This document shows, one piece after another, positions 1 through 64,000 of a stretch of 64,000 bases of DNA. The notes below the pieces were generated by a model. The model saw only the letters and a program-made list of their open reading frames with translations. It had not been told where the DNA came from and ran no database searches. The stretch is taken from contig NZ_CP009518.1 of the NCBI RefSeq assembly GCF_000970325.1, positions 186,001-250,000 of the forward strand. The letters run 5' to 3'. Within the stretch, counting starts at the first letter, position 1. Every line of letters starts with the position of its first letter. Made by a program: the position numbers and the translations under genes. This DNA comes from Methanococcoides methylutens MM1 (GTDB lineage Archaea > Halobacteriota > Methanosarcinia > Methanosarcinales > Methanosarcinaceae).

Positions 1-496
1 GATCAGCGGAAAGAACCTCGATGACATCGAAGAGCTCATTCAGCTTGCACGAGATATCGATGTGAAGATATCCTTTGAGCCGTTGTATGAGTTCAGCGGG
101 ATCAAGGATAATGTATGGGACAGCATGGGTATTCGTGACGTGGGTAAATATCACAGTACCATCGATCGGATCATTGAGATGAAAAAGGAAGGTTACCCTA
201 TCATAAATTCGTTCACATATCTTGAAATGATCCGGGAGCTGAAAAAAGGCTACAATTGCCATGTCAACAACCTGATACTGAATGTAACAGCAGATGGTTC
301 AATTGAGCATTGCCGTGTTCACAGGGAGAAGATGGGCAATGTAAAGGATGGTATCGTTAATGTGTGGAATGCTTCAAAGGACAGGCAAAATACACTGGCG
401 AAGAATTGTGAGGGTTGTTTCTTCTTCGGCTATGTTGAGAACAGCCTGATGTATGACCTGAATCTTGAGGTCATGCAGCATTATGAGTGGATGTGA
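1..496 (+). CDS. Radical SAM protein, C-terminal part (5' truncated by window edge)
   Basis: The reading frame is open from base 2 and continues into the first in-window start at 62 (GTG), so the gene begins upstream of the window. What is visible is the C-terminal ~165 residues: an alpha/beta stretch, then a cysteine-bearing tail with C-H-V-N near the middle, a second CRVHRE segment and a final CEGC. This arrangement resembles the SPASM-like auxiliary tails of radical SAM proteins that may bind an extra Fe-S cluster. The CxxxCxxC core and substrate are not visible, so function cannot be assigned. It stands alone before a 238-bp gap. Confidence 0.6.
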   Translation, partial: ISGKNLDDIEELIQLARDIDVKISFEPLYEFSGIKDNVWDSMGIRDVGKYHSTIDRIIEMKKEGYPIINSFTYLEMIRELKKGYNCHVNNLILNVTADGSIEHCRVHREKMGNVKDGIVNVWNASKDRQNTLAKNCEGCFFFGYVENSLMYDLNLEVMQHYEWM

Positions 497-602
497 TCCC
501 ACTTCATTTGATAATTATCCGGAACTGGCAGTTAATCCATTGGTTTCAACTTCGATTAGTTATGTGTAAGGATCTTTTTTCTGGATTTCTTTTGAAAGAG
601 CT

Positions 603-610
603 TATATATT
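603..610 (+). promoter_or_regulatory. TATA box for the symporter gene
   Basis: TATATATT lies about 125 nt before the symporter start, in an AT-rich gap that holds no other gene. With the usual ~25 nt spacing this would give a leader of about 100 nt. The assignment rests only on sequence and position. Confidence 0.4.
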
Positions 611-734
611 AAAGCAAATATGTCCTTATTGCCTTTTAAGAGGTGAATCTTTAGTTTGTTAATTAGTTAGTTTGTATCAATGTTTCAGGAATAGCATTTG
701 GGTAAATAAAAAATTATTATTTTGAGGTTTAGTT

Positions 735-2651
735 ATGGATGGTTATCAATTGTTTATGGCAATGCTTGCAGTCTACCTTTGTGGACTGATCGGCATTGGC
801 TGGTACTTTACAAAAAGACAAAAGACAGTAACCGATTTCTGGCTTGCCGGTCGTAAGGTCGGTACAATAGGGGTCGGATTTTCCTCGGCAGCTTCATGGC
901 TGACCGCTGGTGGAATATTAGCCGTGATAGGATTCTTCATGCTACTTGGAATGGGCTCCATATGGGGTTTTGTAGCACCGAACATTCTTGCACTGCTTAT
1001 AATCGCTATATTCGTGAAGAGGATCAAACATCTTCCTGCTATTACACAGGCAGAGCTGCTTGAACAGAGGTACAGTTCTGCTATCCGTGCTCCTGTGGGA
1101 ATTATCATCACGATCGTAATGATCCTTTTCGCAGTTGCCGATATCAAGGGATTTGCTCTTGTGTTGCAGATATTCTACGGTGTTGATCCGATCTATGCAG
1201 CATTGATAGTTGCCCTTGCAGTATCCGTATATGTTACTCTTGGTGGACTGCATGCCGTTGTCTGGACCGATGTGATCCAGTTCGCGTTCCTTTCCATATT
1301 TGCGATCATTATGGCATTCCTTGCAGTTGATTCAGTTACTTCTAATGTTGCTACTATATCAACAGCATCAGATCTATTCTCCGGCGTTCCCGGCGACTGG
1401 TGGAACCCGTTCATCATCGGTATCCCAATGGTGCTGATTTTCGTATTTGCTATTATCCCTGGATGGATCACTGAGCAGGACCCATGGCAGAAGGTCTGGG
1501 CAGCTAAGGATTCAACATCAGCAAGAAACGGTCTGGTGCTTGGTTCTCTTCTTGTAACAATTGTGTTCAGTGCATGTGCAGTTATTGCTATTGCTCTCAG
1601 TGCATTGTATCCGGAGATTCCTGCAGCAGGTTTCCCAATGGGAATGGCTCAGGCAGAACCTGCATTACTGACCTACATTGTAAGCACATTCTCACCTGCA
1701 ATTATCGGCCTCAGCGCTATTGGTCTTGCAGCAGCTTCAATGTCCTGTGCTGATACCTTTGCAACATCCGGTGCATCATGTGTCTCACGTGATATCTACC
1801 AGAGGTTCATAAGGCCGGACGCAACAATGAAGCAGATGCTTGCCATCAACAGGCTTAGTGTCCTTTTCATAGTCGCTGCAGCAACTGTGGCTTCATTCTT
1901 CATTGATGGTATCATCGAAGCGATCCACATTGCAACCTTCATTGCAAGTGCATCCTACTTCTTCCCTCTCATGGGCGGATTGTACTGGAAGCGTGCTACC
2001 AAGGAAGGTGCACTGGCCGGTCTGATCGTTGGTGCTGTTGCACAGATCAGTTTTACAATATATGACAAGGTAATGACCTCACCTATGGCTCCACCATACC
2101 TTGAGACCGTACATCCGATCCTCATGAACCATGGTGTCATTGTGGGAATGGCCCTCAGTGGAATTGCATTCTTCGGTGTCTCATTCATGACAAGGCCATC
2201 AAATATTGTTAATCTTGCTCCTTTCTTCAAGGAAGCAGCAGAAGAGCTGGCAAGTCACGAGGCCCAGGCAGTTGATGAGGACAGTGCAGAGTACAAGAAG
2301 TTCCTGAAGAACGTCGATGAGCAGATCACAGGAGAACGTGCACACCTTCACCTGAGGCTTGAAGGTTCTGCAACTGTTAACTGGACAAGGTTCGTTGAAC
2401 AGCTCAAGGATTCCTATGCTGCATGGGTCACACCAACAGGCATTGATTCTGTGTACAGGCTTATCCAGGCTGACATGCTTGCATGTGTTTCCATCACACG
2501 AGGTGAGGGCGAGAAGGAGATCTGGTTCGCATCCGAACCACCTGTTGACTCTGTGGAGATGCAGAAAAGGGAACTTTTCATCGCATACAAAGAGGTTGCA
2601 GCTGCTCTCGAAGAGACCGGCGTGATCCTCACAATGGCAAACAACGACTAA
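735..2651 (+). CDS. Sodium/solute symporter (SSS family) with long C-terminal extension
   Basis: A 638-residue polytopic membrane protein of the sodium:solute symporter family (LeuT fold). The N-terminal helix is followed by the family loop AGRKVGTIGVGFSSAASW around residues 38-55 and by about a dozen further hydrophobic segments to about residue 490. Members usually have 480-530 residues; here about 140 soluble residues follow, rich in charged and helical sequence. The substrate cannot be read from the sequence: proline, glycine betaine, pantothenate or a carboxylate are all possible. It is a single-gene unit with its own promoter and a strong terminator directly after it. Confidence 0.9.
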   Translation: MDGYQLFMAMLAVYLCGLIGIGWYFTKRQKTVTDFWLAGRKVGTIGVGFSSAASWLTAGGILAVIGFFMLLGMGSIWGFVAPNILALLIIAIFVKRIKHLPAITQAELLEQRYSSAIRAPVGIIITIVMILFAVADIKGFALVLQIFYGVDPIYAALIVALAVSVYVTLGGLHAVVWTDVIQFAFLSIFAIIMAFLAVDSVTSNVATISTASDLFSGVPGDWWNPFIIGIPMVLIFVFAIIPGWITEQDPWQKVWAAKDSTSARNGLVLGSLLVTIVFSACAVIAIALSALYPEIPAAGFPMGMAQAEPALLTYIVSTFSPAIIGLSAIGLAAASMSCADTFATSGASCVSRDIYQRFIRPDATMKQMLAINRLSVLFIVAAATVASFFIDGIIEAIHIATFIASASYFFPLMGGLYWKRATKEGALAGLIVGAVAQISFTIYDKVMTSPMAPPYLETVHPILMNHGVIVGMALSGIAFFGVSFMTRPSNIVNLAPFFKEAAEELASHEAQAVDEDSAEYKKFLKNVDEQITGERAHLHLRLEGSATVNWTRFVEQLKDSYAAWVTPTGIDSVYRLIQADMLACVSITRGEGEKEIWFASEPPVDSVEMQKRELFIAYKEVAAALEETGVILTMANND

Positions 2652-2663
2652 ATCTTAGACTGA

Positions 2664-2685
2664 CACTCCCTCTCATCAGGGAGTG
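2664..2685 (+). terminator. Hairpin terminator after the symporter
   Basis: A perfect 8-bp stem (CACTCCCT / AGGGAGTG) with a 6-nt loop is followed by seven T residues from 2693. It ends the symporter transcript. Confidence 0.85.
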
Positions 2686-2760
2686 CTATCCCTTTTTTTC
2701 AATAACCTTTTTTACCAATGGTGCCCATTATTTTTTGATAAACTGTTTGTGATGTGTACA

Positions 2761-3681
2761 ATGAATAGAACAATTATAACAACAGTATTCATTTTCGCTA
2801 TTGCACTAATGGCATCAGGATGCATTGATGAACTCGTTCCTGTGGATGAGGAAGCTGTAGCTCCTGACCTTTCCACATATGAGCTGCAAGTCTTTTACGA
2901 CACCACGGAAGAAGGCGATCTGTTAAACACGACCACTTTCTATCTTACAGACAACGGATCTGCTAATGTAGTTCATATGGTCGTGAATGCTTCTGTAATT
3001 GAGGTGATCCCTCTTGAGGATATACTGAATCCTAACAAGGAGGCAATCTCTAATATAGTCATACTTGCAGGCAACGCTGAGGATACTGAACCCTCCTTTG
3101 AGACCTTTGAAACGCTTTCAACATCTTCGATAGATGATGTGCCTGTTTTTAATTATACTATGGAAGAGGAGGTAATCCGGGGGCAGAAGCACATCTACAT
3201 GAAGTTCAATGAAAGTATCACCGGAATTGTGGCTTATAGCATGACGGCTCCCATGGGGCAGGATTTCATGTACATACCTTCCCATGATTCGGTTGTAAGG
3301 TTCGTCCTTCCTGAAGGCTTTACAACAGGTAATCCGTTTATAGGCAAAGTGAGCCCTGAGCCTGAAGAAAGATACTTTGACGATCTTAACAGGGAGGTCC
3401 TTGTATGGTACGATCTGCGTGCAACAGCCGGTTCTTTCACAGAGATGGCAAGGGAATTCCTTAAGGTAGAGATCACTGAAGAGGATCTGCCTTACAACCC
3501 TATAGTTATCAAGTTCTATTCGACATCCGCTCCCCGCATGCTTTTAATAGGTACGATCATCCTTGGTGGCGGAGCACTTATTGTACTTGGTAACTACCTT
3601 TCAACGAGAAGACGACTTCGCAAGGCCCGGGAGGTCATCGAAGAAGGATTCGATGAGAAAGGAAAGAACAAATTGAAATGA
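2761..3681 (+). CDS. Exported lipoprotein with C-terminal membrane anchor (DUF5803-like)
   Basis: About 306 residues. The start at 2761 (MNRTIITTVF) is preferred over upstream in-frame starts because it gives a clean signal peptide with a lipobox ASGC near residue 20. The mature part is a beta-rich extracellular domain; near residues 260-285 comes a hydrophobic helix (MLLIGTIILGGGALIVLG), then a short basic tail (STRRRLRKARE). The protein is thus anchored at both ends, with most of it outside. It resembles the archaeal DUF5803 family by overall architecture, which I infer without a search. No function is known. It ends in a hairpin shared with the convergent gene. Confidence 0.75.
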   Translation: MNRTIITTVFIFAIALMASGCIDELVPVDEEAVAPDLSTYELQVFYDTTEEGDLLNTTTFYLTDNGSANVVHMVVNASVIEVIPLEDILNPNKEAISNIVILAGNAEDTEPSFETFETLSTSSIDDVPVFNYTMEEEVIRGQKHIYMKFNESITGIVAYSMTAPMGQDFMYIPSHDSVVRFVLPEGFTTGNPFIGKVSPEPEERYFDDLNREVLVWYDLRATAGSFTEMAREFLKVEITEEDLPYNPIVIKFYSTSAPRMLLIGTIILGGGALIVLGNYLSTRRRLRKAREVIEEGFDEKGKNKLK

Positions 3682-3696
3682 GGCCTGTTACAGGCC
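3682..3696. terminator. Hairpin terminator between convergent genes
   Basis: GGCCTG-TTA-CAGGCC, a perfect 6-bp stem with a 3-nt loop, is followed by CACTTTTTT. It lies between the lipoprotein gene and the convergent metallo-beta-lactamase gene. Confidence 0.7.
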
Positions 3697-3732
3697 CACT
3701 TTTTTGATTTCGATTTAGAAAGATATCTATTT

Positions 3733-4479
3733 TCAGAAAATAAATTCCATTCCGTCATAACCCAGCGGGAATGTGGCAACTGCCTCTTCATGAGGCTTGT
3801 AATAGTGGCTCAGGTGTGTCATCACGACCTCCTTCGCCCTTATTTTTTCAGCCATTTCCGTGGCCTCTTTTGCATCCATGTGTTTCTTTACATGGAATCC
3901 TACATCATCCGGGATAATAGCATCCACAATGAACAGGTCAGGGTCCATTATAAGTTCAAGACTTTTTTCCGGGATATTGTTGTCCGTGTCCCCGCTGATG
4001 ACCACTTTCCTGTCACCTTCGCGTATGATGACACCTATCGCCTTTTCAACAGGGGGATGATTGACCTCGAAGACCGTGAACTCAAGTCCGATGATCTCAA
4101 ACGGTTCCCCTGGGATAACATCATGTCTTCGTGGTTTCAAAAATGAGACATAATCGAGTATGTAGTCCAGTGTATCGGTGACCCCGTAGACGTCAACATG
4201 GCTCTGGACGCGGTGGAACTCACCAAAACCGGTGTAGTGGTCGTAATGTCCGTGGGTCCAGATCACTGCATCAATATGCTTTATGCCTCTACTGAGCATC
4301 TGCTGCCGCATGTCCGGACTTGTGTCGATCAGCACTTTTCCCTCATCGGTTTCCACAAGGACCGAAAAGCGCGTACGGTTACTCTTTCCTCCGTTGCGGG
4401 CATCCCTGCAGGTCCTGCAGTCACAGCCGATGATAGGGGTGCCGGGTGCGTCACCGGTTCCCAAAAGCGTGATCTTCAT
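3733..4479 (-). CDS. Metallo-beta-lactamase fold phosphodiesterase, PhnP-like
   Basis: 248 residues with the metallo-beta-lactamase signature HGHYDH at 76-81, SGDTDN further on and a late MTHLSH, which together supply the two-metal site. Near the N-terminus GCDCRTC (C19, C21, C24) matches the extra zinc-binding cysteines of the PhnP branch, which hydrolyses cyclic phosphodiesters. That points to a phosphodiesterase rather than a lactamase or RNase Z, though the substrate is open. The gene starts 6 bp after the AAA ATPase stop and is surely co-transcribed with it. Confidence 0.85.
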   Translation of the reverse strand: MKITLLGTGDAPGTPIIGCDCRTCRDARNGGKSNRTRFSVLVETDEGKVLIDTSPDMRQQMLSRGIKHIDAVIWTHGHYDHYTGFGEFHRVQSHVDVYGVTDTLDYILDYVSFLKPRRHDVIPGEPFEIIGLEFTVFEVNHPPVEKAIGVIIREGDRKVVISGDTDNNIPEKSLELIMDPDLFIVDAIIPDDVGFHVKKHMDAKEATEMAEKIRAKEVVMTHLSHYYKPHEEAVATFPLGYDGMEFIF

Positions 4480-4485
4480 GGGTCC

Positions 4486-5775
4486 TTAGAAACCCCCGGT
4501 ATTGACGACATATTCATCGGATTTAATGTGAGCCCGCTTGTTGAACCTGCCAACTGCATCAATGAGGTCCTGATGGCTGATGGTTGTACGCTCCTCCACA
4601 AGTGCATTGAGCACACTCTCACGGATGATCATACGGAGGTCGGAACCGGAGTATCCTTCGGTGATGGGTGCAATCTCTCCGGTGTTGAAGTCGCCTTTTA
4701 TTTCCATGGTAACGATATCGAGGATCTCCTTTCTCATCCTCTCATCAGGAAGCGGGAAGTCCATGATCTCGTCGAATCTTCTCCAGACAGCAGAATCTAG
4801 CATTCTGGGGTGGTTCGTAGCGGCTATCAGGAGTACACCGTCGTTGGTAAGGCTGATCTGGTCAATGGCCTTGAGAAGCGTGTTCACAGCTCTCTTTAAA
4901 GCTGCGTGTTCGTCTGAAGCCCTTGTCTTGGCGACAAAATCGAACTCATCTATGAAGAGGATACATGGGCTCAGGCGCTTGGCAAGTGCGAACACCCTGT
5001 CGATGTTCTTTGCTGTCTCACCGAGGTACTGGTCGGTTATCATGGAAAGCCTGACCTCTACAAAAGGTATGGAAAGGCGTTCTGACATTGCCTTTGCCAC
5101 AGAGGTCTTTCCGGTTCCGGGTGGTCCCACAAGCAGTATCTTTCCGATATCATACAGTCCTATGCTTTTGAGATACTCCCTGTACTCGATCGCCTTTACT
5201 ATCTTCTCTACTTCTTCTTTCTGCTCATCATTGAGCACAAGGTACCTGAGAGGCTGGACAATATCCTCCGGAGCCACGATCTCCACAAGTTTGAGCATGT
5301 CCTCTCCGCCCTCTTCTTCGGCGATCTCACTTCTCAGGGACTCGATCCATTCCCTGTCAACCTCTTTAGGTCTTGTCACAGAACGTGCTTTTTCATAACT
5401 TGTTCCTGCGACTTCCTTCTTTTCATAATAATATGCAAGTGCCGGGTTCTGGTCGATGCGCTCTGCAGCATTCTCCTGTTTGCGGAACCAGTCTGCAGCA
5501 ACATCAAAGGAAGTGAACTTTATCCTGGATGTAAGTTCGTCTACATCCATGAATGGAAGTGAGAATATCTGTCCCTTTATCTCCTCTATCTCAAAGAGCT
5601 TCTTTATGTCAGAGCGGGAGACATTAATTGGTTTTGGAACGCCTTTGTGTGCACGGCTCCAGTAGTTCTTCCTTATGTTCTTCGGAAGATCGTTAACATC
5701 CATTTCCGGGTATCTGTTGTATATCTCTGCTGTCAGTAGGAGTTCTATGATGTCGAGGGTTGTCTTGTCGGACAT
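4486..5775 (-). CDS. AAA family ATPase with unknown N-terminal domain
   Basis: 429 residues. The C-terminal half is a single AAA module: Walker A GPPGTGKTS near 218, Walker B ILFIDEFD, sensor-1 AATNHP and an arginine pair in WRRFD, ending with the helical lid. These residues are all intact, so it should hydrolyse ATP. The first ~190 residues are helical and charged and match nothing I recognise; they may select the substrate. The AAA core resembles proteasome-activating nucleotidase and Cdc48 modules, but it lacks the C-terminal HbYX tail expected of a proteasome partner. It is first in an operon with the PhnP-like hydrolase. Confidence 0.85.
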   Translation of the reverse strand: MSDKTTLDIIELLLTAEIYNRYPEMDVNDLPKNIRKNYWSRAHKGVPKPINVSRSDIKKLFEIEEIKGQIFSLPFMDVDELTSRIKFTSFDVAADWFRKQENAAERIDQNPALAYYYEKKEVAGTSYEKARSVTRPKEVDREWIESLRSEIAEEEGGEDMLKLVEIVAPEDIVQPLRYLVLNDEQKEEVEKIVKAIEYREYLKSIGLYDIGKILLVGPPGTGKTSVAKAMSERLSIPFVEVRLSMITDQYLGETAKNIDRVFALAKRLSPCILFIDEFDFVAKTRASDEHAALKRAVNTLLKAIDQISLTNDGVLLIAATNHPRMLDSAVWRRFDEIMDFPLPDERMRKEILDIVTMEIKGDFNTGEIAPITEGYSGSDLRMIIRESVLNALVEERTTISHQDLIDAVGRFNKRAHIKSDEYVVNTGGF

Positions 5776-5922
5776 GTTCTTACCTTGTATGATGAGGATG
5801 ATTTGATGAATGATCGTATGCTCGTATTGAGCAGTTCAGTGAACCATAAGATTATGTGGTTCTTTTAGATATAATTTATGTGTTTATGTTCCGGAAGGAT
5901 GTTATGATCCCATGCTATCATC

Positions 5923-6474
5923 TCATGGAACTGCCCGGACATATCCCTTTTTAGGAGAATATATGTCCCCTTTTCGCAGCAATTTTTCCATTGTGACGCC
6001 AAAGGTTTCCTCGTCAAGATCCTGCCTGAGTGCAAGCTCCTGAAGTGCAGTTACCTGCAACGCCCCCTGTTCTTTCTCAAGAATTGACAAAATGATCTTT
6101 GCAGAATCCTTTTTTTTGGACTGCGGCTTGATGTTGGGGGAGGGTGCCTGGAAATTCGGGGCGGTTTCCTTTTCGGCATGCACTGATCCGGATCCATGTC
6201 CAGGTGATGAAGTAAATGTGGAAAAAGATGCACCTTTTGAGGCTGCACTGCCTTTCATGGTCTCGTATCCTTTTCCGAGGACCTCTGCCTGCAATCTGGT
6301 ACGTACTGCAATAGCCTCTTCCAGGTTATCTGTTGTGTGGAATACTCTCAGTTTCCTTGTCTGCAGGGTGGCTCCGCAGCGCTGGCATCGTGTGGTCTTT
6401 GCACCTTTCTGTTCTATCAGCTGGGCGGACTTCCTGCATTTTGGACATACTATGACCGAATATACTGGCATCAT
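5923..6474 (-). CDS. Zinc-ribbon plus winged-helix-like protein (DUF5817-like)
   Basis: 183 residues. The N-terminus has CPKCRK and CQRCGA, a four-cysteine zinc ribbon, followed by the QTRKLR segment and an alanine/arginine-rich helix seen in the archaeal DUF5817 group. A low-complexity Ser/Pro/Lys linker (about 75-120) joins a C-terminal domain of 60 residues that looks like a winged helix. The parts suggest a nucleic-acid-binding protein; no target is known. The two adjacent ATGs (6474, 6471) cannot be separated: no clear ribosome site precedes them and a TATA-like CTTATAC lies very close. Confidence 0.7.
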   Translation of the reverse strand: MMPVYSVIVCPKCRKSAQLIEQKGAKTTRCQRCGATLQTRKLRVFHTTDNLEEAIAVRTRLQAEVLGKGYETMKGSAASKGASFSTFTSSPGHGSGSVHAEKETAPNFQAPSPNIKPQSKKKDSAKIILSILEKEQGALQVTALQELALRQDLDEETFGVTMEKLLRKGDIYSPKKGYVRAVP

Positions 6475-6562
6475 TGAGAGGTTGTGCTATCTTGTATAAG
6501 TATGGTACCCTGCAATATCCAAACCTTTAATTTATCACTTATGAAGTGAATAGTCCTGTCAT

Positions 6563-6982
6563 ATGTTGCGGATAGCTACCAGTTCGGATATTCCTTCGGT
6601 CGTAGAGATCGAGAACCTCTCATTTGAGGTGCCGTGGGAAGCGAACGTTTTCCATTCGTATGCGGACTATCCCGGCTTTATTGTTGTGGAATCCGATGGT
6701 GTCATCATTGGATATGCTGTTCTTGTTGTCATTAAAAAAGCGGCACATCTTGCAAGCATTGCAACCCACCCGGAACACCGGAGAATGGGAGTTGCAACGG
6801 CTCTTCTCGATGTATGTGATCTTCTTGCAAAAGAGAACTCTTATTCCTTTATCCGTCTGGAGGTAAGGGAAAAGAACAAAGATGCTCAGGAATTCTACCT
6901 GTCGAACGGGTTTGAGGTGACAGGCAATATTCCGCGATATTATCTTGATGACAATGCTATTGTGATGGAACGAAAGGTCTGA
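6563..6982 (+). CDS. rimI: GNAT N-terminal acetyltransferase (RimI/Ard1 type)
   Basis: 139 residues covering one GNAT domain. The acetyl-CoA binding motif is ATHPEHRRMGVATALL at 68-82, with the Q/RxxGxG/A core at 73-78; LEVREKN and the FYLSNGFE segment (about 111-118) are typical of RimI. Archaeal RimI-type enzymes acetylate protein N-termini, often with broad specificity. The gene is divergent from the zinc-ribbon gene and convergent with the prenyltransferase gene, with 18 bp between stop codons. Confidence 0.85.
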   Translation: MLRIATSSDIPSVVEIENLSFEVPWEANVFHSYADYPGFIVVESDGVIIGYAVLVVIKKAAHLASIATHPEHRRMGVATALLDVCDLLAKENSYSFIRLEVREKNKDAQEFYLSNGFEVTGNIPRYYLDDNAIVMERKV

Positions 6983-7000
6983 TCGGTTTTTGGGACCAGG

Positions 7001-7660
7001 TCATTTGCCAAAGCGGCGCTGCCTTTTCTGGAAATCCCGTATAATTCTCAGCAGGTCTATTTTCCTGAGATCGTGCCAGTTGACATCTGTGAAATAAAGC
7101 TCTGAATATGCGGATTGCCAGAGCAGGAAATCTGAAAGATGATTCCCGCCGGAGCGTATGATCATGTCAGGTTCTTCCCTGACCAGCAGATGTGACTCGA
7201 TCACTTTCTCATCGATGTCTTCAGGTGCGATCTTCCCATCTTTCACTTCAGAGAGTATCGATCGGATGGACTTTGTGATCTCTGCCCTTCCTCCGAATCC
7301 GATTGAGAGATGTACGGTAAGGGAATTTCCTTTCCGTTCCTTTTTGAGGTCCCCTTTTTGATCGTATATGAAAAAACCAACCTCTTCCGGGAATGATCCA
7401 AGTATATCCATAAGGCCTGTGGTAAGTGTGGATACCATCTGTTTCCGGAACTCTTCCTTTGTGTCCAGTACATCTACGTAGATGCTGATGGTCGTGATGC
7501 CAAGCTTCAGGCACCAGTCCATCACTTCCCTGAACTTTTCCTTCCCCTGCGCATCAAGCAGGTCGGATTCAGGGAGTATCATTGTTATATGTTCAGGTAT
7601 CTGCTCCGGTGCATTGTTCACCTGGCCGAGCAGGTATCTCTCATACAGGCTTCTTATCAT
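7001..7660 (-). CDS. cis-Prenyltransferase (UppS-like) homologue lacking the catalytic motif
   Basis: 219 residues. The second half is a clear cis-prenyltransferase: GFGGRAEI at 121-128, RSGG at 169-172 and LSDFLLWQSAYSEL at 175-188. The N-terminal HxAxxMDGNxRW motif, whose aspartate holds the Mg-diphosphate, is replaced by IPEHITMILPE at 21-31. The protein therefore probably cannot act alone. Loss of this motif with retention of the C-terminal RxG part is the pattern of the NgBR/Nus1-type subunit of heteromeric enzymes, and a two-subunit cis-prenyltransferase is known from Methanosarcina. I infer it is the non-catalytic subunit making glycosyl-carrier polyprenol. Confidence 0.8.
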   Translation of the reverse strand: MIRSLYERYLLGQVNNAPEQIPEHITMILPESDLLDAQGKEKFREVMDWCLKLGITTISIYVDVLDTKEEFRKQMVSTLTTGLMDILGSFPEEVGFFIYDQKGDLKKERKGNSLTVHLSIGFGGRAEITKSIRSILSEVKDGKIAPEDIDEKVIESHLLVREEPDMIIRSGGNHLSDFLLWQSAYSELYFTDVNWHDLRKIDLLRIIRDFQKRQRRFGK

Positions 7661-7700
7661 AGTGTCATCTTGAATGTTCCCGGGGTATATGCCCGGGCCA

Positions 7701-8888
7701 TTATTTGGCCGTGGATACGATCTTGATCACATCGCCGTCGTTGAGTTCGTGTTTTTCTCCAAGGCGCATCTTTGTCTTGCCGTCGACTGCATAGAGGAAC
7801 CTGTCGCCGATATCAGTGTGCACCCTGTACGCAAGGTCGTGGGCTGTGGATCCTTTCTTCATGAGGAACGCATCAGGAAGCATCCTGTCGTTCTTGTCGG
7901 ACCATTTGCCTTCATCCTCTACAGGATATACTACTATGAGGTCGAGCAGGTCGAAGACCGCTCTGTTGATGCACTCCTGGATACCGCCGCCACCGGTTCC
8001 CAGCTGTTGCATGAGTCCTTTCAGGCTTTCCAGTCCTTTTCTCTGTGCGTCGTTCACGTCTTCGGAGATGATATCAAAGTCATCGTCTCCCGGGAGGTAC
8101 TTGATGATCTCGCTCTTTGCAGCTGACCTTAATGCAAGCTCAGCAGCAGCACTGGTGGGTACTACTATGAGGTCGAGGTTCTCGAGGTTGCTGACGTTCT
8201 CCTCAGGTGCCACGTCGATCTTGTTGGCGGCTATCATCGTAGGTTTGCTGATGGCACGGATGGCTTCGCAAAGCCTGGCCATGTCCTCATCGCTCCACTG
8301 GGTGCATTCCTCGGGCATGGGGCAGGAAAGAAGGGCTTCGTGTGCCTGGGATTCATTTACCCCGGCGCCCATGAGCTGTTCGGAGATGACCTCTGACATC
8401 TTGAGGCCTTCTGCCTTGATCTTGCGTGAGAGCTTGTCCCAGTTACGTTTAAGGATCCCTGTCATCCACATGGCGATCTCACGGTTGAGGAAGTCCACGT
8501 CCTCCATTGGGTCGTGGTCCCCGATATCCACCGGGTTTCCCTCGATGTCCGTTCCACCGGATGCATCGATAACATGTATGATGGCCTGCGCCTGCCTGAG
8601 CTCGTCAAGGAAGGCATTACCAAGACCACGGCCGGTGTGAGCATCAGGCACAAGGCCTGCCACATCGATCATCTCGATGGGGACGAACCTGATCCCGTCC
8701 TGGCAGTTGCCACAGCGTTTATCTTTCTGCATGCATGGGCATTCAGCCCTTACGTATGTTACACCTCTGTTGGCATTGATGGTGGTGAACGGATAGTTCG
8801 CGATCTCCACATCCGCAAGGGTCGCTGCCTTGAAAAAAGTTGATTTACCTGCATTTGGTTTTCCTGCAAGGCCTATGGTCATTGACAT
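7701..8888 (-). CDS. Obg/YchF-like GTPase with C-terminal TGS domain
   Basis: 395 residues from the ATG at 8888, chosen because GAGGGTGAT sits 9 nt upstream; a longer frame to 8948 has no such site. G1 is GKPNAGKST near residues 9-17, G3 is DVAGLVPDAH, G4 is NKID, and the C-terminus is a TGS domain (~320-395). A cysteine-rich insert CPC...CGNC after G2 may hold zinc. The intact NKID favours GTP, unlike the ATP-preferring bacterial YchF. Such proteins bind ribosomes. It is separated by about 40 bp from the prenyltransferase gene and probably shares its transcript. Confidence 0.88.
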   Translation of the reverse strand: MSMTIGLAGKPNAGKSTFFKAATLADVEIANYPFTTINANRGVTYVRAECPCMQKDKRCGNCQDGIRFVPIEMIDVAGLVPDAHTGRGLGNAFLDELRQAQAIIHVIDASGGTDIEGNPVDIGDHDPMEDVDFLNREIAMWMTGILKRNWDKLSRKIKAEGLKMSEVISEQLMGAGVNESQAHEALLSCPMPEECTQWSDEDMARLCEAIRAISKPTMIAANKIDVAPEENVSNLENLDLIVVPTSAAAELALRSAAKSEIIKYLPGDDDFDIISEDVNDAQRKGLESLKGLMQQLGTGGGGIQECINRAVFDLLDLIVVYPVEDEGKWSDKNDRMLPDAFLMKKGSTAHDLAYRVHTDIGDRFLYAVDGKTKMRLGEKHELNDGDVIKIVSTAK

Positions 8889-8988
8889 GCTGTACACATC
8901 ACCCTCGAAGCATTTAACTTTTTTTAGTGGATGCTCCCGATTCACCAAACACCCAAATTAATTCAAATCAGTTAAAAATCCGACCAGC

Positions 8989-9000
8989 AATATTTATATT
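8989..9000 (+). promoter_or_regulatory. Promoter TATA box for tRNA-Arg
   Basis: ATATTTATATTG, centred about 36 nt before the first base of the tRNA, in an AT-rich stretch. Position and sequence fit an archaeal stable-RNA promoter. Confidence 0.6.
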
Positions 9001-9030
9001 GCAGTAAGTTATTAGGAAGCTACCCAACCT

Positions 9031-9105
9031 GTCCCGGTAGGGTAGTGGATATCCTGGAGGCCTGCGGAGCCTTCGACCCGAGTTCAAGTCTCGGCCGGGA
9101 CGCCA
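9031..9105 (+). tRNA. tRNA-Arg (anticodon GCG), CCA encoded
   Basis: The acceptor GTCCCGG (9031-9037) pairs with CCGGGAC (9095-9101); the discriminator base is G9102 and CCA follows at 9103-9105. The anticodon stem GAGGC / GCCTT closes the loop CTGCGGA, giving anticodon GCG at 9064-9066, which reads CGC and CGU arginine codons. The T arm is CCGAG-TTCAAGT-CTCGG (9078-9094). The D arm is short, with a G-U closing pair. No intron is seen. Confidence 0.93.
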
Positions 9106-9211
9106 AATTTTCTGGTTTTGTAACATTTTTACCTTGCTAGGTATTCCTCTTAATCTATTCAAAATTTTAAAATTACAAAAACATTATATAATTAATTTTG
9201 TATTGTTATTC

Positions 9212-9937
9212 ATGGCAAAATTTTTGGATACAAGCGGTGTTACATATCATTTAGAGGGACTTATTAAAAATGCAGATGAGAAAATAGTTCTGATTAGCCC
9301 ATATTTGAAAATTAATGATAGAATTAAAGAATTAATCGAAGACAAAAACAGACTTAAAATTAATATTGAAGTTGTTTATGGGAAAAATGAATTACAACCA
9401 GATGAAAACAACTGGTTAAAATCATTAGACTTTGTTAGAACTGGTTTTTGTAAAAATCTGCATGCTAAATGTTATTTGAGTGAAAAAGAAGCTTTAGTTA
9501 CGTCCATGAATCTTTATGAGTTTTCTCAACAGAACAACAATGAAATGGGGATATATGTTTCAAGGGAAGAAGACTCCAAATTATATGATGAAATTAATAC
9601 GGAAGCAAGGAGATTATTCCGTATAAGTGAAGAAATAAAGGTAACTGTTGAGAAGGTTCCTCGTAAAGAGAATGGGGCTTCTAATAATTCAAATAGTAAG
9701 ACAAAAACTGAAAATAAAGATGTAGGTTTTTGTATTCGTTGTAAAGATGAAATTAAGTTAGATCCACTTGTTCCATACTGTAAAAAGTGTTTCAAATCTT
9801 GGAACAAATATCAAAATGAAGAATATGAAGAAAAGTATTGTCATATCTGTGGTCAATCAACTAAATCATCGAAGATTAAACCAACTTGCTACAATTGCTA
9901 CAAAAAGAATAAAAACAAATTGAACTTCCCTCTATAA
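9212..9937 (+). CDS. Phospholipase-D-like protein with two C-terminal zinc ribbons
   Basis: 241 residues from the ATG at 9212; the longer frame from 9134 adds an unlikely hydrophobic leader. Residues 1-140 form one PLD-type module with H84-x-K86 and the following S98-x-N100, a single HxK half-site, so activity would need a dimer. After a Lys/Asn/Ser linker come two four-cysteine modules: C174-C177-C190-C193 and C210-C213-C226-C229. PLD folds with zinc ribbons suggest nucleic-acid cleavage or binding rather than lipid hydrolysis (inference). It is far more AT-rich than its neighbours and sits directly after a tRNA gene, a common landing site, which suggests acquisition by transfer. Confidence 0.75.
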   Translation: MAKFLDTSGVTYHLEGLIKNADEKIVLISPYLKINDRIKELIEDKNRLKINIEVVYGKNELQPDENNWLKSLDFVRTGFCKNLHAKCYLSEKEALVTSMNLYEFSQQNNNEMGIYVSREEDSKLYDEINTEARRLFRISEEIKVTVEKVPRKENGASNNSNSKTKTENKDVGFCIRCKDEIKLDPLVPYCKKCFKSWNKYQNEEYEEKYCHICGQSTKSSKIKPTCYNCYKKNKNKLNFPL

Positions 9938-10014
9938 ATCCGACAAATTTCTTGAAATTTTCTTACTTTTATATTTTTTTGTTCTGTGTGGGTCAACAAA
10001 TCAATCAGTTACCC

Positions 10015-10021
10015 TTATATA
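10015..10021 (+). promoter_or_regulatory. TATA box of the thermosome gene
   Basis: TTATATA lies about 114 nt before the likely translation start. The 16 nt from 10015 to 10030 are identical to those at 47391-47406 before the ParA-like gene. A heat-shock operator could lie in the GAACGAACAG stretch just downstream, but I cannot show this. Confidence 0.5.
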
Positions 10022-10128
10022 GAAGTTCATTCATCTAGAACGAACAGATAGAGCGCATATTGTGTAATATCTAACCAAATTCAAAATAACCGAAATTAAT
10101 CTATCAACGCTATTTAGGAGGGCTAAAT

Positions 10129-11745
10129 ATCTTATCAAATGGAAGTCAGACAATCCAGGGTAGGGATGCTCAGGGCATTAATATCCTTGCAGGAAAGGCC
10201 GTTGCAAATTCAGTTCGTACAACACTTGGTCCAAAGGGAATGGACAAGATGCTCGTAGATTCTATGGGTGACATCGTCATCACCAATGATGGTGCTACCA
10301 TTCTGAAGGAAATGGACATCCAGCATCCTGCAGCTAAGATGATCGTCGAGGTATCCAAGACACAGGACGACGAAGTAGGAGACGGAACAACTTCCGCTGC
10401 TGTTCTTTCTGGTGAACTCCTTGCAAAGGCAGAAGAGCTTATTGACAAAGGTGTCCACCCAACTATCATCTCTGAAGGTTACAGGCATGCTGCAAAGAAA
10501 TGCCGTGAGATCCTCGAGACCATCACAATCGATGTGACCCCTGAGGACACAGAAGCTCTCATGAAGATCGCAGCAACCGCTATTACAGGCAAAGGCGCTG
10601 AGGCATACAAAGAGAAGCTTTCAAAGCTCACAGTAGATGCTGTAAGGAACGTTGTCGAAGAGGAAGACGATGGTTCACTTGTGGTTGACACCAGCAACAT
10701 CAAGATCGAGAAGCGTGCAGGCGGAAGCATCATGGATTCCGACCTCGTAGAAGGTCTCGTTATCGACAAGGAACGCTCACACCCTAACATGCCTGAGCGT
10801 GTAGAGAACGCAAAGATCCTTCTTGTGACCTGTCCAATTGAGTTCAGGAAGACCGAGATGGATGCTGAGATCAAGATCACCTCACCTGACCAGATGCAGA
10901 TGTTCCTGGACCAGGAAGAGAAAATGATGAGAGAGATGGCTGAGAAGGTCATCGCCAGCGGTGCAAACGTTGTATTCTGCCAGAAGGGTCTTGACGACAT
11001 GGCACAGTACTACATCGAGAAGGCAGGCATCTACGCTGTCAGAAGGGTAAAGAAGAGCGATCTTAAGAGGCTCAGCAAGGTAACCGGCGGTACACTTATC
11101 CAGGACCTTGACGAGATCACAGCTGAAGACACAGGAACTGCAGATCTTGTTGAAGAGAAGGAGATCAGAGGCGCAAAGATGACCTACGTCACCGGATGCC
11201 AGAACTCCCAGGCAGTAACAGTACTTCTCCACGGCGGAACCGATCACGTGGTCGCTGAACTTGAGCACGCATTGACAGATGCTCTCCGTGTTGTCGGAGT
11301 TGTCATCGAGGACGGTAAGGTCGTAGTAGGCGGCAGTTCACCTGAGATCGAACTTTCATTAAGGCTCAGCGAGTACGCAGCAACCCTTAAGGGAAGGGAG
11401 CAGCTCGCAGTCAGCAAGTTCGCTGAAGCCCTCGAGGTCATTCCACAGACACTTGCAGAGAACGCAGGTCTTGACCCAATAGACATACTGGTAGAACTCC
11501 GTTCCCAGCACGAGCAGGGTAACAAGAACGCAGGTCTCAATGTCTACACCGGTGACGTTGTAGATATGTGGGAGAACGATGTTATCGAACCACTGCGTAT
11601 CAAGACACAGGCAATCAACGCTGCAACCGAAGCTACTGTCATGATCCTCAGGATCGACGATCTTGTAGCAGCAAGTCCTTCATCAGGTCCTATGCCGGGA
11701 GCTCCTGACATGGATCTTGACCTTGATGCAACCGCAAATTACTGA
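10129..11745 (+). CDS. ths: Thermosome (group II chaperonin) subunit; non-canonical start
   Basis: About 538 residues of a Cpn60/TCP-1 chaperonin that folds proteins in a two-ring ATP-driven cage. Visible signatures are GRDAQG near the N-terminus, [10 protein letters not shown], the ATP motif [10 protein letters not shown] and a GGS / GAPDMDLD-type acidic tail. The conserved GRDAQG lies upstream of the first ATG (10240), so translation must begin earlier. Between the upstream stop at 10087 and 10240 the frame holds no ATG, GTG or TTG. The ribosome site AGGAGGG (10116-10122) is followed 6 nt later by ATC at 10129, the best candidate start; a base error there is the alternative. Confidence 0.9.
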
Positions 11746-11767
11746 TCCAAAATTAAATCTAACTACC

Positions 11768-11788
11768 CGTGTCGGGTTTACCGACACG
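11768..11788 (+). terminator. Hairpin terminator after the thermosome gene
   Basis: CGTGTCGG-GTTTA-CCGACACG, a perfect 8-bp stem, is followed by a long T-rich run (TTCTTTTTTCTTTTC). Confidence 0.85.
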
Positions 11789-12229
11789 TTCTTTTTTCTT
11801 TTCTTTTTTTGACCCGGCAGAAATGCTTTATTTCTTCTATAGGGATGGATTGATCTGGTAATATTGGGGATGTCTCATAATAATAACAATCATAACATCT
11901 AAAAATCATTCATTAAGTTAATATAGTATAATTATATTTGTATATTCCATCGACCATACTACGAATTATAATTTCGTGGTACGGTCTTAAAAACGAAACT
12001 TGTGGTTGTGGTTCTGCTTGGTGGTGGTGCTGCGATATCACTAATTAGGGGATTATCATTTGTTCTTAATTCCCCCTCCATTTTTCCTCGCCATCCTCTG
12101 TTCTTGAGAATTCTAAATTCCGATCATCAGCTTCTGTTCTCTCAAAATCCTTAATATTCTCAAATTGCCAGGCAAGCACCTGTTAACAAATCCTTTTTAG
12201 AAATATCTTCAGAACGGTCATGTCCTTAA
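11789..12229. other. Intergenic stretch with a stem-loop, no gene seen
   Basis: About 440 bp, AT-rich, with no ORF of coding character. The one clear structure is a 14-bp inverted repeat at 11952-11965 / 11973-11986 (GACCATACTACGAA against TTCGTGGTACGGTC, one mismatch and one wobble, 7-nt loop). It is followed by a short G/T-rich run. The stretch lies between the thermosome terminator and the left end of the repeat-bounded cassette, and may be the remains of older insertions. Confidence 0.45.
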
Positions 12230-12250
12230 GAGGGCTTGCCCATAAAGTCC
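12230..12250 (+). repeat. Left terminal inverted repeat
   Basis: The 21-bp sequence starting GAGGGCTTGCCCATAAAG is the exact reverse complement of 13658-13678. It contains the inner palindrome GGGCTTGCCC and, on the minus strand, a variant (ACTTTATGGGCAA) of the array motif. Confidence 0.85.
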
Positions 12251-12253
12251 CTT

Positions 12254-12306
12254 ACTTTGTGGTCAACTACCCTACTTTATAGTCAAATGGCACATTTTGT
12301 GGTCAA
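12254..12306 (+). repeat. Left array of three 20-bp-period repeats
   Basis: ACTTTGTGGTCAA (12254), ACTTTATAGTCAA (12274) and ATTTTGTGGTCAA (12294), each starting exactly 20 bp after the last. They lie between the left inverted repeat and the lipoprotein promoter. Confidence 0.85.
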
Positions 12307-12430
12307 ATCACATATAGGCAAACCATTTCCGCCCATTTACATAGCCAGAATCATATTATTCATTTTCAATAATTAAGTTAACTTTTTATATTTATGAATA
12401 ATACTAATTAATAATTTATGGAGTGGGCCC

Positions 12431-13522
12431 ATGAGTACACAGAAATTAACAATTCTTTTAGCGATAACATCGTTCCTGCTCTTTTCTGCAGGGTGTATTG
12501 GTGAAGATCTTACAGCTGAACAGATAGCTGAAGAATACAAACAAAAAATGGAAGACCTTGAAGACTTTTCGGGCACAGTCTACACAACGACGTATATGGG
12601 CGAACAGGAAATGACAACCATATCTACGATTACCCAAAAGATGCCCGATAAGATGAAAATGGTCACATTACAAGCCGAACAGGGCGAAGGCACAACACTT
12701 GTTTCCGATGGGAAAACAATGTGGGCATATGATGCGAACCAAAACACTGTTGTGATCACGGAACTGGATTCAATCGATGGCTACGATGCCAGTCAGATGG
12801 ACTACACTGAGACAATACAGAATTTCATGGATGGGAATGAAGTCACTTTCGATGGCATGGACAATGTAAATGGTAGACTTAGTTATGCAATATCCATAAA
12901 GCCAAATGAAGACACTATATCTGGTTTTGGTTTTGATATGAAAGCATGGATTGATAAGGAAACTTGGATGATACTGAAGTATGAATTCGATGATGAGGAT
13001 GGAAATCTCATGATGGTCACTGAATTTAGAGATCTCAAAGTTAATACAGGAATCCCTGATTCAGAATTCGTGTTTGATATTCCCGAAGGAACGGATGTTG
13101 TTACGTTTGATAGCTTCGCTGAATTTGTTGCCGAGGAAATGCCTCTGGAAGAAGAACAGACAGTATCCGAAAACCATGTATTTCTTCCATCCTATCTTCC
13201 AGAAGGCTATGAATTTGAAAGTATGACCCATAACAATAATCCGAAATACTTCGAAGATGTACGGGAAACTGTTTCTATTGTTTACCCTGGAGAATCGGGA
13301 CACCTTTATATCAATGAAAATTTCTATGATGGGGAACCACCTGCAATTATGGATATTGATGGTGAAATGGTGGACATTAACGGACACGAGGGTATTCTGA
13401 TTTCTCCAGATGACGTTGGAGAATCCGTATCTCTTTCATGGACTATCGGAAATGCCAGAATCTCAATGATTGGCTCGATGGGATCAGAAGAAATAATAAA
13501 AATCGCTGAATCAATGGAATGA
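12431..13522 (+). CDS. Lipoprotein with LolA-like fold and DUF4367-like C-terminal domain
   Basis: 363 residues. A signal peptide ends in the lipobox SAGC, so the mature protein is lipid-anchored outside the cell. Residues ~25-215 have the repeating short beta-strand pattern of LolA/LolB-like outer-membrane-lipoprotein-sorting folds (DGKTMWAYD, WIDKETWMILKYE). Residues ~240-363 resemble DUF4367 (LPSYLPEGYEFE, GHEGILI). Archaea have no outer membrane, so the role is unknown; such proteins are numerous in methanosarcinal archaea. A TATA box (TTTTTATAT near 12385) and a GGAG site before the ATG give it its own promoter. It is the only gene inside the repeat-bounded cassette. Confidence 0.8.
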   Translation: MSTQKLTILLAITSFLLFSAGCIGEDLTAEQIAEEYKQKMEDLEDFSGTVYTTTYMGEQEMTTISTITQKMPDKMKMVTLQAEQGEGTTLVSDGKTMWAYDANQNTVVITELDSIDGYDASQMDYTETIQNFMDGNEVTFDGMDNVNGRLSYAISIKPNEDTISGFGFDMKAWIDKETWMILKYEFDDEDGNLMMVTEFRDLKVNTGIPDSEFVFDIPEGTDVVTFDSFAEFVAEEMPLEEEQTVSENHVFLPSYLPEGYEFESMTHNNNPKYFEDVRETVSIVYPGESGHLYINENFYDGEPPAIMDIDGEMVDINGHEGILISPDDVGESVSLSWTIGNARISMIGSMGSEEIIKIAESME

Positions 13523-13602
13523 TGAGTATATCTCCTCAAGTTCCATTTTAAGGAAAATTATTTTCAAATAAACCAAAGGTATTAGAAGTTGTTAATTCCT
13601 TG

Positions 13603-13655
13603 AGTTTATGGTCAACTGTATCACTTTGTGGTCAAATTGCGTAGTTTGTGGTCAA
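13603..13655 (+). repeat. Right array of three 20-bp-period repeats
   Basis: AGTTTATGGTCAA (13603), ACTTTGTGGTCAA (13623) and AGTTTGTGGTCAA (13643), again at exact 20-bp steps and in the same orientation as the left array. A fourth variant, ACTTTATGGGCAA (13660), falls inside the right inverted repeat. Confidence 0.85.
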
Positions 13656-13657
13656 GA

Positions 13658-13678
13658 GGACTTTATGGGCAAGCCCTC
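13658..13678 (-). repeat. Right terminal inverted repeat
   Basis: A 21/21 match to the reverse complement of 12230-12250. It is followed by CTTA and then the promoter of bioY. Confidence 0.85.
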
Positions 13679-13721
13679 CTTAGGAGTAAAGTATATATTC
13701 ATTGTCAACCAGTAAAAAAAC

Positions 13722-14282
13722 ATGGTTAACAAAGATACCATCTCAATTCATAAGGCTCCTTTGAGCTCTAGTAGCGATATTAAAAAAATGGTCTATGCAT
13801 CTCTGTTTGCTGCACTGACTGCTATTGGTGCCTACATCACCATCCCCCTTGGTCCGATCCCGTTCACTCTTCAGGTCGTTTTCGTCCTGCTGGCAGGCGG
13901 AATGCTTGGGAGCAAATGGGGTCCGATAAGTATGATCGTCTACACCTTGCTTGGAATTGCCGGTCTTCCGGTATTCTCAGGAGGTGCTTCGGGAATTGGC
14001 GTGATCCTGGGCCCAACCGGCGGATACATAATTGGCTTCATCGCTGCAGCATTTGTTGTGGGTTTCCTTTTCGAAAATAAAAGGACGGAAAAGCTTCTCA
14101 TCAATGCGCTCTACGTCCTCGCCGGTTCAGCTGTGATATATGCTTTCGGTCTGACCCACCTGATGATCGTAGCAGACATGTCTTTCATCCAGGCGGTTAC
14201 CGTGGGTTTCCTTCCTTTCATCGGTGGGGCTCTTGTAAAAGTAGCAGTAGCTGCTTATATTGCTACAAAGTACAGGATATGA
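13722..14282 (+). CDS. bioY: BioY biotin transporter, substrate-binding (S) component
   Basis: 186 residues, six hydrophobic segments. Family hallmarks are IPLGPIPFTLQVVFVLLAGG (about 45-64), GIAGLPVFSGGASG and GPTGGYIIGF. BioY captures biotin at the membrane and works with an energizing module. Directly downstream come two ATPases and a coupling protein, making a complete ECF biotin importer in one operon. A TATA box (TATATATT, 13691-13698) is only about 27 nt before the ATG, so the mRNA is probably leaderless. The right end of the repeat-bounded cassette abuts this promoter. Confidence 0.93.
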   Translation: MVNKDTISIHKAPLSSSSDIKKMVYASLFAALTAIGAYITIPLGPIPFTLQVVFVLLAGGMLGSKWGPISMIVYTLLGIAGLPVFSGGASGIGVILGPTGGYIIGFIAAAFVVGFLFENKRTEKLLINALYVLAGSAVIYAFGLTHLMIVADMSFIQAVTVGFLPFIGGALVKVAVAAYIATKYRI

Positions 14283-14304
14283 TCAAAAAAGGGTCAGGTT
14301 TCTC

Positions 14305-15114
14305 ATGATCAGTTTCGAAGGTGTAAGCTACAGCTATCCTGATGGTCACAGGGTACTCGACGAAGTGGACCTTCAGATCGAAGAAGGAAGTTTCGTTGCA
14401 ATAATAGGTGACAATGGTAGTGGCAAGTCTACTCTTGTGCGTCACATGAACGGCCTTCTTACACCTTCGAAAGGCTCTGTTTCGGTATGCGGGATGGATA
14501 CTCTTGACCCTGCAAACCTATGGCAGGTCCGTCAGCTTGTCGGGATGGTGTTCCAGGACCCGCATTCCCAGGCAGTGGGTGCGACTGTGGAAGAAGATGT
14601 TGCATTTGGTCCCGAGAACCTTGCACTTGAACGCGCTGAGATCCGCAGCCGCGTATCTGGATCAATCCTTGACGTTGGTCTTGAAGGCCTTGAGGAACAA
14701 CTTTTGATGAACCTCAGCGGGGGTCAGTTGCAAAAGACAGCAATTGCCGGTGTTCTGGCAATGAGGCCTGAGGTCCTTGTGTTCGATGAGATCACATCGA
14801 TGCTGGACCAGGATTCCCGCAGTCAGGTGCTGGATATAGTAAGCAAGCTCCACCGTATGGGGAAGACCATTGTATATGTGACCCACCATATGGAAGAGGT
14901 CCTTGTGGCCGACCGTGTTATCCTGATGGAAGAAGGTTCCATTGCTTTTGACGGGTCCCCCGAAGATGTCTTCCGTGAACTCTATTCCTCAGGCCACAGC
15001 ATTCCCCCTCTCATGGAGCTTGCTCTCAGGCTTCAGGATGCCGACATACTGGATGATAATGTGCTGCCGGCGAGTTCTGATGAACTGAAGGAGGCGCTAT
15101 GTCGATCGATGTAA
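14305..15114 (+). CDS. ECF transporter ATPase, first (CbiO/EcfA type)
   Basis: 269 residues starting at MISFEGVSYSY; the longer frame overlaps bioY without a ribosome site. Walker A is GDNGSGKST near 37-45, the Q-loop region reads GMVFQDPHSQ, the signature is LSGGQ and Walker B is VLVFDEI. This is the CbiO/EcfA class of ABC ATPases powering energy-coupling-factor transport. It lies 22 bp after bioY and its end overlaps the second ATPase gene by 16 bp. Confidence 0.9.
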   Translation: MISFEGVSYSYPDGHRVLDEVDLQIEEGSFVAIIGDNGSGKSTLVRHMNGLLTPSKGSVSVCGMDTLDPANLWQVRQLVGMVFQDPHSQAVGATVEEDVAFGPENLALERAEIRSRVSGSILDVGLEGLEEQLLMNLSGGQLQKTAIAGVLAMRPEVLVFDEITSMLDQDSRSQVLDIVSKLHRMGKTIVYVTHHMEEVLVADRVILMEEGSIAFDGSPEDVFRELYSSGHSIPPLMELALRLQDADILDDNVLPASSDELKEALCRSM

Positions 15115-15923
15115 AGGACCTGTCCTTTTCTTACGGGAAAGGAAAGAACGCAATTTCGGTCCTTAACAACATCTCATTTTCCATTGCTGCCGGCGAGTCC
15201 GTGGGAATAGTGGGCAAGGTCGGATGCGGCAAGACCACTTTGATAAAACACCTGAATGGTCTGCTGATCCCTGATTCCGGGAGTGTGGCCGTTGATGGTG
15301 ACCTCTCTTCTAAGAAAGGTGCCTGCAAAAAAGTGGGAATTCTCTTCCAGCACCCATCAAGGCAGCTGTTCTGCAACACCGTTCTTGAGGACATTGCCTA
15401 TGGTCCGAAGAACTTCGGTATCAGTGGGGATGAGCTTGATGTCTGTGTGCGTGAAGGTGTCAGGGAAGTAGGTCTTTCCGACTCGATCCTTGAAAGATCG
15501 CCTTTCAGCCTGAGTGGGGGTGAGATGCGACTTGTTGCTCTAGCAGGCGTTTTGTCCTCCTCTCCGGATTATCTGGTCCTGGATGAGCCTACCTCTGGCC
15601 TGAGCAAAAGCGGAAGGTCCAACCTGTTCCGGATACTGTACTCCCTGAAAAAATCCGGTGTGGGGGTCGTACTGGTCTCACACCAGATCGAAGACGTACT
15701 TGACGTTGTGGACAGGCTGATCTGCCTGGATAATGGCGAAATAGCATTTCAGGGAACCCCTTCGGAATACCTCTCATCGATGCCTTCTCCGATCCCGCAG
15801 ATCACAGAACTCATGAGGGATCTGAAGCGAGCAGGTATTGATGTAAGGGATGATGTCTTTTCCGTGGACGATGCATTCGGTGAGATCCATGCGGCATGGT
15901 CTGACAAACGGGGTGATCTCTGA
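15099..15923 (+). CDS. ECF transporter ATPase, second (EcfA' type)
   Basis: 274 residues. Walker A is GKVGCGKTT, followed by LFQHPSRQLFC, the signature LSGGEM and Walker B YLVLDEPTSGL. The variant signature (GEM for GQ) and the first ATPase's DEI after Walker B hint at an asymmetric heterodimer, as in EcfA/EcfA'. It overlaps the first ATPase by 16 bp and the coupling-protein gene by one base (TGATG), so translation is coupled. Confidence 0.9.
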   Translation: MSIDVKDLSFSYGKGKNAISVLNNISFSIAAGESVGIVGKVGCGKTTLIKHLNGLLIPDSGSVAVDGDLSSKKGACKKVGILFQHPSRQLFCNTVLEDIAYGPKNFGISGDELDVCVREGVREVGLSDSILERSPFSLSGGEMRLVALAGVLSSSPDYLVLDEPTSGLSKSGRSNLFRILYSLKKSGVGVVLVSHQIEDVLDVVDRLICLDNGEIAFQGTPSEYLSSMPSPIPQITELMRDLKRAGIDVRDDVFSVDDAFGEIHAAWSDKRGDL

Positions 15924-16693
15924 TGGCAGGACCTGTTTTCTCCTATGTGGCCGGAAGTTCTTTCCTTCACACCATGGACCCGCGGGCAAAGATCATCTCT
16001 GTGATGTCCCTGAGCATCCTTATCTTCAACTTATCCCTATTTTCACATCTGCTCGTTGTGGCATTTCTCTTCGCAGGACTGACCATAATTGCAGGGCTGA
16101 GTGCATCTTCTATGGTTCGCTCCCTTCGTCCCATGGCAATATTTTTTGGATTTATCTTCCTTATTCACCTGTTCTTTACAGATGGAAGTCCTATCTTCTC
16201 TTTCTCTTACTCTCCAACGTACGAAGGTCTTGAAAAGGGAGCAGTTGTCACCGGTCGTTTCATCCTTTTGATCCTTTTTGGGTCCCTTCTCACTTCCACC
16301 ACAAGGCCTGCCCTGTTGACCAGCGCCATCGAGCGCCTGCTTCGACCTCTACCTTTGAGGAGGCTGGGTACAACATCCTTTGAGATCGCGACAATGATGT
16401 CCCTGGCGATCCATTTTATTCCACATTTGCTGTGGTATGTGGGACAGGTCCGCGATGCACAGGTGTCCCGTGGTCTGAGATCCGGTCATCATCCTGTCAC
16501 CGGAATGCTGTCCCTGGCGATACCTGCCTTAAGGGGTTCCATGCGCATGGCCGATGATGTTGCACTGTCCATGGAATCCAGATGTTATCAGGGCGAATAC
16601 AGGACTTCACTCTTTGAGATGAGGATGGGAATGTCCGATTGGTTAGTGTGTGCATCCGTTGTTCTCGTGACAGCAATAATCCTATATACATGA
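15923..16693 (+). CDS. ECF transporter transmembrane coupling protein (EcfT/CbiQ/BioN type)
   Basis: 256 residues with about five membrane segments. After the first segments comes the soluble coupling region, with a recognisable Ala/Arg-Gly motif AQVSRGLRSG (about 178-187), the site at which EcfT proteins contact their ATPases. It completes the bioY-A-A'-T transporter. Its final codons overlap the operator-like palindrome of the downstream arsR-type gene. Confidence 0.9.
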   Translation: MAGPVFSYVAGSSFLHTMDPRAKIISVMSLSILIFNLSLFSHLLVVAFLFAGLTIIAGLSASSMVRSLRPMAIFFGFIFLIHLFFTDGSPIFSFSYSPTYEGLEKGAVVTGRFILLILFGSLLTSTTRPALLTSAIERLLRPLPLRRLGTTSFEIATMMSLAIHFIPHLLWYVGQVRDAQVSRGLRSGHHPVTGMLSLAIPALRGSMRMADDVALSMESRCYQGEYRTSLFEMRMGMSDWLVCASVVLVTAIILYT

Positions 16694-16709
16694 AAATATG
16701 TTCATATAT
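16684..16709. promoter_or_regulatory. Palindromic operator overlapping TATA box of the arsR-type gene
   Basis: Around ATATACATGAA-AATATG-TTCATATAT the half-sites CATGAA and TTCAT are inverted about a central AATATG, and flanking ATAT steps extend the symmetry. ArsR-family regulators usually bind AT-rich 12-2-12-type palindromes of this sort. The TATA sequence lies inside it and the regulator's ATG is at 16712, so bound protein would block transcription (inference: autorepression). Confidence 0.5.
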
Positions 16710-16711
16710 TC

Positions 16712-17068
16712 ATGGGACGGGAAAATGACTGTGAACGGGTCGATGTGGAGTATATCAATTCTCTTGTTTCCGGCCTGCCTGATGAAGCTGCAATATTGAG
16801 GCTCTCCAGGATCTTCCATGCACTTCGATCGGAGCCCCGCCTGAAGATCATGTATCTGCTTCTGGAAAAAGAGATGTGTGTATGCGAACTTGAAGCAGCT
16901 CTTGGAATGAGTCAGTCATCCATCTCACACAATCTTCGCACCCTTCGCCAGCTTGACCTTGTCAGGGCCATTAAGAATGGTCGTTTTGTTACATATTCAC
17001 TTGCCGATGATCACGTAAGGCTTCTTCTTGAACTCTCACGCAAACATGTGACGGGGTGTGCACAATGA
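16712..17068 (+). CDS. ArsR/SmtB-family metal-responsive repressor
   Basis: 118 residues forming one winged helix. The recognition helix is SQSSISHNLRTLRQLDLV. The segment EMCVCELEAAL places C56 and C58 in the first helix of the HTH, the alpha-3 CxC site used by ArsR/CadC-type sensors for arsenite, antimonite, cadmium or lead. A further cysteine lies at residue 7 and one near the end (TGCAQ). The stop overlaps the permease ATG (ATGA), so the two are translated together. Confidence 0.85.
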   Translation: MGRENDCERVDVEYINSLVSGLPDEAAILRLSRIFHALRSEPRLKIMYLLLEKEMCVCELEAALGMSQSSISHNLRTLRQLDLVRAIKNGRFVTYSLADDHVRLLLELSRKHVTGCAQ

Positions 17069-18177
17069 GCTTTGCGGATGCAGCCGTGGAGATACTTGCA
17101 GATATAATGGTCGAGTCGTGGGATATTTTTGCAGAAGCTGCTCCCTACTTGCTGCTGGGCTTTGGTATAGCAGGGCTCTTGCATGTATTTGTTCCCGATG
17201 ATAAAGTAATGCAGTATCTGGGCAGTTCCGCAGGGAAGTTCAGGTCTGTTATCAATGCATCCTTTCTGGGAGTACCCCTGCCACTGTGCTCATGCGGGGT
17301 CGTACCTGCTGCCCTGTCTCTAAGAAAAAGAGGTGCTACAAAAGGCGCAACTCTTTCATTTCTCATCTCGACCCCTCAGACAGGAGTTGATTCCATTGCT
17401 ATAACCTATGCACTTCTGGATCCCATCATGACCGTCTTCAGGCCGGTTGCAACATTTGCTACCGCTGTGGTTGCGGGTGTTGCCGAGAACATACTGAACC
17501 CTTCAAAGGATAAGGATGATAAACTCCCTGAAAAACCAGCTCCATTGAATGTGCTTCCCATGTTTTCCGCTGAGCCGGACAGCTGTGGCTGCAGTTCATG
17601 CGGTCCTCATGAAGAAGCTGAAAACTTTATCGATAAAGTGAAAGCTGGAGCAAAATACGCTTACATTGAGCTGCTAGGTGAGATAGGCTTCTGGCTTATT
17701 GTCGGGGTCGTAGTTGCAGGAATTATCTCTTATGTTGTACCTGAGAACCTGGTGGGCAACTATCTTGGTGGCGGTATCGCATCCATGCTGCTTGCTCTTA
17801 TTGTGGGAATCCCGCTTTACATTTGTGCGACTGCTTCCACTCCTCTTGCAGCGGTCCTTATCCTGAAGGGAATGAGTCCCGGGGCAGCATTCGTTTTCCT
17901 GCTTGCAGGGCCGGCAACGAATGCAGCTACGATCACAATGGTCCTGAAGTTCCTTGGTAGAAGGACAACGGCAGTTTATCTTGCATCTATAGCTTTGTGC
18001 GCGGTCGTATGTGGACTGGTCCTTGACCAGATCTACTCCAGGCTCGGCATAGATGTTATTTCAATTGCAGGAAGTGCCAGTGAAGTGATGCCTGAGGAGG
18101 TGAAGAACATATTTGCAGTGATACTGCTACCGTTGTTACTATATGGTATGTATGCCGGGAAAAAGTGTACTGAATGA
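17065..18177 (+). CDS. Permease of the ArsP/SO_0444 family (heavy metal or organoarsenical efflux)
   Basis: 370 residues from the ATG at 17065, which overlaps the arsR-type stop; the in-frame GTG at 17056 is less likely. The family motif CSCGVVPAALSLRKRGATKG occurs in the first half and again in part (PLYICATASTPLAAVLILKG) in the second, an internal duplication. The central loop carries DSCGCSSCGPHEE, a cysteine/histidine cluster fit to hold a soft metal ion. The family exports metals such as copper or zinc, or trivalent organoarsenicals. Pairing with a CxC-type ArsR sensor supports a metal or metalloid efflux role. Confidence 0.85.
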   Translation: MSFADAAVEILADIMVESWDIFAEAAPYLLLGFGIAGLLHVFVPDDKVMQYLGSSAGKFRSVINASFLGVPLPLCSCGVVPAALSLRKRGATKGATLSFLISTPQTGVDSIAITYALLDPIMTVFRPVATFATAVVAGVAENILNPSKDKDDKLPEKPAPLNVLPMFSAEPDSCGCSSCGPHEEAENFIDKVKAGAKYAYIELLGEIGFWLIVGVVVAGIISYVVPENLVGNYLGGGIASMLLALIVGIPLYICATASTPLAAVLILKGMSPGAAFVFLLAGPATNAATITMVLKFLGRRTTAVYLASIALCAVVCGLVLDQIYSRLGIDVISIAGSASEVMPEEVKNIFAVILLPLLLYGMYAGKKCTE

Positions 18178-18219
18178 CTACTGCATTTATTTGTCAGGCG
18201 GGCAGAAATGATCTCCACT

Positions 18220-18453
18220 TCAGTGGTTCTGGTTGTGCCTGTGATCTGACAGCAGATTACGCATACGCTCTTTGAAAGTATCGATCACGACATCCCCGAT
18301 CTCTTCATTTTTGAGTGCCATGCGGTTGTTGACCATTTTCTGGTCATCGCAAGCTATCATTTTTTCTTCTGATGGGGGGATTGCAACAATTTTGCCGAAA
18401 CTTTCAGGATATTTAATTTCGTTGTTTTTCCATGAGAAATCATGTTTTTTCAT
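18220..18453 (-). CDS. Small protein of unknown function, His-rich C-terminus
   Basis: 77 residues from the ATG at 18453, which has AGGAAG 8 nt upstream; a GTG nine bases earlier is possible. It is charged and soluble, with no signal or membrane segment, and ends in LLSDHRHNQNH. It stands alone, convergent with the metal permease, and its histidines could bind metal, but no family is recognised. A TATA-like TATATATA on the minus strand near 18515 supports expression. Confidence 0.5.
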   Translation of the reverse strand: MKKHDFSWKNNEIKYPESFGKIVAIPPSEEKMIACDDQKMVNNRMALKNEEIGDVVIDTFKERMRNLLSDHRHNQNH

Positions 18454-18462
18454 CCGGGCCAC

Positions 18463-18893
18463 TTCCTACAATTCGTCGATATATCTTCAAGTTTGACTAT
18501 GTAGTTATTGCTATATATACCTCACGACAAGCAAATAATATATTTTGATGGCTATTCTTATAGTTATCCTGTTTATCTTTCTTTGATAAAACGTTACAAA
18601 TTTGATATGTGATCTATTCAGGTCTGGGTGCCAGTGCCCGGAGAAATCCGGACTTTTTTACTCTTAAGACCTGTTGTTTGCTTGTCGCGGGGATAATTCT
18701 CCTTATTTTTAACCTTCTTGTCTCCTGTTTTATATTTCCTATGAGCCGACTGTTGCGGTTTTTGGATGTTAACAGTGATAAATAAATGCGATATCTTTAT
18801 GTACTGGTCTATTTTTTAATCGTTTAGTTATTGGTCATTTTAAAAGACCATTGTTCAAAATGTTCATTTCATAAGATAAAGGAGTTGTTTTGT
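18463..18893. other. Intergenic region with hairpins, no gene seen
   Basis: 430 bp between divergent genes. At 18638-18651 CCGGA-GAAA-TCCGG forms a GAAA-capped stem, extended by AGT/ACT outside a bulge and followed by a run of T, which looks like a terminator without an obvious gene. At about 18834-18852 TGGTC-ATTTTAAAA-GACCA forms a second inverted repeat close to the hydantoinase start. Promoters in both directions are likely here. Confidence 0.4.
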
Positions 18894-20825
18894 ATGAAAT
18901 ACAGTCTTGGTATAGACGCAGGTGGAACTTACACAGACGCTGTACTCCTAAGGGACTCGGATGAGGTTATTGTTGCTTCTAACAAAGCTCTTACTACTTA
19001 TCCCGATCCTCTGGAAGGCATAAGGAATGCTATTGATGGTATCGATGAGGAATATCTCAAGGACGTGAGGGTTGTCTCAGTTTCAACCACACTTTCCACG
19101 AACAGTATCCTGGAAGGCACAGGATTCCCTGTCGGTCTGGTCCTTGTTGGTAACTATGAGGTCAATCAGGAGCTTCCAACCAAATACTATGTTCAGGTAA
19201 ACGGAGGTCACAATTACAATGGTGTGGAGTCAGCACCTCTGGATGAGGACGCTGTAAGGGCCTTTGCAGAAAGTGTCAAAGGCGATGTAGCAGCATTTGC
19301 CGTTTCTTCATATTTCAGTATTCGCAACCACGATCACGAACTGAGGGTAAAGGAGATCATCAGGGAAGCTACCGGACTTCCTGTGGTCGGTGCACACGAG
19401 CTTTCCCAGGACCTTGGAGCTTTTGAAAGGGCAGTTACTGCATTCTTCAATGCCCAGCTTATTCCTATTACTGAAAAGTTCATGGGAACTGTGGAGAAAT
19501 ACATCGAATCCAAGGGAATGAACGCAAAGGTATTCATGCTCAAATGTGATGGTTCTGTCATAGGTATCCAAAGTGCTCTCGAAAAGCCTATAGAATCTGT
19601 ATTCTCAGGTCCTGCAGGCAGTCTTGTCGGTGCGTCTTTCCTGACCGGTAATGATACCTGTGCCACTATAGATGTTGGAGGGACAAGTACCGATATTTCT
19701 GTCATCACCAGTGGTGTTCCGGAAATGAGTGAGTCCGGTGCCGTGGTAGGCGGCTGGAAGACAAGGGTCAAAGCCATCAAGATGGAAACCTCTGCCATGG
19801 GCGGTGACAGTGATGTGTGGGTCAAGGACAATCACGTTAGTATCGGACCAAGAAGGGTCATCCCACTTTGCCGCGCTGCAGACCTTTATCCTGGTTTCCT
19901 CGAGCAACTTAAGACAAACCCCATTCCTTCCAAAGGCATTCTTGGCATTCATTTCCAGCCAACTAAGTTCTTTATCAGGACAGGATACAAACCAATGGGT
20001 CTGACGGATCTGGAAAAAGAGGTACTGGAAGCAATTTCTGATACTCCGACTTCACTAAAGGAGCTCAAGTTCCGTATGAAAAAGTATCCTGCATCTAAAC
20101 ACATTGATACTCTGCTTCAGAAACGTCTGATCCAGACCATAGGATTTACACCTACGGATGCTTTGCATGTACTTGGTGACTATGAAGAGCATACCGTTGA
20201 GGCATCGGTTATCGGCGCAAATTATCTCGGTTCCCTTTGTAAGAGGGATGGCAATGAGTTTGCTGCTTTTGTGAAACAGGAGTTTGCCAAGAACATGGCA
20301 TCTGACCTTATGACCTTCTTCCTTGAAGGTGTCTCAAAGGAAGAGATACGCAAGATCTTCGATATCGATTCCCCTACAAAGTTCAAAGTGGAGATGCCGG
20401 TGGTTCTCATAGGTGGTCCTGTTGTGGCATACCTCAATGAGCTCAAAAACATACTTGATGCTGATATTGTGGTTCCTCAATATTCTAATGTTGGTAATGC
20501 AGCAGGAGCACTGGCAGCAAAAGGTATTCGCAGGGTTGATTTCCTTGTCAGGCCGGTCTCAATGGCAGCACCGGACTGGGAGTTCTATGTCTTCTCTGAG
20601 AGTGGAAGAAAGAACTTCTATGAGTATGAAGAAGCACTGGATTATGCGAAGACAACAGGAAAGGAAACTATCATACAGTACATGATCGATGCAGGACTGG
20701 ATCCCGAACATGTTCAGGTCGATGTGAAACAGGAAGAGATCGTTCCTGACGGCTGGGACCACCCGCTTGAGACAAGGATACGTGTGATGGGTGTTGGTAC
20801 CAGTCTTATGGAAGAGGAATGCTAA
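18894..20825 (+). CDS. Hydantoinase/oxoprolinase A-subunit-like protein
   Basis: 643 residues from MKYSLGIDAGG; GGAG lies 10 nt upstream and the longer frame to 18831 lacks a ribosome site. The actin-like ATPase fold shows GIDAGGTYTD at 6-15 and a second phosphate loop TIDVGGTSTDIS, as in HyuA and 5-oxoprolinase. Members cleave cyclic amides with ATP, usually together with a B subunit. No B-subunit gene lies nearby, and the 100-residue insert between the second loop and the C-terminal part is unusual. The substrate is unknown. Confidence 0.8.
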   Translation: MKYSLGIDAGGTYTDAVLLRDSDEVIVASNKALTTYPDPLEGIRNAIDGIDEEYLKDVRVVSVSTTLSTNSILEGTGFPVGLVLVGNYEVNQELPTKYYVQVNGGHNYNGVESAPLDEDAVRAFAESVKGDVAAFAVSSYFSIRNHDHELRVKEIIREATGLPVVGAHELSQDLGAFERAVTAFFNAQLIPITEKFMGTVEKYIESKGMNAKVFMLKCDGSVIGIQSALEKPIESVFSGPAGSLVGASFLTGNDTCATIDVGGTSTDISVITSGVPEMSESGAVVGGWKTRVKAIKMETSAMGGDSDVWVKDNHVSIGPRRVIPLCRAADLYPGFLEQLKTNPIPSKGILGIHFQPTKFFIRTGYKPMGLTDLEKEVLEAISDTPTSLKELKFRMKKYPASKHIDTLLQKRLIQTIGFTPTDALHVLGDYEEHTVEASVIGANYLGSLCKRDGNEFAAFVKQEFAKNMASDLMTFFLEGVSKEEIRKIFDIDSPTKFKVEMPVVLIGGPVVAYLNELKNILDADIVVPQYSNVGNAAGALAAKGIRRVDFLVRPVSMAAPDWEFYVFSESGRKNFYEYEEALDYAKTTGKETIIQYMIDAGLDPEHVQVDVKQEEIVPDGWDHPLETRIRVMGVGTSLMEEEC

Positions 20826-20838
20826 AAGGCATTGCTCT
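20813..20838 (+). terminator. Terminator overlapping the hydantoinase stop codon
   Basis: AGAGGAATGC / GCATTGCTCT pair over 10 positions with one G-G mismatch; the loop TAAAAG contains the stop codon. T-rich sequence follows. Confidence 0.65.
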
Positions 20839-21062
20839 TTTAATTCCTTTTTTTCTTTTCCAGCTAACTTTTTTGTTTTTGTTCTCTACCTTTAATTTCT
20901 CCTGAAGGCCCTGTATTCTTTGATCTTCAGTTAATTAATTGCCTGACTCCGGGCATTATTCCGGGAATCTGGCTATCTTTAGTCCGGTGTATAAAATTTA
21001 ATATAGTTTCAAAATCAATTTTTATATGTTGATTTCTTCTGTGCAGTGGGGTGTGATGCTGG

Positions 21063-21209
21063 ATGAAATTGTGTATCGATAAAAATAAAGATGACAGGAT
21101 GACCTGTCCGGCAGTTGGTTTGATCTCTATACTGATTTTTGTGATACTTAGTATATTGATCTATGAAATTGTAGTGGTCAGGTTGCTCCAGACGATCTCC
21201 GGTTCCTGA
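21063..21209 (+). CDS. Candidate small membrane protein (48 aa)
   Basis: An ATG at 21063 opens a 48-residue frame: a charged N-terminus (KLCIDKNKDDRM), then one hydrophobic helix of about 25 residues (VGLISILIFVILSILIYEIVVV) and a short end. A TATA-like TTTTATATG near 21020 and a G-rich GGGGTGTGAT upstream support expression. The charge-then-helix pattern is that of archaeal small membrane proteins, including the N-terminal segments of pilin-like proteins. No family is recognised. Confidence 0.45.
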   Translation: MKLCIDKNKDDRMTCPAVGLISILIFVILSILIYEIVVVRLLQTISGS

Positions 21210-21267
21210 ACATTATAATGATGTCCTTTGAAGAAGGAGTGGAATATAAAAAAGAGTAGGGGTTAGT

Positions 21268-21450
21268 TTACTCTGTGGTTTCTTCGCTGTTCATTTTGTT
21301 CCTTTCATAATTGACGATCCTGCGAACTACCAGTTTTTTCTTCCCCATCCACATATTCGGTTCTTCAGGGTAGTTCTCTTTTGCGTAGTTGTAGATCTCA
21401 TCAGTTGTCATATTTGAAAGTTTATTTTCCAGTTCCAGGAGATGTTTCAT
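21268..21450 (-). CDS. Small conserved-looking soluble protein (60 aa)
   Basis: 60 residues. AGGGGG lies 8 nt before the ATG, a strong ribosome site. The sequence is charged and helical (LLELENKLSNMTTDEIYNYA, then GKKKLVVRRIVNYERNKM). The basic middle could bind nucleic acid, but no family is recognised. It is transcribed opposite to both neighbours. Confidence 0.6.
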   Translation of the reverse strand: MKHLLELENKLSNMTTDEIYNYAKENYPEEPNMWMGKKKLVVRRIVNYERNKMNSEETTE

Positions 21451-21617
21451 TGGCTTAGCCCCCTTATTTTATCTTAATCTCATTGGATGTTGTGTATTTA
21501 TTGTTTTTGGTATTTTCCTTTCCGATTTAGGTGCCTACATTCCCGGATAGAAATGATTATGAATTGAGACGTGTATTTAGTACCAAAAATAGATGAAATT
21601 AATTTGAAGGTAATCAC

Positions 21618-22757
21618 ATGACCAACAATAATTTTGAGCCAATACCAAGTTCATTTATGTTTAAGAGCCTGCTTGACAAGGACACTATTATAATGACAGC
21701 AAATCCAAGGATCGCGCTTGTCATGAAAGGCATCATGCAGGCAGCCAAAGATATGGACGCACCTCTTATCTTTGAGCTGGCAAGGTCCGAGTGCAATCTG
21801 GAAGGCGGATATGCAGGACTGACACCTTCAGATCTCTCAAGGATGTCAAGAGAGGCAGCAAAGGAAGTAGGTTTTGATATGTGGGCTCTCCATGCAGACC
21901 ACATAGGTATCAAGAAAGGCACCGATGAGGACATTGAGTCCACAAAGGAACTTGTAAGTGCACAGATCGAAGCAGGATACACCTCCTTTGCCATCGATGC
22001 ATCCCACCTTTTCAACTTCCAGGGCGGCAACCTTCGCGAAGAGCTTGCTGACAACATCGATGCCACCACAAAGATCGGTCTTCACATCAAGGAGAATATG
22101 GGAGACAAGGAATACGGTCTTGAGGTAGAGGTAGGAGAGATCGGCAGGGAGGATGAGCACGGTCGTGTCCTTACAAGCCCGGAAGAAGCTGCCACATTTA
22201 TCACTGCACTTAACGAGAACGGTGTATTCCCTCACTTTCTGGCTATCGCCAATGGAAGTGCACACGGCAATACCTACGATGCAAACGGAAATCTCATTGA
22301 GCAGGTATCCGTCGATATTGACCAGACAGTTGCAGTTGCACGGGCTCTCAAGGACAACAACCTGGACGTAAGGATCGCACAGCACGGAATTACCGGAACA
22401 CCTCGTGACCTGATCCACAATCACTTCCCACACGGCGATATCGTCAAAGGAAATGTTGCAACCTTCTACCAGAACATCGTCTGGGACATCTTCAAGGTCT
22501 ATGAGCCTGAACTCTACAAGGACATCTATGACTGGACCATTGCAACCCACAAGGAGAAAGCACCTGGTAAGAACGATACCGAGATCTTCGGCAAGTTCAG
22601 CAAGTTCGCTGTCGGGCAGTTCTTTGACAGGATTTACTCTGTGGGCGATGACACAAAAGCTGCCATCGATGCAATGTGCTATGCTGAGACCCTTTTGTTC
22701 ATAAAGGCATTCAATGGTGAGGGCACTGCCCAGATCGTCAGGGACTCAATTAACTAA
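21618..22757 (+). CDS. Class II aldolase-like protein (fructose/tagatose-bisphosphate aldolase family)
   Basis: 379 residues. The metal-binding histidine region ALHADHIG, the acidic EVEVGEIG, the ANGSAHGN turn and the late AQHGITGTP follow the order of class II (zinc) aldolases. The protein is longer than a typical 280-350-residue enzyme, with additional helices at the C-terminus. In gluconeogenesis it would join dihydroxyacetone phosphate and glyceraldehyde 3-phosphate. Methanosarcinal archaea encode such proteins, but I cannot confirm the substrate; other ketose phosphates are possible. Confidence 0.75.
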   Translation: MTNNNFEPIPSSFMFKSLLDKDTIIMTANPRIALVMKGIMQAAKDMDAPLIFELARSECNLEGGYAGLTPSDLSRMSREAAKEVGFDMWALHADHIGIKKGTDEDIESTKELVSAQIEAGYTSFAIDASHLFNFQGGNLREELADNIDATTKIGLHIKENMGDKEYGLEVEVGEIGREDEHGRVLTSPEEAATFITALNENGVFPHFLAIANGSAHGNTYDANGNLIEQVSVDIDQTVAVARALKDNNLDVRIAQHGITGTPRDLIHNHFPHGDIVKGNVATFYQNIVWDIFKVYEPELYKDIYDWTIATHKEKAPGKNDTEIFGKFSKFAVGQFFDRIYSVGDDTKAAIDAMCYAETLLFIKAFNGEGTAQIVRDSIN

Positions 22758-22772
22758 TCTTTTCAATTAAGG

Positions 22773-22798
22773 GATGTGATCAACAGACCGATCACATC
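22773..22798. terminator. Bidirectional terminator between convergent genes
   Basis: GATGTGATC-AACAGACC-GATCACATC is a perfect 9-bp stem. TTTTTTATTTT follows on the plus strand. The right arm overlaps the stop of the convergent YdeI-like gene. Confidence 0.85.
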
Positions 22799-23355
22799 AT
22801 TCCGGGTTTTTTATTTTCCCGTGACCTTTCTACAACGCTGTTTATTCTTCTGACTCTGGTTTCTTCCCGTTTTGCATCCAGTACCCATTCGATGTAGTTC
22901 CTTCTGTAACCGGGAGCAAAGGCAGAAAAGTTCCTCCAGGCCAGATCATCGGATTTTAAAGCTGCTTTCATATCTGCCGGAATGTCATCAGGGTTTACTC
23001 TTGGTGGCTCCGGTGGTTCATTGAGTGCATTTCCCAGTTTCTGCAATCCTGCTTCTGTCATTTTACTCTGTTCGATCATCTTTCGCGCCCTTTGCCTGTT
23101 AATCTCCGACCATTGACTCCTCTTGTTCCGGGGAGTATATCTCTGGGCGTAGGTTTCCTCATCGATCCTTCGAACCTTGCCATCTATCCATCCAAAACAG
23201 ATAGCTTCCTCAACCGCATCATCGTATGGGATCGCAGGCTTACCGGTGTGTTTCTTGTAGTGGACCAGCCAGATATCTTCTTCAGTGGAATTATGGTTCT
23301 CAAGCCATTTTCTCCATTCTTCCCGGTTTACCACATGCAAAGTTTTCATCAACAT
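22792..23355 (-). CDS. YdeI/OmpD-associated family protein
   Basis: About 187 residues from the ATG at 23355 (MLMKTLHVVNREEWRKW); a second ATG lies at 23349. The frame runs to 23427, but a TATA-like ATATAAC on the minus strand near 23433 is too close for that start. The family core is FGWIDGKVRRIDEETYAQRYTPRNKRSQWSE, then a C-terminal half with NFSAFAPGYRRNYIEWV, both typical of YdeI-like proteins. The family is linked to stress and peptide resistance in bacteria; the biochemical role is unknown. Confidence 0.8.
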   Translation of the reverse strand: MLMKTLHVVNREEWRKWLENHNSTEEDIWLVHYKKHTGKPAIPYDDAVEEAICFGWIDGKVRRIDEETYAQRYTPRNKRSQWSEINRQRARKMIEQSKMTEAGLQKLGNALNEPPEPPRVNPDDIPADMKAALKSDDLAWRNFSAFAPGYRRNYIEWVLDAKREETRVRRINSVVERSRENKKPGMM

Positions 23356-23474
23356 TATTTCTGGAAGAAGTCGGTTATATCCTTTGTCACGAGAGCAGCT
23401 TGCTGCAAGTTTACCTTTTGACGCCATAATGGTTATATTGATGATGCCTGCATCTCTAATGCGGGAGACTGGAC

Positions 23475-24266
23475 ATGAAAATAAAAAAATTATCTTTTAT
23501 TGCATTACTTGTGCTGACCATGCTTCTATTGCAGCCACTAGCAGTAAGTGCATTGTCTGCAAGTGAAGCTAAACAGGATTGGCATGACGCAAAGCAAGCA
23601 AGTGTGGAAGCTCAGGCTGAACACAGGGATGCAAAGATCGACTGGGCGGCAGACAAGACCGAGGAAAATAACCAGAGGGTCATCGATACCGGAAAAGATG
23701 CATTACATGCTGCACTCGATGAAGTGGAGGCCTGGCTGATCTGGAAAGACCTGGAGGTTGAAGAGAATCCAAACATTCCCGATGACCTGAAAGAGACCAT
23801 TCAGGAAGATGTCGATATCAATCTCGGGAAGATCGATGAACTGAGATCAGAAGTAGATGCTGTGGAGAACAGGTTCCAGCTGGGTGTTGTTTTCCTGAAA
23901 ATGGTCGGTAGCTACTTTGAGCTCGTATCCGATGTTGCAAGGAACAGCGGGTTTGTGTGGGTCCATACAGCAAATGAGCATGCAGATACCCTTGAGGAAT
24001 ATGAGTTAAAACTGCGTGAAGCAGCCGAAGACATGGATGACAATGAACTGATCATTGAAAAACTGGACATGGCAAGGGTTGAGATCGAGGATGCAAGGGA
24101 GAATATCGATAATGCCGAAGAGCAATACGATCAGGTGCGTATTCCGGGTCAGCCGTTGATAAAGTTCTCCAACGGGAACAACCATCTACGGATCGCCAGG
24201 GGAAACATGCTTTCTGCACACAGGAACCTGAATGAGGCCTATGGCCTGATGGTCAGGGGGGATTGA
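23475..24266 (+). CDS. Exported all-helical protein
   Basis: 263 residues. A signal peptide of about 26 residues (MKIKKLSFIALLVLTMLLL then QPLAVSA) precedes a mature protein made almost wholly of charged amphipathic helices rich in Ala, Glu and Asp. It has no lipobox and no other membrane helix, so it should be secreted or held at the surface by partners. The helix pattern suggests coiled-coil or helical-bundle packing. A lipoprotein gene follows after 4 bp, and the two probably form one transcript and may act together. No family is recognised. Confidence 0.7.
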   Translation: MKIKKLSFIALLVLTMLLLQPLAVSALSASEAKQDWHDAKQASVEAQAEHRDAKIDWAADKTEENNQRVIDTGKDALHAALDEVEAWLIWKDLEVEENPNIPDDLKETIQEDVDINLGKIDELRSEVDAVENRFQLGVVFLKMVGSYFELVSDVARNSGFVWVHTANEHADTLEEYELKLREAAEDMDDNELIIEKLDMARVEIEDARENIDNAEEQYDQVRIPGQPLIKFSNGNNHLRIARGNMLSAHRNLNEAYGLMVRGD

Positions 24267-24270
24267 TACT

Positions 24271-24582
24271 ATGAAACGAATGATAATTGCGATCCTGGTC
24301 GTAGCTGCAATGTTGCTGGTCAGTGGCTGTGCCCAGAACGGCGATGCCCCTGAGGATGAAATAGGCGATGTCGTGATCGAGGACACGACAGATGTATCAG
24401 ATGACGTGGTTGAAGACGTGGATGACGCTGTAACTGAACCTGCAGAAACCGTTCCTGATGAGGAAGATGGGTCTACCGAAAATGAAAACATCTCTTCGAT
24501 ATCACAGGAAGATCTTGATAAATTAAAAGAAGAACTTGAAGGACTTGAGTTCGAAGACATGGGTGGACTTTCCGAGGAATGA
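24271..24582 (+). CDS. Small acidic lipoprotein
   Basis: 103 residues. A signal peptide ends in the lipobox VSGC near residue 20. The mature 83 residues are extremely acidic (runs of Asp and Glu with Val and Thr) and probably disordered, closing with a helical KLKEELEGLEF segment. It follows the exported helical protein by 4 bp. Acidic surface linkers of this type occur in archaeal cell envelopes. No function is known. Confidence 0.7.
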   Translation: MKRMIIAILVVAAMLLVSGCAQNGDAPEDEIGDVVIEDTTDVSDDVVEDVDDAVTEPAETVPDEEDGSTENENISSISQEDLDKLKEELEGLEFEDMGGLSEE

Positions 24583-24629
24583 CCACCTTTTCTCTATTTT
24601 TGTATGACGATTTTTTCATTCCCACGTTC

Positions 24630-25793
24630 TTACTCATAACGCAATGCATCCAGAGGTCTCATGTTCGATGCCTTCCAGGCCGGATACATGCCACCAATAA
24701 GGCTTGTTGCAACTCCGAACAGTATGCCCTCAAATATATAGAACATCGTTGAAAGTGAGAGCAGATATGATGTGTTCTTCACAACCAGCGCGAGTATAAG
24801 GTAACCTGCACCGATGGTGAAAAGGCCACCGATAAGGCTTGCTGCAACTCCAAGCAACAGGGCTTCCAGAAGGAACATTGTAAGCACATCCTTTCGTGAA
24901 GCTCCAACGGCTTTCATCACACCGATCTCCCGGGTGCGTTCCATTGTGGACATCAACATGACGTTCAATATGCTGACACCTGCTACAAGCAGGGATATTG
25001 AACCGATCCCCATGAGGAACAGGGAGATGGACTTGAATGCCTCATTGATACTTTCGAGGATGATATTGGTTGCAAAAACAGTGATCACTTCTTCTTTGCG
25101 GTTCAACTGCTTCTCAATATCTTCCTGTATGTCATTCACTTTCTCTAGTTCCTCTGCCCGGACTACGACGAAATCATATTCCTCTCCTTCGTCAGGGTAC
25201 ATCTTCTCATACATCTGGGCCGATGTGAAGATCCCGGTGTCTGCATCTATATCGAATCCCATTCCTCTCTCTTTCAGGATTCCCACAACCCTGAGTCTTG
25301 ATTCTCCTATCTCTATCTTGCTTCCAAGCTTCAGTTCAAGGTTATCTGCAATGGATGCACCGATCACGCAATCAGTTGAACCGGATTTGAAGAATTGTCC
25401 GTCGTCCACTTCGACCAGCTTTCCCAGGTCCTCCTGTTCAATGCTATAGATGGACCCGAAGGTATAGCTGTTCTTATATTCGACACGATCCCCGGTGGAA
25501 TAGACAGGTATTATGGCATCGATCCCGTCCACCTTCTTCATCTGGGATATTTGTTTATCAGTTACTCCGTCTTCTCCGGGTGCGGGGTAAATTAGAAGCT
25601 TGTCGCCGATATCTCCGAAGGAATCAGTGACAGACATTTTCAGGCTGTTCCCGAGTATCCCCATGGATGAGATGGCAATGACTCCGATGATTATCCCTAT
25701 GGCTGCAAGTACCGTCCTGAATGTCTGGCGGCTGAGGTTTCTCCTTGCAAGTTGCAAGTATATGTTGTTTCGGATATCATCAATAGATATCAT
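24630..25793 (-). CDS. ABC transporter permease, FtsX/MacB type
   Basis: 387 residues. One N-terminal membrane helix is followed by an external domain of about 220 residues and three C-terminal membrane segments, the FtsX/MacB layout. [22 protein letters not shown] opens the protein, and the last loop has [20 protein letters not shown], the family's conserved coupling segment. Such permeases work as mechanotransmitters for export or envelope processes rather than classic import. The start overlaps the ATPase gene end by 14 bp. Confidence 0.88.
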
Positions 25794-26466
25794 CAGAGAC
25801 CTCCCCGTCCATCAGCACGATGGTCCTGTTGGAATATTCGGTAAGTTTCTGGTCATGGGTGACAACGATAAGGGTCGTGCCCGCATCATTTAGCCTGACC
25901 AATAGTTCCATAATGCTTTTCCCGGTCTTTGAGTCAAGGTTGCCGGTAGGCTCATCAGCAAGAAGTATGGGCGGCCTGTTCGCGAGGGCACGGGCTATGG
26001 CAACCCTCTGCTGCTGTCCTCCTGAAAGCTCGTTGGGCCGGTGGGATGCATATTCAGCATCAAGCTGTGCCTGTTTCAGTGCCCACATTGCTCTCTTTTT
26101 ACGTTTTGTCGGAGGTATCCGGCTGAATATCATCGGTATCTCAACATTCTCGAGGGCAGTGAGAGTGGGTATCAGGTTGAACTGCTGAAAGATAAATCCT
26201 ATATTGTCCCTGCGTATGGTCGTAAGCCTGTCATCATCGACCTTTGTAACATCCGTACCATTGATCTTCACTTTGCCGGATGTTGGTTTGTCAAGACAGC
26301 CTACCATGTTGAGTAGTGTGGATTTTCCGGATCCGGAAGCTCCCATAATTGTGACGAAATCTCCTCTTTCAATGGTTATGCTGACGCCGTTGAGCGCATG
26401 TACCTCGCTTGTACCGAGGATATAGTTCTTCTTTACCTTCTGCAGGCGAACTATGGGGTCGGACAT
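25780..26466 (-). CDS. ABC transporter ATP-binding protein, LolD/MacB type
   Basis: 228 residues from [11 protein letters not shown]; an upstream frame to 26508 would overlap the preceding gene and lacks a better ribosome site, whereas GTGATGGAG precedes 26466. Walker A is GASGSGKST, the Q-loop [10 protein letters not shown], the signature LSGGQQQR and Walker [13 protein letters not shown], the LolD/MacB subgroup pattern. It pairs with the FtsX-type permease downstream. Confidence 0.9.
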
Positions 26467-26476
26467 ATGTTCTCCA

Positions 26477-27817
26477 TCACTCTTTATTTTCATCGGTGTC
26501 AGCTTCATCGAACTCTTCAGTTACTTCTTCATCTTCGAAGTATTCGTCATCAAGATCATCCTCGTCAAGATCGTCATCATCCGGGTCTTCATCGTTTTCA
26601 GTCTCTGCTGCTTTTCTCTTCTTCCAGCTATAGGCAATAACTCCGGCAATGGCTATGGTGATCAATCCTATGATGCCCCACATCCATACTGGAGTATCAT
26701 TCTTCTCACCCGGTGCGGCTGAAGCACTTTCAAGGTCAATGTAACCTGTCACTGATGAATATACATTGTCAGTGTCACGGAACTCTATCAGGATAGGTAT
26801 CTGACTGACCTCGGAGGACAGGACACGTGCAGACAGTTCGAAACTGCTGAAATCATCGGCTTCCAGTGTGCCTACGAAGTAGTTTGCATAAGGCTGAACG
26901 GGCTTGATGTCTTCTGATCCGTCAACGGATACAAGCACGTTCTTTGCGTCTGTTGTGCCGAAATTGTTGATGTCCCCGATGATGGAGTAGGTGTTCCCGA
27001 TCTGTGTTACTTCAAGGCTTGTGAAGATAAGGGATGGCTGGTCTACCACATTGATCTCAAGATTCTCATTTCCGGAAGTGTGGAAGTTATCGCCATTGAA
27101 AAATGATGCTATGAATGATATGTTCTTCATTCCGCCCGGAGAGGCCATGGTGTTGAGTGTGATCTCAACTGTGGACTTGTCCCCTGCAGGGATGTTTCCA
27201 ACAAAAACTTCTGCAGGATTGAATGATACGTTCTCTCCTTCGGGTTTGATGATGACATTGGTGACCTCATTCGGTCGGGTGTTGATGATATCGATCTCTA
27301 TGGTAGAGATCTCGTTCATCACAGTTGTTGGCATTGTTGCCATTATAAGCTTCAGGTTCCTGTCGTCGATTTTGACCGGTATGTTGTAGTTAAGATCGTT
27401 CATGTCACTGCCGCCCACAAGTTCCATGGTCAGGAAATGGACGCCATTCTCTGCTGTCTCCTTTGCACGTATGTTGAATGCCAGCTTGATGGTATCCCGG
27501 GGTCCCAGCAGACCTATGTCCGTGTGTTCTTTGTTGAGGATCTCGATGTCATCGTTACCTCCTAGAGCTATACTGGCAATGTAGGCGTTCATGTCGAACG
27601 TCTTGTCATCCTCCTGAACGTATATTTCACCATTTGCCATGTTCTCTATTGATATGGTGATGGTACCGGTGTCTCCAGGCATTAGGACTGCGGGTTCCAT
27701 GGAGTAGTCTACGACAACAGTAGGCCTGATATCAGTATCAGCTGCCGCCGGTACTACCAGCGTCAGAAGAAGTACCAGTGCTATGCTTATAATGGTCTTT
27801 ATTGTCACTTTATGCAC
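26477..27817 (-). CDS. Exported NEW3/COG1361-type surface protein, membrane anchored
   Basis: 446 residues. A signal peptide (to about residue 26) is followed by roughly three immunoglobulin-like beta-domains with NEW3/CARDB character (LMPGDTGTITISIENMANGE, FGTTDAKNVLVSV) and a C-terminal helix (MWGIIGLITIAIAGVIAY). A basic stop-transfer signal (WKKRKAAE) and a very acidic cytosolic tail of about 45 residues end it. Its place before the ATPase and FtsX genes suggests it is the extracellular partner of that transporter, where bacteria use a MacA-type adaptor. Confidence 0.8.
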   Translation of the reverse strand: MHKVTIKTIISIALVLLLTLVVPAAADTDIRPTVVVDYSMEPAVLMPGDTGTITISIENMANGEIYVQEDDKTFDMNAYIASIALGGNDDIEILNKEHTDIGLLGPRDTIKLAFNIRAKETAENGVHFLTMELVGGSDMNDLNYNIPVKIDDRNLKLIMATMPTTVMNEISTIEIDIINTRPNEVTNVIIKPEGENVSFNPAEVFVGNIPAGDKSTVEITLNTMASPGGMKNISFIASFFNGDNFHTSGNENLEINVVDQPSLIFTSLEVTQIGNTYSIIGDINNFGTTDAKNVLVSVDGSEDIKPVQPYANYFVGTLEADDFSSFELSARVLSSEVSQIPILIEFRDTDNVYSSVTGYIDLESASAAPGEKNDTPVWMWGIIGLITIAIAGVIAYSWKKRKAAETENDEDPDDDDLDEDDLDDEYFEDEEVTEEFDEADTDENKE

Positions 27818-28433
27818 CTATGAAATGTCTTGCAGTGTATAATATATAGAGTCCTACAGGCACCAGGACGGATATTGCTGCATTTTTCACGCTCATGTTC
27901 CTTGCATGGACAAGTCCGAATATCCATATATTAGCACTCCATAGTGTGAAAATGATTCCGATAAGCACTGACATTCTCATTGTGGGGTCGTTGACAATTG
28001 CCTGCTCAAGAAGTTCGGGATTTTGCATGTCAAAGTTCTCTACTGAGAATGATGTTACCATTACGATGATTCCTATGATACCACTTGCAATGGAGGGGAT
28101 AAAGCCATAAGCAATAACTTCGAGTACGCGCTTGAATGTTCCCTCTCCTCCAAGGATGGAGGAGATGGCATAAAAGACTCCTGAATATATGATCCACATG
28201 ATGAATGAGCTAATGAATGCCCCGATGGCACCTGCAATTGCACCTATTCCTGCAAAGGCTGCTGCTTCAGGGGGCAGAATTTCCATTATTTTCTGTGTCA
28301 TTATTGCAGCGTTAATTGCACCTAATACTGCTATTACAAGGATGATAAGGATCGGAGTTTTCATTTCAACTTCTGTTCTTGTCTTCTCCGCAAAGAAGGC
28401 GTTTGGGTTAGTAAGGACCTGCGTGATCGACAT
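27810..28433 (-). CDS. Yip1-domain membrane protein
   Basis: 207 residues with five hydrophobic segments. The pattern of an N-terminal amphipathic stretch (TQVLTNPNAFF), a small-residue-rich second segment (AFAGIGAIAGAIGAFIS) and ARNMSVKNA near the end fits the Yip1 family as found in archaea. The function in archaea is unknown. Its stop overlaps the NEW3-type gene by 8 bp, so it is the first gene of the operon Yip1, NEW3 protein, ATPase, permease. Confidence 0.8.
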   Translation of the reverse strand: MSITQVLTNPNAFFAEKTRTEVEMKTPILIILVIAVLGAINAAIMTQKIMEILPPEAAAFAGIGAIAGAIGAFISSFIMWIIYSGVFYAISSILGGEGTFKRVLEVIAYGFIPSIASGIIGIIVMVTSFSVENFDMQNPELLEQAIVNDPTMRMSVLIGIIFTLWSANIWIFGLVHARNMSVKNAAISVLVPVGLYILYTARHFIGA

Positions 28434-28505
28434 GTGTTTTTATATACGAACCATTGTATATATCTGTGATGCTTTCTTTTTATCGACAAGCGGCATATCC
28501 GATAT

Positions 28506-28817
28506 TCAAATGAGGTCACCAAGCGTCTTTACAGCTTCATCATACTTCAGGTCGTAAATCTCAACTGTCTTTTTTGTGCTCCTTGACCCTGCCTTTATAA
28601 TAACACTGGACGTACTCGTTCCAAAGAAGTCTGCCAGTGTGGTGATGAGCTCATCGTTGGCCTTGCCCTTCTGTGCAGCAGATGTAAGCCTGATCTCAAT
28701 ACGCTGTCGCCACTGGTTGTAACCTCCGGGAAAAATAGCTTTCTTCGCACCAGGTGTCACTTCCAGGTCAATGGTAGTGCTATCGCCTTTATTCTTCAGT
28801 GCATTTTCAAAAGACAT
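28506..28817 (-). CDS. DUF167 (UPF0235, YggU-like) protein
   Basis: 103 residues. The DUF167 core reads QRIEIRLTSAAQKGKANDEL, then an ADFFGTSTSSVIIKAGSRSTKKTVEI segment; these are the conserved AxxGxAN and KxxKxV(E/I) portions. The fold is small alpha/beta; the function is unsettled. It sits 70 bp before the Yip1 gene and is preceded by an unusual non-coding block. Confidence 0.85.
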   Translation of the reverse strand: MSFENALKNKGDSTTIDLEVTPGAKKAIFPGGYNQWRQRIEIRLTSAAQKGKANDELITTLADFFGTSTSSVIIKAGSRSTKKTVEIYDLKYDEAVKTLGDLI

Positions 28818-28829
28818 GTCTGTGGTCCT

Positions 28830-29040
28830 GGTATTATGTGATCCTAGAAGATGTCGATAATGCTGTAGCCCGGCCCACTAACTCCGAAAGATCATCCTAA
28901 TGGGATCCCCGCTGTCCCTTCCGGTTTCCCTCGTGTCAGGCGTATATCGCATTATCGTATGTGCCGCATTGAGGTTGTCTGTACATTCACTGAAAGGCTC
29001 TGCCATATTCTCATGCAAGGACCTTACAATGCGCCATGAG
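28830..29040 (-). ncRNA. Candidate structured RNA or long leader upstream of the DUF167 gene
   Basis: About 210 bp with no coding frame yet more G+C-rich than nearby intergenic DNA. On the minus strand a TATA box CTTTATATTA (29057-29066) lies about 25 nt before the predicted start. The transcript opens with CTCATG...CATGAG (29040-29010), a closing hairpin, and later contains GGGAAACCGGAAGGGACAGC, a loop-rich stretch. I compared it with RNase P and SRP RNA landmarks from memory and found no firm match. It could also be a long 5' leader for DUF167. Confidence 0.3.
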
Positions 29041-29372
29041 CTACTACTAGGTAGGGTAATATAAAGATGTCGTATTGCATTGCTGATTTAAGATCGGACC
29101 TTTGTTGCCAGTGTCCACTATTTTCCCATGGATCCGATGATCAGGCGGAAACTCTGGAATATAATTGTTGTGTATAAATATTTCTACGGAAAATAGTCCT
29201 GTTCTCTGATATCGGGTGCAATAGCTGCTTTTAATTCTCTGTATACGGATTCTTTATATTCCGAAACACCGTCATTATTATATACTAGCCATCGGTAATA
29301 GCTAGCCTAGTTGTCACGTTGGATATGCTATGCTTTAGATCTCCAATGGGATGATCACTAAAATCGTTAATA
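29041..29372. other. Intergenic stretch with inverted repeats before gdhA
   Basis: About 330 bp without a gene. A 10-bp perfect inverted repeat, ACTATTTTCC (29117-29126) and GGAAAATAGT (29188-29197), encloses 61 bp. A smaller one, CTAGC / GCTAG, lies near 29286-29307. These may be structured RNA or relics of small elements. Confidence 0.35.
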
Positions 29373-29403
29373 AAAAAGGCTATATATTTTACATAGCCTT
29401 TTT
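29373..29403. promoter_or_regulatory. Inverted repeat centred on the gdhA TATA box
   Basis: AAAAAGGCTAT (29373-29383) and ATAGCCTTTTT (29393-29403) are a perfect 11-bp inverted repeat with a 9-bp centre; the TATA sequence TATATATTTT spans the left arm and centre, about 60 nt before the gdhA start. It could be an operator for a repressor, or equally a terminator of the upstream region. Confidence 0.5.
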
Positions 29404-29447
29404 AAAAAATAGAATTATGATCTAAAATTAGATGCGAGGTAAATCAC

Positions 29448-30695
29448 ATGGCAGAACAGAACCCATTTGAAAATGCAAGAAAGCAGTTAAAGAAGTGCGC
29501 AGACATCATGGAGCTCGACGAAGGTATCCACGAGATCCTCAGGAACCCAATGAGGGAGATGCACGTATCCCTTCCTGTCCGCATGGACGATGGAAGCATG
29601 AAGGTCTTCCAGGGATTCAGGGTACAGTACAACGATGCAAAGGGTCCAACCAAAGGTGGTATCCGCTTCCACCCAGAAGAGACCGTTGACACAGTCAAGG
29701 CACTTGCAGCATGGATGACCTGGAAATGCGCAGTAATGGACATCCCTCTCGGTGGAGGAAAGGGTGGAGTTATCTGCAACCCTAAGGAAATGTCCGCTGG
29801 TGAGCTCGAGCGCCTTTCAAGGAAGTTCATTTCAAGCATCTCAATGATCGTAGGTCCTGACAAGGATGTACCTGCACCTGATGTCTACACCAACCCACAG
29901 ATGATGGCATGGATGATGGACGAGTTCTCCAAGTTCTCCGGTAAGAACCAGGCTGGTGTCATCACCGGTAAGCCACTCAGCATTGGCGGTTCACTTGGTC
30001 GTGGCGACGCAACAGCTCGTGGTGGTCTCTACGCTGTCCGTGAAGCAGCAGCAGAGATCGGCCTTGACCTCAAGGACGCAACAGTAGCAATCCAGGGATA
30101 CGGTAACGCTGGTTACTTCGCTGGTGTACTCTGTGAAGAGCTCTTCGGATGCAAGGTCGTTGCTGTCAGTGACAGCAGGGGCGGTGTCGTGAACATGGAT
30201 GGTCTCAGCGCACAGGCAGCACAGGACCACAAGATGGAAACCGGTTCAGTTGTCGGCCTCGCAGGAACAGAACCAATCTCCAATGAAGACCTCCTTGAGC
30301 TCGATGTCGATGTACTTGTCCCAGCAGCTCTTGAGCACGTCATCACACACGAGAACGCAGACAAGATCAAAGCAAAGATCGTAGCAGAACTTGCAAACGG
30401 TCCAACAACACCTGAAGCAGATGAGATCCTCTTCAAGAACGGTGTACACATGATCCCTGACTTCCTCTGTAACGGTGGTGGAGTTACTGTATCATACTTC
30501 GAGATGGTCCAGAACTTCTACATGTACCGCTGGAGCGAAGAGCGTGTCCACAACAGACTTGACGCTAAGATGACAAACGCATACCACGCTGTCCTCGAAG
30601 CATCCAAGGAATACAACATCGAGATGAGAACCGCTGCATACGTCGTCGCTATCAACCGTGTTGTTGAAGCAATGGCAGACCGCGGATGGCTCTGA
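29448..30695 (+). CDS. gdhA: Glutamate dehydrogenase
   Basis: 415 residues, the normal length for the hexameric enzyme that interconverts glutamate with 2-oxoglutarate and ammonia. The substrate region has [11 protein letters not shown] (about 63-73) with the catalytic lysine in [18 protein letters not shown], and [10 protein letters not shown]. The nucleotide-binding motif is [10 protein letters not shown] (about 208-217); the residues after it include VAVSDSRGG, which does not settle NAD against NADP. It shares the neighbourhood with glnA and F420:NADPH oxidoreductase. Confidence 0.93.
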
Positions 30696-30733
30696 GTATC
30701 GCTTAAGAATTCAAAAATACCTCTTGGGTCTTG

Positions 30734-30760
30734 AAGAGAGAGGTCCTATCCCTCTCTCTT
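30734..30760 (+). terminator. Hairpin terminator after gdhA
   Basis: AAGAGAGAGG-TCCTATC-CCTCTCTCTT, a perfect 10-bp stem, continuing into TTCTG. Confidence 0.8.
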
Positions 30761-30828
30761 TTCTGCCCATACCGCTTTTTTACTTAACAAAACAGATATA
30801 ACTAACCTGGACGATTAGTGGGATTGTT

Positions 30829-31557
30829 ATGAAGATCGCAATACTTGGTGGAACTGGTAATATTGGTAAAGGATTTGCTCTTCGCTGGGCTCAGAAACAT
30901 GATGTAGTAGTGGGCTCCAGAAGTGCGGAAAAGGCCATGGAAGTAGCAGCCGAATATACTAAGGTCCTGCAGGATAGGGGCATTGATGCCACTATTGAGG
31001 GTATGGACAACAAGTCAGCAGCAGAAGTTGCAGATATCATTATAGTTGCAATACGCTATGAACAGGTGCCATCAGTTGTTGAACTTATTACCCCGGTATT
31101 AAAGGACCAGATCGTGGTTTCTGTGGTAGTTCCTATGGAGAAGGACCGCTGCTATATCAAACAGGAAGGTTCCAATAATTCCCCTGTGACAATTGATGCC
31201 AAGGATTCTGAGTACAATGCCGATTATTTCTGTTACACAACTCCTGAAGCAGGTAGTGCAGCCGAGGAGATAGCAGGTCTCCTGCCGGAAGGCATTGAAC
31301 TTGTGTCTGCTTTCCACAATGTTCCTGCAAAGAAGCTTGCAGACCTTGATATCGATCTTGACTATGATATCGCTGTCTGTGGAAACTGCATGCATTCCAA
31401 GAACATAGTCTTTGATCTTGTAAGGGATATTCCTAACATGCGTCCTCTTGACATTGGTCCTATCGAGACCTCCGGAATGGTAGAGTCACTGACACCTCTT
31501 GTGATCAACATTGCCATACGTAATAAGATGCATGATGTAGGAATTCGCTTTGTTTAA
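30829..31557 (+). CDS. npdG: F420H2:NADP+ oxidoreductase (NADPH-dependent F420 reductase)
   Basis: 242 residues. The dinucleotide motif ILGGTGNIGKGFALRWA at 4-20 is followed by GSRSAEKA, whose S-R pair binds the NADP phosphate. Later IIVAIRYEQVPSVV and the C-terminal GNCMHSKNIV complete the family pattern. The enzyme passes hydride between F420H2 and NADP+, providing NADPH for biosynthesis in methanogens. It stands as a single gene with a short promoter region (AACAAAACAGATATAAC). Confidence 0.9.
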   Translation: MKIAILGGTGNIGKGFALRWAQKHDVVVGSRSAEKAMEVAAEYTKVLQDRGIDATIEGMDNKSAAEVADIIIVAIRYEQVPSVVELITPVLKDQIVVSVVVPMEKDRCYIKQEGSNNSPVTIDAKDSEYNADYFCYTTPEAGSAAEEIAGLLPEGIELVSAFHNVPAKKLADLDIDLDYDIAVCGNCMHSKNIVFDLVRDIPNMRPLDIGPIETSGMVESLTPLVINIAIRNKMHDVGIRFV

Positions 31558-31831
31558 ATTGATCATTAAGCAGGTCAGGGATGTTTGAGGGTTGCTGGGT
31601 TTTACCAGTGACTATATATCCTATTCCTGCCAATTAATGATTGGCTTCTGATAAGGGAAACTGAAAGATTCCGTCCGTCAATATTAATTTGGATTTCAAC
31701 AAATATCCCCTCAAAATGGGATCTGCAGTTTCCTTCCTTTTCCTTATTCTTTTGTTACGGTGTTATGCAAATGTAATCACATTTTCTAACAGCTTTAGTA
31801 ATTTCTTTATTATATGTCTACCAAAAACGTG
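31558..31831. other. Long intergenic region upstream of glnA, no gene seen
   Basis: About 270 bp before the promoter itself. I find no coding frame with codon character and no strong hairpin. The core promoter lies at its right end. Confidence 0.4.
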
Positions 31832-31856
31832 ATATATTAAAGGTAGGTTTTAAACC
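31832..31856 (+). promoter_or_regulatory. glnA promoter with possible operator
   Basis: The TATA box ATATATTA (31832-31839) is followed at 31846-31856 by the near-palindrome GGTTTTAAACC. A repressor bound there would cover the expected start site near 31860. Nitrogen genes of Methanosarcina are controlled by NrpR at GGTA-N6-TACC sites; GGTA occurs at 31842 but the second half does not match, so NrpR control is only a possibility. Confidence 0.45.
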
Positions 31857-31918
31857 ATTAAATCATATAACTTGTAAACAATAAAGGCACAAATCGATCT
31901 ATTGATGTGGGCGATGCA

Positions 31919-33247
31919 ATGAATATCAATACCAAAGAAGATGTACTCAAGGCCATTGAGGCAAACAATGTTAAGTTTATCAGGTTGCAGTTCACGGACA
32001 TTCAGGGTGTCGTGAAAGATGTCGAGATCCCGGTTACACAGGTAGAGAAAGCTCTTGGTTCGGGAATCTCCTTTGACGGCTCTTCTGTTGAAGGTTTTGT
32101 CCGTATCAATGAATCTGATATGGTTCTGAAACCTGATGTCTCCTCATTTGCAATACTTCCATGGAATCAGGAAAAGGGAGTTGTCGCGAGGATGGTGTGT
32201 GATGTCTATCTGCCTGACGGGACACCTTTTGAAGGAGATCCCAGATATGTCCTCAAGAAAGTAATGAAGGAAGCTGAAGACATGGGCTTTACACTTAACG
32301 TAGGTCCTGAGCTTGAATTCTTCCTGTTTGAAAAGGAGAATGGCAAAGCAACAACAAGGCCTCATGATTTCGGCAGGTACTTCGAGTTTGCACCTGCTGA
32401 TCTTGCAGAAGATGTACGCCGTGATATCGTACTGACACTTCTGGATCTCGGATTTGATATCGAAGCATCTCACCACGAGGTCGCTTTCGGTCAGCATGAG
32501 ATCGATTTCAAGTATGGCGGTGCACTGTCCACTGCTGATGATGTAATGACCTTCAAGTATGTTACCCGCACTATTGCAAAGCTCAATGGATTACATGCAA
32601 CCTTCATGCCAAAGCCTATTTTTGGTGAGAACGGTTCCGGTATGCACGTGAACATTTCCCTTTCAAAGAACGGGGAGAATGCGTTCTACGATCCTGAGGG
32701 TGATATGCAGATCAGTGATGAAGCACGCTACTTCATTGGAGGTCTGCTTAAACACGTAAAGGCCATCACAGCTATTTCCAATCCACTTGTAAACTCTTAC
32801 AAACGTCTCGTACCTGGTTATGAGGCTCCGGTATACATTGCCTGGTCCGGTGCCAACAGAAGCTCCCTTATCCGTATCCCTGCTGCAAGGGGCAAGGGTA
32901 CACGTGTAGAGCTCAGGAGCCCTGACCCTTCATGTAACCCATACATAACCTTCGCTGCTATCCTTGCAGCAGGTCTGGATGGTATCAGGAACAAGATCGA
33001 TCCGGGGGAGAACCGGGAAGAGAACATCTTCGAGCTTTCTGACAAAGGTCTCCAGGAGCTTGGCATAGACACGCTCCCTCCAACCATTAAAGATTCTGCA
33101 AACTACCTTGCTGAGGACGAACTTTTGCGTGAGGCTCTTGGTGAGCATGTCCACGAGAACATCCTCAGGCTTGCAATGGCAGACTGGGATGCATATCGTA
33201 TCCAGGTTCACGACTGGGAAGTTGAAAGATATCTTAACACTATATGA
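31919..33247 (+). CDS. glnA: Glutamine synthetase, type I
   Basis: 442 residues from the ATG at 31919; a GTG 12 bp upstream is possible. Motifs in order: the DGSSVEGF loop (about 54-61), the metal/ATP segment VGPELEFFLF, HHEVAFGQHEID, MPKPIFGENGSGMH and the NPYKRLVPG-type region NSYKRLVPGYEAP with NRSSLIRIP. Length and the lack of the adenylylation-type extension fit the type I-alpha enzymes of archaea and Gram-positive bacteria. It makes glutamine from glutamate and ammonia. It is monocistronic, with a strong terminator overlapping its stop. Confidence 0.95.
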   Translation: MNINTKEDVLKAIEANNVKFIRLQFTDIQGVVKDVEIPVTQVEKALGSGISFDGSSVEGFVRINESDMVLKPDVSSFAILPWNQEKGVVARMVCDVYLPDGTPFEGDPRYVLKKVMKEAEDMGFTLNVGPELEFFLFEKENGKATTRPHDFGRYFEFAPADLAEDVRRDIVLTLLDLGFDIEASHHEVAFGQHEIDFKYGGALSTADDVMTFKYVTRTIAKLNGLHATFMPKPIFGENGSGMHVNISLSKNGENAFYDPEGDMQISDEARYFIGGLLKHVKAITAISNPLVNSYKRLVPGYEAPVYIAWSGANRSSLIRIPAARGKGTRVELRSPDPSCNPYITFAAILAAGLDGIRNKIDPGENREENIFELSDKGLQELGIDTLPPTIKDSANYLAEDELLREALGEHVHENILRLAMADWDAYRIQVHDWEVERYLNTI

Positions 33248-33266
33248 GGGTCCCGGACTCTCATAT
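33242..33266 (+). terminator. Terminator at the end of glnA
   Basis: ATATGAGGGTC-CCG-GACTCTCATAT pairs over 11 positions with one wobble; the stop codon is in the left arm. T-rich sequence follows to 33290. Confidence 0.8.
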
Positions 33267-33458
33267 TTCTTCTTATTCTCATTTTTTTACTTAATTTCAG
33301 TTCGATCATCTCCTGTTGATCGGTGTAACATTTTGTCATTACATCTGTCGTTCTACAGGCCTGCTGCCATCGAACTTTTGTTGATTTGATTTTAAAGTTA
33401 CCTTCTCTTTCTCTATGATACGGGAAAATTTAAGAGCCTTCAATGATTACTTCCTCTC

Positions 33459-34025
33459 ATGACAGACGTGATGCTTCTCTGGGACAACCCCTTGCTTTTT
33501 GAGAAACTCTTTGAGGAAAACGGCCTGAAATGCCAGCGCATCCTTTCCGCAGCTTTAGGTACGCCTTTTCTTCCAGCATGCAAGTGTGTCATTGTCCCCA
33601 CAGGGTTTGCCAATTCAGCATATACAAAGATACTTCCGGGGATCGAAAGGAATGGCAAAGCTTTTGAGAAGTTTGTTAGTGCCGGAGGCGTACTTGTTGT
33701 TTTCGGGGCACTTGTTACAACATATGATCACAAATGGCTGCCCATGGAGCTCACATATACGGAAAAACACGGTGAGACTCATCTTCACCGCGTGGGGGAA
33801 CATGAAGCACAGTGCATAGTTGCAGATCCCGGGATGGTCGTGGAATGCGATGGTTACTTCTCTTCCACAGACGGTGATGTCATCTTAAATAATGACGATG
33901 GTCAGGCTGTGATGGTGGTAAAAAAAGTTGGAGAAGGTATGATCATTGCCACGACGGTGCACGAGTTCCCTTCCCCGGATTTCCTCGGTTGTGTCATGGA
34001 CAATGCCAGAAGATCGAAGTTATGA
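33459..34025 (+). CDS. Conserved-looking protein of unknown function
   Basis: 188 residues, soluble. Alternating hydrophobic strands (KCVIVPTGFANSAY, GGVLVVFGAL, GEGMIIATTVHEFPSPDF) suggest an alpha/beta or flavodoxin-like fold resembling class I glutamine-amidotransferase-like domains, but no catalytic cysteine elbow is seen. The end meets the end of the convergent 92-residue gene without any gap. No function can be given. Confidence 0.65.
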   Translation: MTDVMLLWDNPLLFEKLFEENGLKCQRILSAALGTPFLPACKCVIVPTGFANSAYTKILPGIERNGKAFEKFVSAGGVLVVFGALVTTYDHKWLPMELTYTEKHGETHLHRVGEHEAQCIVADPGMVVECDGYFSSTDGDVILNNDDGQAVMVVKKVGEGMIIATTVHEFPSPDFLGCVMDNARRSKL

Positions 34026-34304
34026 TCATTTCATGGCATTGCGCAGTTTTTCTATCTCGTCCTGCGCATCCGGGATCCTCAGTATGAAAAGCCCGCTGCA
34101 TGGTTTTATGAACTGGAACATCAGGTCGTTGCCTTTGACCCCTATGGGGATGGAATCTCCTCCGCGAAGGAGCACTCCACGTATCTTGTAACCACCTTTA
34201 ACGTGATACACCTCATCACATTCTTTCTGGATGAACTCTTCACATTGTTTTGGTGATCCTCCTTTCAGGAGGATCTCGTAAGGTATGTCGTTGATACAGG
34301 CCAT
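34026..34304 (-). CDS. Small protein of unknown function linked to purM
   Basis: 92 residues, soluble, with several cysteines (ACINDIP, KQCEEFIQKECDE, KPCSG) and a glycine-rich strand pair (GGYKIRGVLLRGGDSIPIGV). It begins 2 bp after the purM stop, so it is in the same operon. Its pairing with purM is the only clue to function. Confidence 0.65.
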   Translation of the reverse strand: MACINDIPYEILLKGGSPKQCEEFIQKECDEVYHVKGGYKIRGVLLRGGDSIPIGVKGNDLMFQFIKPCSGLFILRIPDAQDEIEKLRNAMK

Positions 34305-34306
34305 AT

Positions 34307-35308
34307 TTACACTATCTCGAGGTCTCCGACACGGATACCGCTTTCCACGATCTTTCCGACGATCTTTCCACCGGTCATTTCGGCTGCTTTCTCAGCATCT
34401 TCTTCAGGGAGGATGATCAAAAAGCCCATTCCCATGTTGAAGGTGCGGTACATCTCAAGGTCGTCGACGTTGCCTTCTTTCTGAAGGAATTTAAAAACAT
34501 CATTTGGCTCGATAGGGTCAGTGAAATCAAATCCGAGGTCAGTAACTCTTTTGAGCTTCAGGAGTCCGCTTCCGGTAATGTGTGCAAGCCCGTGGACGTC
34601 ACATTCTTTTATTACATCGAGGACTTCCATGTAGATGCGGGTTGGTATGAGAAGTTCATCGCCCACGGTGGTCTCTTTGTTGTAAGGGAACTCATCCTGG
34701 TATGAGTATTCTGACTGCTCGACTATCTTCCTGACAAGGGTGTAACCATTGCTGTGGACACCGCTGCTTGGAATGCCTACAAGTACATCGCCAAGCTGTA
34801 CTTTTTCACCTGTGATTATTTCATCCTTCTTTACCATTCCAAGACATGTGCCTGCAAGGTCGAAGCCGTTTATGATCTCCGGAAGGGTGGCTGTCTCTCC
34901 TCCGACGATTGTCATCCTTGAGATCTCTGCACCCTTTGTAAGTCCCTCGCCGATCTGGCGTGCGAACTCGTCGGTGTGCTCCTCAAGTGCAAGGTAATCC
35001 ACGAAACTGACCGGTTCTGCACCTATTGCCAGAAGGTCGTTCACGTTCATGGCGATACAGTCAATGCCCATTGTGTTCCAGCGCTTCATCTCGTTTGCGA
35101 TGAGTACTTTTGAACCGACACCATCAGTGGCCATTGCCAGTGCATACTCCCCGAAATCGATAAGTCCTGCATAGTGACCAATATCAGTGAGAGGTGCTCC
35201 AAGGCCTTCGCGTCTGTATGTCATTCCGCCGGTCAGTGCTTTGATTGTGGACTCCTCTTTCTCGATGTCCACTCCGGAATCTGCGTATGTAAGATGTTTA
35301 TCACTCAA
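34307..35308 (-). CDS. purM: Phosphoribosylformylglycinamidine cyclo-ligase (AIR synthetase)
   Basis: 333 residues. The N-terminal YADSGVDIEKEE carries the glycine/aspartate pair of the PurM family; ATDGVGSKVLIA, the metal/ATP segment GMVKKDEIITG and the C-terminal GGKIVGKIVE fit the family. The enzyme closes the imidazole ring of purines using ATP, making AIR from FGAM. It lies 14 bp after the aspartokinase gene and 2 bp before the 92-residue gene. Confidence 0.92.
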   Translation of the reverse strand: MSDKHLTYADSGVDIEKEESTIKALTGGMTYRREGLGAPLTDIGHYAGLIDFGEYALAMATDGVGSKVLIANEMKRWNTMGIDCIAMNVNDLLAIGAEPVSFVDYLALEEHTDEFARQIGEGLTKGAEISRMTIVGGETATLPEIINGFDLAGTCLGMVKKDEIITGEKVQLGDVLVGIPSSGVHSNGYTLVRKIVEQSEYSYQDEFPYNKETTVGDELLIPTRIYMEVLDVIKECDVHGLAHITGSGLLKLKRVTDLGFDFTDPIEPNDVFKFLQKEGNVDDLEMYRTFNMGMGFLIILPEEDAEKAAEMTGGKIVGKIVESGIRVGDLEIV

Positions 35309-35322
35309 ATTTAAGGCCTCCT

Positions 35323-36735
35323 TTATTGTCCGGTTTCCTCTTTTGATCCAAGACCGAACTCCTGGTGCAGCACCTTTACTGCATTTTCTGCATCTTTCTC
35401 CTTGATAGCGAAGGAAATGTTATGCTGTGATGATCCCTGGCTTATCATTATCACATTGATCTTACCTTTTCCAAGGGCTCCGAACACCTTTCCTGCAACG
35501 CCCGGGATGCCATCCATTCCGGCACCTACCACAGCGACAACACAAACGTCCTTGTCATGGGCGACTTCTTTGACAACATCTTTGTTGAACTCGGACTTCA
35601 ATGCTTTCAGAGCCTTTTTAAGGTGGGCATCATCAATAACAAGGGACATATTGGCTTCGGATGAACTCTGGCTGATCATGACGATGTTGACGCCTGCCTT
35701 TGCCAGTGCGGAAAAGATCCTTGCTGCCGTACCTATTGCTCCCACCATACCTGCTCCTGATATGTTGATGGCAGTCACATTTCTGATAAGTGTCACTGCT
35801 TTTACAACATCCTCACTGCGTGTCTGGTCTGCGACTACAAGAGTGCCGGGATATTCTGTATCGAAAGTATTTTTGACGCGAACAGGGATGCCGTGCTTAA
35901 TTGCAGGTTCGATGGCACGTGGGTGAAGCACCTTGGCACCGAAATATGACATTTCCATTGCTTCGATGTATGATATCTGTGGTATGGATGATGCTTCGGG
36001 TACGATCCTCGGGTCTGTGGTCATGATGCCGTGCACTTCTTTCCATAGCCAGATCTCGTCTGCATGAATGGAAGCACCCACAATGGATGCGGTAAAGTCG
36101 GAGCCGCCACGTCCAAGGGTCGTTATGATCCCTTTCTTGTCCTCTGCGATGAATCCGGTTATGACAGGGATCGAGGTCTCCACGAGGGCCGAGATGTTGT
36201 TCTCCACCTGCTCATAGCTTTTTTCAAGAGGTTGTGCATTTCCGTAATCACTTGTAGTAATTATGCCTGCCTCTCCGCCTGTGAATGGCATTGAGTCAGT
36301 TCCAAGTGAGCGTATGGCACCGCTTATGATAGGGACTGCAAGGCGTTCTCCATATGATGATATATAGTCAATAGAACGTGGTGTCAGCTCACCAAGGTAA
36401 CAGATGCCGATAAGTGCTTTTTCAAGTTCGTCTATACGGCTGTCAATGGCCTCGATGGCCTCGTCGGCGATCCTCTCATCATCAATTGCAAACCCGATGG
36501 CATCGTAGTGCTTTTTGGCAAGGTCTGTCATGAACTCCTTGATCTGGGCGACCTTTCCTTTCTGTGATGCTTCCGCTGCATTGTTGAGCAACCCGTCAGT
36601 AACACCGCCAAGGGCTGAAGTTATGGCAACTACCTCATTACCGGCTTCCCTGTAGTTGATCAAAAGTTGCGCAACATGACGTATCTTTTTTCCATCAGCA
36701 ATGGATGTACCGCCAAATTTCATTACATATCTCAT
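35323..36735 (-). CDS. Aspartate kinase with tandem ACT domains
   Basis: 470 residues from MRYVMKFGGTS; the frame reaches 36786 but the earlier start adds an unrelated leader. KFGGTS (6-11), the TLGRGGSDFTA region and GWKEV-type segment IWLWKEVHGIMTTDPR are aspartokinase hallmarks. Two ACT domains end the protein (SGAGMVGAIGTAARIF and GAGMDGIPGVAGKVF), the usual site for lysine or threonine feedback. It phosphorylates aspartate, the first step to lysine, threonine and methionine. Confidence 0.92.
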   Translation of the reverse strand: MRYVMKFGGTSIADGKKIRHVAQLLINYREAGNEVVAITSALGGVTDGLLNNAAEASQKGKVAQIKEFMTDLAKKHYDAIGFAIDDERIADEAIEAIDSRIDELEKALIGICYLGELTPRSIDYISSYGERLAVPIISGAIRSLGTDSMPFTGGEAGIITTSDYGNAQPLEKSYEQVENNISALVETSIPVITGFIAEDKKGIITTLGRGGSDFTASIVGASIHADEIWLWKEVHGIMTTDPRIVPEASSIPQISYIEAMEMSYFGAKVLHPRAIEPAIKHGIPVRVKNTFDTEYPGTLVVADQTRSEDVVKAVTLIRNVTAINISGAGMVGAIGTAARIFSALAKAGVNIVMISQSSSEANMSLVIDDAHLKKALKALKSEFNKDVVKEVAHDKDVCVVAVVGAGMDGIPGVAGKVFGALGKGKINVIMISQGSSQHNISFAIKEKDAENAVKVLHQEFGLGSKEETGQ

Positions 36736-36864
36736 AGTCTGATCACGTTCTGTATTAGGCTTGATTTGGAATGTGGCTATAAACACGACAGTGTAATATA
36801 AAGATTATGAAAGGCAGAATGAACGTAAGGTCTGTTTCTCTCTTCTTTAAAAAGAAAGAGTTGA

Positions 36865-38091
36865 TCAGCTAAACTCTCTCTTAAAGAAGAAAACTGTGAG
36901 TGCAAGAAGTACAGCAACCACGATGTATGTGAATGCTGTGGAACCGATCGCATCTCTGGCAGAGTCTGAAACTCCTTCGGTAACATTGGAAGTTGCGTTC
37001 TCACCATCATCTATTATCTCTTCGACTTGTTCTGTTACTGATGTTTCTTCTTCTTCTCCTTCTGGATCACTCTCTCCTGATGAGGCCTTTGCCTGAACTG
37101 TGAAAGATGTCTCTTTGGAGGACACGCTACCGTCTGTTGAAACTGTTTCTATTAGTATCTCATGTGTTCCCCGGTCAAGCTCGTCCGTAACTGCGGGATA
37201 TGATCCCTCATCTACATCGTATCTGACATCTATCCTGTCATCATCAACATAGATCGTTACTTTGGAAGCATCATCTCCAAGGTCATAGAATATGATGGCC
37301 CTTTCATCCTCCCTGACAGTGTTCCCTGAAAGTCCTTCGACCCTGATATCAACATCAGTTTCAACTTCAACGTCCTCTCTTTGTGAGATCTCTTTCAGGA
37401 AGAGTATGTGATTCTCATTGCTCTCAAAAAAGTCATAGACCTTTGCAATGAAGATCGTACGGGTCTCTCCGTTCACATTCTTGTAGTAGCTGAAGATATC
37501 CCCTGCTTCCATTTCCTTTATTTCTTTGACCACGTGGTCGTTCTTTTTCAGTGTTACTGTGATGGTCTGGTCATCCACATCAAGGTCGGATGCTGAAAGG
37601 GTGTAACCTTCCTCCAGTCCCATCTCATCCCCTATATCCACAGAATCCGATCGGTCGTATATCAGGAAGTCCTTTGTGTTCCTTGTAGGATCGCGGAACT
37701 GCTCGATCCTTATCCTTGTGGCAGTATCTTTCCCGCTGGTTACAAGCTCTTTAGGGGTAACCCGGAATATCAGGTATTCTTCATCCTCTTCATCGTCATC
37801 TTCTGCTTCGACGGTGAGTATGTATTCGAAAGGATCGTTCTCCTTGCCGGTCCCGTCACCATCTTCTACCAGTTTCCCGTTGTGACGTACCTCTACCCAG
37901 ACATCTCCGTTGTCTTCGTTGATGTCAACGATCTTGAGTGAGTATCCCTGGGCAAGGGAAAGTTCCGTGTTTATTTCCACAACACTGTCCGAGTAATGTA
38001 TTATGGGGTCGGACGGTTCAAGGGATGCTGCAGGCGTTGCTGCAAACAGCATGGCAAATATTGCTATGAGTACAAAATGTATATATTTCAT
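36865..38091 (-). CDS. S-layer-type surface protein with C-terminal membrane anchor
   Basis: 408 residues. A signal peptide of about 24 residues precedes two copies of a ~110-residue domain: one begins ELSLAQGYSLKIVDIN, the other MGLEEGYTLSASDLDVDD. This tandem matches the duplicated S-layer domain of methanosarcinal envelope proteins. A third beta-rich part, a Ser/Glu-rich linker with N-glycosylation-type NAT/NVT sites, a hydrophobic helix and the basic end FKREFS follow. Only 408 residues long, it is more likely an accessory envelope protein than the main S-layer subunit. Confidence 0.78.
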   Translation of the reverse strand: MKYIHFVLIAIFAMLFAATPAASLEPSDPIIHYSDSVVEINTELSLAQGYSLKIVDINEDNGDVWVEVRHNGKLVEDGDGTGKENDPFEYILTVEAEDDDEEDEEYLIFRVTPKELVTSGKDTATRIRIEQFRDPTRNTKDFLIYDRSDSVDIGDEMGLEEGYTLSASDLDVDDQTITVTLKKNDHVVKEIKEMEAGDIFSYYKNVNGETRTIFIAKVYDFFESNENHILFLKEISQREDVEVETDVDIRVEGLSGNTVREDERAIIFYDLGDDASKVTIYVDDDRIDVRYDVDEGSYPAVTDELDRGTHEILIETVSTDGSVSSKETSFTVQAKASSGESDPEGEEEETSVTEQVEEIIDDGENATSNVTEGVSDSARDAIGSTAFTYIVVAVLLALTVFFFKREFS

Positions 38092-38211
38092 TAAACCTCA
38101 CCATTCACGAAGCACATTTAAACATTGTTAGAATGAGCATATTGTCTTTATAGTTTTGTCGATACCTTCATGTGAAGGTTGCATGATTATCATACAAAAA
38201 GAGGTGTATCA

Positions 38212-39417
38212 TTGAAATATATTATTCTCATTGGTGATGGAATGGCGGATTACCCCCTGGATGAGTTGGGAGGTAAGACGGTTCTCCAGAATGCCAGCAC
38301 TCCGAACATGGACTACATGACAAAGAACGGCCTGGCAGGGCTTGCTATCAATGTTCCCGAAGGCCTTCCTCCGGGAAGCGACGTTGCGAACATGTCTGTC
38401 ATGGGCTATGATCCGGATGTCTATTATTCAGGCCGCGCTCCACTCGAGGCTGCCAGTATGGGGATCCCTCTGGAATCGAATGATGTTGCGTTCAGGTGCA
38501 ACCTCATAACATTGAACGATGATCATATTGCAGATCACAGTGCAGGGCATATTACGAGCGAAGAGGCAAAGGAGCTCATGGAGGCCATCGACCTTGAGAT
38601 TGGGACAGATGAGCTGAAATTCTATCCCGGGATCAGTTACAGACACCTGCTCGTGGCATCAAATGACCTCGGAGCTAAGGCAGATTGTACGCCACCCCAT
38701 GACGTGATAGGCGGGGATAGGAAGGAACACATGCCAAAAGGTGAAGGCAGCGATGTCCTTTCCAGGCTGATCGAGGAATCCATCCCGATACTTGAGAGCC
38801 ATCCTGTCAATGAGAAAAGGATAAAGGAAGGTAAGAATCCTGCAAATTCAATCTGGTTCTGGGGACAGGGATATGCCCCTTCCTTCCGCACTTTCAATGA
38901 GCTTTATGGACTCACAGGTTCTGTTATCTCGGCTGTTGACCTGATAAAAGGTCTTGGAATATACGCCGGGCTTGATGTCATAGAGGTCCCGGGTGCGACA
39001 GGATACCTTGATACCAATTATGTAGGCAAGGCCGAATATGCCATGGAGTCCCTCAAGAATAGGGATATTGTGGTAGTCCATGTGGAAGCCCCTGATGAGG
39101 CAGGCCATATGGGTGACCTGGATGCCAAGATCCAGGCAGTAGAGGATTTTGACGAGAAGGTTGTGGGCACTGTCCTGCGCGCTGCAAAGGAAGATGATGA
39201 AGACTATACGGTAGTCGTGCTTCCGGATCACCCTACGCCGATCGTACTCAGGACCCATACGTCTGATCCGGTTCCGTTCCTGGTCTACTCGACTCTTGAG
39301 AATGATGTGGATAGCGTGGAAACGTTCGACGAGGATGCCATGAAGGAAGGATCCCTTGGAACTGTTCGTGGATGCGACATTGTCCAGATGCTTATTGATA
39401 AAGCAAAGCAGGGCTGA
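38212..39417 (+). CDS. apgM: 2,3-Bisphosphoglycerate-independent phosphoglycerate mutase, archaeal type
   Basis: 401 residues. The TTG at 38212 is chosen because GAGGTG lies 5-10 nt before it and it begins directly with [14 protein letters not shown], the conserved metal-binding start of the alkaline-phosphatase-like fold. Further motifs are [16 protein letters not shown] with the catalytic serine, and [15 protein letters not shown] with the metal-binding histidine. It interconverts 3- and 2-phosphoglycerate in gluconeogenesis and glycolysis. Confidence 0.92.
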
Positions 39418-39428
39418 TACTCCTGCTT
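39406..39428 (+). terminator. Hairpin terminator overlapping the end of apgM
   Basis: AAGCAGG (39406-39412) pairs with CCTGCTT (39422-39428); TTGTTTTTTTTAA follows. Confidence 0.65.
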
Positions 39429-39511
39429 GCGCTTGTTTTTTTTAAGTTCCGTTAAATTTTTATTTTTATATTGTGTATATCTTCACACCTAAATTTTAAG
39501 GAGTGGAGTAT

Positions 39512-39973
39512 ATGAAATTCGGTTTAACACGTAGGGGTCCCTCTGGATTATCCCGCTGGGATCCATTTGAAGAGATCAGGCAGACACAGGAACACCTCAA
39601 CCAGTTGTTCAGGGAAGTCTCACCTTTCGGAGGCTGGCTGGAGGGAAGTTCGTTCACACCTCTTATGGATATCAAGGAAGAGGGTGACAACGTCATAGTT
39701 ACTGCTGACCTTCCCGGGGTTGACAAGAAAGATATCAACGTAACTGTAAAAGACAATATCATCGAGATCAGTGCGGAATGCAAAAAGGAAAGTGAGGAAA
39801 AGGAAGGGGGATATACTCAGAGAGAGCGCACTTACAGTCGTTTCTCAAGATCTGCAGTCCTTCCATCCAATGTCACCGATGAAGGTGCAAAGGCAAAGCT
39901 TGAGGATGGTGTTCTGACCATTACCCTTGCAAAGACAAAAGCTGAAGAAAAGCCGAAGATCATGATCGAGTGA
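39512..39973 (+). CDS. Small heat shock protein (Hsp20/alpha-crystallin)
   Basis: 153 residues from the ATG at 39512, with AAGGAG 8 nt upstream. After a variable N-terminus (RWDPFEEIRQTQEHLNQLF) comes the alpha-crystallin domain with VTADLPGVDKKDINV, and the conserved AxLxxGVLTI as AKLEDGVLTITL near residue 131. It ends in a short tail with IMIE, lacking a clear IxI motif. Such proteins hold unfolding proteins. The transcript is separate from apgM. Confidence 0.92.
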   Translation: MKFGLTRRGPSGLSRWDPFEEIRQTQEHLNQLFREVSPFGGWLEGSSFTPLMDIKEEGDNVIVTADLPGVDKKDINVTVKDNIIEISAECKKESEEKEGGYTQRERTYSRFSRSAVLPSNVTDEGAKAKLEDGVLTITLAKTKAEEKPKIMIE

Positions 39974-40144
39974 GTTCGATCATTCTTCTTTTTTAAAATC
40001 CCGATCAAGATTCTGTTTGCGGCATCAGCCAGAGTTTTTCGTCATACTTTGCTCGGTCGGGGTAACTCTCATCATCGCCGCAGTCCAGTTTATATGGATA
40101 GTATTATTTATTTTTGATGCCATTTCCATTCCCGAGGTATCATA

Positions 40145-40912
40145 TTGAGGATGGAACTGTTTACTGTTGAGGACCTGCCGCTTATTCAGAAAGGAGATGA
40201 CATTGCGGCTATGATATGTGAGCGCACAGAACTTGAGGACCATGATTGTGTGGTGATCGCTTCCACCATCGTAGCAAAGGCTGAAGGTGCAATGGTACTG
40301 AAAAGTGCTGTGGTGCCATCCGAACGCGCCATGAATATTGCGAAACGACTGGGAAAAGAACCTGCACTTGTGCAGGCGGTCCTTGACAGAAGTGCTAATG
40401 TGATCGTGGAATTCCCTTTGTTACTTGTGGAGAACCTCAATGGGCACGTGAGCATCAATGCCGGTATAGATGATTCCAACGTTGAAGATAATTATTTCCT
40501 GGAACTTCCGCACGATCCGGATGCTTCCGCAAAGGCAATAGGTGAAGAAATAGCCAACATCTGTGGCAGGGATGTGAGTGTTATCATCACTGATACCAAT
40601 GGGAGGGCTTTCAAGATAGGTCAGACGGGTGTTGCAGTGGGTGCCTATCACATGCACCCTATCAGGAACTGGCGCGGAGAAAAAGATCTCTTTGGGAAAG
40701 AGCTGGAGATCACGGAGGAAGCGGTTGCAGATGAGGTCTCTTCGGCTGCGAACCTTCTGATGGGGGAGGCCGCAGGAGGATATCCTGTAGTGATTGTACG
40801 CGGTTATGAACATCATACTACTGACGATGTTAGCGTGAAGGAAATGTATCGTCCGGAGAATGAGGATATAATTAGAAAAGGTTTAAGGTGCCTTCGTCAG
40901 TCCTCTGACTGA
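40145..40912 (+). CDS. cofE: F420-0:gamma-glutamyl ligase
   Basis: About 255 residues. The TTG at 40145 has GAGGT 6 nt upstream; the ATG at 40151 is the alternative. Family signatures include PLIQKGDD near the N-terminus, [29 protein letters not shown] and the C-terminal [20 protein letters not shown]. The enzyme adds glutamate residues to F420-0 with GTP, completing coenzyme F420. Its last 16 bp overlap the convergent dCMP deaminase gene. Confidence 0.92.
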
Positions 40913-41352
40913 AGGTTCACCATTTCCACACCTGCGGCCCTGAAGAACTCAGGGGTATCTGTGTCAGGGTATTTTGTACTGAATACAACTCTCTTGATAT
41001 TGGAATTTATTATCATCTTCGCACAGAGTATGCAGGGCTGGTGGGTGCAGTATACTGTAGCTCCTCCGATACCCACTCCATGTAGTGCTGCCTGTATGAT
41101 GGCGTTCTGCTCAGCGTGAACTGCACGGCATTTTTCATGCATGGTGCCTGATGCGATGTTGTTCTTCTGTCTTATGCAACCGATTTCAAGGCAGTGTTCC
41201 ATGTTACTGGGTGCACCGTTGTAACCTGTGGAAAGTATCCTTTTGTCACGGACAATAACCGCTCCGACCTTGTTTCTAAGGCAGGTGGAACGCTTTGCCA
41301 CCACTGAAGCGATCTCCAGGAAATATTCATCAATTGATGGTCTCTCGGTCAT
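40897..41352 (-). CDS. Deoxycytidylate (dCMP) deaminase-like protein
   Basis: 151 residues. The zinc-dependent deaminase signature is [11 protein letters not shown] (H and E catalytic) with [10 protein letters not shown] about 25 residues later supplying the two zinc cysteines. The N-terminal [25 protein letters not shown] belongs to the ComEB/dCMP deaminase branch, which feeds dUMP to thymidylate synthesis. Convergent overlap with cofE is 16 bp. Confidence 0.9.
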
Positions 41353-41460
41353 GTGTAAAAAGAAAACAGTAAGTAGTATATATAAGTTGTAGTGTATGAA
41401 TCTGGCATATACAAGAATATTTATAGTTTACATTTTTTTCTGATAACGGAGTATTTAAAA

Positions 41461-42363
41461 ATGGGATCAATTCTAGTAGAATATCTTGATTCATTTATAA
41501 GAGGACATGATGATAAGCAACTTATCGCCATTCCTCTAGTGGTCCTGGCACTAGCCCTGCTAGTGTCGGTGGTAGTATTTTCAAGCACAGGTGCACCTGT
41601 TAAACTCGGGCTTGAGTTTGAGGGCGGCACCATGATAGCTTTTGAGACACAGGAATCCGCAGGTGTGCTCGAACAGGATTATTCCGATTATTCACTTGTT
41701 GATGCGCGCAAGACAGGGGACCGTGCTATCCTTCAGTTTGGCCCTATGGACAATGATGGCCAGAGGGAACTTGAGAAGGATATAACATCGAAGTATTCGA
41801 ACGTGGAGATCAAACAGATAGGTGCCCTGTATGGAAAAGAGCTCCAGTCACAGGCACTCAAAGCGATAGGACTTTCCTTTATTGGAATGGCCATAGTTGT
41901 GTTCCTCATTTTCAGGACTGCTGTGCCATCCATTGCAGTAGTGCTCTCTGCGATATCTGATATTGCCATTGCTGTTGGCTTTATGAACATAACAGGCATC
42001 GAACTTTCCCTTGGTACCGTGGCGGCTTTACTGATGCTCATAGGTTATTCGGTTGACAGTGACATTCTGCTTACGACGCGTGTGCTGAAGAGAAGAGGCA
42101 CTGCCAATGAGAACATCGGGCGTGCGATGCATACAGGTCTTACCATGACCACAACCACACTTGCAGCACTTGTGGTGATGTACATCGTATCAACTTTCTC
42201 ATACCTTGTGACATCCTCTGTTTCCCAGGTCAACCTGCTTTCCGATATCTCCATTGTGCTGATATTCGGTCTGGTGGCTGATATTATGAACACCTGGCTG
42301 CTTAACACCGGTATACTTAGATGGCATGTGACCCGCAACAACCCAAGGGGGCGAAGAACATGA
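41461..42363 (+). CDS. secF: Protein-export membrane protein SecF
   Basis: 300 residues from the ATG at 41461; the longer frame from 41392 is unsupported. It has six membrane segments with a large external loop after the first (FEGGTMIAFETQE). The SecF hallmark FIGMAIVVFLIFRTAVPS and the SD-family motif LLMLIGYSVDSDILLTTRVL are present. With SecD it assists the Sec translocase on the outer face of the membrane. The stop overlaps the secD start (ATGA). Confidence 0.93.
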   Translation: MGSILVEYLDSFIRGHDDKQLIAIPLVVLALALLVSVVVFSSTGAPVKLGLEFEGGTMIAFETQESAGVLEQDYSDYSLVDARKTGDRAILQFGPMDNDGQRELEKDITSKYSNVEIKQIGALYGKELQSQALKAIGLSFIGMAIVVFLIFRTAVPSIAVVLSAISDIAIAVGFMNITGIELSLGTVAALLMLIGYSVDSDILLTTRVLKRRGTANENIGRAMHTGLTMTTTTLAALVVMYIVSTFSYLVTSSVSQVNLLSDISIVLIFGLVADIMNTWLLNTGILRWHVTRNNPRGRRT

Positions 42364-44054
42364 GGGAAGAAGAAGTAAAGAAAGGCCTGAAAAGCGATCT
42401 TCGTGTGTGGCTACTGATAGCAGCAGTATTGTTCTCTGTTGTTATGATACACCCGTGGTATTCCTCTGATGAGGGTGTAACAACTGATCTTAATTACGGA
42501 CTTGATCTTGAAGGCGGTTCCTGGATCCAGATAAGACTTCAGGGTGCTGTTACTCAGGTCGACGGGGACATTGCACAAATGGTACCTGCTATAGTTGAAC
42601 CAGTGATAGGTTCTTCAATTGACGTGGATACTGTGACAGGTGGCTCAGGAAACGAGTTTTCGTCTGTAGGTACTACGGTGGTCTTTACGACCGATGCATA
42701 TGTTTCCGATATGCAGATGGATCTTCTAGGTCTTGGAGATTCCGATATCACTCATTCAGGTGAAACTTCCGAGGTCGTCCTATATACCAATAAGCAAACG
42801 CTTATCACCAAGTATCTTTCCGATTCTCTTGATGCAGAGGTAATTCCTCTTTCACTTGGCGATTCCGTGGAATACGAGATCCGTAATGAGGTCTCACAGG
42901 AAGACCTTCAGTCACTGATGGAATCTGTTGGTGGTTCTATACTGACGGGAGCTGACGGCACTCCGATATATCGTGAAGGTGTCAGGACCGAGACCCGTGA
43001 CATGACCCGTGATATTCTCAGTGAAAAGCTGAACTCCCTTGGACTTAAGGACATACCTGTGCGTACTGTTGGTGACGATTACATCCTTATTGACTTTGCA
43101 GGAACAGATCTTGCAACAGCCAAGGATATTGTGGAAAAACCCGGTAAGTTCGAGATAAGGGTGCAGACACAGGGCAATGAGACTGCCCATGTGCTTTATG
43201 GTGATGCCATCGAGAAGGTCGGTGTTGTGTCATTCCACGATGGCCAGTGGCATACTCCGTTCACACTTAATGAGGAAGGCGCCCTTGCACTGCAGAAAGT
43301 TGCCATGGAGACCGGCGCGACCAGTGATCCCGGTTCACACTGGCTCTACATGTATCTTGACGACAACGAGATCTATGGTGCACCTCTGAGCTATTCAGCA
43401 GCAACAAGACTTTCCGAGGTCCCTATATATTCCTGGGAAGCTTCAACAGGCCCTGAAGAGGATAGCAAGGCAGAGGCAGAACAGCTCCAGATACACCTTC
43501 GTGCAGGAGCATTACCTGTGAACGTTGTTCTCATGGGCTCCGGGCAGGTGGATGCAGCACTTGGTGCACAGTTTAAGAAACAGGCATTGTTTGCCGGACT
43601 CTTTGCGCTTCTCGCAGTGGCTCTGGTCGTCTTCAGGAGATACGGGCAGAAAGAGATCCTGCTTCCAATGGTGGGAACTTCCATCTGTGAACTTATCATG
43701 ATCCTGGGAGTTGCAGCGACCATTAAATGGCAGCTTGACCTGCCGGCTATCGCAGGTATCATTGCTGCAATAGGTACAGGTATCGATCACCTTGTGATCA
43801 TTACCGATGAGGTACTCTATGAAGGCAAACTGCCTTCCACAAAAGTATATCTTGAAAGGATCACTAAAGCATTTGGTATAATCTTCGCAGCAGCTGCGAC
43901 AACTACCATTGCAATGTCACCACTTGTAGTGATGGGATTCGGTGCCCTCAAGGGATTTGCCATTACCACCATCATTGGTGTGCTCATCGGTGTGCTCATA
44001 GCAAGGCCGGTGTATGGTAAGATCATAAAAGAAGTACTCAGTGAAGCAGAGTGA
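42360..44054 (+). CDS. secD: Protein-export membrane protein SecD
   Basis: 564 residues from the ATG overlapping the secF stop. The first membrane helix is followed by LNYGLDLEGGSWIQI, the conserved D1 region, a large external part of about 330 residues and five more membrane segments with AAIGTGIDHLVIITDE, the D6-like motif. As in other archaea secF precedes secD, the reverse of the bacterial order. It works with SecF in protein export. Confidence 0.93.
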   Translation: MREEEVKKGLKSDLRVWLLIAAVLFSVVMIHPWYSSDEGVTTDLNYGLDLEGGSWIQIRLQGAVTQVDGDIAQMVPAIVEPVIGSSIDVDTVTGGSGNEFSSVGTTVVFTTDAYVSDMQMDLLGLGDSDITHSGETSEVVLYTNKQTLITKYLSDSLDAEVIPLSLGDSVEYEIRNEVSQEDLQSLMESVGGSILTGADGTPIYREGVRTETRDMTRDILSEKLNSLGLKDIPVRTVGDDYILIDFAGTDLATAKDIVEKPGKFEIRVQTQGNETAHVLYGDAIEKVGVVSFHDGQWHTPFTLNEEGALALQKVAMETGATSDPGSHWLYMYLDDNEIYGAPLSYSAATRLSEVPIYSWEASTGPEEDSKAEAEQLQIHLRAGALPVNVVLMGSGQVDAALGAQFKKQALFAGLFALLAVALVVFRRYGQKEILLPMVGTSICELIMILGVAATIKWQLDLPAIAGIIAAIGTGIDHLVIITDEVLYEGKLPSTKVYLERITKAFGIIFAAAATTTIAMSPLVVMGFGALKGFAITTIIGVLIGVLIARPVYGKIIKEVLSEAE

Positions 44055-44076
44055 ACTGCTGTTTAAGGATGTGTTG

Positions 44077-45105
44077 ATGATGAATGATATGTGGACTGTG
44101 AAATACCGCCCGAAGATGCTTGAGGATGTACTGGGTAACGAGGAATCCCTCAATGCCCTTGGACAGCTTGTCAGCTCAGGCAACCTGCCACACCTTGTGT
44201 TCCACGGGCCGGTTAACTCCGGCAAGGCCTCAACGGCCTTTGCCCTGGCACGTGAACTGTATGGGGAGGGCTATGAGAGTAATTTCACATACTTCAATGC
44301 ATCCGATTTCTTTGACCAGGGGAAGCGCTATCTTGTTCGTGACAAGCGCTTTACCCACATAATCGGTACGGATGATCCCAAAAAGATCTACTCAAGCGTC
44401 ATCTCCATTTTCAAGACAGTGATCAATGAGTTTGCAGGAATGGGTTCTATTGATGCGGACTTCAAGGTAATTTTCATTGATAATGTGGAGTCTCTGGACA
44501 CCAGTGCACAGCATGCCCTGCGCCGTATCATGGAGAAGTACACACGTACCTGCAGGTTCGTCCTTTCCACCACTCAGCCTTCCAAGCTGATCTCTCCTCT
44601 GCGTTCAAGAGGTCTGGAACTGTTCTTCACCTATGTGCCGGATGAGTTGCTAAGGCCATTCATTGTCTCAGTAGCTGAGCAGGAAGGAATATCTATTTCC
44701 GGGGACGGACTTGACGCCCTCCTGTACTATGCAGAAGGTAATGTTTCAAGAGCCCTGCTGACCCTCCAGTTTGCCAGCATGAACAATCCCGGCAAGGAGA
44801 TCACAGGTGATGTCCTCTATGAGGAATCCCTTTGTGAGGTCTCAGACAACGTAACCGAGTTGCATGCATCAGCTATTTCCCATGAGTTCCTGAAAGCCAG
44901 GAAGTTGATAGACACTCTTCTCATCGAGGAAGGGTTCACAGGCGATGAGATCTTGCAGCAGTTGCATTCGGTTGTCATGAGGTCTGATCGCAGCGAGGAA
45001 GAGATCGCAAAGGCTGCATGCAGGATCGCCGATGCAGATGCAATGATCATTGACAGTGCAAACGCAAGGATCCATCTGGAATCACTTGTTACGGAACTTT
45101 ACTGA
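44077..45105 (+). CDS. Replication factor C small-subunit paralogue with altered ATPase motifs
   Basis: 342 residues from the ATG at 44077 with AAGGAT 6-12 nt upstream. The RFC boxes are recognisable: MWTVKYRPKMLEDVLG at the N-terminus, LPHLVFHGP, HALRRIMEKYTRTCRFVLS and SRGLELFF. However Walker A reads GPVNSGKAS (44-52) in place of GPPGTGKTT, Walker B IDNVESL (134-140) in place of DEAD, and the SRC arginine finger keeps R but loses C. ATP hydrolysis is doubtful. Methanosarcina uses a three-subunit clamp loader (RFC1, RFC2, RFCL); I infer this is the RFC2-like subunit. Confidence 0.85.
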   Translation: MMNDMWTVKYRPKMLEDVLGNEESLNALGQLVSSGNLPHLVFHGPVNSGKASTAFALARELYGEGYESNFTYFNASDFFDQGKRYLVRDKRFTHIIGTDDPKKIYSSVISIFKTVINEFAGMGSIDADFKVIFIDNVESLDTSAQHALRRIMEKYTRTCRFVLSTTQPSKLISPLRSRGLELFFTYVPDELLRPFIVSVAEQEGISISGDGLDALLYYAEGNVSRALLTLQFASMNNPGKEITGDVLYEESLCEVSDNVTELHASAISHEFLKARKLIDTLLIEEGFTGDEILQQLHSVVMRSDRSEEEIAKAACRIADADAMIIDSANARIHLESLVTELY

Positions 45106-45120
45106 TAACCGGTCTTTACT

Positions 45121-46767
45121 ATGACATCTGAAACTGATGATAATTTCAGGGCTGCATGCAGGAAGCTGCTGGATATGGTCCTTGAGGGCAAGGTATCTGG
45201 CAATTTGGAGCTCAATGAGGCGAAGAAGGCGGTAAGCAAAGAGTTCAGGCTTTCAACCCTTCCGAAGAACCCTGACATTATCATGGCAGGAAACGATGAA
45301 GAGCAGAAGAAGGTGCGTGATACCCTTCGCCGCAAACCGGTACGTACTATTTCCGGTGTTGCAGTAATTGCAGCCATGACCTCTCCCTGTGCATGCCCGC
45401 ACGGCGTATGTGTGCCATGCCCGGGAGGTCCGAACTCCACATTCAATTCTCCTCAGAGCTATATGGGCAGGGAACCGGCTACGATGCGGGCCATGCAGTA
45501 TGAGTACGATCCCTACAGGATAGTCTCAGGTCGCCTCTCTCAGCTAAAGCAGATCGGACATGAGGTAGACAAGGCCGAGCTGATCGTCATGGGTGGTACG
45601 TTCTCTTCCCGGGCTATCGATTATCAGGAATGGTTCACGAAGCGCTGTCTTGAGGCGATGAATGATTTTTCAGGAACTGAGTGGCGCGACGATGTGCATC
45701 TAATAGGCAAGGACCATCCCTATGTTACTGTGGAGGATGTGCAGAAGGCCAATGAGACCGCAGCCATCAGGAACACAGGTATCACTTTTGAGACGCGTCC
45801 GGACTGGACGGATCAGGGGCATGTGGATCGCATGCTGGAACTTGGTGCCACGAAGGTGGAGATCGGTGTACAGAGCGTATATGATTTCGTTCTTGAGAGG
45901 ATGAGGAGGGGGCATACGGTTCAGGAGACCGTTGAGTCGAACCGGATGCTCAGGGACAGTGCGCTTAAGGTAGGGTTCCATATGATGCCTCATCTTCCGG
46001 GAGTGGATTCCGCAAGAGACCTTCGGGGTTTCAAGAGGCTTTTTACAGACAGCAAATTCATGCCAGACTACCTTAAGATATATCCCACTCTTGTCACAGA
46101 GGGCACACAGCTTCACGAGATGTGGGAGCGGGGCGAGTATGAGGCCCTGGACGATGAGGCTGCAGTGGAGCTTCTCGCAGACATCAAGGCGATCCTGCCA
46201 AAGTGGGTAAGGATGCAGCGCATACAGAGGGATATCCCATCTCCACAGATCCTTGCAGGTGTCCGGAAGAGCAACATCCGCCAGCTTGCAAAAGAGAGGC
46301 TTGAGGCAAGAGGTGGCAGATGCAGGTGTATCCGTTGCAGGGAGGTCGGTCACAATGTGCTCAAGGGTAATGAGCCGGACCCTGGCAGCATTGAGCTTAC
46401 CGTGGATTCCTATGAGTCCTGTGGCGGTAAGGAACATTTCATCTCATTCGAGGATACGACAAAAGATATTTTGATAGGCTTCCTCAGGTTGCGCTTCCCT
46501 AATTCTCCTCATAGGTATGAACTGCAGGATTCTGCACTTGTAAGGGAACTTCATGTTTATGGTTCCATGGTACCTGTGGGCAGGGGGGCTGCTGGTGCTG
46601 ACTGGCAGCATCGTGGATATGGTGCGGAACTTCTGGAGAATGCTGAGAATATTTCACGGGAGGCCGGTTACTCTAAGATCTCGATCATCAGTGGTATCGG
46701 TGTCCGGGAATATTATCGCAAGTTCGGATACTATCGTGATGGTGTCTATATGTCAAAGGACCTTTGA
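45121..46767 (+). CDS. elp3: Elp3, tRNA U34 carboxymethyl-modifying radical SAM / acetyltransferase
   Basis: 548 residues. The radical SAM cysteines are C90, C92, C97 and C100 in CACPHGVCVPCPGG. The C-terminal GNAT domain has RGAAGADWQHRGYGAELLENAE for acetyl-CoA. RCIRCREVGHN between them is the family's zinc-binding part. Elp3 adds a carboxymethyl group to wobble uridine using acetyl-CoA; archaea do this without the other Elongator subunits. It follows the RFC paralogue by 15 bp. Confidence 0.93.
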   Translation: MTSETDDNFRAACRKLLDMVLEGKVSGNLELNEAKKAVSKEFRLSTLPKNPDIIMAGNDEEQKKVRDTLRRKPVRTISGVAVIAAMTSPCACPHGVCVPCPGGPNSTFNSPQSYMGREPATMRAMQYEYDPYRIVSGRLSQLKQIGHEVDKAELIVMGGTFSSRAIDYQEWFTKRCLEAMNDFSGTEWRDDVHLIGKDHPYVTVEDVQKANETAAIRNTGITFETRPDWTDQGHVDRMLELGATKVEIGVQSVYDFVLERMRRGHTVQETVESNRMLRDSALKVGFHMMPHLPGVDSARDLRGFKRLFTDSKFMPDYLKIYPTLVTEGTQLHEMWERGEYEALDDEAAVELLADIKAILPKWVRMQRIQRDIPSPQILAGVRKSNIRQLAKERLEARGGRCRCIRCREVGHNVLKGNEPDPGSIELTVDSYESCGGKEHFISFEDTTKDILIGFLRLRFPNSPHRYELQDSALVRELHVYGSMVPVGRGAAGADWQHRGYGAELLENAENISREAGYSKISIISGIGVREYYRKFGYYRDGVYMSKDL

Positions 46768-46908
46768 CATATCCATCAGTTGGCTCCGGGTTACTGTATT
46801 TCCGTATATCTTCAATACATTTATAACGTAGTTCTGTGTATTCTCTCTAAATACCTGTGATTATGGCGTTCGTTTGGGAAATTTGTTAAAATTGACCGGG
46901 AGGTCAGC

Positions 46909-47256
46909 ATGACCATTGATAATTCTAATGAAGAGATCGTGAGGCTTTTAAAAGAGATAAGCGGCAAGCTGGACCGCATCCTTATGCAGGGTTCATCTAA
47001 CATTGAGCCGGAAAATGGTATCTTTGAAGTACTCGATGTGATGACATTACTTACACTCCCTGATCATCTGCGTGAGACCGCAACAGCGCTCTTCGAGCTG
47101 GGATCAGCAACTGCGGAAGATCTTGCAAAGAAGACCCATAAGGAGCGAGCTGTGGAAAGTAATTACCTGAATCAGCTTGTGAGGATGGGGCATGTTGTAA
47201 AGAGCCGTTCTGGCAGAAAAGTTTACTTTAGTATAGGTGAAGGATTGGGTAAATAA
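46909..47256 (+). CDS. Winged-helix transcriptional regulator
   Basis: 115 residues. An N-terminal helix with heptad leucines (EEIVRLLKEISGKLDRILM) may dimerise. The rest is a winged helix: TATALFELGSATAEDLAKKT, YLNQLVRMGHVVKSRSGRKVYFSIG, whose wing matches ArsR/MarR-like regulators. The ligand and targets are unknown. It precedes the ParA/MinD-like gene in the same direction, separated by 192 bp with a separate TATA box. Confidence 0.75.
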   Translation: MTIDNSNEEIVRLLKEISGKLDRILMQGSSNIEPENGIFEVLDVMTLLTLPDHLRETATALFELGSATAEDLAKKTHKERAVESNYLNQLVRMGHVVKSRSGRKVYFSIGEGLGK

Positions 47257-47390
47257 GTATAATTTTGTTTCTTAATAGGTACATAGTCACTATAATTTGT
47301 ACATTTATGGGTATCATTAGTCAAATATTCACATTGCCACATGTTAGTAAAGTATACTTTACTTCTTAGCAATTGTTCTGTGAAATACTA

Positions 47391-47397
47391 TTATATA
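47391..47397 (+). promoter_or_regulatory. TATA box of the ParA/MinD-like gene
   Basis: TTATATA, 52 nt before the gene. The 16 nt from 47391 to 47406 are identical to the thermosome promoter at 10015-10030. Confidence 0.5.
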
Positions 47398-47448
47398 GAA
47401 GTTCATCGTCCTACTTCATCAGGGAAAATTTGATAAAAAGGGATCTGA

Positions 47449-48207
47449 ATGGGAATAACTATCGCGGTACACTCTTCAAAAGGCGGATCAGGTAAGACCT
47501 CCTTCGCCATTAACCTGGCATTCGCATATGTTTCTGAAGGTAAGAACGTATGCCTTATTGACGCAGACCTTAAAGCTCCAAGTCTTTTTAATTATATGTT
47601 CCCGGATTCCGATCGCTGGCTTAATGATGTCCTTGAGGGCAGGTGTGGAATCAGGGATGCTATCGTTGAGGTAGAAGATACCAATACTCTTCCCGGTAGT
47701 TTATGTGTGGGATATTGTAATCCTGAGATCGAGGCAGTCCGCGAGATGTCCGGGAAAGACCGCAAATGGCAGGCAAAGGCCCTGAAGAACATAATGGCTG
47801 CGAAGAAAGAGCTTTTCTCATTCGGTACGGATGTCCTGATCATTGATACAGGTCCGGGTGTGGATTTCACTTCTGTCAACGCAATAGCAGCGGCCGATTA
47901 TGTTGTGATGGTCACAAAACCTGATAAATCTCACCAGAAGTACATGGAGCAGGTGATCGAAGGCATTTACATTCCACTCACAAAGCCTTATGGTGTCATC
48001 ATGAACAAGTGTCATAGCAACAGTCCTATGTCGATATCAGGTTTGAATGAGTCGGATGTGCCTGTTCTTGCATCGATTCCATGTCTTTGTGACGTTGCTA
48101 TCAGAGGGGACACAGAGGTCCTGACAATATCGGAGCCTGATCACCCGTTCTCAAAAGCTGTTTTCACGGTTGTCGGGGCGATCGATGAGGGCCTTTCAGG
48201 CGAATGA
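47449..48207 (+). CDS. ParA/MinD-family P-loop ATPase
   Basis: 252 residues. The deviant Walker A motif KGGSGKTS is at 11-18 with CLIDADLKAPSLFNYM following, and Walker B as VLIIDTGPGVDF. The early lysine K11 is that of MinD/ParA proteins. No C-terminal amphipathic membrane-targeting helix of MinD is obvious. Possible roles are positioning of cell components or an assembly chaperone like NBP35-type ATPases; no C-x-x-C cluster-binding pair is seen. It follows a winged-helix gene, which could be its regulator. Confidence 0.82.
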   Translation: MGITIAVHSSKGGSGKTSFAINLAFAYVSEGKNVCLIDADLKAPSLFNYMFPDSDRWLNDVLEGRCGIRDAIVEVEDTNTLPGSLCVGYCNPEIEAVREMSGKDRKWQAKALKNIMAAKKELFSFGTDVLIIDTGPGVDFTSVNAIAAADYVVMVTKPDKSHQKYMEQVIEGIYIPLTKPYGVIMNKCHSNSPMSISGLNESDVPVLASIPCLCDVAIRGDTEVLTISEPDHPFSKAVFTVVGAIDEGLSGE

Positions 48208-48208
48208 T

Positions 48209-49009
48209 TCAGTTTTTATTATCCTCTTCAAGCATGCCTTTTACTTCATCCACATAATTCAGGATCTCAGTTTCCTTTTTCTCCCGGACCTGGTCATGGT
48301 ATGTTTCCGATTCCATGAGAGTGTTCTGAAGTGATATTATCAGCATATACATGATCGCAGCTGCGGCAAGTGCAAGTGTTATCCTTTCAATTGGATAGAT
48401 CATGATCACCGAGGCGAACATCTGTGGAGGCAGGTCAAAGAGCAGTGTGGCACTTATGCTGCCTGCAAGGTGGTCTGCAAGGATCGCCATCAGTGATGCA
48501 AGGAGCAGGAATATGAATTTAAAGATGTTCTCTTCCCTGTCCTTTAGTTTATAATTGAAGGCGAAGAAGCCACCAAGTGTTAGAATATGGAACCAGGGGT
48601 AGTAGTATACACTTCTTCCCAGGGGCGTTACGTACCAGAGCAGGATCAGGACTCCAAATATTGCCATTGCAGCTTTTTCTTTCTTTATGATACAAAGACC
48701 TGCTACTGCAGATGCTATTGCTACAAAGAAAGGGGTAAGCAGATGGAATGTATCCGGTGTGCCTCCTCTTATCAGCGTATGTCCCATAATACCGGTAAAG
48801 GAGACGATTGTTCCCCAGAAAGGCCCCAGTATCAATCCGTTCAATGCACCAAAGGATACGACCGAACTTATCCTTGCTCCCTCTATGCCGATAAGGTTCT
48901 CAAAATCCGGGAACCAGCTTGCAAAATATGTTATTATTATTGCAGAAAGCACATACAGTGCTGTAAGTTTCCTCTTTTTGATAAGCTGGTTGTATATATC
49001 AATGATCAC
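48209..49009 (-). CDS. Membrane protein resembling an ECF transporter S component
   Basis: 266 residues with about seven hydrophobic segments. SSVVSFGALNGLILGPFWGT and GIMGHTLIRGGTP have the glycine-rich pattern of ECF substrate-capture proteins. A charged C-terminal tail of about 50 residues (SETYHDQVREKKETEILNY) is atypical. No ATPase or coupling gene is adjacent, so it might share the biotin operon's energizing module (inference). One base separates its end from the convergent ParA-like gene. Confidence 0.6.
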   Translation of the reverse strand: MIIDIYNQLIKKRKLTALYVLSAIIITYFASWFPDFENLIGIEGARISSVVSFGALNGLILGPFWGTIVSFTGIMGHTLIRGGTPDTFHLLTPFFVAIASAVAGLCIIKKEKAAMAIFGVLILLWYVTPLGRSVYYYPWFHILTLGGFFAFNYKLKDREENIFKFIFLLLASLMAILADHLAGSISATLLFDLPPQMFASVIMIYPIERITLALAAAAIMYMLIISLQNTLMESETYHDQVREKKETEILNYVDEVKGMLEEDNKN

Positions 49010-49099
49010 AATATACTATTGTCCTCTGTATTATATAATACTTTAAGGATACATTTTCTTTTTTTTGTACGGTTTGCAAAGTGATTCTCATCAGAAATG

Positions 49100-49109
49100 A
49101 TATATATAG
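49100..49109 (+). promoter_or_regulatory. TATA box of fae-hps
   Basis: ATATATATAG, centred about 32 nt before the ATG at 49137, so the mRNA should have a very short leader. Confidence 0.6.
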
Positions 49110-49136
49110 TCATGGCAATTTAGCGGATTGATAACT

Positions 49137-50327
49137 ATGATGTTTATTGGAGAAGCTCTAATTGGCGAGGAACCAGAACTCGCACACGTCGATCTTATGA
49201 TCGGGGACAAGGAGGGACCTGTCGGACAGGCGTTCGCAACAGGCATGACCCAGCTTTCAGCTGGTCACACACCTCTTCTTTCCGTGATCCGCCCGAACCT
49301 GCCGACAAAGCCATCTACACTGATCGTTCCTAAGGTGACAGTGAAGAACATGGACCAGGCCGCACAGATATTCGGTCCTGCCCAGGCAGCTGTTGCCAAG
49401 GCAGTCGCTGATGCTGTGGAAGAAGGTGTCGTTCCTACAGACCAGGTAGAAGACCTTGTGATCATCGCAAGCGTATTCATTCACCCACAGGCTGTAGACT
49501 ACAACCGTATCTTCAGGTACAACTACGGTGCTACAAAACTTGCTCTCAAGCGCGCACTGGACAACTTCCCTGACATCGACACTGTGCTCGATGAGAAGGA
49601 CAAGTCCTCACACGCTATCATGGGATTCAAGGTATCAAGGCTCTGGGATGCCCCATACCTTCAGGTTGCACTTGACAACCCGAACATCGGTGCTATCACC
49701 AACGTCGTCAAGCAGCTTCCAAAGAGCGACCACCTGATCCTCGAAGCAGGTACACCTCTTATCAAGCGCTATGGTGTGGACGTTATCACCAAGCTGCGTG
49801 AGATCAAGCCTGACGCATTCATCGTTGCTGACCTTAAGACACTTGACACAGGTAACCTTGAGGCACGTATGGTGGCAGACGCAACCGCAGACGCAATCGT
49901 GGTTTCCGCACTTGCACCTATTGCAACACTCAATAAGGCTATCGCAGAAGCACACAAGACAGGTATCTCTGCTGTCATGGACACACTGAACCAGCCAGAC
50001 CCTGTAGCTGTACTTGAACAGCTCGACGAGCTTCCTGATGTTGTGGAACTTCACCGCGCAATCGATATCGAAGAGACTGCTCACGCATGGGGCAGCATCG
50101 AAGGTATCAAGGCAATTGGTGAGAAGCGCAACAAGAAGATCCTTGTGGCAGTAGCAGGCGGTGTACGTGTTGACACAATCTCCGATGCACTTGGCGCAGG
50201 CGCTGACATCCTCGTTGTTGGAAGGGCTATCACCAACTCCAAGGACATCAAGCAGGCAGCTGACCAGTTCATTGAAGGCCTGAACAAGCCAGAGATCGAC
50301 CAGTTCAGGGTAATGACCGATTTCTAA
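49137..50327 (+). CDS. fae-hps: Fused formaldehyde-activating enzyme / 3-hexulose-6-phosphate synthase
   Basis: 396 residues from the ATG at 49137, which places the catalytic histidine of Fae at H17 in LAHVDLMIG, as in characterised enzymes. Residues 1-165 form Fae, which joins formaldehyde to tetrahydromethanopterin; residues ~170-396 form Hps, with [16 protein letters not shown] and GGVRVDTI, which acts in the ribulose monophosphate pathway. In methanogens the fusion releases formaldehyde while making ribulose 5-phosphate. The preceding in-frame TTG at 49128 is less likely. Confidence 0.93.
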
Positions 50328-50328
50328 G

Positions 50329-50346
50329 CGTGCGTTTCATCGCACG
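50329..50346 (+). terminator. Terminator or attenuator between fae-hps and tpiA
   Basis: CGTGCG-TTTCAT-CGCACG is a perfect 6-bp stem followed by TTCCCTTTTTTA. The tpiA start lies only 25 bp downstream, so some read-through is likely. Confidence 0.7.
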
Positions 50347-50370
50347 TTCCCTTTTTTACGGGGGGATACA

Positions 50371-51036
50371 ATGAGACCATTGATCGTATTGAATCTGAAG
50401 ACCTATCTTGAGGGTACCGGGGAAGGTGCTGTCAGGATCGCTGAGGCCTGCAGGGATGTGGGTGAGGCAAGTGGTATCGAGATCGCAGTGGCACCACAGC
50501 TCTGTGATGTCTACAGGGTTGCATCCCAGGTGGATGTCCCGGTGTACTCACAGCATATCGATGGTGTGGGTGCAGGAAGTTTCACAGGCCACGTATTTGC
50601 CAGATCTGTAAAGGATGCCGGTGCGGTGGGTACACTTATCAACCACTCCGAGCGCCGATTGAACCTTGCGGACATTGAAGCATCCATTACCGCCGCAAAA
50701 GGTGAGGGACTTCGGACGATAGTTTGTACCAATAACATCGCTACAACAGCAGCAGCAGCTGCATTAAAACCTGACTTTGTTGCAGTGGAGCCACCGGAAC
50801 TTATCGGTTCAGGCATTCCTGTTTCAAAGGCAGATCCTGAGGTCGTAAGAGGCTCAGTCAGTGCCGTTGAGCGCATCGATGCTGATGTGAAGGTGCTCTG
50901 CGGTGCAGGAATTTCAAAAGGAGAGGACCTTAAGGCTGCAATGGAACTGGGTTCCGTTGGAGTGCTCCTCGCATCCGGTATTGTCAAGGCGGAAGATCCA
51001 AAGGCAGCGCTCGAGGATCTTGTAAGCCTGATCTGA
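50371..51036 (+). CDS. tpiA: Triosephosphate isomerase, archaeal type
   Basis: 221 residues, the short archaeal form. LNLKTYLEGTGE carries the N-K catalytic pair of the first loop; the catalytic histidine is in GTLINHSERRL and the glutamate in FVAVEPPELIGSG. CGAGISKGEDL provides the phosphate-binding loop. It interconverts dihydroxyacetone phosphate and glyceraldehyde 3-phosphate. It lies 43 bp after fae-hps, with an intervening hairpin. Confidence 0.94.
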   Translation: MRPLIVLNLKTYLEGTGEGAVRIAEACRDVGEASGIEIAVAPQLCDVYRVASQVDVPVYSQHIDGVGAGSFTGHVFARSVKDAGAVGTLINHSERRLNLADIEASITAAKGEGLRTIVCTNNIATTAAAAALKPDFVAVEPPELIGSGIPVSKADPEVVRGSVSAVERIDADVKVLCGAGISKGEDLKAAMELGSVGVLLASGIVKAEDPKAALEDLVSLI

Positions 51037-51066
51037 TACTTAAAAATGATTCCAAAAAAAGTAAGT

Positions 51067-51082
51067 GATGCCTTATGGCATC
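51067..51082. terminator. Bidirectional terminator after tpiA
   Basis: GATGCC-TTAT-GGCATC, with seven T after it and an A-run (51053-51060) before it, so it can serve both converging genes. Confidence 0.85.
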
Positions 51083-51105
51083 CTTTTTTTAAATTTATTA
51101 TTTCC

Positions 51106-51420
51106 TCACAGGAAATACCATGCTATGAACAACAGGAATGTTGAGAACCCTACCTTTATTCCCATGGTAAGTTCTACGTGAAGGTTGCGTGCAACCATAT
51201 TGGATATTCCGATGGGCGGTGGTGATAACAGGAGTGCTGCCAGGAACATTGAGACGCCTGATATGTAATTGTTCTCCACAATAATGAGGTATAGCCCTGA
51301 AATTCCCAGGTATATTCCGAAGATGGCTATGAACAAAAGTCCCATTTTGTAGAATCGAAGGTATTTTTCGATTCCTCCGGGAAGCATACCGGCAGTCTGC
51401 AATTTATCAGTTTTAGTCAA
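51106..51420 (-). CDS. Small membrane protein of unknown function
   Basis: 104 residues with three hydrophobic segments: MGLLFIAIFGIYLGISGLYL, ISGVSMFLAALLLSPPPIGI and MGIKVGFSTFLLFIAWYF. The N-terminal 25 residues are soluble. The PPP between segments two and three is distinctive. No family is recognised. It is a single gene, convergent with tpiA. Confidence 0.65.
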   Translation of the reverse strand: MTKTDKLQTAGMLPGGIEKYLRFYKMGLLFIAIFGIYLGISGLYLIIVENNYISGVSMFLAALLLSPPPIGISNMVARNLHVELTMGIKVGFSTFLLFIAWYFL

Positions 51421-51479
51421 AAGTTCACCCCTGTCATTGTTTAATCTGAATTACTAAATTTGTTTTCATGGCATAAATA

Positions 51480-52805
51480 TCAGATGGGGTCATGGCCTCT
51501 TATTCCGCATCCAAGGCCCCGGAGCAGTTCTTCGATGTCTTCCTGCACCTCTGCGGCAGGAAGGTCTCCGAGTATGTTAATGCGATATGTTGTGCTGAGC
51601 CTGTTATCGGATATGCCTGTATATGTGTCAATAATACTGACAGATACGATCCTCTCATCGCAGGAGAGCACTTTCTCTATGGTTGCCGGATCTGCTCCTG
51701 CAGGTATCAGGGCGGAGATATCCCTGACCGGATGGTTCAGAGTGTTGATCTTCCATTTTTTCAGTTCCGCATCAGTGAGCAACCTGACATTCTCAGTCCT
51801 CAGGGCGATGGTTCGGTCACCTCTTGATAGCGTTACTGTCAAAGGTGTGACCTTTTCGATGATGCCGACATGTGTTACGCCGGAGTAGGTGTGCAGGAGT
51901 CCCCTTTCTTTACCTGCGGATGCGATCATTTCCTCAAACTCAGCGATCTTTGAATTGATGAGCTTGTCCGACCTGTGCAGTGCGGATGCCGTGTCTTTGA
52001 AGTGGGCTGCAGCATCTGTCATCTTCTTGCAGAACGCTTCGGTGTCCTGTTCCCTTACTATATCCGAAAGCAGGTTGCATTCATTGATGAATGCCTCGTG
52101 GACATTGAGTACCTGTTCGTTCTTCATCTGTATATGGGCGTAGAGGTATGGGTTCTGACCAAGGATCCTTCCCACGAAATCCACCATGATCTCGTATACC
52201 GGGCTCATGAAACGACGGGACTTGCTTATGTCAAAGTCAAGGCTCTTGAACGTGGTCCCAATGGTAATGTATGCAAAATGGGTAAGTCCCTGGACCACGG
52301 AAACGAACTTATCATGCTCTTCCGGGTCTATGATCTCAATATGTGCACCACTCTTCTCAAAGAGTCCATGCATGATCGGGAACCATTTCTCACAGCGTCC
52401 TTTTGTGGGACTCATTATGACGATCTGCCCCTGTAAGGTGGGGATGGATGGCCCGAACATGGGGTGTGTTCCCAGTATCTCCACGCCTTCAGGGGCAAAT
52501 TCCCTCATTGCGTTGACGGGTTCGGCCTTGATGGAGGTGAGGTCCATGAGGAGGCTTCCCTTCTTCATTTTCGGTGCGGTCTCCTTGATGACCCTTGCAG
52601 TGATATCTATGGGTACGGTGATGACAACTACATCTGCCTCTCCGATCTCTTTGTCAAGGTCTGTGGCAAATTCAACTCCCATCTGTTCAGCGATCTCGGT
52701 CTTTCCACTGCTTCCCCATACGATCACCTCGTAGCCGTGATGTAGGAAGAACTTAGTGAACCACTGGCCCATACCTCCGGTTCCGCCGATGATGAGCATC
52801 TTCAT
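51480..52805 (-). CDS. tyrA: Prephenate dehydrogenase with C-terminal FDX-ACB-like domain
   Basis: 441 residues. The Rossmann motif GGTGGMGQW is at 8-16; VVVITVPIDIT and LGTHPMFGPS (with the catalytic histidine) mark TyrA, and the dimerising helical domain runs to about residue 280. Residues 354-437 do not look like the ACT domain often fused to TyrA. HPVRDISALIP, VSIIDTYTG and RLSTTYRINI followed by a helix and CGIRG follow the order of the ferredoxin-fold anticodon-binding domain of PheRS. The preceding region (about 290-350) resembles a small beta-barrel. It overlaps aroE by 4 bp and is last in the aromatic operon. Confidence 0.9.
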   Translation of the reverse strand: MKMLIIGGTGGMGQWFTKFFLHHGYEVIVWGSSGKTEIAEQMGVEFATDLDKEIGEADVVVITVPIDITARVIKETAPKMKKGSLLMDLTSIKAEPVNAMREFAPEGVEILGTHPMFGPSIPTLQGQIVIMSPTKGRCEKWFPIMHGLFEKSGAHIEIIDPEEHDKFVSVVQGLTHFAYITIGTTFKSLDFDISKSRRFMSPVYEIMVDFVGRILGQNPYLYAHIQMKNEQVLNVHEAFINECNLLSDIVREQDTEAFCKKMTDAAAHFKDTASALHRSDKLINSKIAEFEEMIASAGKERGLLHTYSGVTHVGIIEKVTPLTVTLSRGDRTIALRTENVRLLTDAELKKWKINTLNHPVRDISALIPAGADPATIEKVLSCDERIVSVSIIDTYTGISDNRLSTTYRINILGDLPAAEVQEDIEELLRGLGCGIRGHDPI

Positions 52806-53614
52806 AGTCTCAGAGCCTCCATTGCGGCCTTTTTCATCACGTCCACAGGTGGTTCCACGCCGGTCCAGATGCGGAATGCTTCTGCACCCTGATAGACAAG
52901 CATCATGATACCTGTGACCGGTGTTGCACCGGCAGCTTCTGCTTCCTGAAGCAGGCGTGTCTTGAGTGGATTGTAAACTATATCAAAAACTGTAAGGTCG
53001 GAGTGCATCTGCTCTGCGTTAACGATGCAATCTCCTATGTTCGGATCCATTCCCACGGTGGTGGTATTGATGAGTATATCAGTATCCTCCAGGCACCTGT
53101 CCAGTACGTCCAGCCCGAAGCCGTTGACCTTACCAACCTCGGCTGCCAGTGTCATGGCCCGCTCAGGGGTCCTGTTGGCAATGTTGACCTTTGCACCGGC
53201 TTCTGTGAATGTGAAAGCGATAGCTCTGGCGGCGCCTCCGGCACCAAGTACCAGTACGTTCTTATCTTCAATATCTACCCCTGCATCTTCCAGTGTCTTC
53301 CGGGCGCCGATGCCGTCGGTATTGTATCCTTTGATACCATCCTTGAAGTCGATAGTATTGACAGCTCCGATCCTTGCGGCCAGCGGGTCGGTCTCAATGA
53401 GTCCGATGGCATTCTCCTTTAACGGGACTGTGAGGTTAAGTCCTCCGAATCCCATTGCCTTTGCACCTTTTATGGCATCTCCAAGGTTCTGCTTTTCCAC
53501 CCTGAAGGCATGGTATGTGCAGTCCATGCCCAGTGCTTCGAAGGCTGCATTGTGCATGACTGGTGAAATTGAGTGTGCGATTGGGTCTCCGAGAACTCCG
53601 AATACCTGTTTCAT
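52802..53614 (-). CDS. aroE: Shikimate dehydrogenase
   Basis: 270 residues. FGVLGDPIAHSISPVMHNAA at the N-terminus holds the shikimate-binding serines; NLTVPLKENA holds the catalytic lysine; VLGAGGAARAIAF binds NADP and is followed by NRTPERA, whose N-R-T clamp prefers NADP. It reduces 3-dehydroshikimate to shikimate. Overlaps of 4 bp with both aroD and tyrA show translational coupling. Confidence 0.94.
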   Translation of the reverse strand: MKQVFGVLGDPIAHSISPVMHNAAFEALGMDCTYHAFRVEKQNLGDAIKGAKAMGFGGLNLTVPLKENAIGLIETDPLAARIGAVNTIDFKDGIKGYNTDGIGARKTLEDAGVDIEDKNVLVLGAGGAARAIAFTFTEAGAKVNIANRTPERAMTLAAEVGKVNGFGLDVLDRCLEDTDILINTTTVGMDPNIGDCIVNAEQMHSDLTVFDIVYNPLKTRLLQEAEAAGATPVTGIMMLVYQGAEAFRIWTGVEPPVDVMKKAAMEALRL

Positions 53615-54312
53615 TGAAGCATCTCCAGTGCTTTCTTAAGTTCGTGTACTTTCAGCTGTCCGGGTGCAACAGCATTTGATACGCTTGCATAGGTAAGTTT
53701 TGAACCGTAGCATGGCCCGACGATCCGGGTATGCTTGCCGAGCTGTCCCATTGCGATGGTGCAGACGTTATTCTCACTTAATGTGACCTCTAGAAGGGCA
53801 AGGACGTCCTGCATGCTGTTTGGCATCACTGCAAGTTTAGCGATATCCGCTCCTGCCTGCCTGGACTTCTCTAGGATATCCCTGATAACTGCCTTGTCAG
53901 GCGTTCTCTCGAAATCATGGGATGATATGATGACCGTTGTTCCCGCTTCCTTTGCTCTTTTTATGAGCCGGTCACGAAGTTCCGGGTCTGCGCTAAGCTC
54001 CACATCGATGGCATCTGTGAATGGCAGGATCTCTTCAAGCAGGGTAATCCTGTCCTCTTCCGAGCCTTCCCAGTTTCCTCCCTCAGCTTGTAACCTATTG
54101 GTTGCAATACAAGGAAGTTTTGTGTCGGAACGAAGCTTTTTGAGCAGATCTGCTGCAGTTTCAGGGGTATCTATTCCGAGCAGGTCGAGCCTGATCTCAA
54201 GGACATCCGCTCCTGTGGATGCAGCTGCTTTTGATTGGGTAAGAGGGTCCTTGCTGATGGCTGCAACAATGGCTGCCCTCTTATCCAGGTCGAAATTACC
54301 TATGTGTACCAT
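53611..54312 (-). CDS. aroD: 3-Dehydroquinate dehydratase, type I
   Basis: 233 residues. ADVLEIRLDLLG near 35-46, the histidine in VIISSHDFERTP and the Schiff-base lysine in IAKLAVMPNS are the type I residues. GKHTRIVGPCYGSKLTYAS closes the active site. It dehydrates 3-dehydroquinate. It follows the DHQ synthase gene by 3 bp and overlaps aroE by 4 bp. Confidence 0.93.
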   Translation of the reverse strand: MVHIGNFDLDKRAAIVAAISKDPLTQSKAAASTGADVLEIRLDLLGIDTPETAADLLKKLRSDTKLPCIATNRLQAEGGNWEGSEEDRITLLEEILPFTDAIDVELSADPELRDRLIKRAKEAGTTVIISSHDFERTPDKAVIRDILEKSRQAGADIAKLAVMPNSMQDVLALLEVTLSENNVCTIAMGQLGKHTRIVGPCYGSKLTYASVSNAVAPGQLKVHELKKALEMLQ

Positions 54313-54315
54313 ATC

Positions 54316-55458
54316 TCATTTCTCGATGATGGTTTCTTCCACCTTCATGCCGAAGTGGCGTGCGCCTCCCTCGTAGTTGACCATGACCTCATCTCCGGGT
54401 TTAAGGTCTGCAATGGAGATGGGTTCGCCTTTTGTGTCCACGAGCTTGATGGTCTCGGCATTCTGGAGTATGTTCTTGATGATGTTGCCCTCAACCTCTG
54501 CTTCAACTAGCATGAGCGGGCGTCTTTCTATCTTGACCCTGCCGACGATGCCTGCACGCTGGTTGCCCTGTGCATCCACGATGGTGACATCATCGCCGGA
54601 TTTGAGTTCGGAAAGGTATTTTGTCTTTTCACCGACCTTCACGTAGGCATGTACTGCACCTGCGTTGACCCTGAACGGTCTGGATGCCACGTACGGGCTT
54701 TCCTCTGATTCAGAATGAACAAGGAACATGCCGCTTGCCTGGGAACCAACGAGCATTCCCTCGCCGCGTGTCATCATGTTGCAGGTATCCACACAGACGC
54801 GGTCGCCCATTCCCACGGGTTCGACCTTTGTGACCTTTGCAGGTACGAGTTCAAGTGCTTCAACGCCTGAGCTTTCAGCCACTGCAACGGTGGATTTGAT
54901 GGCGTTTGGATCCTCACTGTCAAGCATGACTCCTTCTGAGCCGTGTTCCATGGTCTCGAGGGCGAGCTTTGCCTCTTCAGCATCACGAACTCCGGCAATG
55001 ATCTGCACATCGCTGTCCTGAAGACCTGCGATGAGGTTCTCAAGAGGAATGACCTTCCAGTCGGTTCCTACGATGATCAGGAAATCACATTCCTTTCCCA
55101 TCTGTGCTGCAAATTCCTCGTAGGCCTTGTTCTGTATGACCACATATGCGCCTACTGTAAGGCCTTTTTCCTTTAAGCGGATGGCTGTGCTCATGTCAAG
55201 GGATCCGACGGGGTCAGGAGACAGGGGCTTTGTTCCGTCGCCTTCTCCACCTTTTCCGACGACAACAACGTCAGCGCCGGACTTGTCGTCGTGGGCAAAG
55301 GCTGCGACCTTGATGTCGCCAAGCTCTCTCACTTTTTCCACTTCATCAGCGTTCACAAGTACATAGTCAACGCCGGATTCCAGTCCGGTGGTTATCCTTT
55401 CCTTATGGTCGTCCCAGTTGCCTTTGTCGGCCTTGATCCAGATGGTCTTTGGTTTCAT
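54316..55458 (-). CDS. aroB': 3-Dehydroquinate synthase II (archaeal)
   Basis: 380 residues of the archaeal DHQ synthase II family, unrelated to bacterial AroB. MKPKTIWIKADKGNWDDHKE opens the protein and VGMGDRVCVDTCNMMTRGEG is the conserved mid-region; the C-terminal part is beta-rich. It converts the ADH-synthase product (2-amino-3,7-dideoxy-threo-hept-6-ulosonate) oxidatively to dehydroquinate. Its position after aroA' and before aroD fits that order. Confidence 0.93.
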   Translation of the reverse strand: MKPKTIWIKADKGNWDDHKERITTGLESGVDYVLVNADEVEKVRELGDIKVAAFAHDDKSGADVVVVGKGGEGDGTKPLSPDPVGSLDMSTAIRLKEKGLTVGAYVVIQNKAYEEFAAQMGKECDFLIIVGTDWKVIPLENLIAGLQDSDVQIIAGVRDAEEAKLALETMEHGSEGVMLDSEDPNAIKSTVAVAESSGVEALELVPAKVTKVEPVGMGDRVCVDTCNMMTRGEGMLVGSQASGMFLVHSESEESPYVASRPFRVNAGAVHAYVKVGEKTKYLSELKSGDDVTIVDAQGNQRAGIVGRVKIERRPLMLVEAEVEGNIIKNILQNAETIKLVDTKGEPISIADLKPGDEVMVNYEGGARHFGMKVEETIIEK

Positions 55459-55480
55459 ATGTATACGCCATTTGCATTCA

Positions 55481-56278
55481 TCATTTAAGTGTTTGTAGTG
55501 CTTCCTCCACAGAAAGGCCCTTATGGACGATCTGCGTGATGGCCTTTGTCATCTTTGTGGGGGTTGGATGCTGGAATACATTCCTGCCAATGGCAACTCC
55601 TCTTGCACCGGACTCCATGGCGCCGCTGATCATATCAAGGAACTGCTCATCGGTCTCGGTCTTTGGTCCGCCTGCAATGACTACAGGTACCGGACAGCCT
55701 TCAACAACGTCCCTGAAGCTGTCAACATCACCTGTGTAGACGGTCTTGATGACGTCCGCACCAAGCTCTGCTCCAACCCTGGCGGCGTGTGCTACCATTT
55801 CAGGGTCGTGAGGGTCTGTGATCTTCTTACCTCTTGGGTACATCATGGACAGGAGCGGGATTCCCCATTCGTCACACTGTTCTGCGACGTATCCGAGCTT
55901 CTTGAGCTGGTCGGCTTCGGTATCTGAGCCAATGTTCACGTGGATGGACACCGCATCAGCACCCATTTTCATGGCTTCCTCGACCTTGCATACAAGGACC
56001 TTGTCGTTTGGATCAGGACCCAGGGCTGTGGATGCGCTCATATGGACAATTAGTCCCACGTCATGGCCGTATCCGCGGTGGCCGTGGTATACCATACCTT
56101 TCTGCATGAGGACCGCATCCGCACCGCCTTCTGCGACCTTGTTGATGGAGTCTGCAATATCGATCACTCCCCTGATAGGTCCGTCGGACATTCCGTGGTC
56201 CATTGGTATGATGACCATGTTCCTGCTTTCCCTGTGCATAATCCTTTCAATTCGAATCCTTTTACCTATTTCAGCCAT
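55481..56278 (-). CDS. aroA': 2-Amino-3,7-dideoxy-D-threo-hept-6-ulosonate synthase (ADH synthase)
   Basis: 265 residues of the DhnA-type class I aldolase family. [14 protein letters not shown] near residues 22-35 and the lysine in [11 protein letters not shown] are typical; [14 protein letters not shown] and [12 protein letters not shown] form the phosphate site. It condenses aspartate semialdehyde with a 6-deoxy-5-ketofructose phosphate, the first step of the archaeal shikimate route. It is the first gene of the operon. Confidence 0.92.
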
Positions 56279-56446
56279 ATTATCACTCTTGCAATTGATA
56301 TTTGTTAAATCGTGTTAGTATGTGACATAGTAGCACAATATACTATTTAAATCTTATTATTTTGTTCCTTCTGAAATCTGGAATAGTCTTATATATAGAT
56401 TCATCATTTACTGCCAATATCGACTCAACCCGGTGTGGATTCCATC

Positions 56447-57016
56447 ATGAGAGAGTTAAAGATCCTTGTTATCAATAATTATGGCCAGTTCTGTCACCTT
56501 ATTCACAGAACCGTACGCGACCTGGACATGGACACGAAGATCGTATCCAATACGACCCCTGTGGAAGAGATCCTCGAGCAGGAGCCGGACGGAATCATCT
56601 TAAGCGGCGGTCCATCCATGGAGCGCATAGGCCTTTGCCAGGAATACGTGGAGAGCATCGACAGGCCGATCCTTGGCATCTGCCTGGGACACCAGCTCAT
56701 TGCCAGGACATTCGGTGGCCAGACCGGATCAGGCGACCTCGGCGGCTATGCGGAGATCGATGTGGAGGTCCTTGAAGAGGACGACATCCTCAAAGGGCTT
56801 GGTCCAAGGACATCCGTTTGGGCTTCCCATGCTGATGAGGTCATTGCCCTTCCGGAAGGTTTCTTGCACCTTGCACGCTCGGATGTCTGTGAGATCGAGG
56901 CAATGCGCCACCCTGACAGGCCGATCTACGGCGTACAGTGGCATCCTGAGGTTGCTCACACAGCACAGGGTGAAGAACTTTTCATGAACTTCTTTGAGGT
57001 TTGTGAGAATTACTGA
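56447..57016 (+). CDS. guaAA: GMP synthase, glutamine amidotransferase subunit
   Basis: 189 residues from [14 protein letters not shown]; a GTG at 56435 is possible. The amidotransferase triad is C in [11 protein letters not shown] and H/E in [12 protein letters not shown]. As in most archaea, GMP synthase is split, and this small subunit supplies ammonia to a separate ATP pyrophosphatase subunit, not seen here. A TATA box (TATATATAG, about 56393) precedes it. Confidence 0.92.
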
Positions 57017-57042
57017 GATTCCACTTATTTTCTCATCATATG

Positions 57043-57062
57043 GAGGGGCAAATTGCTCCCTC
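57043..57062 (+). terminator. Terminator after guaAA
   Basis: GAGGGGCA-AAT-TGCTCCCTC, an 8-bp stem with a one-base bulge, then TTTTTTCTC. It ends 15 bp before the convergent gene's stop. Confidence 0.75.
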
Positions 57063-57077
57063 TTTTTTCTCATTTCT

Positions 57078-57914
57078 TTAAAAATCAGCATTCCTGAAAG
57101 TATCCTGCAAAAGCAATGCATCCTCCTCCAGATTCGGACTCTCACATATCACAAGTCCTTTCACACCAAATTCCCGAAACACCGCCATCAGATCAGTATA
57201 ATTGTAATCTGACTCCCGGAGAACCAGGTGGTTCTTCTCCCCTTTCTCCCCGTACGCTATGCCGGAAACGTGGCAGTGCATGTCCTCAAGCCCTTCCAGA
57301 CCCAGGTATTCCTCCACTTTCCCGAGCACGTCCCGGAACTCTTCAAGCGTGTTGAACTCTCCGCTGCTTCGTGCGTGCAGATGCGAGAAATCGATACAGG
57401 GCATGACTCCCTCGATGGTTTCCGCCATCATCAGGGTCTCCTCCAGGCTGCCGAACTGAGTCGGTTTGCCGGTGGTCTCCGGGCGAAGCACCGCATCGAT
57501 GCCCTCGTCCTCAAGCCTTGATGCTAACTTACCAAGCAGCCCGTTGACCCTTTCCATCACCATTTCACTGTCCTGCTTGTGGTAGTAGGCAGGATGGAAT
57601 ACAATGGATGACGCACCGCAGAGTGCCCCGATACGGGCCGACTGGTAGATGCGCTTGATACTGGCCTCGATCTTCTCGTCCTCTGCAGAATTGAGATTAA
57701 TGTAATACGGTGCGTGCACGCTGAGTGCCACGCCCTCTTTTTCAGCTGTAGCCCTGACCCTCTCAGCCATGCCTTCCTTCATACGCACCCCGCGCACGAA
57801 TTCCAGTTCCATGCACCCCAGACCAAGCTCACGGATGCGCTGGATCCCCTCGACGCTCCCTCTCTTCTTAGCACTGAGGGGTGTCCCTGCCGTCCCGAAG
57901 AGCAGCTCCTTCAT
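57078..57914 (-). CDS. Endonuclease-IV-like / xylose isomerase-fold protein
   Basis: 278 residues forming a TIM barrel of the AP endonuclease 2 family. Metal-ligand positions appear in order: SVHAPYYINL, SIVFHPAYYH, LRPETTGK, IDFSHLHAR and CHVSGIAY, then ICESPNL near the end. This is the endonuclease IV order with H-H-E-D/H-H-E ligands. A DNA repair role at abasic sites is likely, but a sugar-phosphate isomerase cannot be excluded. Its start overlaps the preceding gene by 4 bp. Confidence 0.82.
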   Translation of the reverse strand: MKELLFGTAGTPLSAKKRGSVEGIQRIRELGLGCMELEFVRGVRMKEGMAERVRATAEKEGVALSVHAPYYINLNSAEDEKIEASIKRIYQSARIGALCGASSIVFHPAYYHKQDSEMVMERVNGLLGKLASRLEDEGIDAVLRPETTGKPTQFGSLEETLMMAETIEGVMPCIDFSHLHARSSGEFNTLEEFRDVLGKVEEYLGLEGLEDMHCHVSGIAYGEKGEKNHLVLRESDYNYTDLMAVFREFGVKGLVICESPNLEEDALLLQDTFRNADF

Positions 57915-58243
57915 AATATCCCCAGTTTGATCCGAAGCTCCTTTTCCCGCTCCTCTGAGACCTTTTCTCTCACCATGTCAAAAAAGGAATCCACATCATC
58001 CTCATCAAGGGACCGGATGTCTTCCTTCCCCTCCATTGCAAGCCCTGCAAGGTATTCCGCTTCCTCAGGGTCCAGTCTCTCCAGCCTTTCCCTGAAGTCA
58101 TCCGCATCTTCTGCGATCTTGTGGGATATCGGTCTGAGTATGAATGGATACGGATGTCCCATTTCGGACATATGCGTCCCGCCGTTCTCAGGTGCAAGCT
58201 TGTTGAAGATCTTCTTATCCATTTCTGAAAATTCTCGTCCCAT
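57911..58243 (-). CDS. Small charged protein of unknown function
   Basis: 110 residues, mostly helical and very rich in Glu, Asp, Arg and Lys (RERLERLDPEEAEYLAGL, DEDDVDSFFDMVREKVSEE). Its stop overlaps the endonuclease-IV-like gene by 4 bp (ATGA), so the two are translationally coupled and may work together in DNA repair. No family is recognised. An internal ATG eight codons in (MDKKIF) could be the start instead. Confidence 0.7.
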   Translation of the reverse strand: MGREFSEMDKKIFNKLAPENGGTHMSEMGHPYPFILRPISHKIAEDADDFRERLERLDPEEAEYLAGLAMEGKEDIRSLDEDDVDSFFDMVREKVSEEREKELRIKLGIL

Positions 58244-58378
58244 GGTGGATTGTTATGTGGGGAGTGGTATAAAATAATGTCTTTTTTGGTGATGTGTGCT
58301 TCTAATCAGAATTCATTCATTTGATAATCGATATCTGGTGGCGATTTTACTTTTAGTTTAATTAATAGGTTGATCCCT

Positions 58379-58441
58379 CCAACACACGCATTTATATAAC
58401 ATCATTTAGAAATATTCTCTTTGGGAGAGTTTGGGTGTTGG
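58379..58441. promoter_or_regulatory. Promoter of the surface-polysaccharide cluster with a flanking inverted repeat
   Basis: The TATA box TTTATATAAC (58391-58400) is enclosed by CCAACAC (58379-58385) and GTGTTGG (58435-58441), a 7-bp inverted pair 49 bp apart. The ribosome site GAGGTG precedes the ATG at 58482. Confidence 0.4.
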
Positions 58442-58481
58442 TCATCTTGCAATTATTATCAAAAGAGTATGAGGTGTTGCA

Positions 58482-60023
58482 ATGAATGTTGTAGCAGCTA
58501 TTCCTGCATATAATGAAGAGGTTAATATCAAACACATCATTAAAAGAGCGAAGCTCTATGTTGATCACATAATTCTTGTTGATGATGGTTGTAGTGATGC
58601 GACAGCCTATATTGCTATGAATATGGGCGTAAAGGTGATCAGACACGGTGACAATCTGGGTAAGGCTGCTGCATTGCAAACAGCTTTTGAAGAAGCAAGA
58701 AAACTAAACCCATCAGTGCTTGTGACTCTCTATGCGAATGGTTTCCACAATCCCGATGACATCCCTGCAATATTGAATCCCGTTCTTTCCGGGGATGCGG
58801 ATGTTGTGAACGGTGCTTATGTTAGTTCATCTGGTATTGGCCTTGAAGCGAATTTTGAGGATTTCGGAGTTAAAGGCAAAGGGCAGTTCTTCATGTCAAG
58901 TGGGTTCCGTGCATATTCTTCGAAGACACTCGATGTTTTCAAATTCACAAAGGGAGACAGTTCTATTGAGATGGAGCTGATAGACGATGCTATCAATTCG
59001 GGGTTTAAAGTGCGTGAGGTACCTATCAAGATAATCGATCCGGTCAAGAGGGAATTGTTGGCAAGCAAACGCATAGGTGTTGTAGTGCCTGCGTATAATG
59101 AAGAGAGGCTCATAAAAGCTACCATTGATGGGATTCCACATTACATCGATCGTATTTATGTGATAAATGATGCGAGCACTGATAATACTGCAAAGGTCAT
59201 TGAGGCATTGAATGATCCTAGGATGTTCGTTATAACCCACGAGAGCAACAAAGGTGTGGGTGCTGCAATTGTTAATGGTTACAAACAGGCACTGAAAGAG
59301 GAGATGGATGTCGTTGCGGTCATGGCAGGGGATAACCAGATGAACCCTGCCCAGCTTCCGAAACTGCTGATGCCCATAATCGAAGGCAGAGCAGATTATA
59401 CTAAAGGCAACCGCTTGTTCAGTGAAGAGTACCGTGGAGGAATGAGCGGATTGCGCCTGTTTGGCAACTCAATTTTGACTTTCATCACAAAGATTGGGAG
59501 TGGATACTGGAATATCATGGATCCTCAGAACGGCTATACTGCCATTTCAAAGGAAGCACTGGCAGAGATTGGGCTAGATGAGATATACACGTACTATGGT
59601 TACTGCAACCACATGCTTGTGAGGTTGAATGCCTTTGGGTTCAGAACAATTGACGTGGTCATGCCTGCCAGATATGGGAAAGAGAGGTCAACGATAAAGT
59701 ATGGTCCATACATCGGCAAAGTGTCGACCATGTTGTTCAAGAAGTTCCTCTGGAGGCTTAAGATGAAGTATATGATACTAAGCTTCCATCCACTCGTCTT
59801 GTTCTACATCCTCTCCATGATTCTCCTTCCGGTGGGTGTGTTGCTGGGTGTGGGAATTATCATAGGATGGCTAATGCAGTGGTCAGTATCTTCGAGTTTT
59901 CCAATATTGGATGCTTTGATAGTTGTGTCCGGTGCCCAATTCCTGTTGTTTGCGATGCTTTTCGATATGCAGGAGTCGGATAAAGATATGAGGGGCGGGG
60001 ACAGGTTGTATCGCGAGCAATGA
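58482..60023 (+). CDS. Tandem GT2 glycosyltransferase, first domain degenerate, membrane anchored
   Basis: 513 residues with two glycosyltransferase-2 modules. Domain 1 (1-190) begins AAIPAYNEEVN and keeps VDDGCSD (33-39), but the catalytic DxD region reads YANGFH (84-89) without aspartates. Domain 2 (197-430) has VVVPAYNEER, INDASTD and AGDNQM (282-287), so it should be active. Two hydrophobic helices near 440-490 anchor the C-terminus. It resembles dolichol-phosphate sugar transferases. Domain 1 may be structural or bind nucleotide only. It opens the polysaccharide cluster. Confidence 0.82.
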   Translation: MNVVAAIPAYNEEVNIKHIIKRAKLYVDHIILVDDGCSDATAYIAMNMGVKVIRHGDNLGKAAALQTAFEEARKLNPSVLVTLYANGFHNPDDIPAILNPVLSGDADVVNGAYVSSSGIGLEANFEDFGVKGKGQFFMSSGFRAYSSKTLDVFKFTKGDSSIEMELIDDAINSGFKVREVPIKIIDPVKRELLASKRIGVVVPAYNEERLIKATIDGIPHYIDRIYVINDASTDNTAKVIEALNDPRMFVITHESNKGVGAAIVNGYKQALKEEMDVVAVMAGDNQMNPAQLPKLLMPIIEGRADYTKGNRLFSEEYRGGMSGLRLFGNSILTFITKIGSGYWNIMDPQNGYTAISKEALAEIGLDEIYTYYGYCNHMLVRLNAFGFRTIDVVMPARYGKERSTIKYGPYIGKVSTMLFKKFLWRLKMKYMILSFHPLVLFYILSMILLPVGVLLGVGIIIGWLMQWSVSSSFPILDALIVVSGAQFLLFAMLFDMQESDKDMRGGDRLYREQ

Positions 60024-60066
60024 TGATAATATCATGTAAATGAAAAGAAATCGAACAATAATCCTT

Positions 60067-60573
60067 TCATTTCCTGTATTTGTATAATAGGAACAAAACA
60101 ACTAACATGCCAATAACTTCAGCAAGCAGGGCAAAAGTAAAGTCAGGATTGTAAACATGTTTCACGATGTTCATGAAATATTCCGGAAAACTCTCATAAG
60201 AGTGTCCCTTTGGAAAATTCCATCCAAAGACTGGCCAGAAGAATATCTGTGGAGTTTTCCACATCTGGTCTTCCAGAAGATGCAGGAAACTTCCTCCTGC
60301 TACAAGCATGATGCTGGAATCTCCTCTTTGCCTGAAATAAATGTGTCCGATGATCAAAATTACAATGACAAAAACAAGAGTGTGTGCAAAAAGCCTTCCA
60401 CTTGCAAAAAGTTCTTCAAACAAAAACCTGCCTATTGGTTTGTCTATGAGGTCCGGCAGCAGGGCTCCCAGTGCAATGAATCGGTAATCAAGATGTTTTT
60501 TGAGAGAAGGAAATGCAAGGCTTGCAAGGAAGACTACGATTATTGCCATTCCAATATGGCCAAGGATGAACAT
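60067..60573 (-). CDS. Membrane protein of the DUF457/YdjM metal-dependent hydrolase type
   Basis: 168 residues with four hydrophobic segments. GALLPDLIDKPIGR, the FAHTL histidine, and SFLHLLEDQMW place D, H and H-E-D at the positions shared by YdjM/DUF457-like membrane proteins, which are suspected phosphohydrolases or lipases. A conserved aromatic stretch FFWPVFGWNFPKG lies between segments. It is the only minus-strand gene in the polysaccharide cluster. Confidence 0.7.
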   Translation of the reverse strand: MFILGHIGMAIIVVFLASLAFPSLKKHLDYRFIALGALLPDLIDKPIGRFLFEELFASGRLFAHTLVFVIVILIIGHIYFRQRGDSSIMLVAGGSFLHLLEDQMWKTPQIFFWPVFGWNFPKGHSYESFPEYFMNIVKHVYNPDFTFALLAEVIGMLVVLFLLYKYRK

Positions 60574-60641
60574 TGTATATTGTATGGTTCTGTGGGTTTA
60601 AAGATTTCAATATTAGCTCAACGTTTGCGTGGTGATTTTTA

Positions 60642-61412
60642 ATGTTGGATCTAAAAAATCGTGATTTCACCATTTTCAAGTTTCGTGACCTTTGTGAGGC
60701 AATAGCTGATACATATCCCACAGTTACTGTAGCCGATTATATTGAGGACAAGTGCCCTGAAAAATTTGTACTTATGCGACACGATGTTGATAGGATGCCC
60801 GGACATGCGCTTGAAACCGCAAAAATTGAGTATGAACTTGGAATAAAATCAACATACTACTTCCGTTCGATCAAGGGTGTATTCAAACCAGATGTAATTG
60901 AGAATATTAGTGATATGGGTCATGAAATTGGATACCATTATGAGACTTTAAGTGAAACAAACGGTGATTTTCAAAAATCCATTGAGTTGTTTCAATCTCA
61001 TCTTGATGCTTTCCGTGATATCTGCGAAGTAAAAACAATATGTATGCATGGAAGACCTCTCTCAAAATATGACAATAGAGATCTCTGGAAAACATATGAC
61101 TTTAAGAAGTACGGAATTATAGGAGAAGCCTATCTTTCCGCAGGAAAAGATTTGCACTATTTCACGGATACAGGACGGAGATGGGACAACAGGAATTCGA
61201 TAAGGGATTTCCTTCCTGGAAGTAGCGAAAGTACACATGTCGATACGACTGATAATCTTATTAAGTTAATTAAAACTGCGGATTTCAATAATTTCTATAT
61301 TTTATCTCATCCCGAAAGATGGTCTTTAAATATATTCGATTGGGGGGTATATTATGGGTTGGATATTGTTGTTAATTTAGGCAAGAAAGTTTTGGGGGTG
61401 ATGAGGCAATGA
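60642..61412 (+). CDS. Polysaccharide-deacetylase-like protein
   Basis: 256 residues. FVLMRHDVDRMPG (about 43-55) carries the D-D pair and GHEIGYHYET the H-xxx-H of NodB-type carbohydrate esterases; later HGRPLSKYD and LSHPERW supply the last motifs. No signal peptide, so it works on a cytoplasmic lipid- or nucleotide-linked intermediate. The enzyme would remove acetyl groups from a sugar precursor. Confidence 0.8.
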   Translation: MLDLKNRDFTIFKFRDLCEAIADTYPTVTVADYIEDKCPEKFVLMRHDVDRMPGHALETAKIEYELGIKSTYYFRSIKGVFKPDVIENISDMGHEIGYHYETLSETNGDFQKSIELFQSHLDAFRDICEVKTICMHGRPLSKYDNRDLWKTYDFKKYGIIGEAYLSAGKDLHYFTDTGRRWDNRNSIRDFLPGSSESTHVDTTDNLIKLIKTADFNNFYILSHPERWSLNIFDWGVYYGLDIVVNLGKKVLGVMRQ

Positions 61413-61618
61413 TAACTAGTCTCAATAATATGGAATATGTTCGTAAAAATTTTAAATTACGTTTATGTATTCTAATATTTGGTAAATTAGAATATAATTG
61501 TAAAATTGCTACTCCATTAAGTTCTAGCTACTTTGGGAATATCTTCTGTCAGAAATTGGGTAGATTCTCGTCCTGTGGCCTGATTTTTATTTGGTGGTGT
61601 TTATATGCGCATCTCTAA
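61409..61618 (+). other. Doubtful 69-aa ORF
   Basis: An ATG overlaps the deacetylase stop (ATGA) and opens 69 codons. The translation is a mixed hydrophobic, cysteine- and tryptophan-bearing string without domain character, and its end overlaps the acyltransferase start. It is more likely spacer DNA, or the remains of a deleted gene, than a working gene. Confidence 0.3.
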
Positions 61619-62138
61619 TTATCTTTATGAGGGTTTGAACTCACAAATGGGTTCAGCTACATTAGAGGAAAAATCCTTGAAAGCATTGTTTAAAGCTGTA
61701 ATTGGTCGCTTTTTACAGATGACTACCTTATATATCCCTATGACTCCACTTATGAGAGTAAAGATACAGAGAATTAGGGGAGTTTGTATTGGTGAGAATG
61801 TTTTTTTAGGGACTGATGTTTATTTAGACTTAGTTCATCCAGACATGATCACTATAGAAGATAATGTGGCCATTAGTGGAAGGAATACAATAATAACGCA
61901 TTCATGTCCACCTTATCATTTTAAAGAGAATCATCCAAGAGTTGGATCTATCTTTTCGAAAGTATCTCCAGTAACTATCAAAAAAGGAGCATGGATCACA
62001 GTGGGTGTTGTAATACTACCTGGTGTTACTATTGGAGAAAATGCGATTGTCACAGCAGGCTCGGTTGTGACAAAAAATATTCCAGCAAATTGTATTGCTC
62101 AAGGTAATCCTGCAGAAGTGGTATATGAATTGAAATAA
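61605..62138 (+). CDS. Hexapeptide-repeat acyltransferase (LbH fold, WbbJ-like)
   Basis: 177 residues. After about 55 N-terminal residues come hexapeptide repeats: IGENVFLGTDVYLDLVHPDM, ITIEDNVAISGRNTIITHSC and ITVGVVILPGVTIGENAIVTAGSVVTKNI. The histidine in ITHSCPPYH is placed like the catalytic histidine of galactoside-acetyltransferase relatives. It probably O-acetylates a sugar of the surface polysaccharide. Confidence 0.82.
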   Translation: MRISNYLYEGLNSQMGSATLEEKSLKALFKAVIGRFLQMTTLYIPMTPLMRVKIQRIRGVCIGENVFLGTDVYLDLVHPDMITIEDNVAISGRNTIITHSCPPYHFKENHPRVGSIFSKVSPVTIKKGAWITVGVVILPGVTIGENAIVTAGSVVTKNIPANCIAQGNPAEVVYELK

Positions 62139-62169
62139 TTCCAAAAATGATGTTAAGGAGGATAGATAC

Positions 62170-63252
62170 ATGAAAATTCTAGTAAGTCTCTCTCATCCGG
62201 CACACGTGCATTTATTTAAATATGTTATTTGGGATCTTCAAAGAAAAGGTCATTGCGTAAAAATTGTAGCGAGGGATAAAGAAATCTGCACAAATCTCCT
62301 GGATATTTATAATTTTGATTATACTGTGATTAGCAAGGTAGGCAATGGTTTATTCGGTCTTGGAATTGAGATGTTCTCTAGAATTAAAAATTTAATACCA
62401 ATTATTAGATCCTTTAATCCAGATTGTATTATTTCACTTTTGGATCCCTCAGTATCTATCTCAGCTAAAATTTGTGGGAAAGATTTGATCTCTTTTAGTG
62501 ATACTGAACATTGCAAAATTATAATCAAATTGTCTCTCCCTTTCACTGATCTGATATTAACTCCATGTTGTTTTAAAAAAGATTTTGGAAAAAAGCAGGT
62601 TCGCTACACTGGATATCATGAGCTTGCTTACCTTCATCCCAATTACTTCACACCCAATCCAGAAGTCCTAAGTGAACTTGAACTTAAAGAAGGTGATCCA
62701 TTTATTATCATGAGGTTTGTATCTTGGGGCGCCAGTCATGATGTTGGTCACCATGGAATTCAGGACAAAGTCAAGTTCGTAGAAGAGCTTGAAAAGTATG
62801 GTCCTGTTCTAATTACTTCGGAAGTTCAGTTGGAATCTGAATTGGAGGATTACAGGATAAAAGTATCTTCTGAAAAACTACATGATTTGCTCTACTATGC
62901 AAGTTTGTGTGTTGGGGATGGTGGTACAACTGCTGTAGAGAGTGCAATTTTGGGCACTCCTTCGATTTATGTATCTTCTCTCGTTGGAACTATGGGTAAT
63001 TTTTCGGAGCTAGAAGCAAAATATGGTCTCTTGCTAAACTATAATGATTCACATCTTGCGCTGGAAAAAGCAGTTAAACTCATGCAAAAGCCAAATCTCA
63101 AAGACGAGTGGACAATGAAAAAAGCTCAGTTATTGAATGATAAAATCGATGTCACTGCATTCATTATATGGTTTATTGAAAATTACCCTGAAAGTCTCAT
63201 AACAATGAAAAGACATCCAGATACTCAATATAATTTCAGAGTAATAGAATAA
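62170..63252 (+). CDS. DUF354 family protein (GT-B-like)
   Basis: 360 residues. MKILVSLSHPAHVHLFKYVI at the N-terminus, ISLLDPSVSISAKICGK, the FIIMRFVSWGASHDVGH segment and CVGDGGTTAVESAILGTPSIYV together match DUF354, a group with a GT-B glycosyltransferase-like or UDP-GlcNAc 2-epimerase-like fold. It lies in a surface-polysaccharide cluster, where DUF354 genes are often found. A GGAG site precedes the ATG. Confidence 0.82.
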   Translation: MKILVSLSHPAHVHLFKYVIWDLQRKGHCVKIVARDKEICTNLLDIYNFDYTVISKVGNGLFGLGIEMFSRIKNLIPIIRSFNPDCIISLLDPSVSISAKICGKDLISFSDTEHCKIIIKLSLPFTDLILTPCCFKKDFGKKQVRYTGYHELAYLHPNYFTPNPEVLSELELKEGDPFIIMRFVSWGASHDVGHHGIQDKVKFVEELEKYGPVLITSEVQLESELEDYRIKVSSEKLHDLLYYASLCVGDGGTTAVESAILGTPSIYVSSLVGTMGNFSELEAKYGLLLNYNDSHLALEKAVKLMQKPNLKDEWTMKKAQLLNDKIDVTAFIIWFIENYPESLITMKRHPDTQYNFRVIE

Positions 63253-63296
63253 AAGTAGTAAGTATAGTCGGAATAAGTTATTTGGGGGTGTGGTAA

Positions 63297-64000
63297 ATGA
63301 CAAAGATTGTAACCAAGGTTAAAGATGAAGAATGGGATGCATTTTTACGGAATTACAACACTGCAAGTTTATACCACACTCATCACTGGAAACATTTTTT
63401 GGAAAAAACGTTTAACTATGAATCCAATTATATATTTGCAAAAGATGAATGTGAAAATATAGTTGGATTGTTGCCTCTGTTTTATGTTAAAAGCAAATTG
63501 ACTGGCAATCGATTGTGTTCTGTACCATTTTCTCATACTTGTGGGTATGTTGGTTCTGAGTATGCAAAGAATCTGTTGATTGATGAGGGAGTAGATTTAT
63601 TTTCTAGGCTAGATTCCAATTATTTTGAAATTAGGGACCTAGTAAATTCTAGTGGATTTTGTCATCATATCTTGTTTTCTACCCATGTCTTAGAATTATC
63701 TTCAAATATTGACGAAACATGGTTAAAATTGCATAAAGGGACTAGAAGGGGAGTTAATAAGTCAAAATCGATGGGTGTCTCTGTCCATTCTACTAAAAAC
63801 ATCGAAGATTTAAAACAATTTTATGAATTAAATTGTATTACTAAAAAAAGAATAGGTGTACCATGTCATCCATGGAAGCATTTTAAAAATATGTTTAATT
63901 TGTTAAATGAACATGTTTCTCTTTATATTGCAAAATATGATGATGAAATTGTTGCAGGTGGAATTTTTGAATATTTTGGTGATAGTGTTACTTTTGCATA
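63297..64000 (+). CDS. FemAB/GNAT-type acyltransferase-like protein (3' truncated by window edge)
   Basis: An ATG at 63297, preceded by GGGGGTG, opens a frame of 234 complete codons that runs off the window. Early TASLYHTHHWKHFLEKTF and VGLLPLFYVKSKLTGN, then LKLHKGTRRGVNKSKSMG and the VAGGIFEYFG near the edge are the pattern of FemAB-like acyltransferases often found in polysaccharide clusters. It probably transfers an acyl or aminoacyl group to a surface glycan. Confidence 0.75.
   Translation, partial: MTKIVTKVKDEEWDAFLRNYNTASLYHTHHWKHFLEKTFNYESNYIFAKDECENIVGLLPLFYVKSKLTGNRLCSVPFSHTCGYVGSEYAKNLLIDEGVDLFSRLDSNYFEIRDLVNSSGFCHHILFSTHVLELSSNIDETWLKLHKGTRRGVNKSKSMGVSVHSTKNIEDLKQFYELNCITKKRIGVPCHPWKHFKNMFNLLNEHVSLYIAKYDDEIVAGGIFEYFGDSVTFA

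Follow-up and report, generated by a model that had tools for sequence, protein, structure and literature searches.

A transposase-free lipoprotein cassette in Methanococcoides methylutens and a family of cargo-carrying elements with phased iteron ends

Eukaryotic Mutator elements (MULEs) and Pack-MULEs generate 9-bp target site duplications (TSDs), have a SWIM zinc finger in their transposase, and include nonautonomous copies that carry genes, while Tn7-like elements duplicate 5 bp of target. Mobile insertion cassettes (MICs), in which a passenger gene lies between insertion sequence (IS)-type ends without a transposase and is moved in trans, have been proposed for qnrD (PMC3913671). Defense cargo has been described for Tn7-like elements (Benler et al. 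2021, as cited in PMC8987985), and restriction-modification systems that are IS linked or otherwise mobile have also been described (PMC3031569).

Here, we analyze a cassette in a 64,000-bp stretch of the Methanococcoides methylutens MM1 chromosome (NZ_CP009518.1, positions 186,001 to 250,000; "the window"). We put at about 90% the probability that this cassette is a nonautonomous DNA transposon of the mobile insertion cassette type and depended for its movement on a SWIM-DDE transposase acting in trans. We found no published description of this transposon family in the openly accessible literature, and a family with these ends is apparently undescribed so far.

Boundaries, ends, and cargo of the cassette

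A sequence-only reading of the window had proposed a mobile or formerly mobile unit bounded by a perfect 21-bp inverted repeat. The repeat is present (12230-12250 and 13658-13678), but comparison of complete elements places the boundaries 2 bp further in on each side, at 12232-13676 (1,445 bp); the true tip is 19 bp long, and the outer 2 bp are flanking bases that pair by chance. Exactly two copies of the 19-mer GGGCTTGCCCATAAAGTCC are present in the window, the left tip on the plus strand (12232-12250) and the right tip on the minus strand (13658-13676), against a chance expectation of 0.02 matches with up to three mismatches. The CTTA that had been noticed at both borders is likewise present, although it is just part of a 9-bp TSD, which reads TCCTTAAGA on the left (12223-12231) and TCCTTAGGA on the right (13677-13685), with 8 of 9 bp identical. 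The G+C fraction of the cassette is 0.384, versus 0.459 for the window.

The architecture described for the ends was borne out. Each carries three iterons at exact 20-bp steps, and the two arrays are co-oriented despite the inverted tips. On the left (12255-12306, plus strand), units of the ACTTTGTGGTCAA type at 12255-12266, 12275-12286, and 12295-12306 start at offsets 23, 43, and 63 when read inward and are inverted relative to the tip, and the tip itself includes an inverted iteron, TTGCCCATAAAGT. On the right (13604-13655, minus strand), the offsets read inward are 21, 41, and 61, and the iterons have the orientation of the right tip. Both ends are fully conserved by profile: R1 matches the entire left end at 12232-12336 on the plus strand (101.8 bits, E = 1e-30 in the window), and R2 matches the entire right end at 13577-13676 on the minus strand (96 bits, E = 6e-29 in the window). 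Between them lies a single open reading frame (ORF), at 12431-13522 on the plus strand, and no transposase. As had been suggested, it encodes a LolA-like/DUF4367-like lipoprotein, of 363 amino acids (aa), with matches to LolA_like (1.8e-9) and DUF4367 (1.2e-8) and a lipobox recognized by eye.

Target duplications, empty sites, and sister cassettes

With the tips set at GGGC, the TSD is identical at all nine positions in 10 of 13 elements and at eight of nine in the window cassette and in elements L079 and L080. This count covers elements with correct ends and leaves L248 outside, where the TSD is exact once the element end is placed at 6790. Elements L076 and L077 have both ends present and no matching 9-bp flanks. 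A TSD of 10 to 11 bp was dropped in favor of 9 bp after the copies were compared. The insertion sites are mutually unrelated in sequence.

When joined flanks were searched against 67 genomes, the empty counterpart of the window site was found in a Methanococcoides relative (G003:C6:313298-313696; 87% identity over 399 bp, junction spanned), and empty sites were found for six sister elements (L065, L008, L199, L078, L070, and L068) as well. The alignments show a single target copy at the junction, as had been predicted, and the G003 site contradicts the idea that the cassette occupies the same position in all Methanococcoides. The L065 insertion site is unoccupied in the window genome itself.

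A DNA search of that genome (2.39 Mb) located a left and a right end separated by 5.4 kb (C1:702836-708204) and, at C1:412503, a left end without a partner. The pair bounds a 5,369-bp element with an exact TSD, CCCATTTTG, which encodes small membrane proteins along with two proteins of the NosD/beta-helix type but no transposase. Genome G005 holds the same 5,369 bp, with one base different, at another site with its own exact TSD. Because a single difference over this length separates copies in two species and at two loci, the comparison indicates that this transposase-free sister cassette moved very recently. The G005 insertion (L074:3380-8748) seems, from its flanks, to sit within a coding sequence.

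The left end is present in 9 of the 11 genomes of the genus, and the profiles of the two ends match 31 and 30 of 112 family genomes; bearers of these ends appear to include Methanococcoides seepicolus LLY, Methanohalophilus sp. RSK, and Methanolobus vulcani B1d. A transposase is missing from almost every complete copy with ends of the window type, and L198 is the only such copy with an intact one. The prediction of further copies with different cargo held. Complete transposase-free cassettes carry NosD-type genes (L065, L066, and L068), others carry membrane or secreted proteins as read by eye (L070, L076, L077, L079, and L080), and L078 carries a MarR regulator, a RibD_C/DHFR-like reductase, and, by sequence, an apparent piece of UvrA. 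Within Methanococcoides, surface or membrane proteins make up the most frequent cargo. The movement of surface-lipoprotein genes proposed earlier describes the window copy, but the wider family often carries restriction-modification and other defense genes.

L075, a 15,145-bp M. seepicolus contig, has a cluster of lipoprotein, serpin, and membrane-protein genes, in which the LolA-type lipoprotein is 58% identical to the window protein, together with a lone left end and two right ends without a matching left end. Several candidate observations were set aside. Capture of host DNA was rejected as the source of the UvrA-like fragment of L078, as homologous DNA is absent from five genomes of its genus; decayed transposases adjoining the L067 left end appear to come from the insertion of an unrelated IS; and for a genome-wide 18-mer pattern (53 stretches), nearly all bacterial matches look like chance occurrences in coding sequence, without iterons.

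Elements with a SWIM-DDE transposase

A transposase-bearing copy with the window's ends, the third prediction of the sequence-only reading, is a 12.4-kb element in genome G034 (L198:2057-14458). It has an exact TSD, and its tips deviate slightly from those of the window (GGGGTTGCCTCTAAAG at one end). Its host appears to belong to the Methanohalophilus group and not to the window genus. The transposase (540 aa) combines a DDE_Tnp_1 domain (6e-15) with a SWIM-type Cys/His cluster read from the sequence, and its gene adjoins the left end, which the 3' end of the gene faces. Further cargo includes type I restriction-modification subunits and a PARIS-like AriA/AriB pair (PADLOC, 7e-30 and 4e-19). 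L198 also encodes a transglutaminase-like protein, and a stretch of about 116 bp with a left-type and a right-type end (L198:14468-14583), possibly a miniature element or a remnant, abuts the 12.4-kb element. In G036, an 11.0-kb element (L199) has matching ends and an exact TSD, with the transposase reduced to a stub (a 34-aa match); where L198 has AriA/AriB, L199:2602-5226 encodes an 874-aa protein with no Pfam or PADLOC match, a candidate defense gene. Transposase remnants were found adjacent to an end in G007 and in the vicinity of one in G035, and in the latter genome, a close lipoprotein/right-end copy (78 to 89% DNA identity) is near the transposase fragment.

The genes and Pfam matches of L198 include no TnsB/TnsC, and none of the scanned L198 proteins matches Cas1, the casposon integrase; for L248 and L249, ORFs were inspected by eye alone. 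A PDB sequence search gave no credible match, and the predicted structure of the transposase (mean pLDDT, 43.8) was too poor to use. In the window genome, no homologue of the L198 transposase was found at E <= 1e-5, nor was one found by profile. The earlier proposal of reliance on a recombinase encoded elsewhere fits, but the genome lacks a homologue of that transposase.

Ends co-vary with the enzyme. Relatives 37 to 40% identical to the L198 transposase, among them those of L248 and L249 (38 to 40%), lie in elements with other iteron sequences in the same layout, and the L248 and L249 elements have exact 9-bp TSDs. The L249 element spans 5,456 bp and has tips CGCTTTGTCCGA. The L248 element (886-6790) encodes NosD, a zinc-ribbon protein, the transposase, and a serpin whose gene is apparently split into two ORFs, and it has two internal left ends. 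The divergent zinc-ribbon gene is conserved upstream of the transposase in both elements, and its product could serve as an accessory factor. Around 19 transposase loci, a blind search for 9-bp repeats with inverted tips was positive at 14, compared with 4 of 342 controls consisting of mismatched loci; 8-bp repeats gave one positive and 10-bp repeats none, and the matches of 7-bp repeats in 14 loci are what a 9-bp repeat moved by one base per side would be expected to give. Right-end iterons are near constant across the family (21-22/41-42/61-62, in tip orientation; 22/42/62 in the wider family), while the inverted left-end iterons lie at 23/43/63 in the Methanosarcinaceae subfamily and at 32/52/72 in the wider one. 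The window cassette has this family layout, with the tip repeated as iterons at 20-bp steps, in the same orientation on the right and inverted on the left. L303 fits the layout poorly.

At E <= 1e-20, the transposase profile matches 45 of the 393 phylum genomes; many weaker matches cover the catalytic domain only and are probably ordinary IS5-like enzymes. IMG/VR contigs contributed 13 loci, including one element at 62% G+C, and both SWIM and DDE_Tnp_1 were matched in all six IMG/VR proteins scanned. Elements with homologous transposases in other archaea and in IMG/VR share the 9-bp TSD, tip-derived iterons at 20-bp steps, and the asymmetric orientation. Among their cargo, methylase and specificity proteins of type I are encoded in L308, L311, and L312, and a type II methylase is encoded in L316. 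L295 pairs a methylase with a BglII-like endonuclease, L297 has a methylase together with an Mrr-type domain, and L313 has HsdM/HsdS-like proteins recognized by eye only. Relatives of the L295 transposase were found neither in named plasmids (E <= 1e-20) nor in phages (E <= 1e-10), and a search of 34 bacterial genomes, made without a positive control, found no relatives of the transposase.

Some elements are composite. In L066:3409-6385 and in the L248 element, one right end is combined with several left ends and the TSD lies at the outermost pair, and we propose from this arrangement that elements grow by accretion. The NosD modules of L008 and L065 are about 85 to 93% identical to that of L248 and retain remnants of L248-type TTGTCCGA ends inside their new ends; relic TTGTCCGA-subfamily ends flank NosD genes within these TTGACCATAAAGT-subfamily cassettes (L008:2975-3023 and 6480-6535; L065). 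From these remnants, cargo evidently passes between transposase subfamilies.

Interpretation and comparison with known systems

Comparison of copies demonstrates the ends, the 9-bp TSD, the empty sites, the movement of sister cassettes, and the placement of transposase genes inside like-ended elements; direct binding, cutting, and movement in trans by the transposase we infer. A SWIM zinc finger/DDE transposase supplied by another element would bind the terminal site and three 20-bp-phased iterons along one DNA face at each end, pair the two asymmetric ends, cut at the GGGC tips, and insert them into a target cut with a 9-bp stagger. The window cassette was very likely mobilized in trans in the past. 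Because its own genome has no homologue, movement by a SWIM-DDE enzyme in this host is deduced from relatives, and, for the same reason, the cassette is probably immobile now, stranded unless a homologous transposase reenters the cell. The mismatch in the window TSD, the lack of a homologue in this genome, and the location of the nearest intact transposase with these ends in another genus, in an element with slightly different tips, count against this interpretation.

It could be argued that another recombinase moves these ends and that the SWIM-DDE transposase is a passenger in L198, since outside L198 no complete copy with this end type has an intact transposase and the window genome has none. 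We consider this quite unlikely: sister transposases sit in elements whose tips and iterons differ in sequence but keep the same layout and 9-bp TSD, in L198, L248, L249, and the G007 remnant the C terminus of the transposase points toward the left end, and no other recombinase was seen to be common to these elements. It is possible, though doubtful, that the cassette is a dead relic, in which case an internal deletion removed the transposase from a formerly autonomous element and left only a fixed locus. The imperfect TSD, the lack of a transposase in its genome, and the G035 copy near a transposase fragment are consistent with such a history, but both window ends are fully conserved and a sister cassette has been mobile very recently. 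This explanation is compatible with movement in trans as far as origin is concerned and differs solely in present mobility.

Two further alternatives have almost no probability. Co-oriented phased repeats resemble operator or iteron arrays and might be taken for an immobile, local regulatory array around a conserved lipoprotein gene; this is refuted because of the empty sites, and the cargo differs by copy at different loci with TSDs. One-gene cassettes with a conserved end, and the composites L066 and L248 with their several left ends, recall integron-like or site-specific cassettes moved by a tyrosine recombinase, but insertion at unrelated sites with a 9-bp duplication is DDE-like and not site specific.

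Beyond the nonautonomous transposon in the window, we think it fairly probable that these elements form an undescribed, widespread family of cargo transposons, in which autonomous members specialize in restriction-modification and defense while nonautonomous members carry genes for surface proteins from one methanogen species to another, exchange cargo across subfamilies, and accrete end-bearing modules. Such a family would provide an exchange route among archaea for surface lipoproteins, beta-helix proteins, serpins, and defense systems, and it offers a testable transposase and an unusual end architecture. The constant phasing of the iterons (20-bp steps, with the left arrays of the subfamilies about one helical turn apart) hints at how the synaptic complex may be built. 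Judging by the cargo, restriction-modification systems, which are often described as selfish, may also travel on a dedicated transposon family.

The window cassette resembles MICs in its organization and differs in having ends of the SWIM-DDE family with phased iteron arrays, in its methanogenic archaeal hosts, and in its surface-protein cargo. The transposase has a DDE_Tnp_1 catalytic domain, for which IS5_2 is the best match in NCBIfam, although the two proteins scored, from L198 (115 bits) and L295 (120.8 bits), do not pass the 140-bit cutoff of this curated IS5 family model; an additional SWIM zinc finger at the N terminus, arrays of iterons at each end, the 9-bp TSD, and cargo of up to about 10 kb also set these elements apart from IS5. 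The comparison with Tn7-type ends and plasmid iterons made by the sequence-only reading holds for architecture only, as the transposase is SWIM plus DDE_Tnp_1. Several phased transposase sites per end, asymmetric ends, and defense cargo are shared with Tn7-like elements, whereas here no TnsB/TnsC-type genes were seen, a single SWIM-DDE protein is present, and the duplication is 9 bp. TSD length, the SWIM finger, and gene-carrying copies are common to Mutator/Pack-MULE elements and this family, in which SWIM precedes an IS4/IS5-like DDE_Tnp_1 core, and the resemblance is probably convergent. Finally, as in IS-linked systems, restriction-modification genes move within transposable units, but here a single transposase family with ends of its own carries them repeatedly, in contrast to genes flanked by chance by common ISs.
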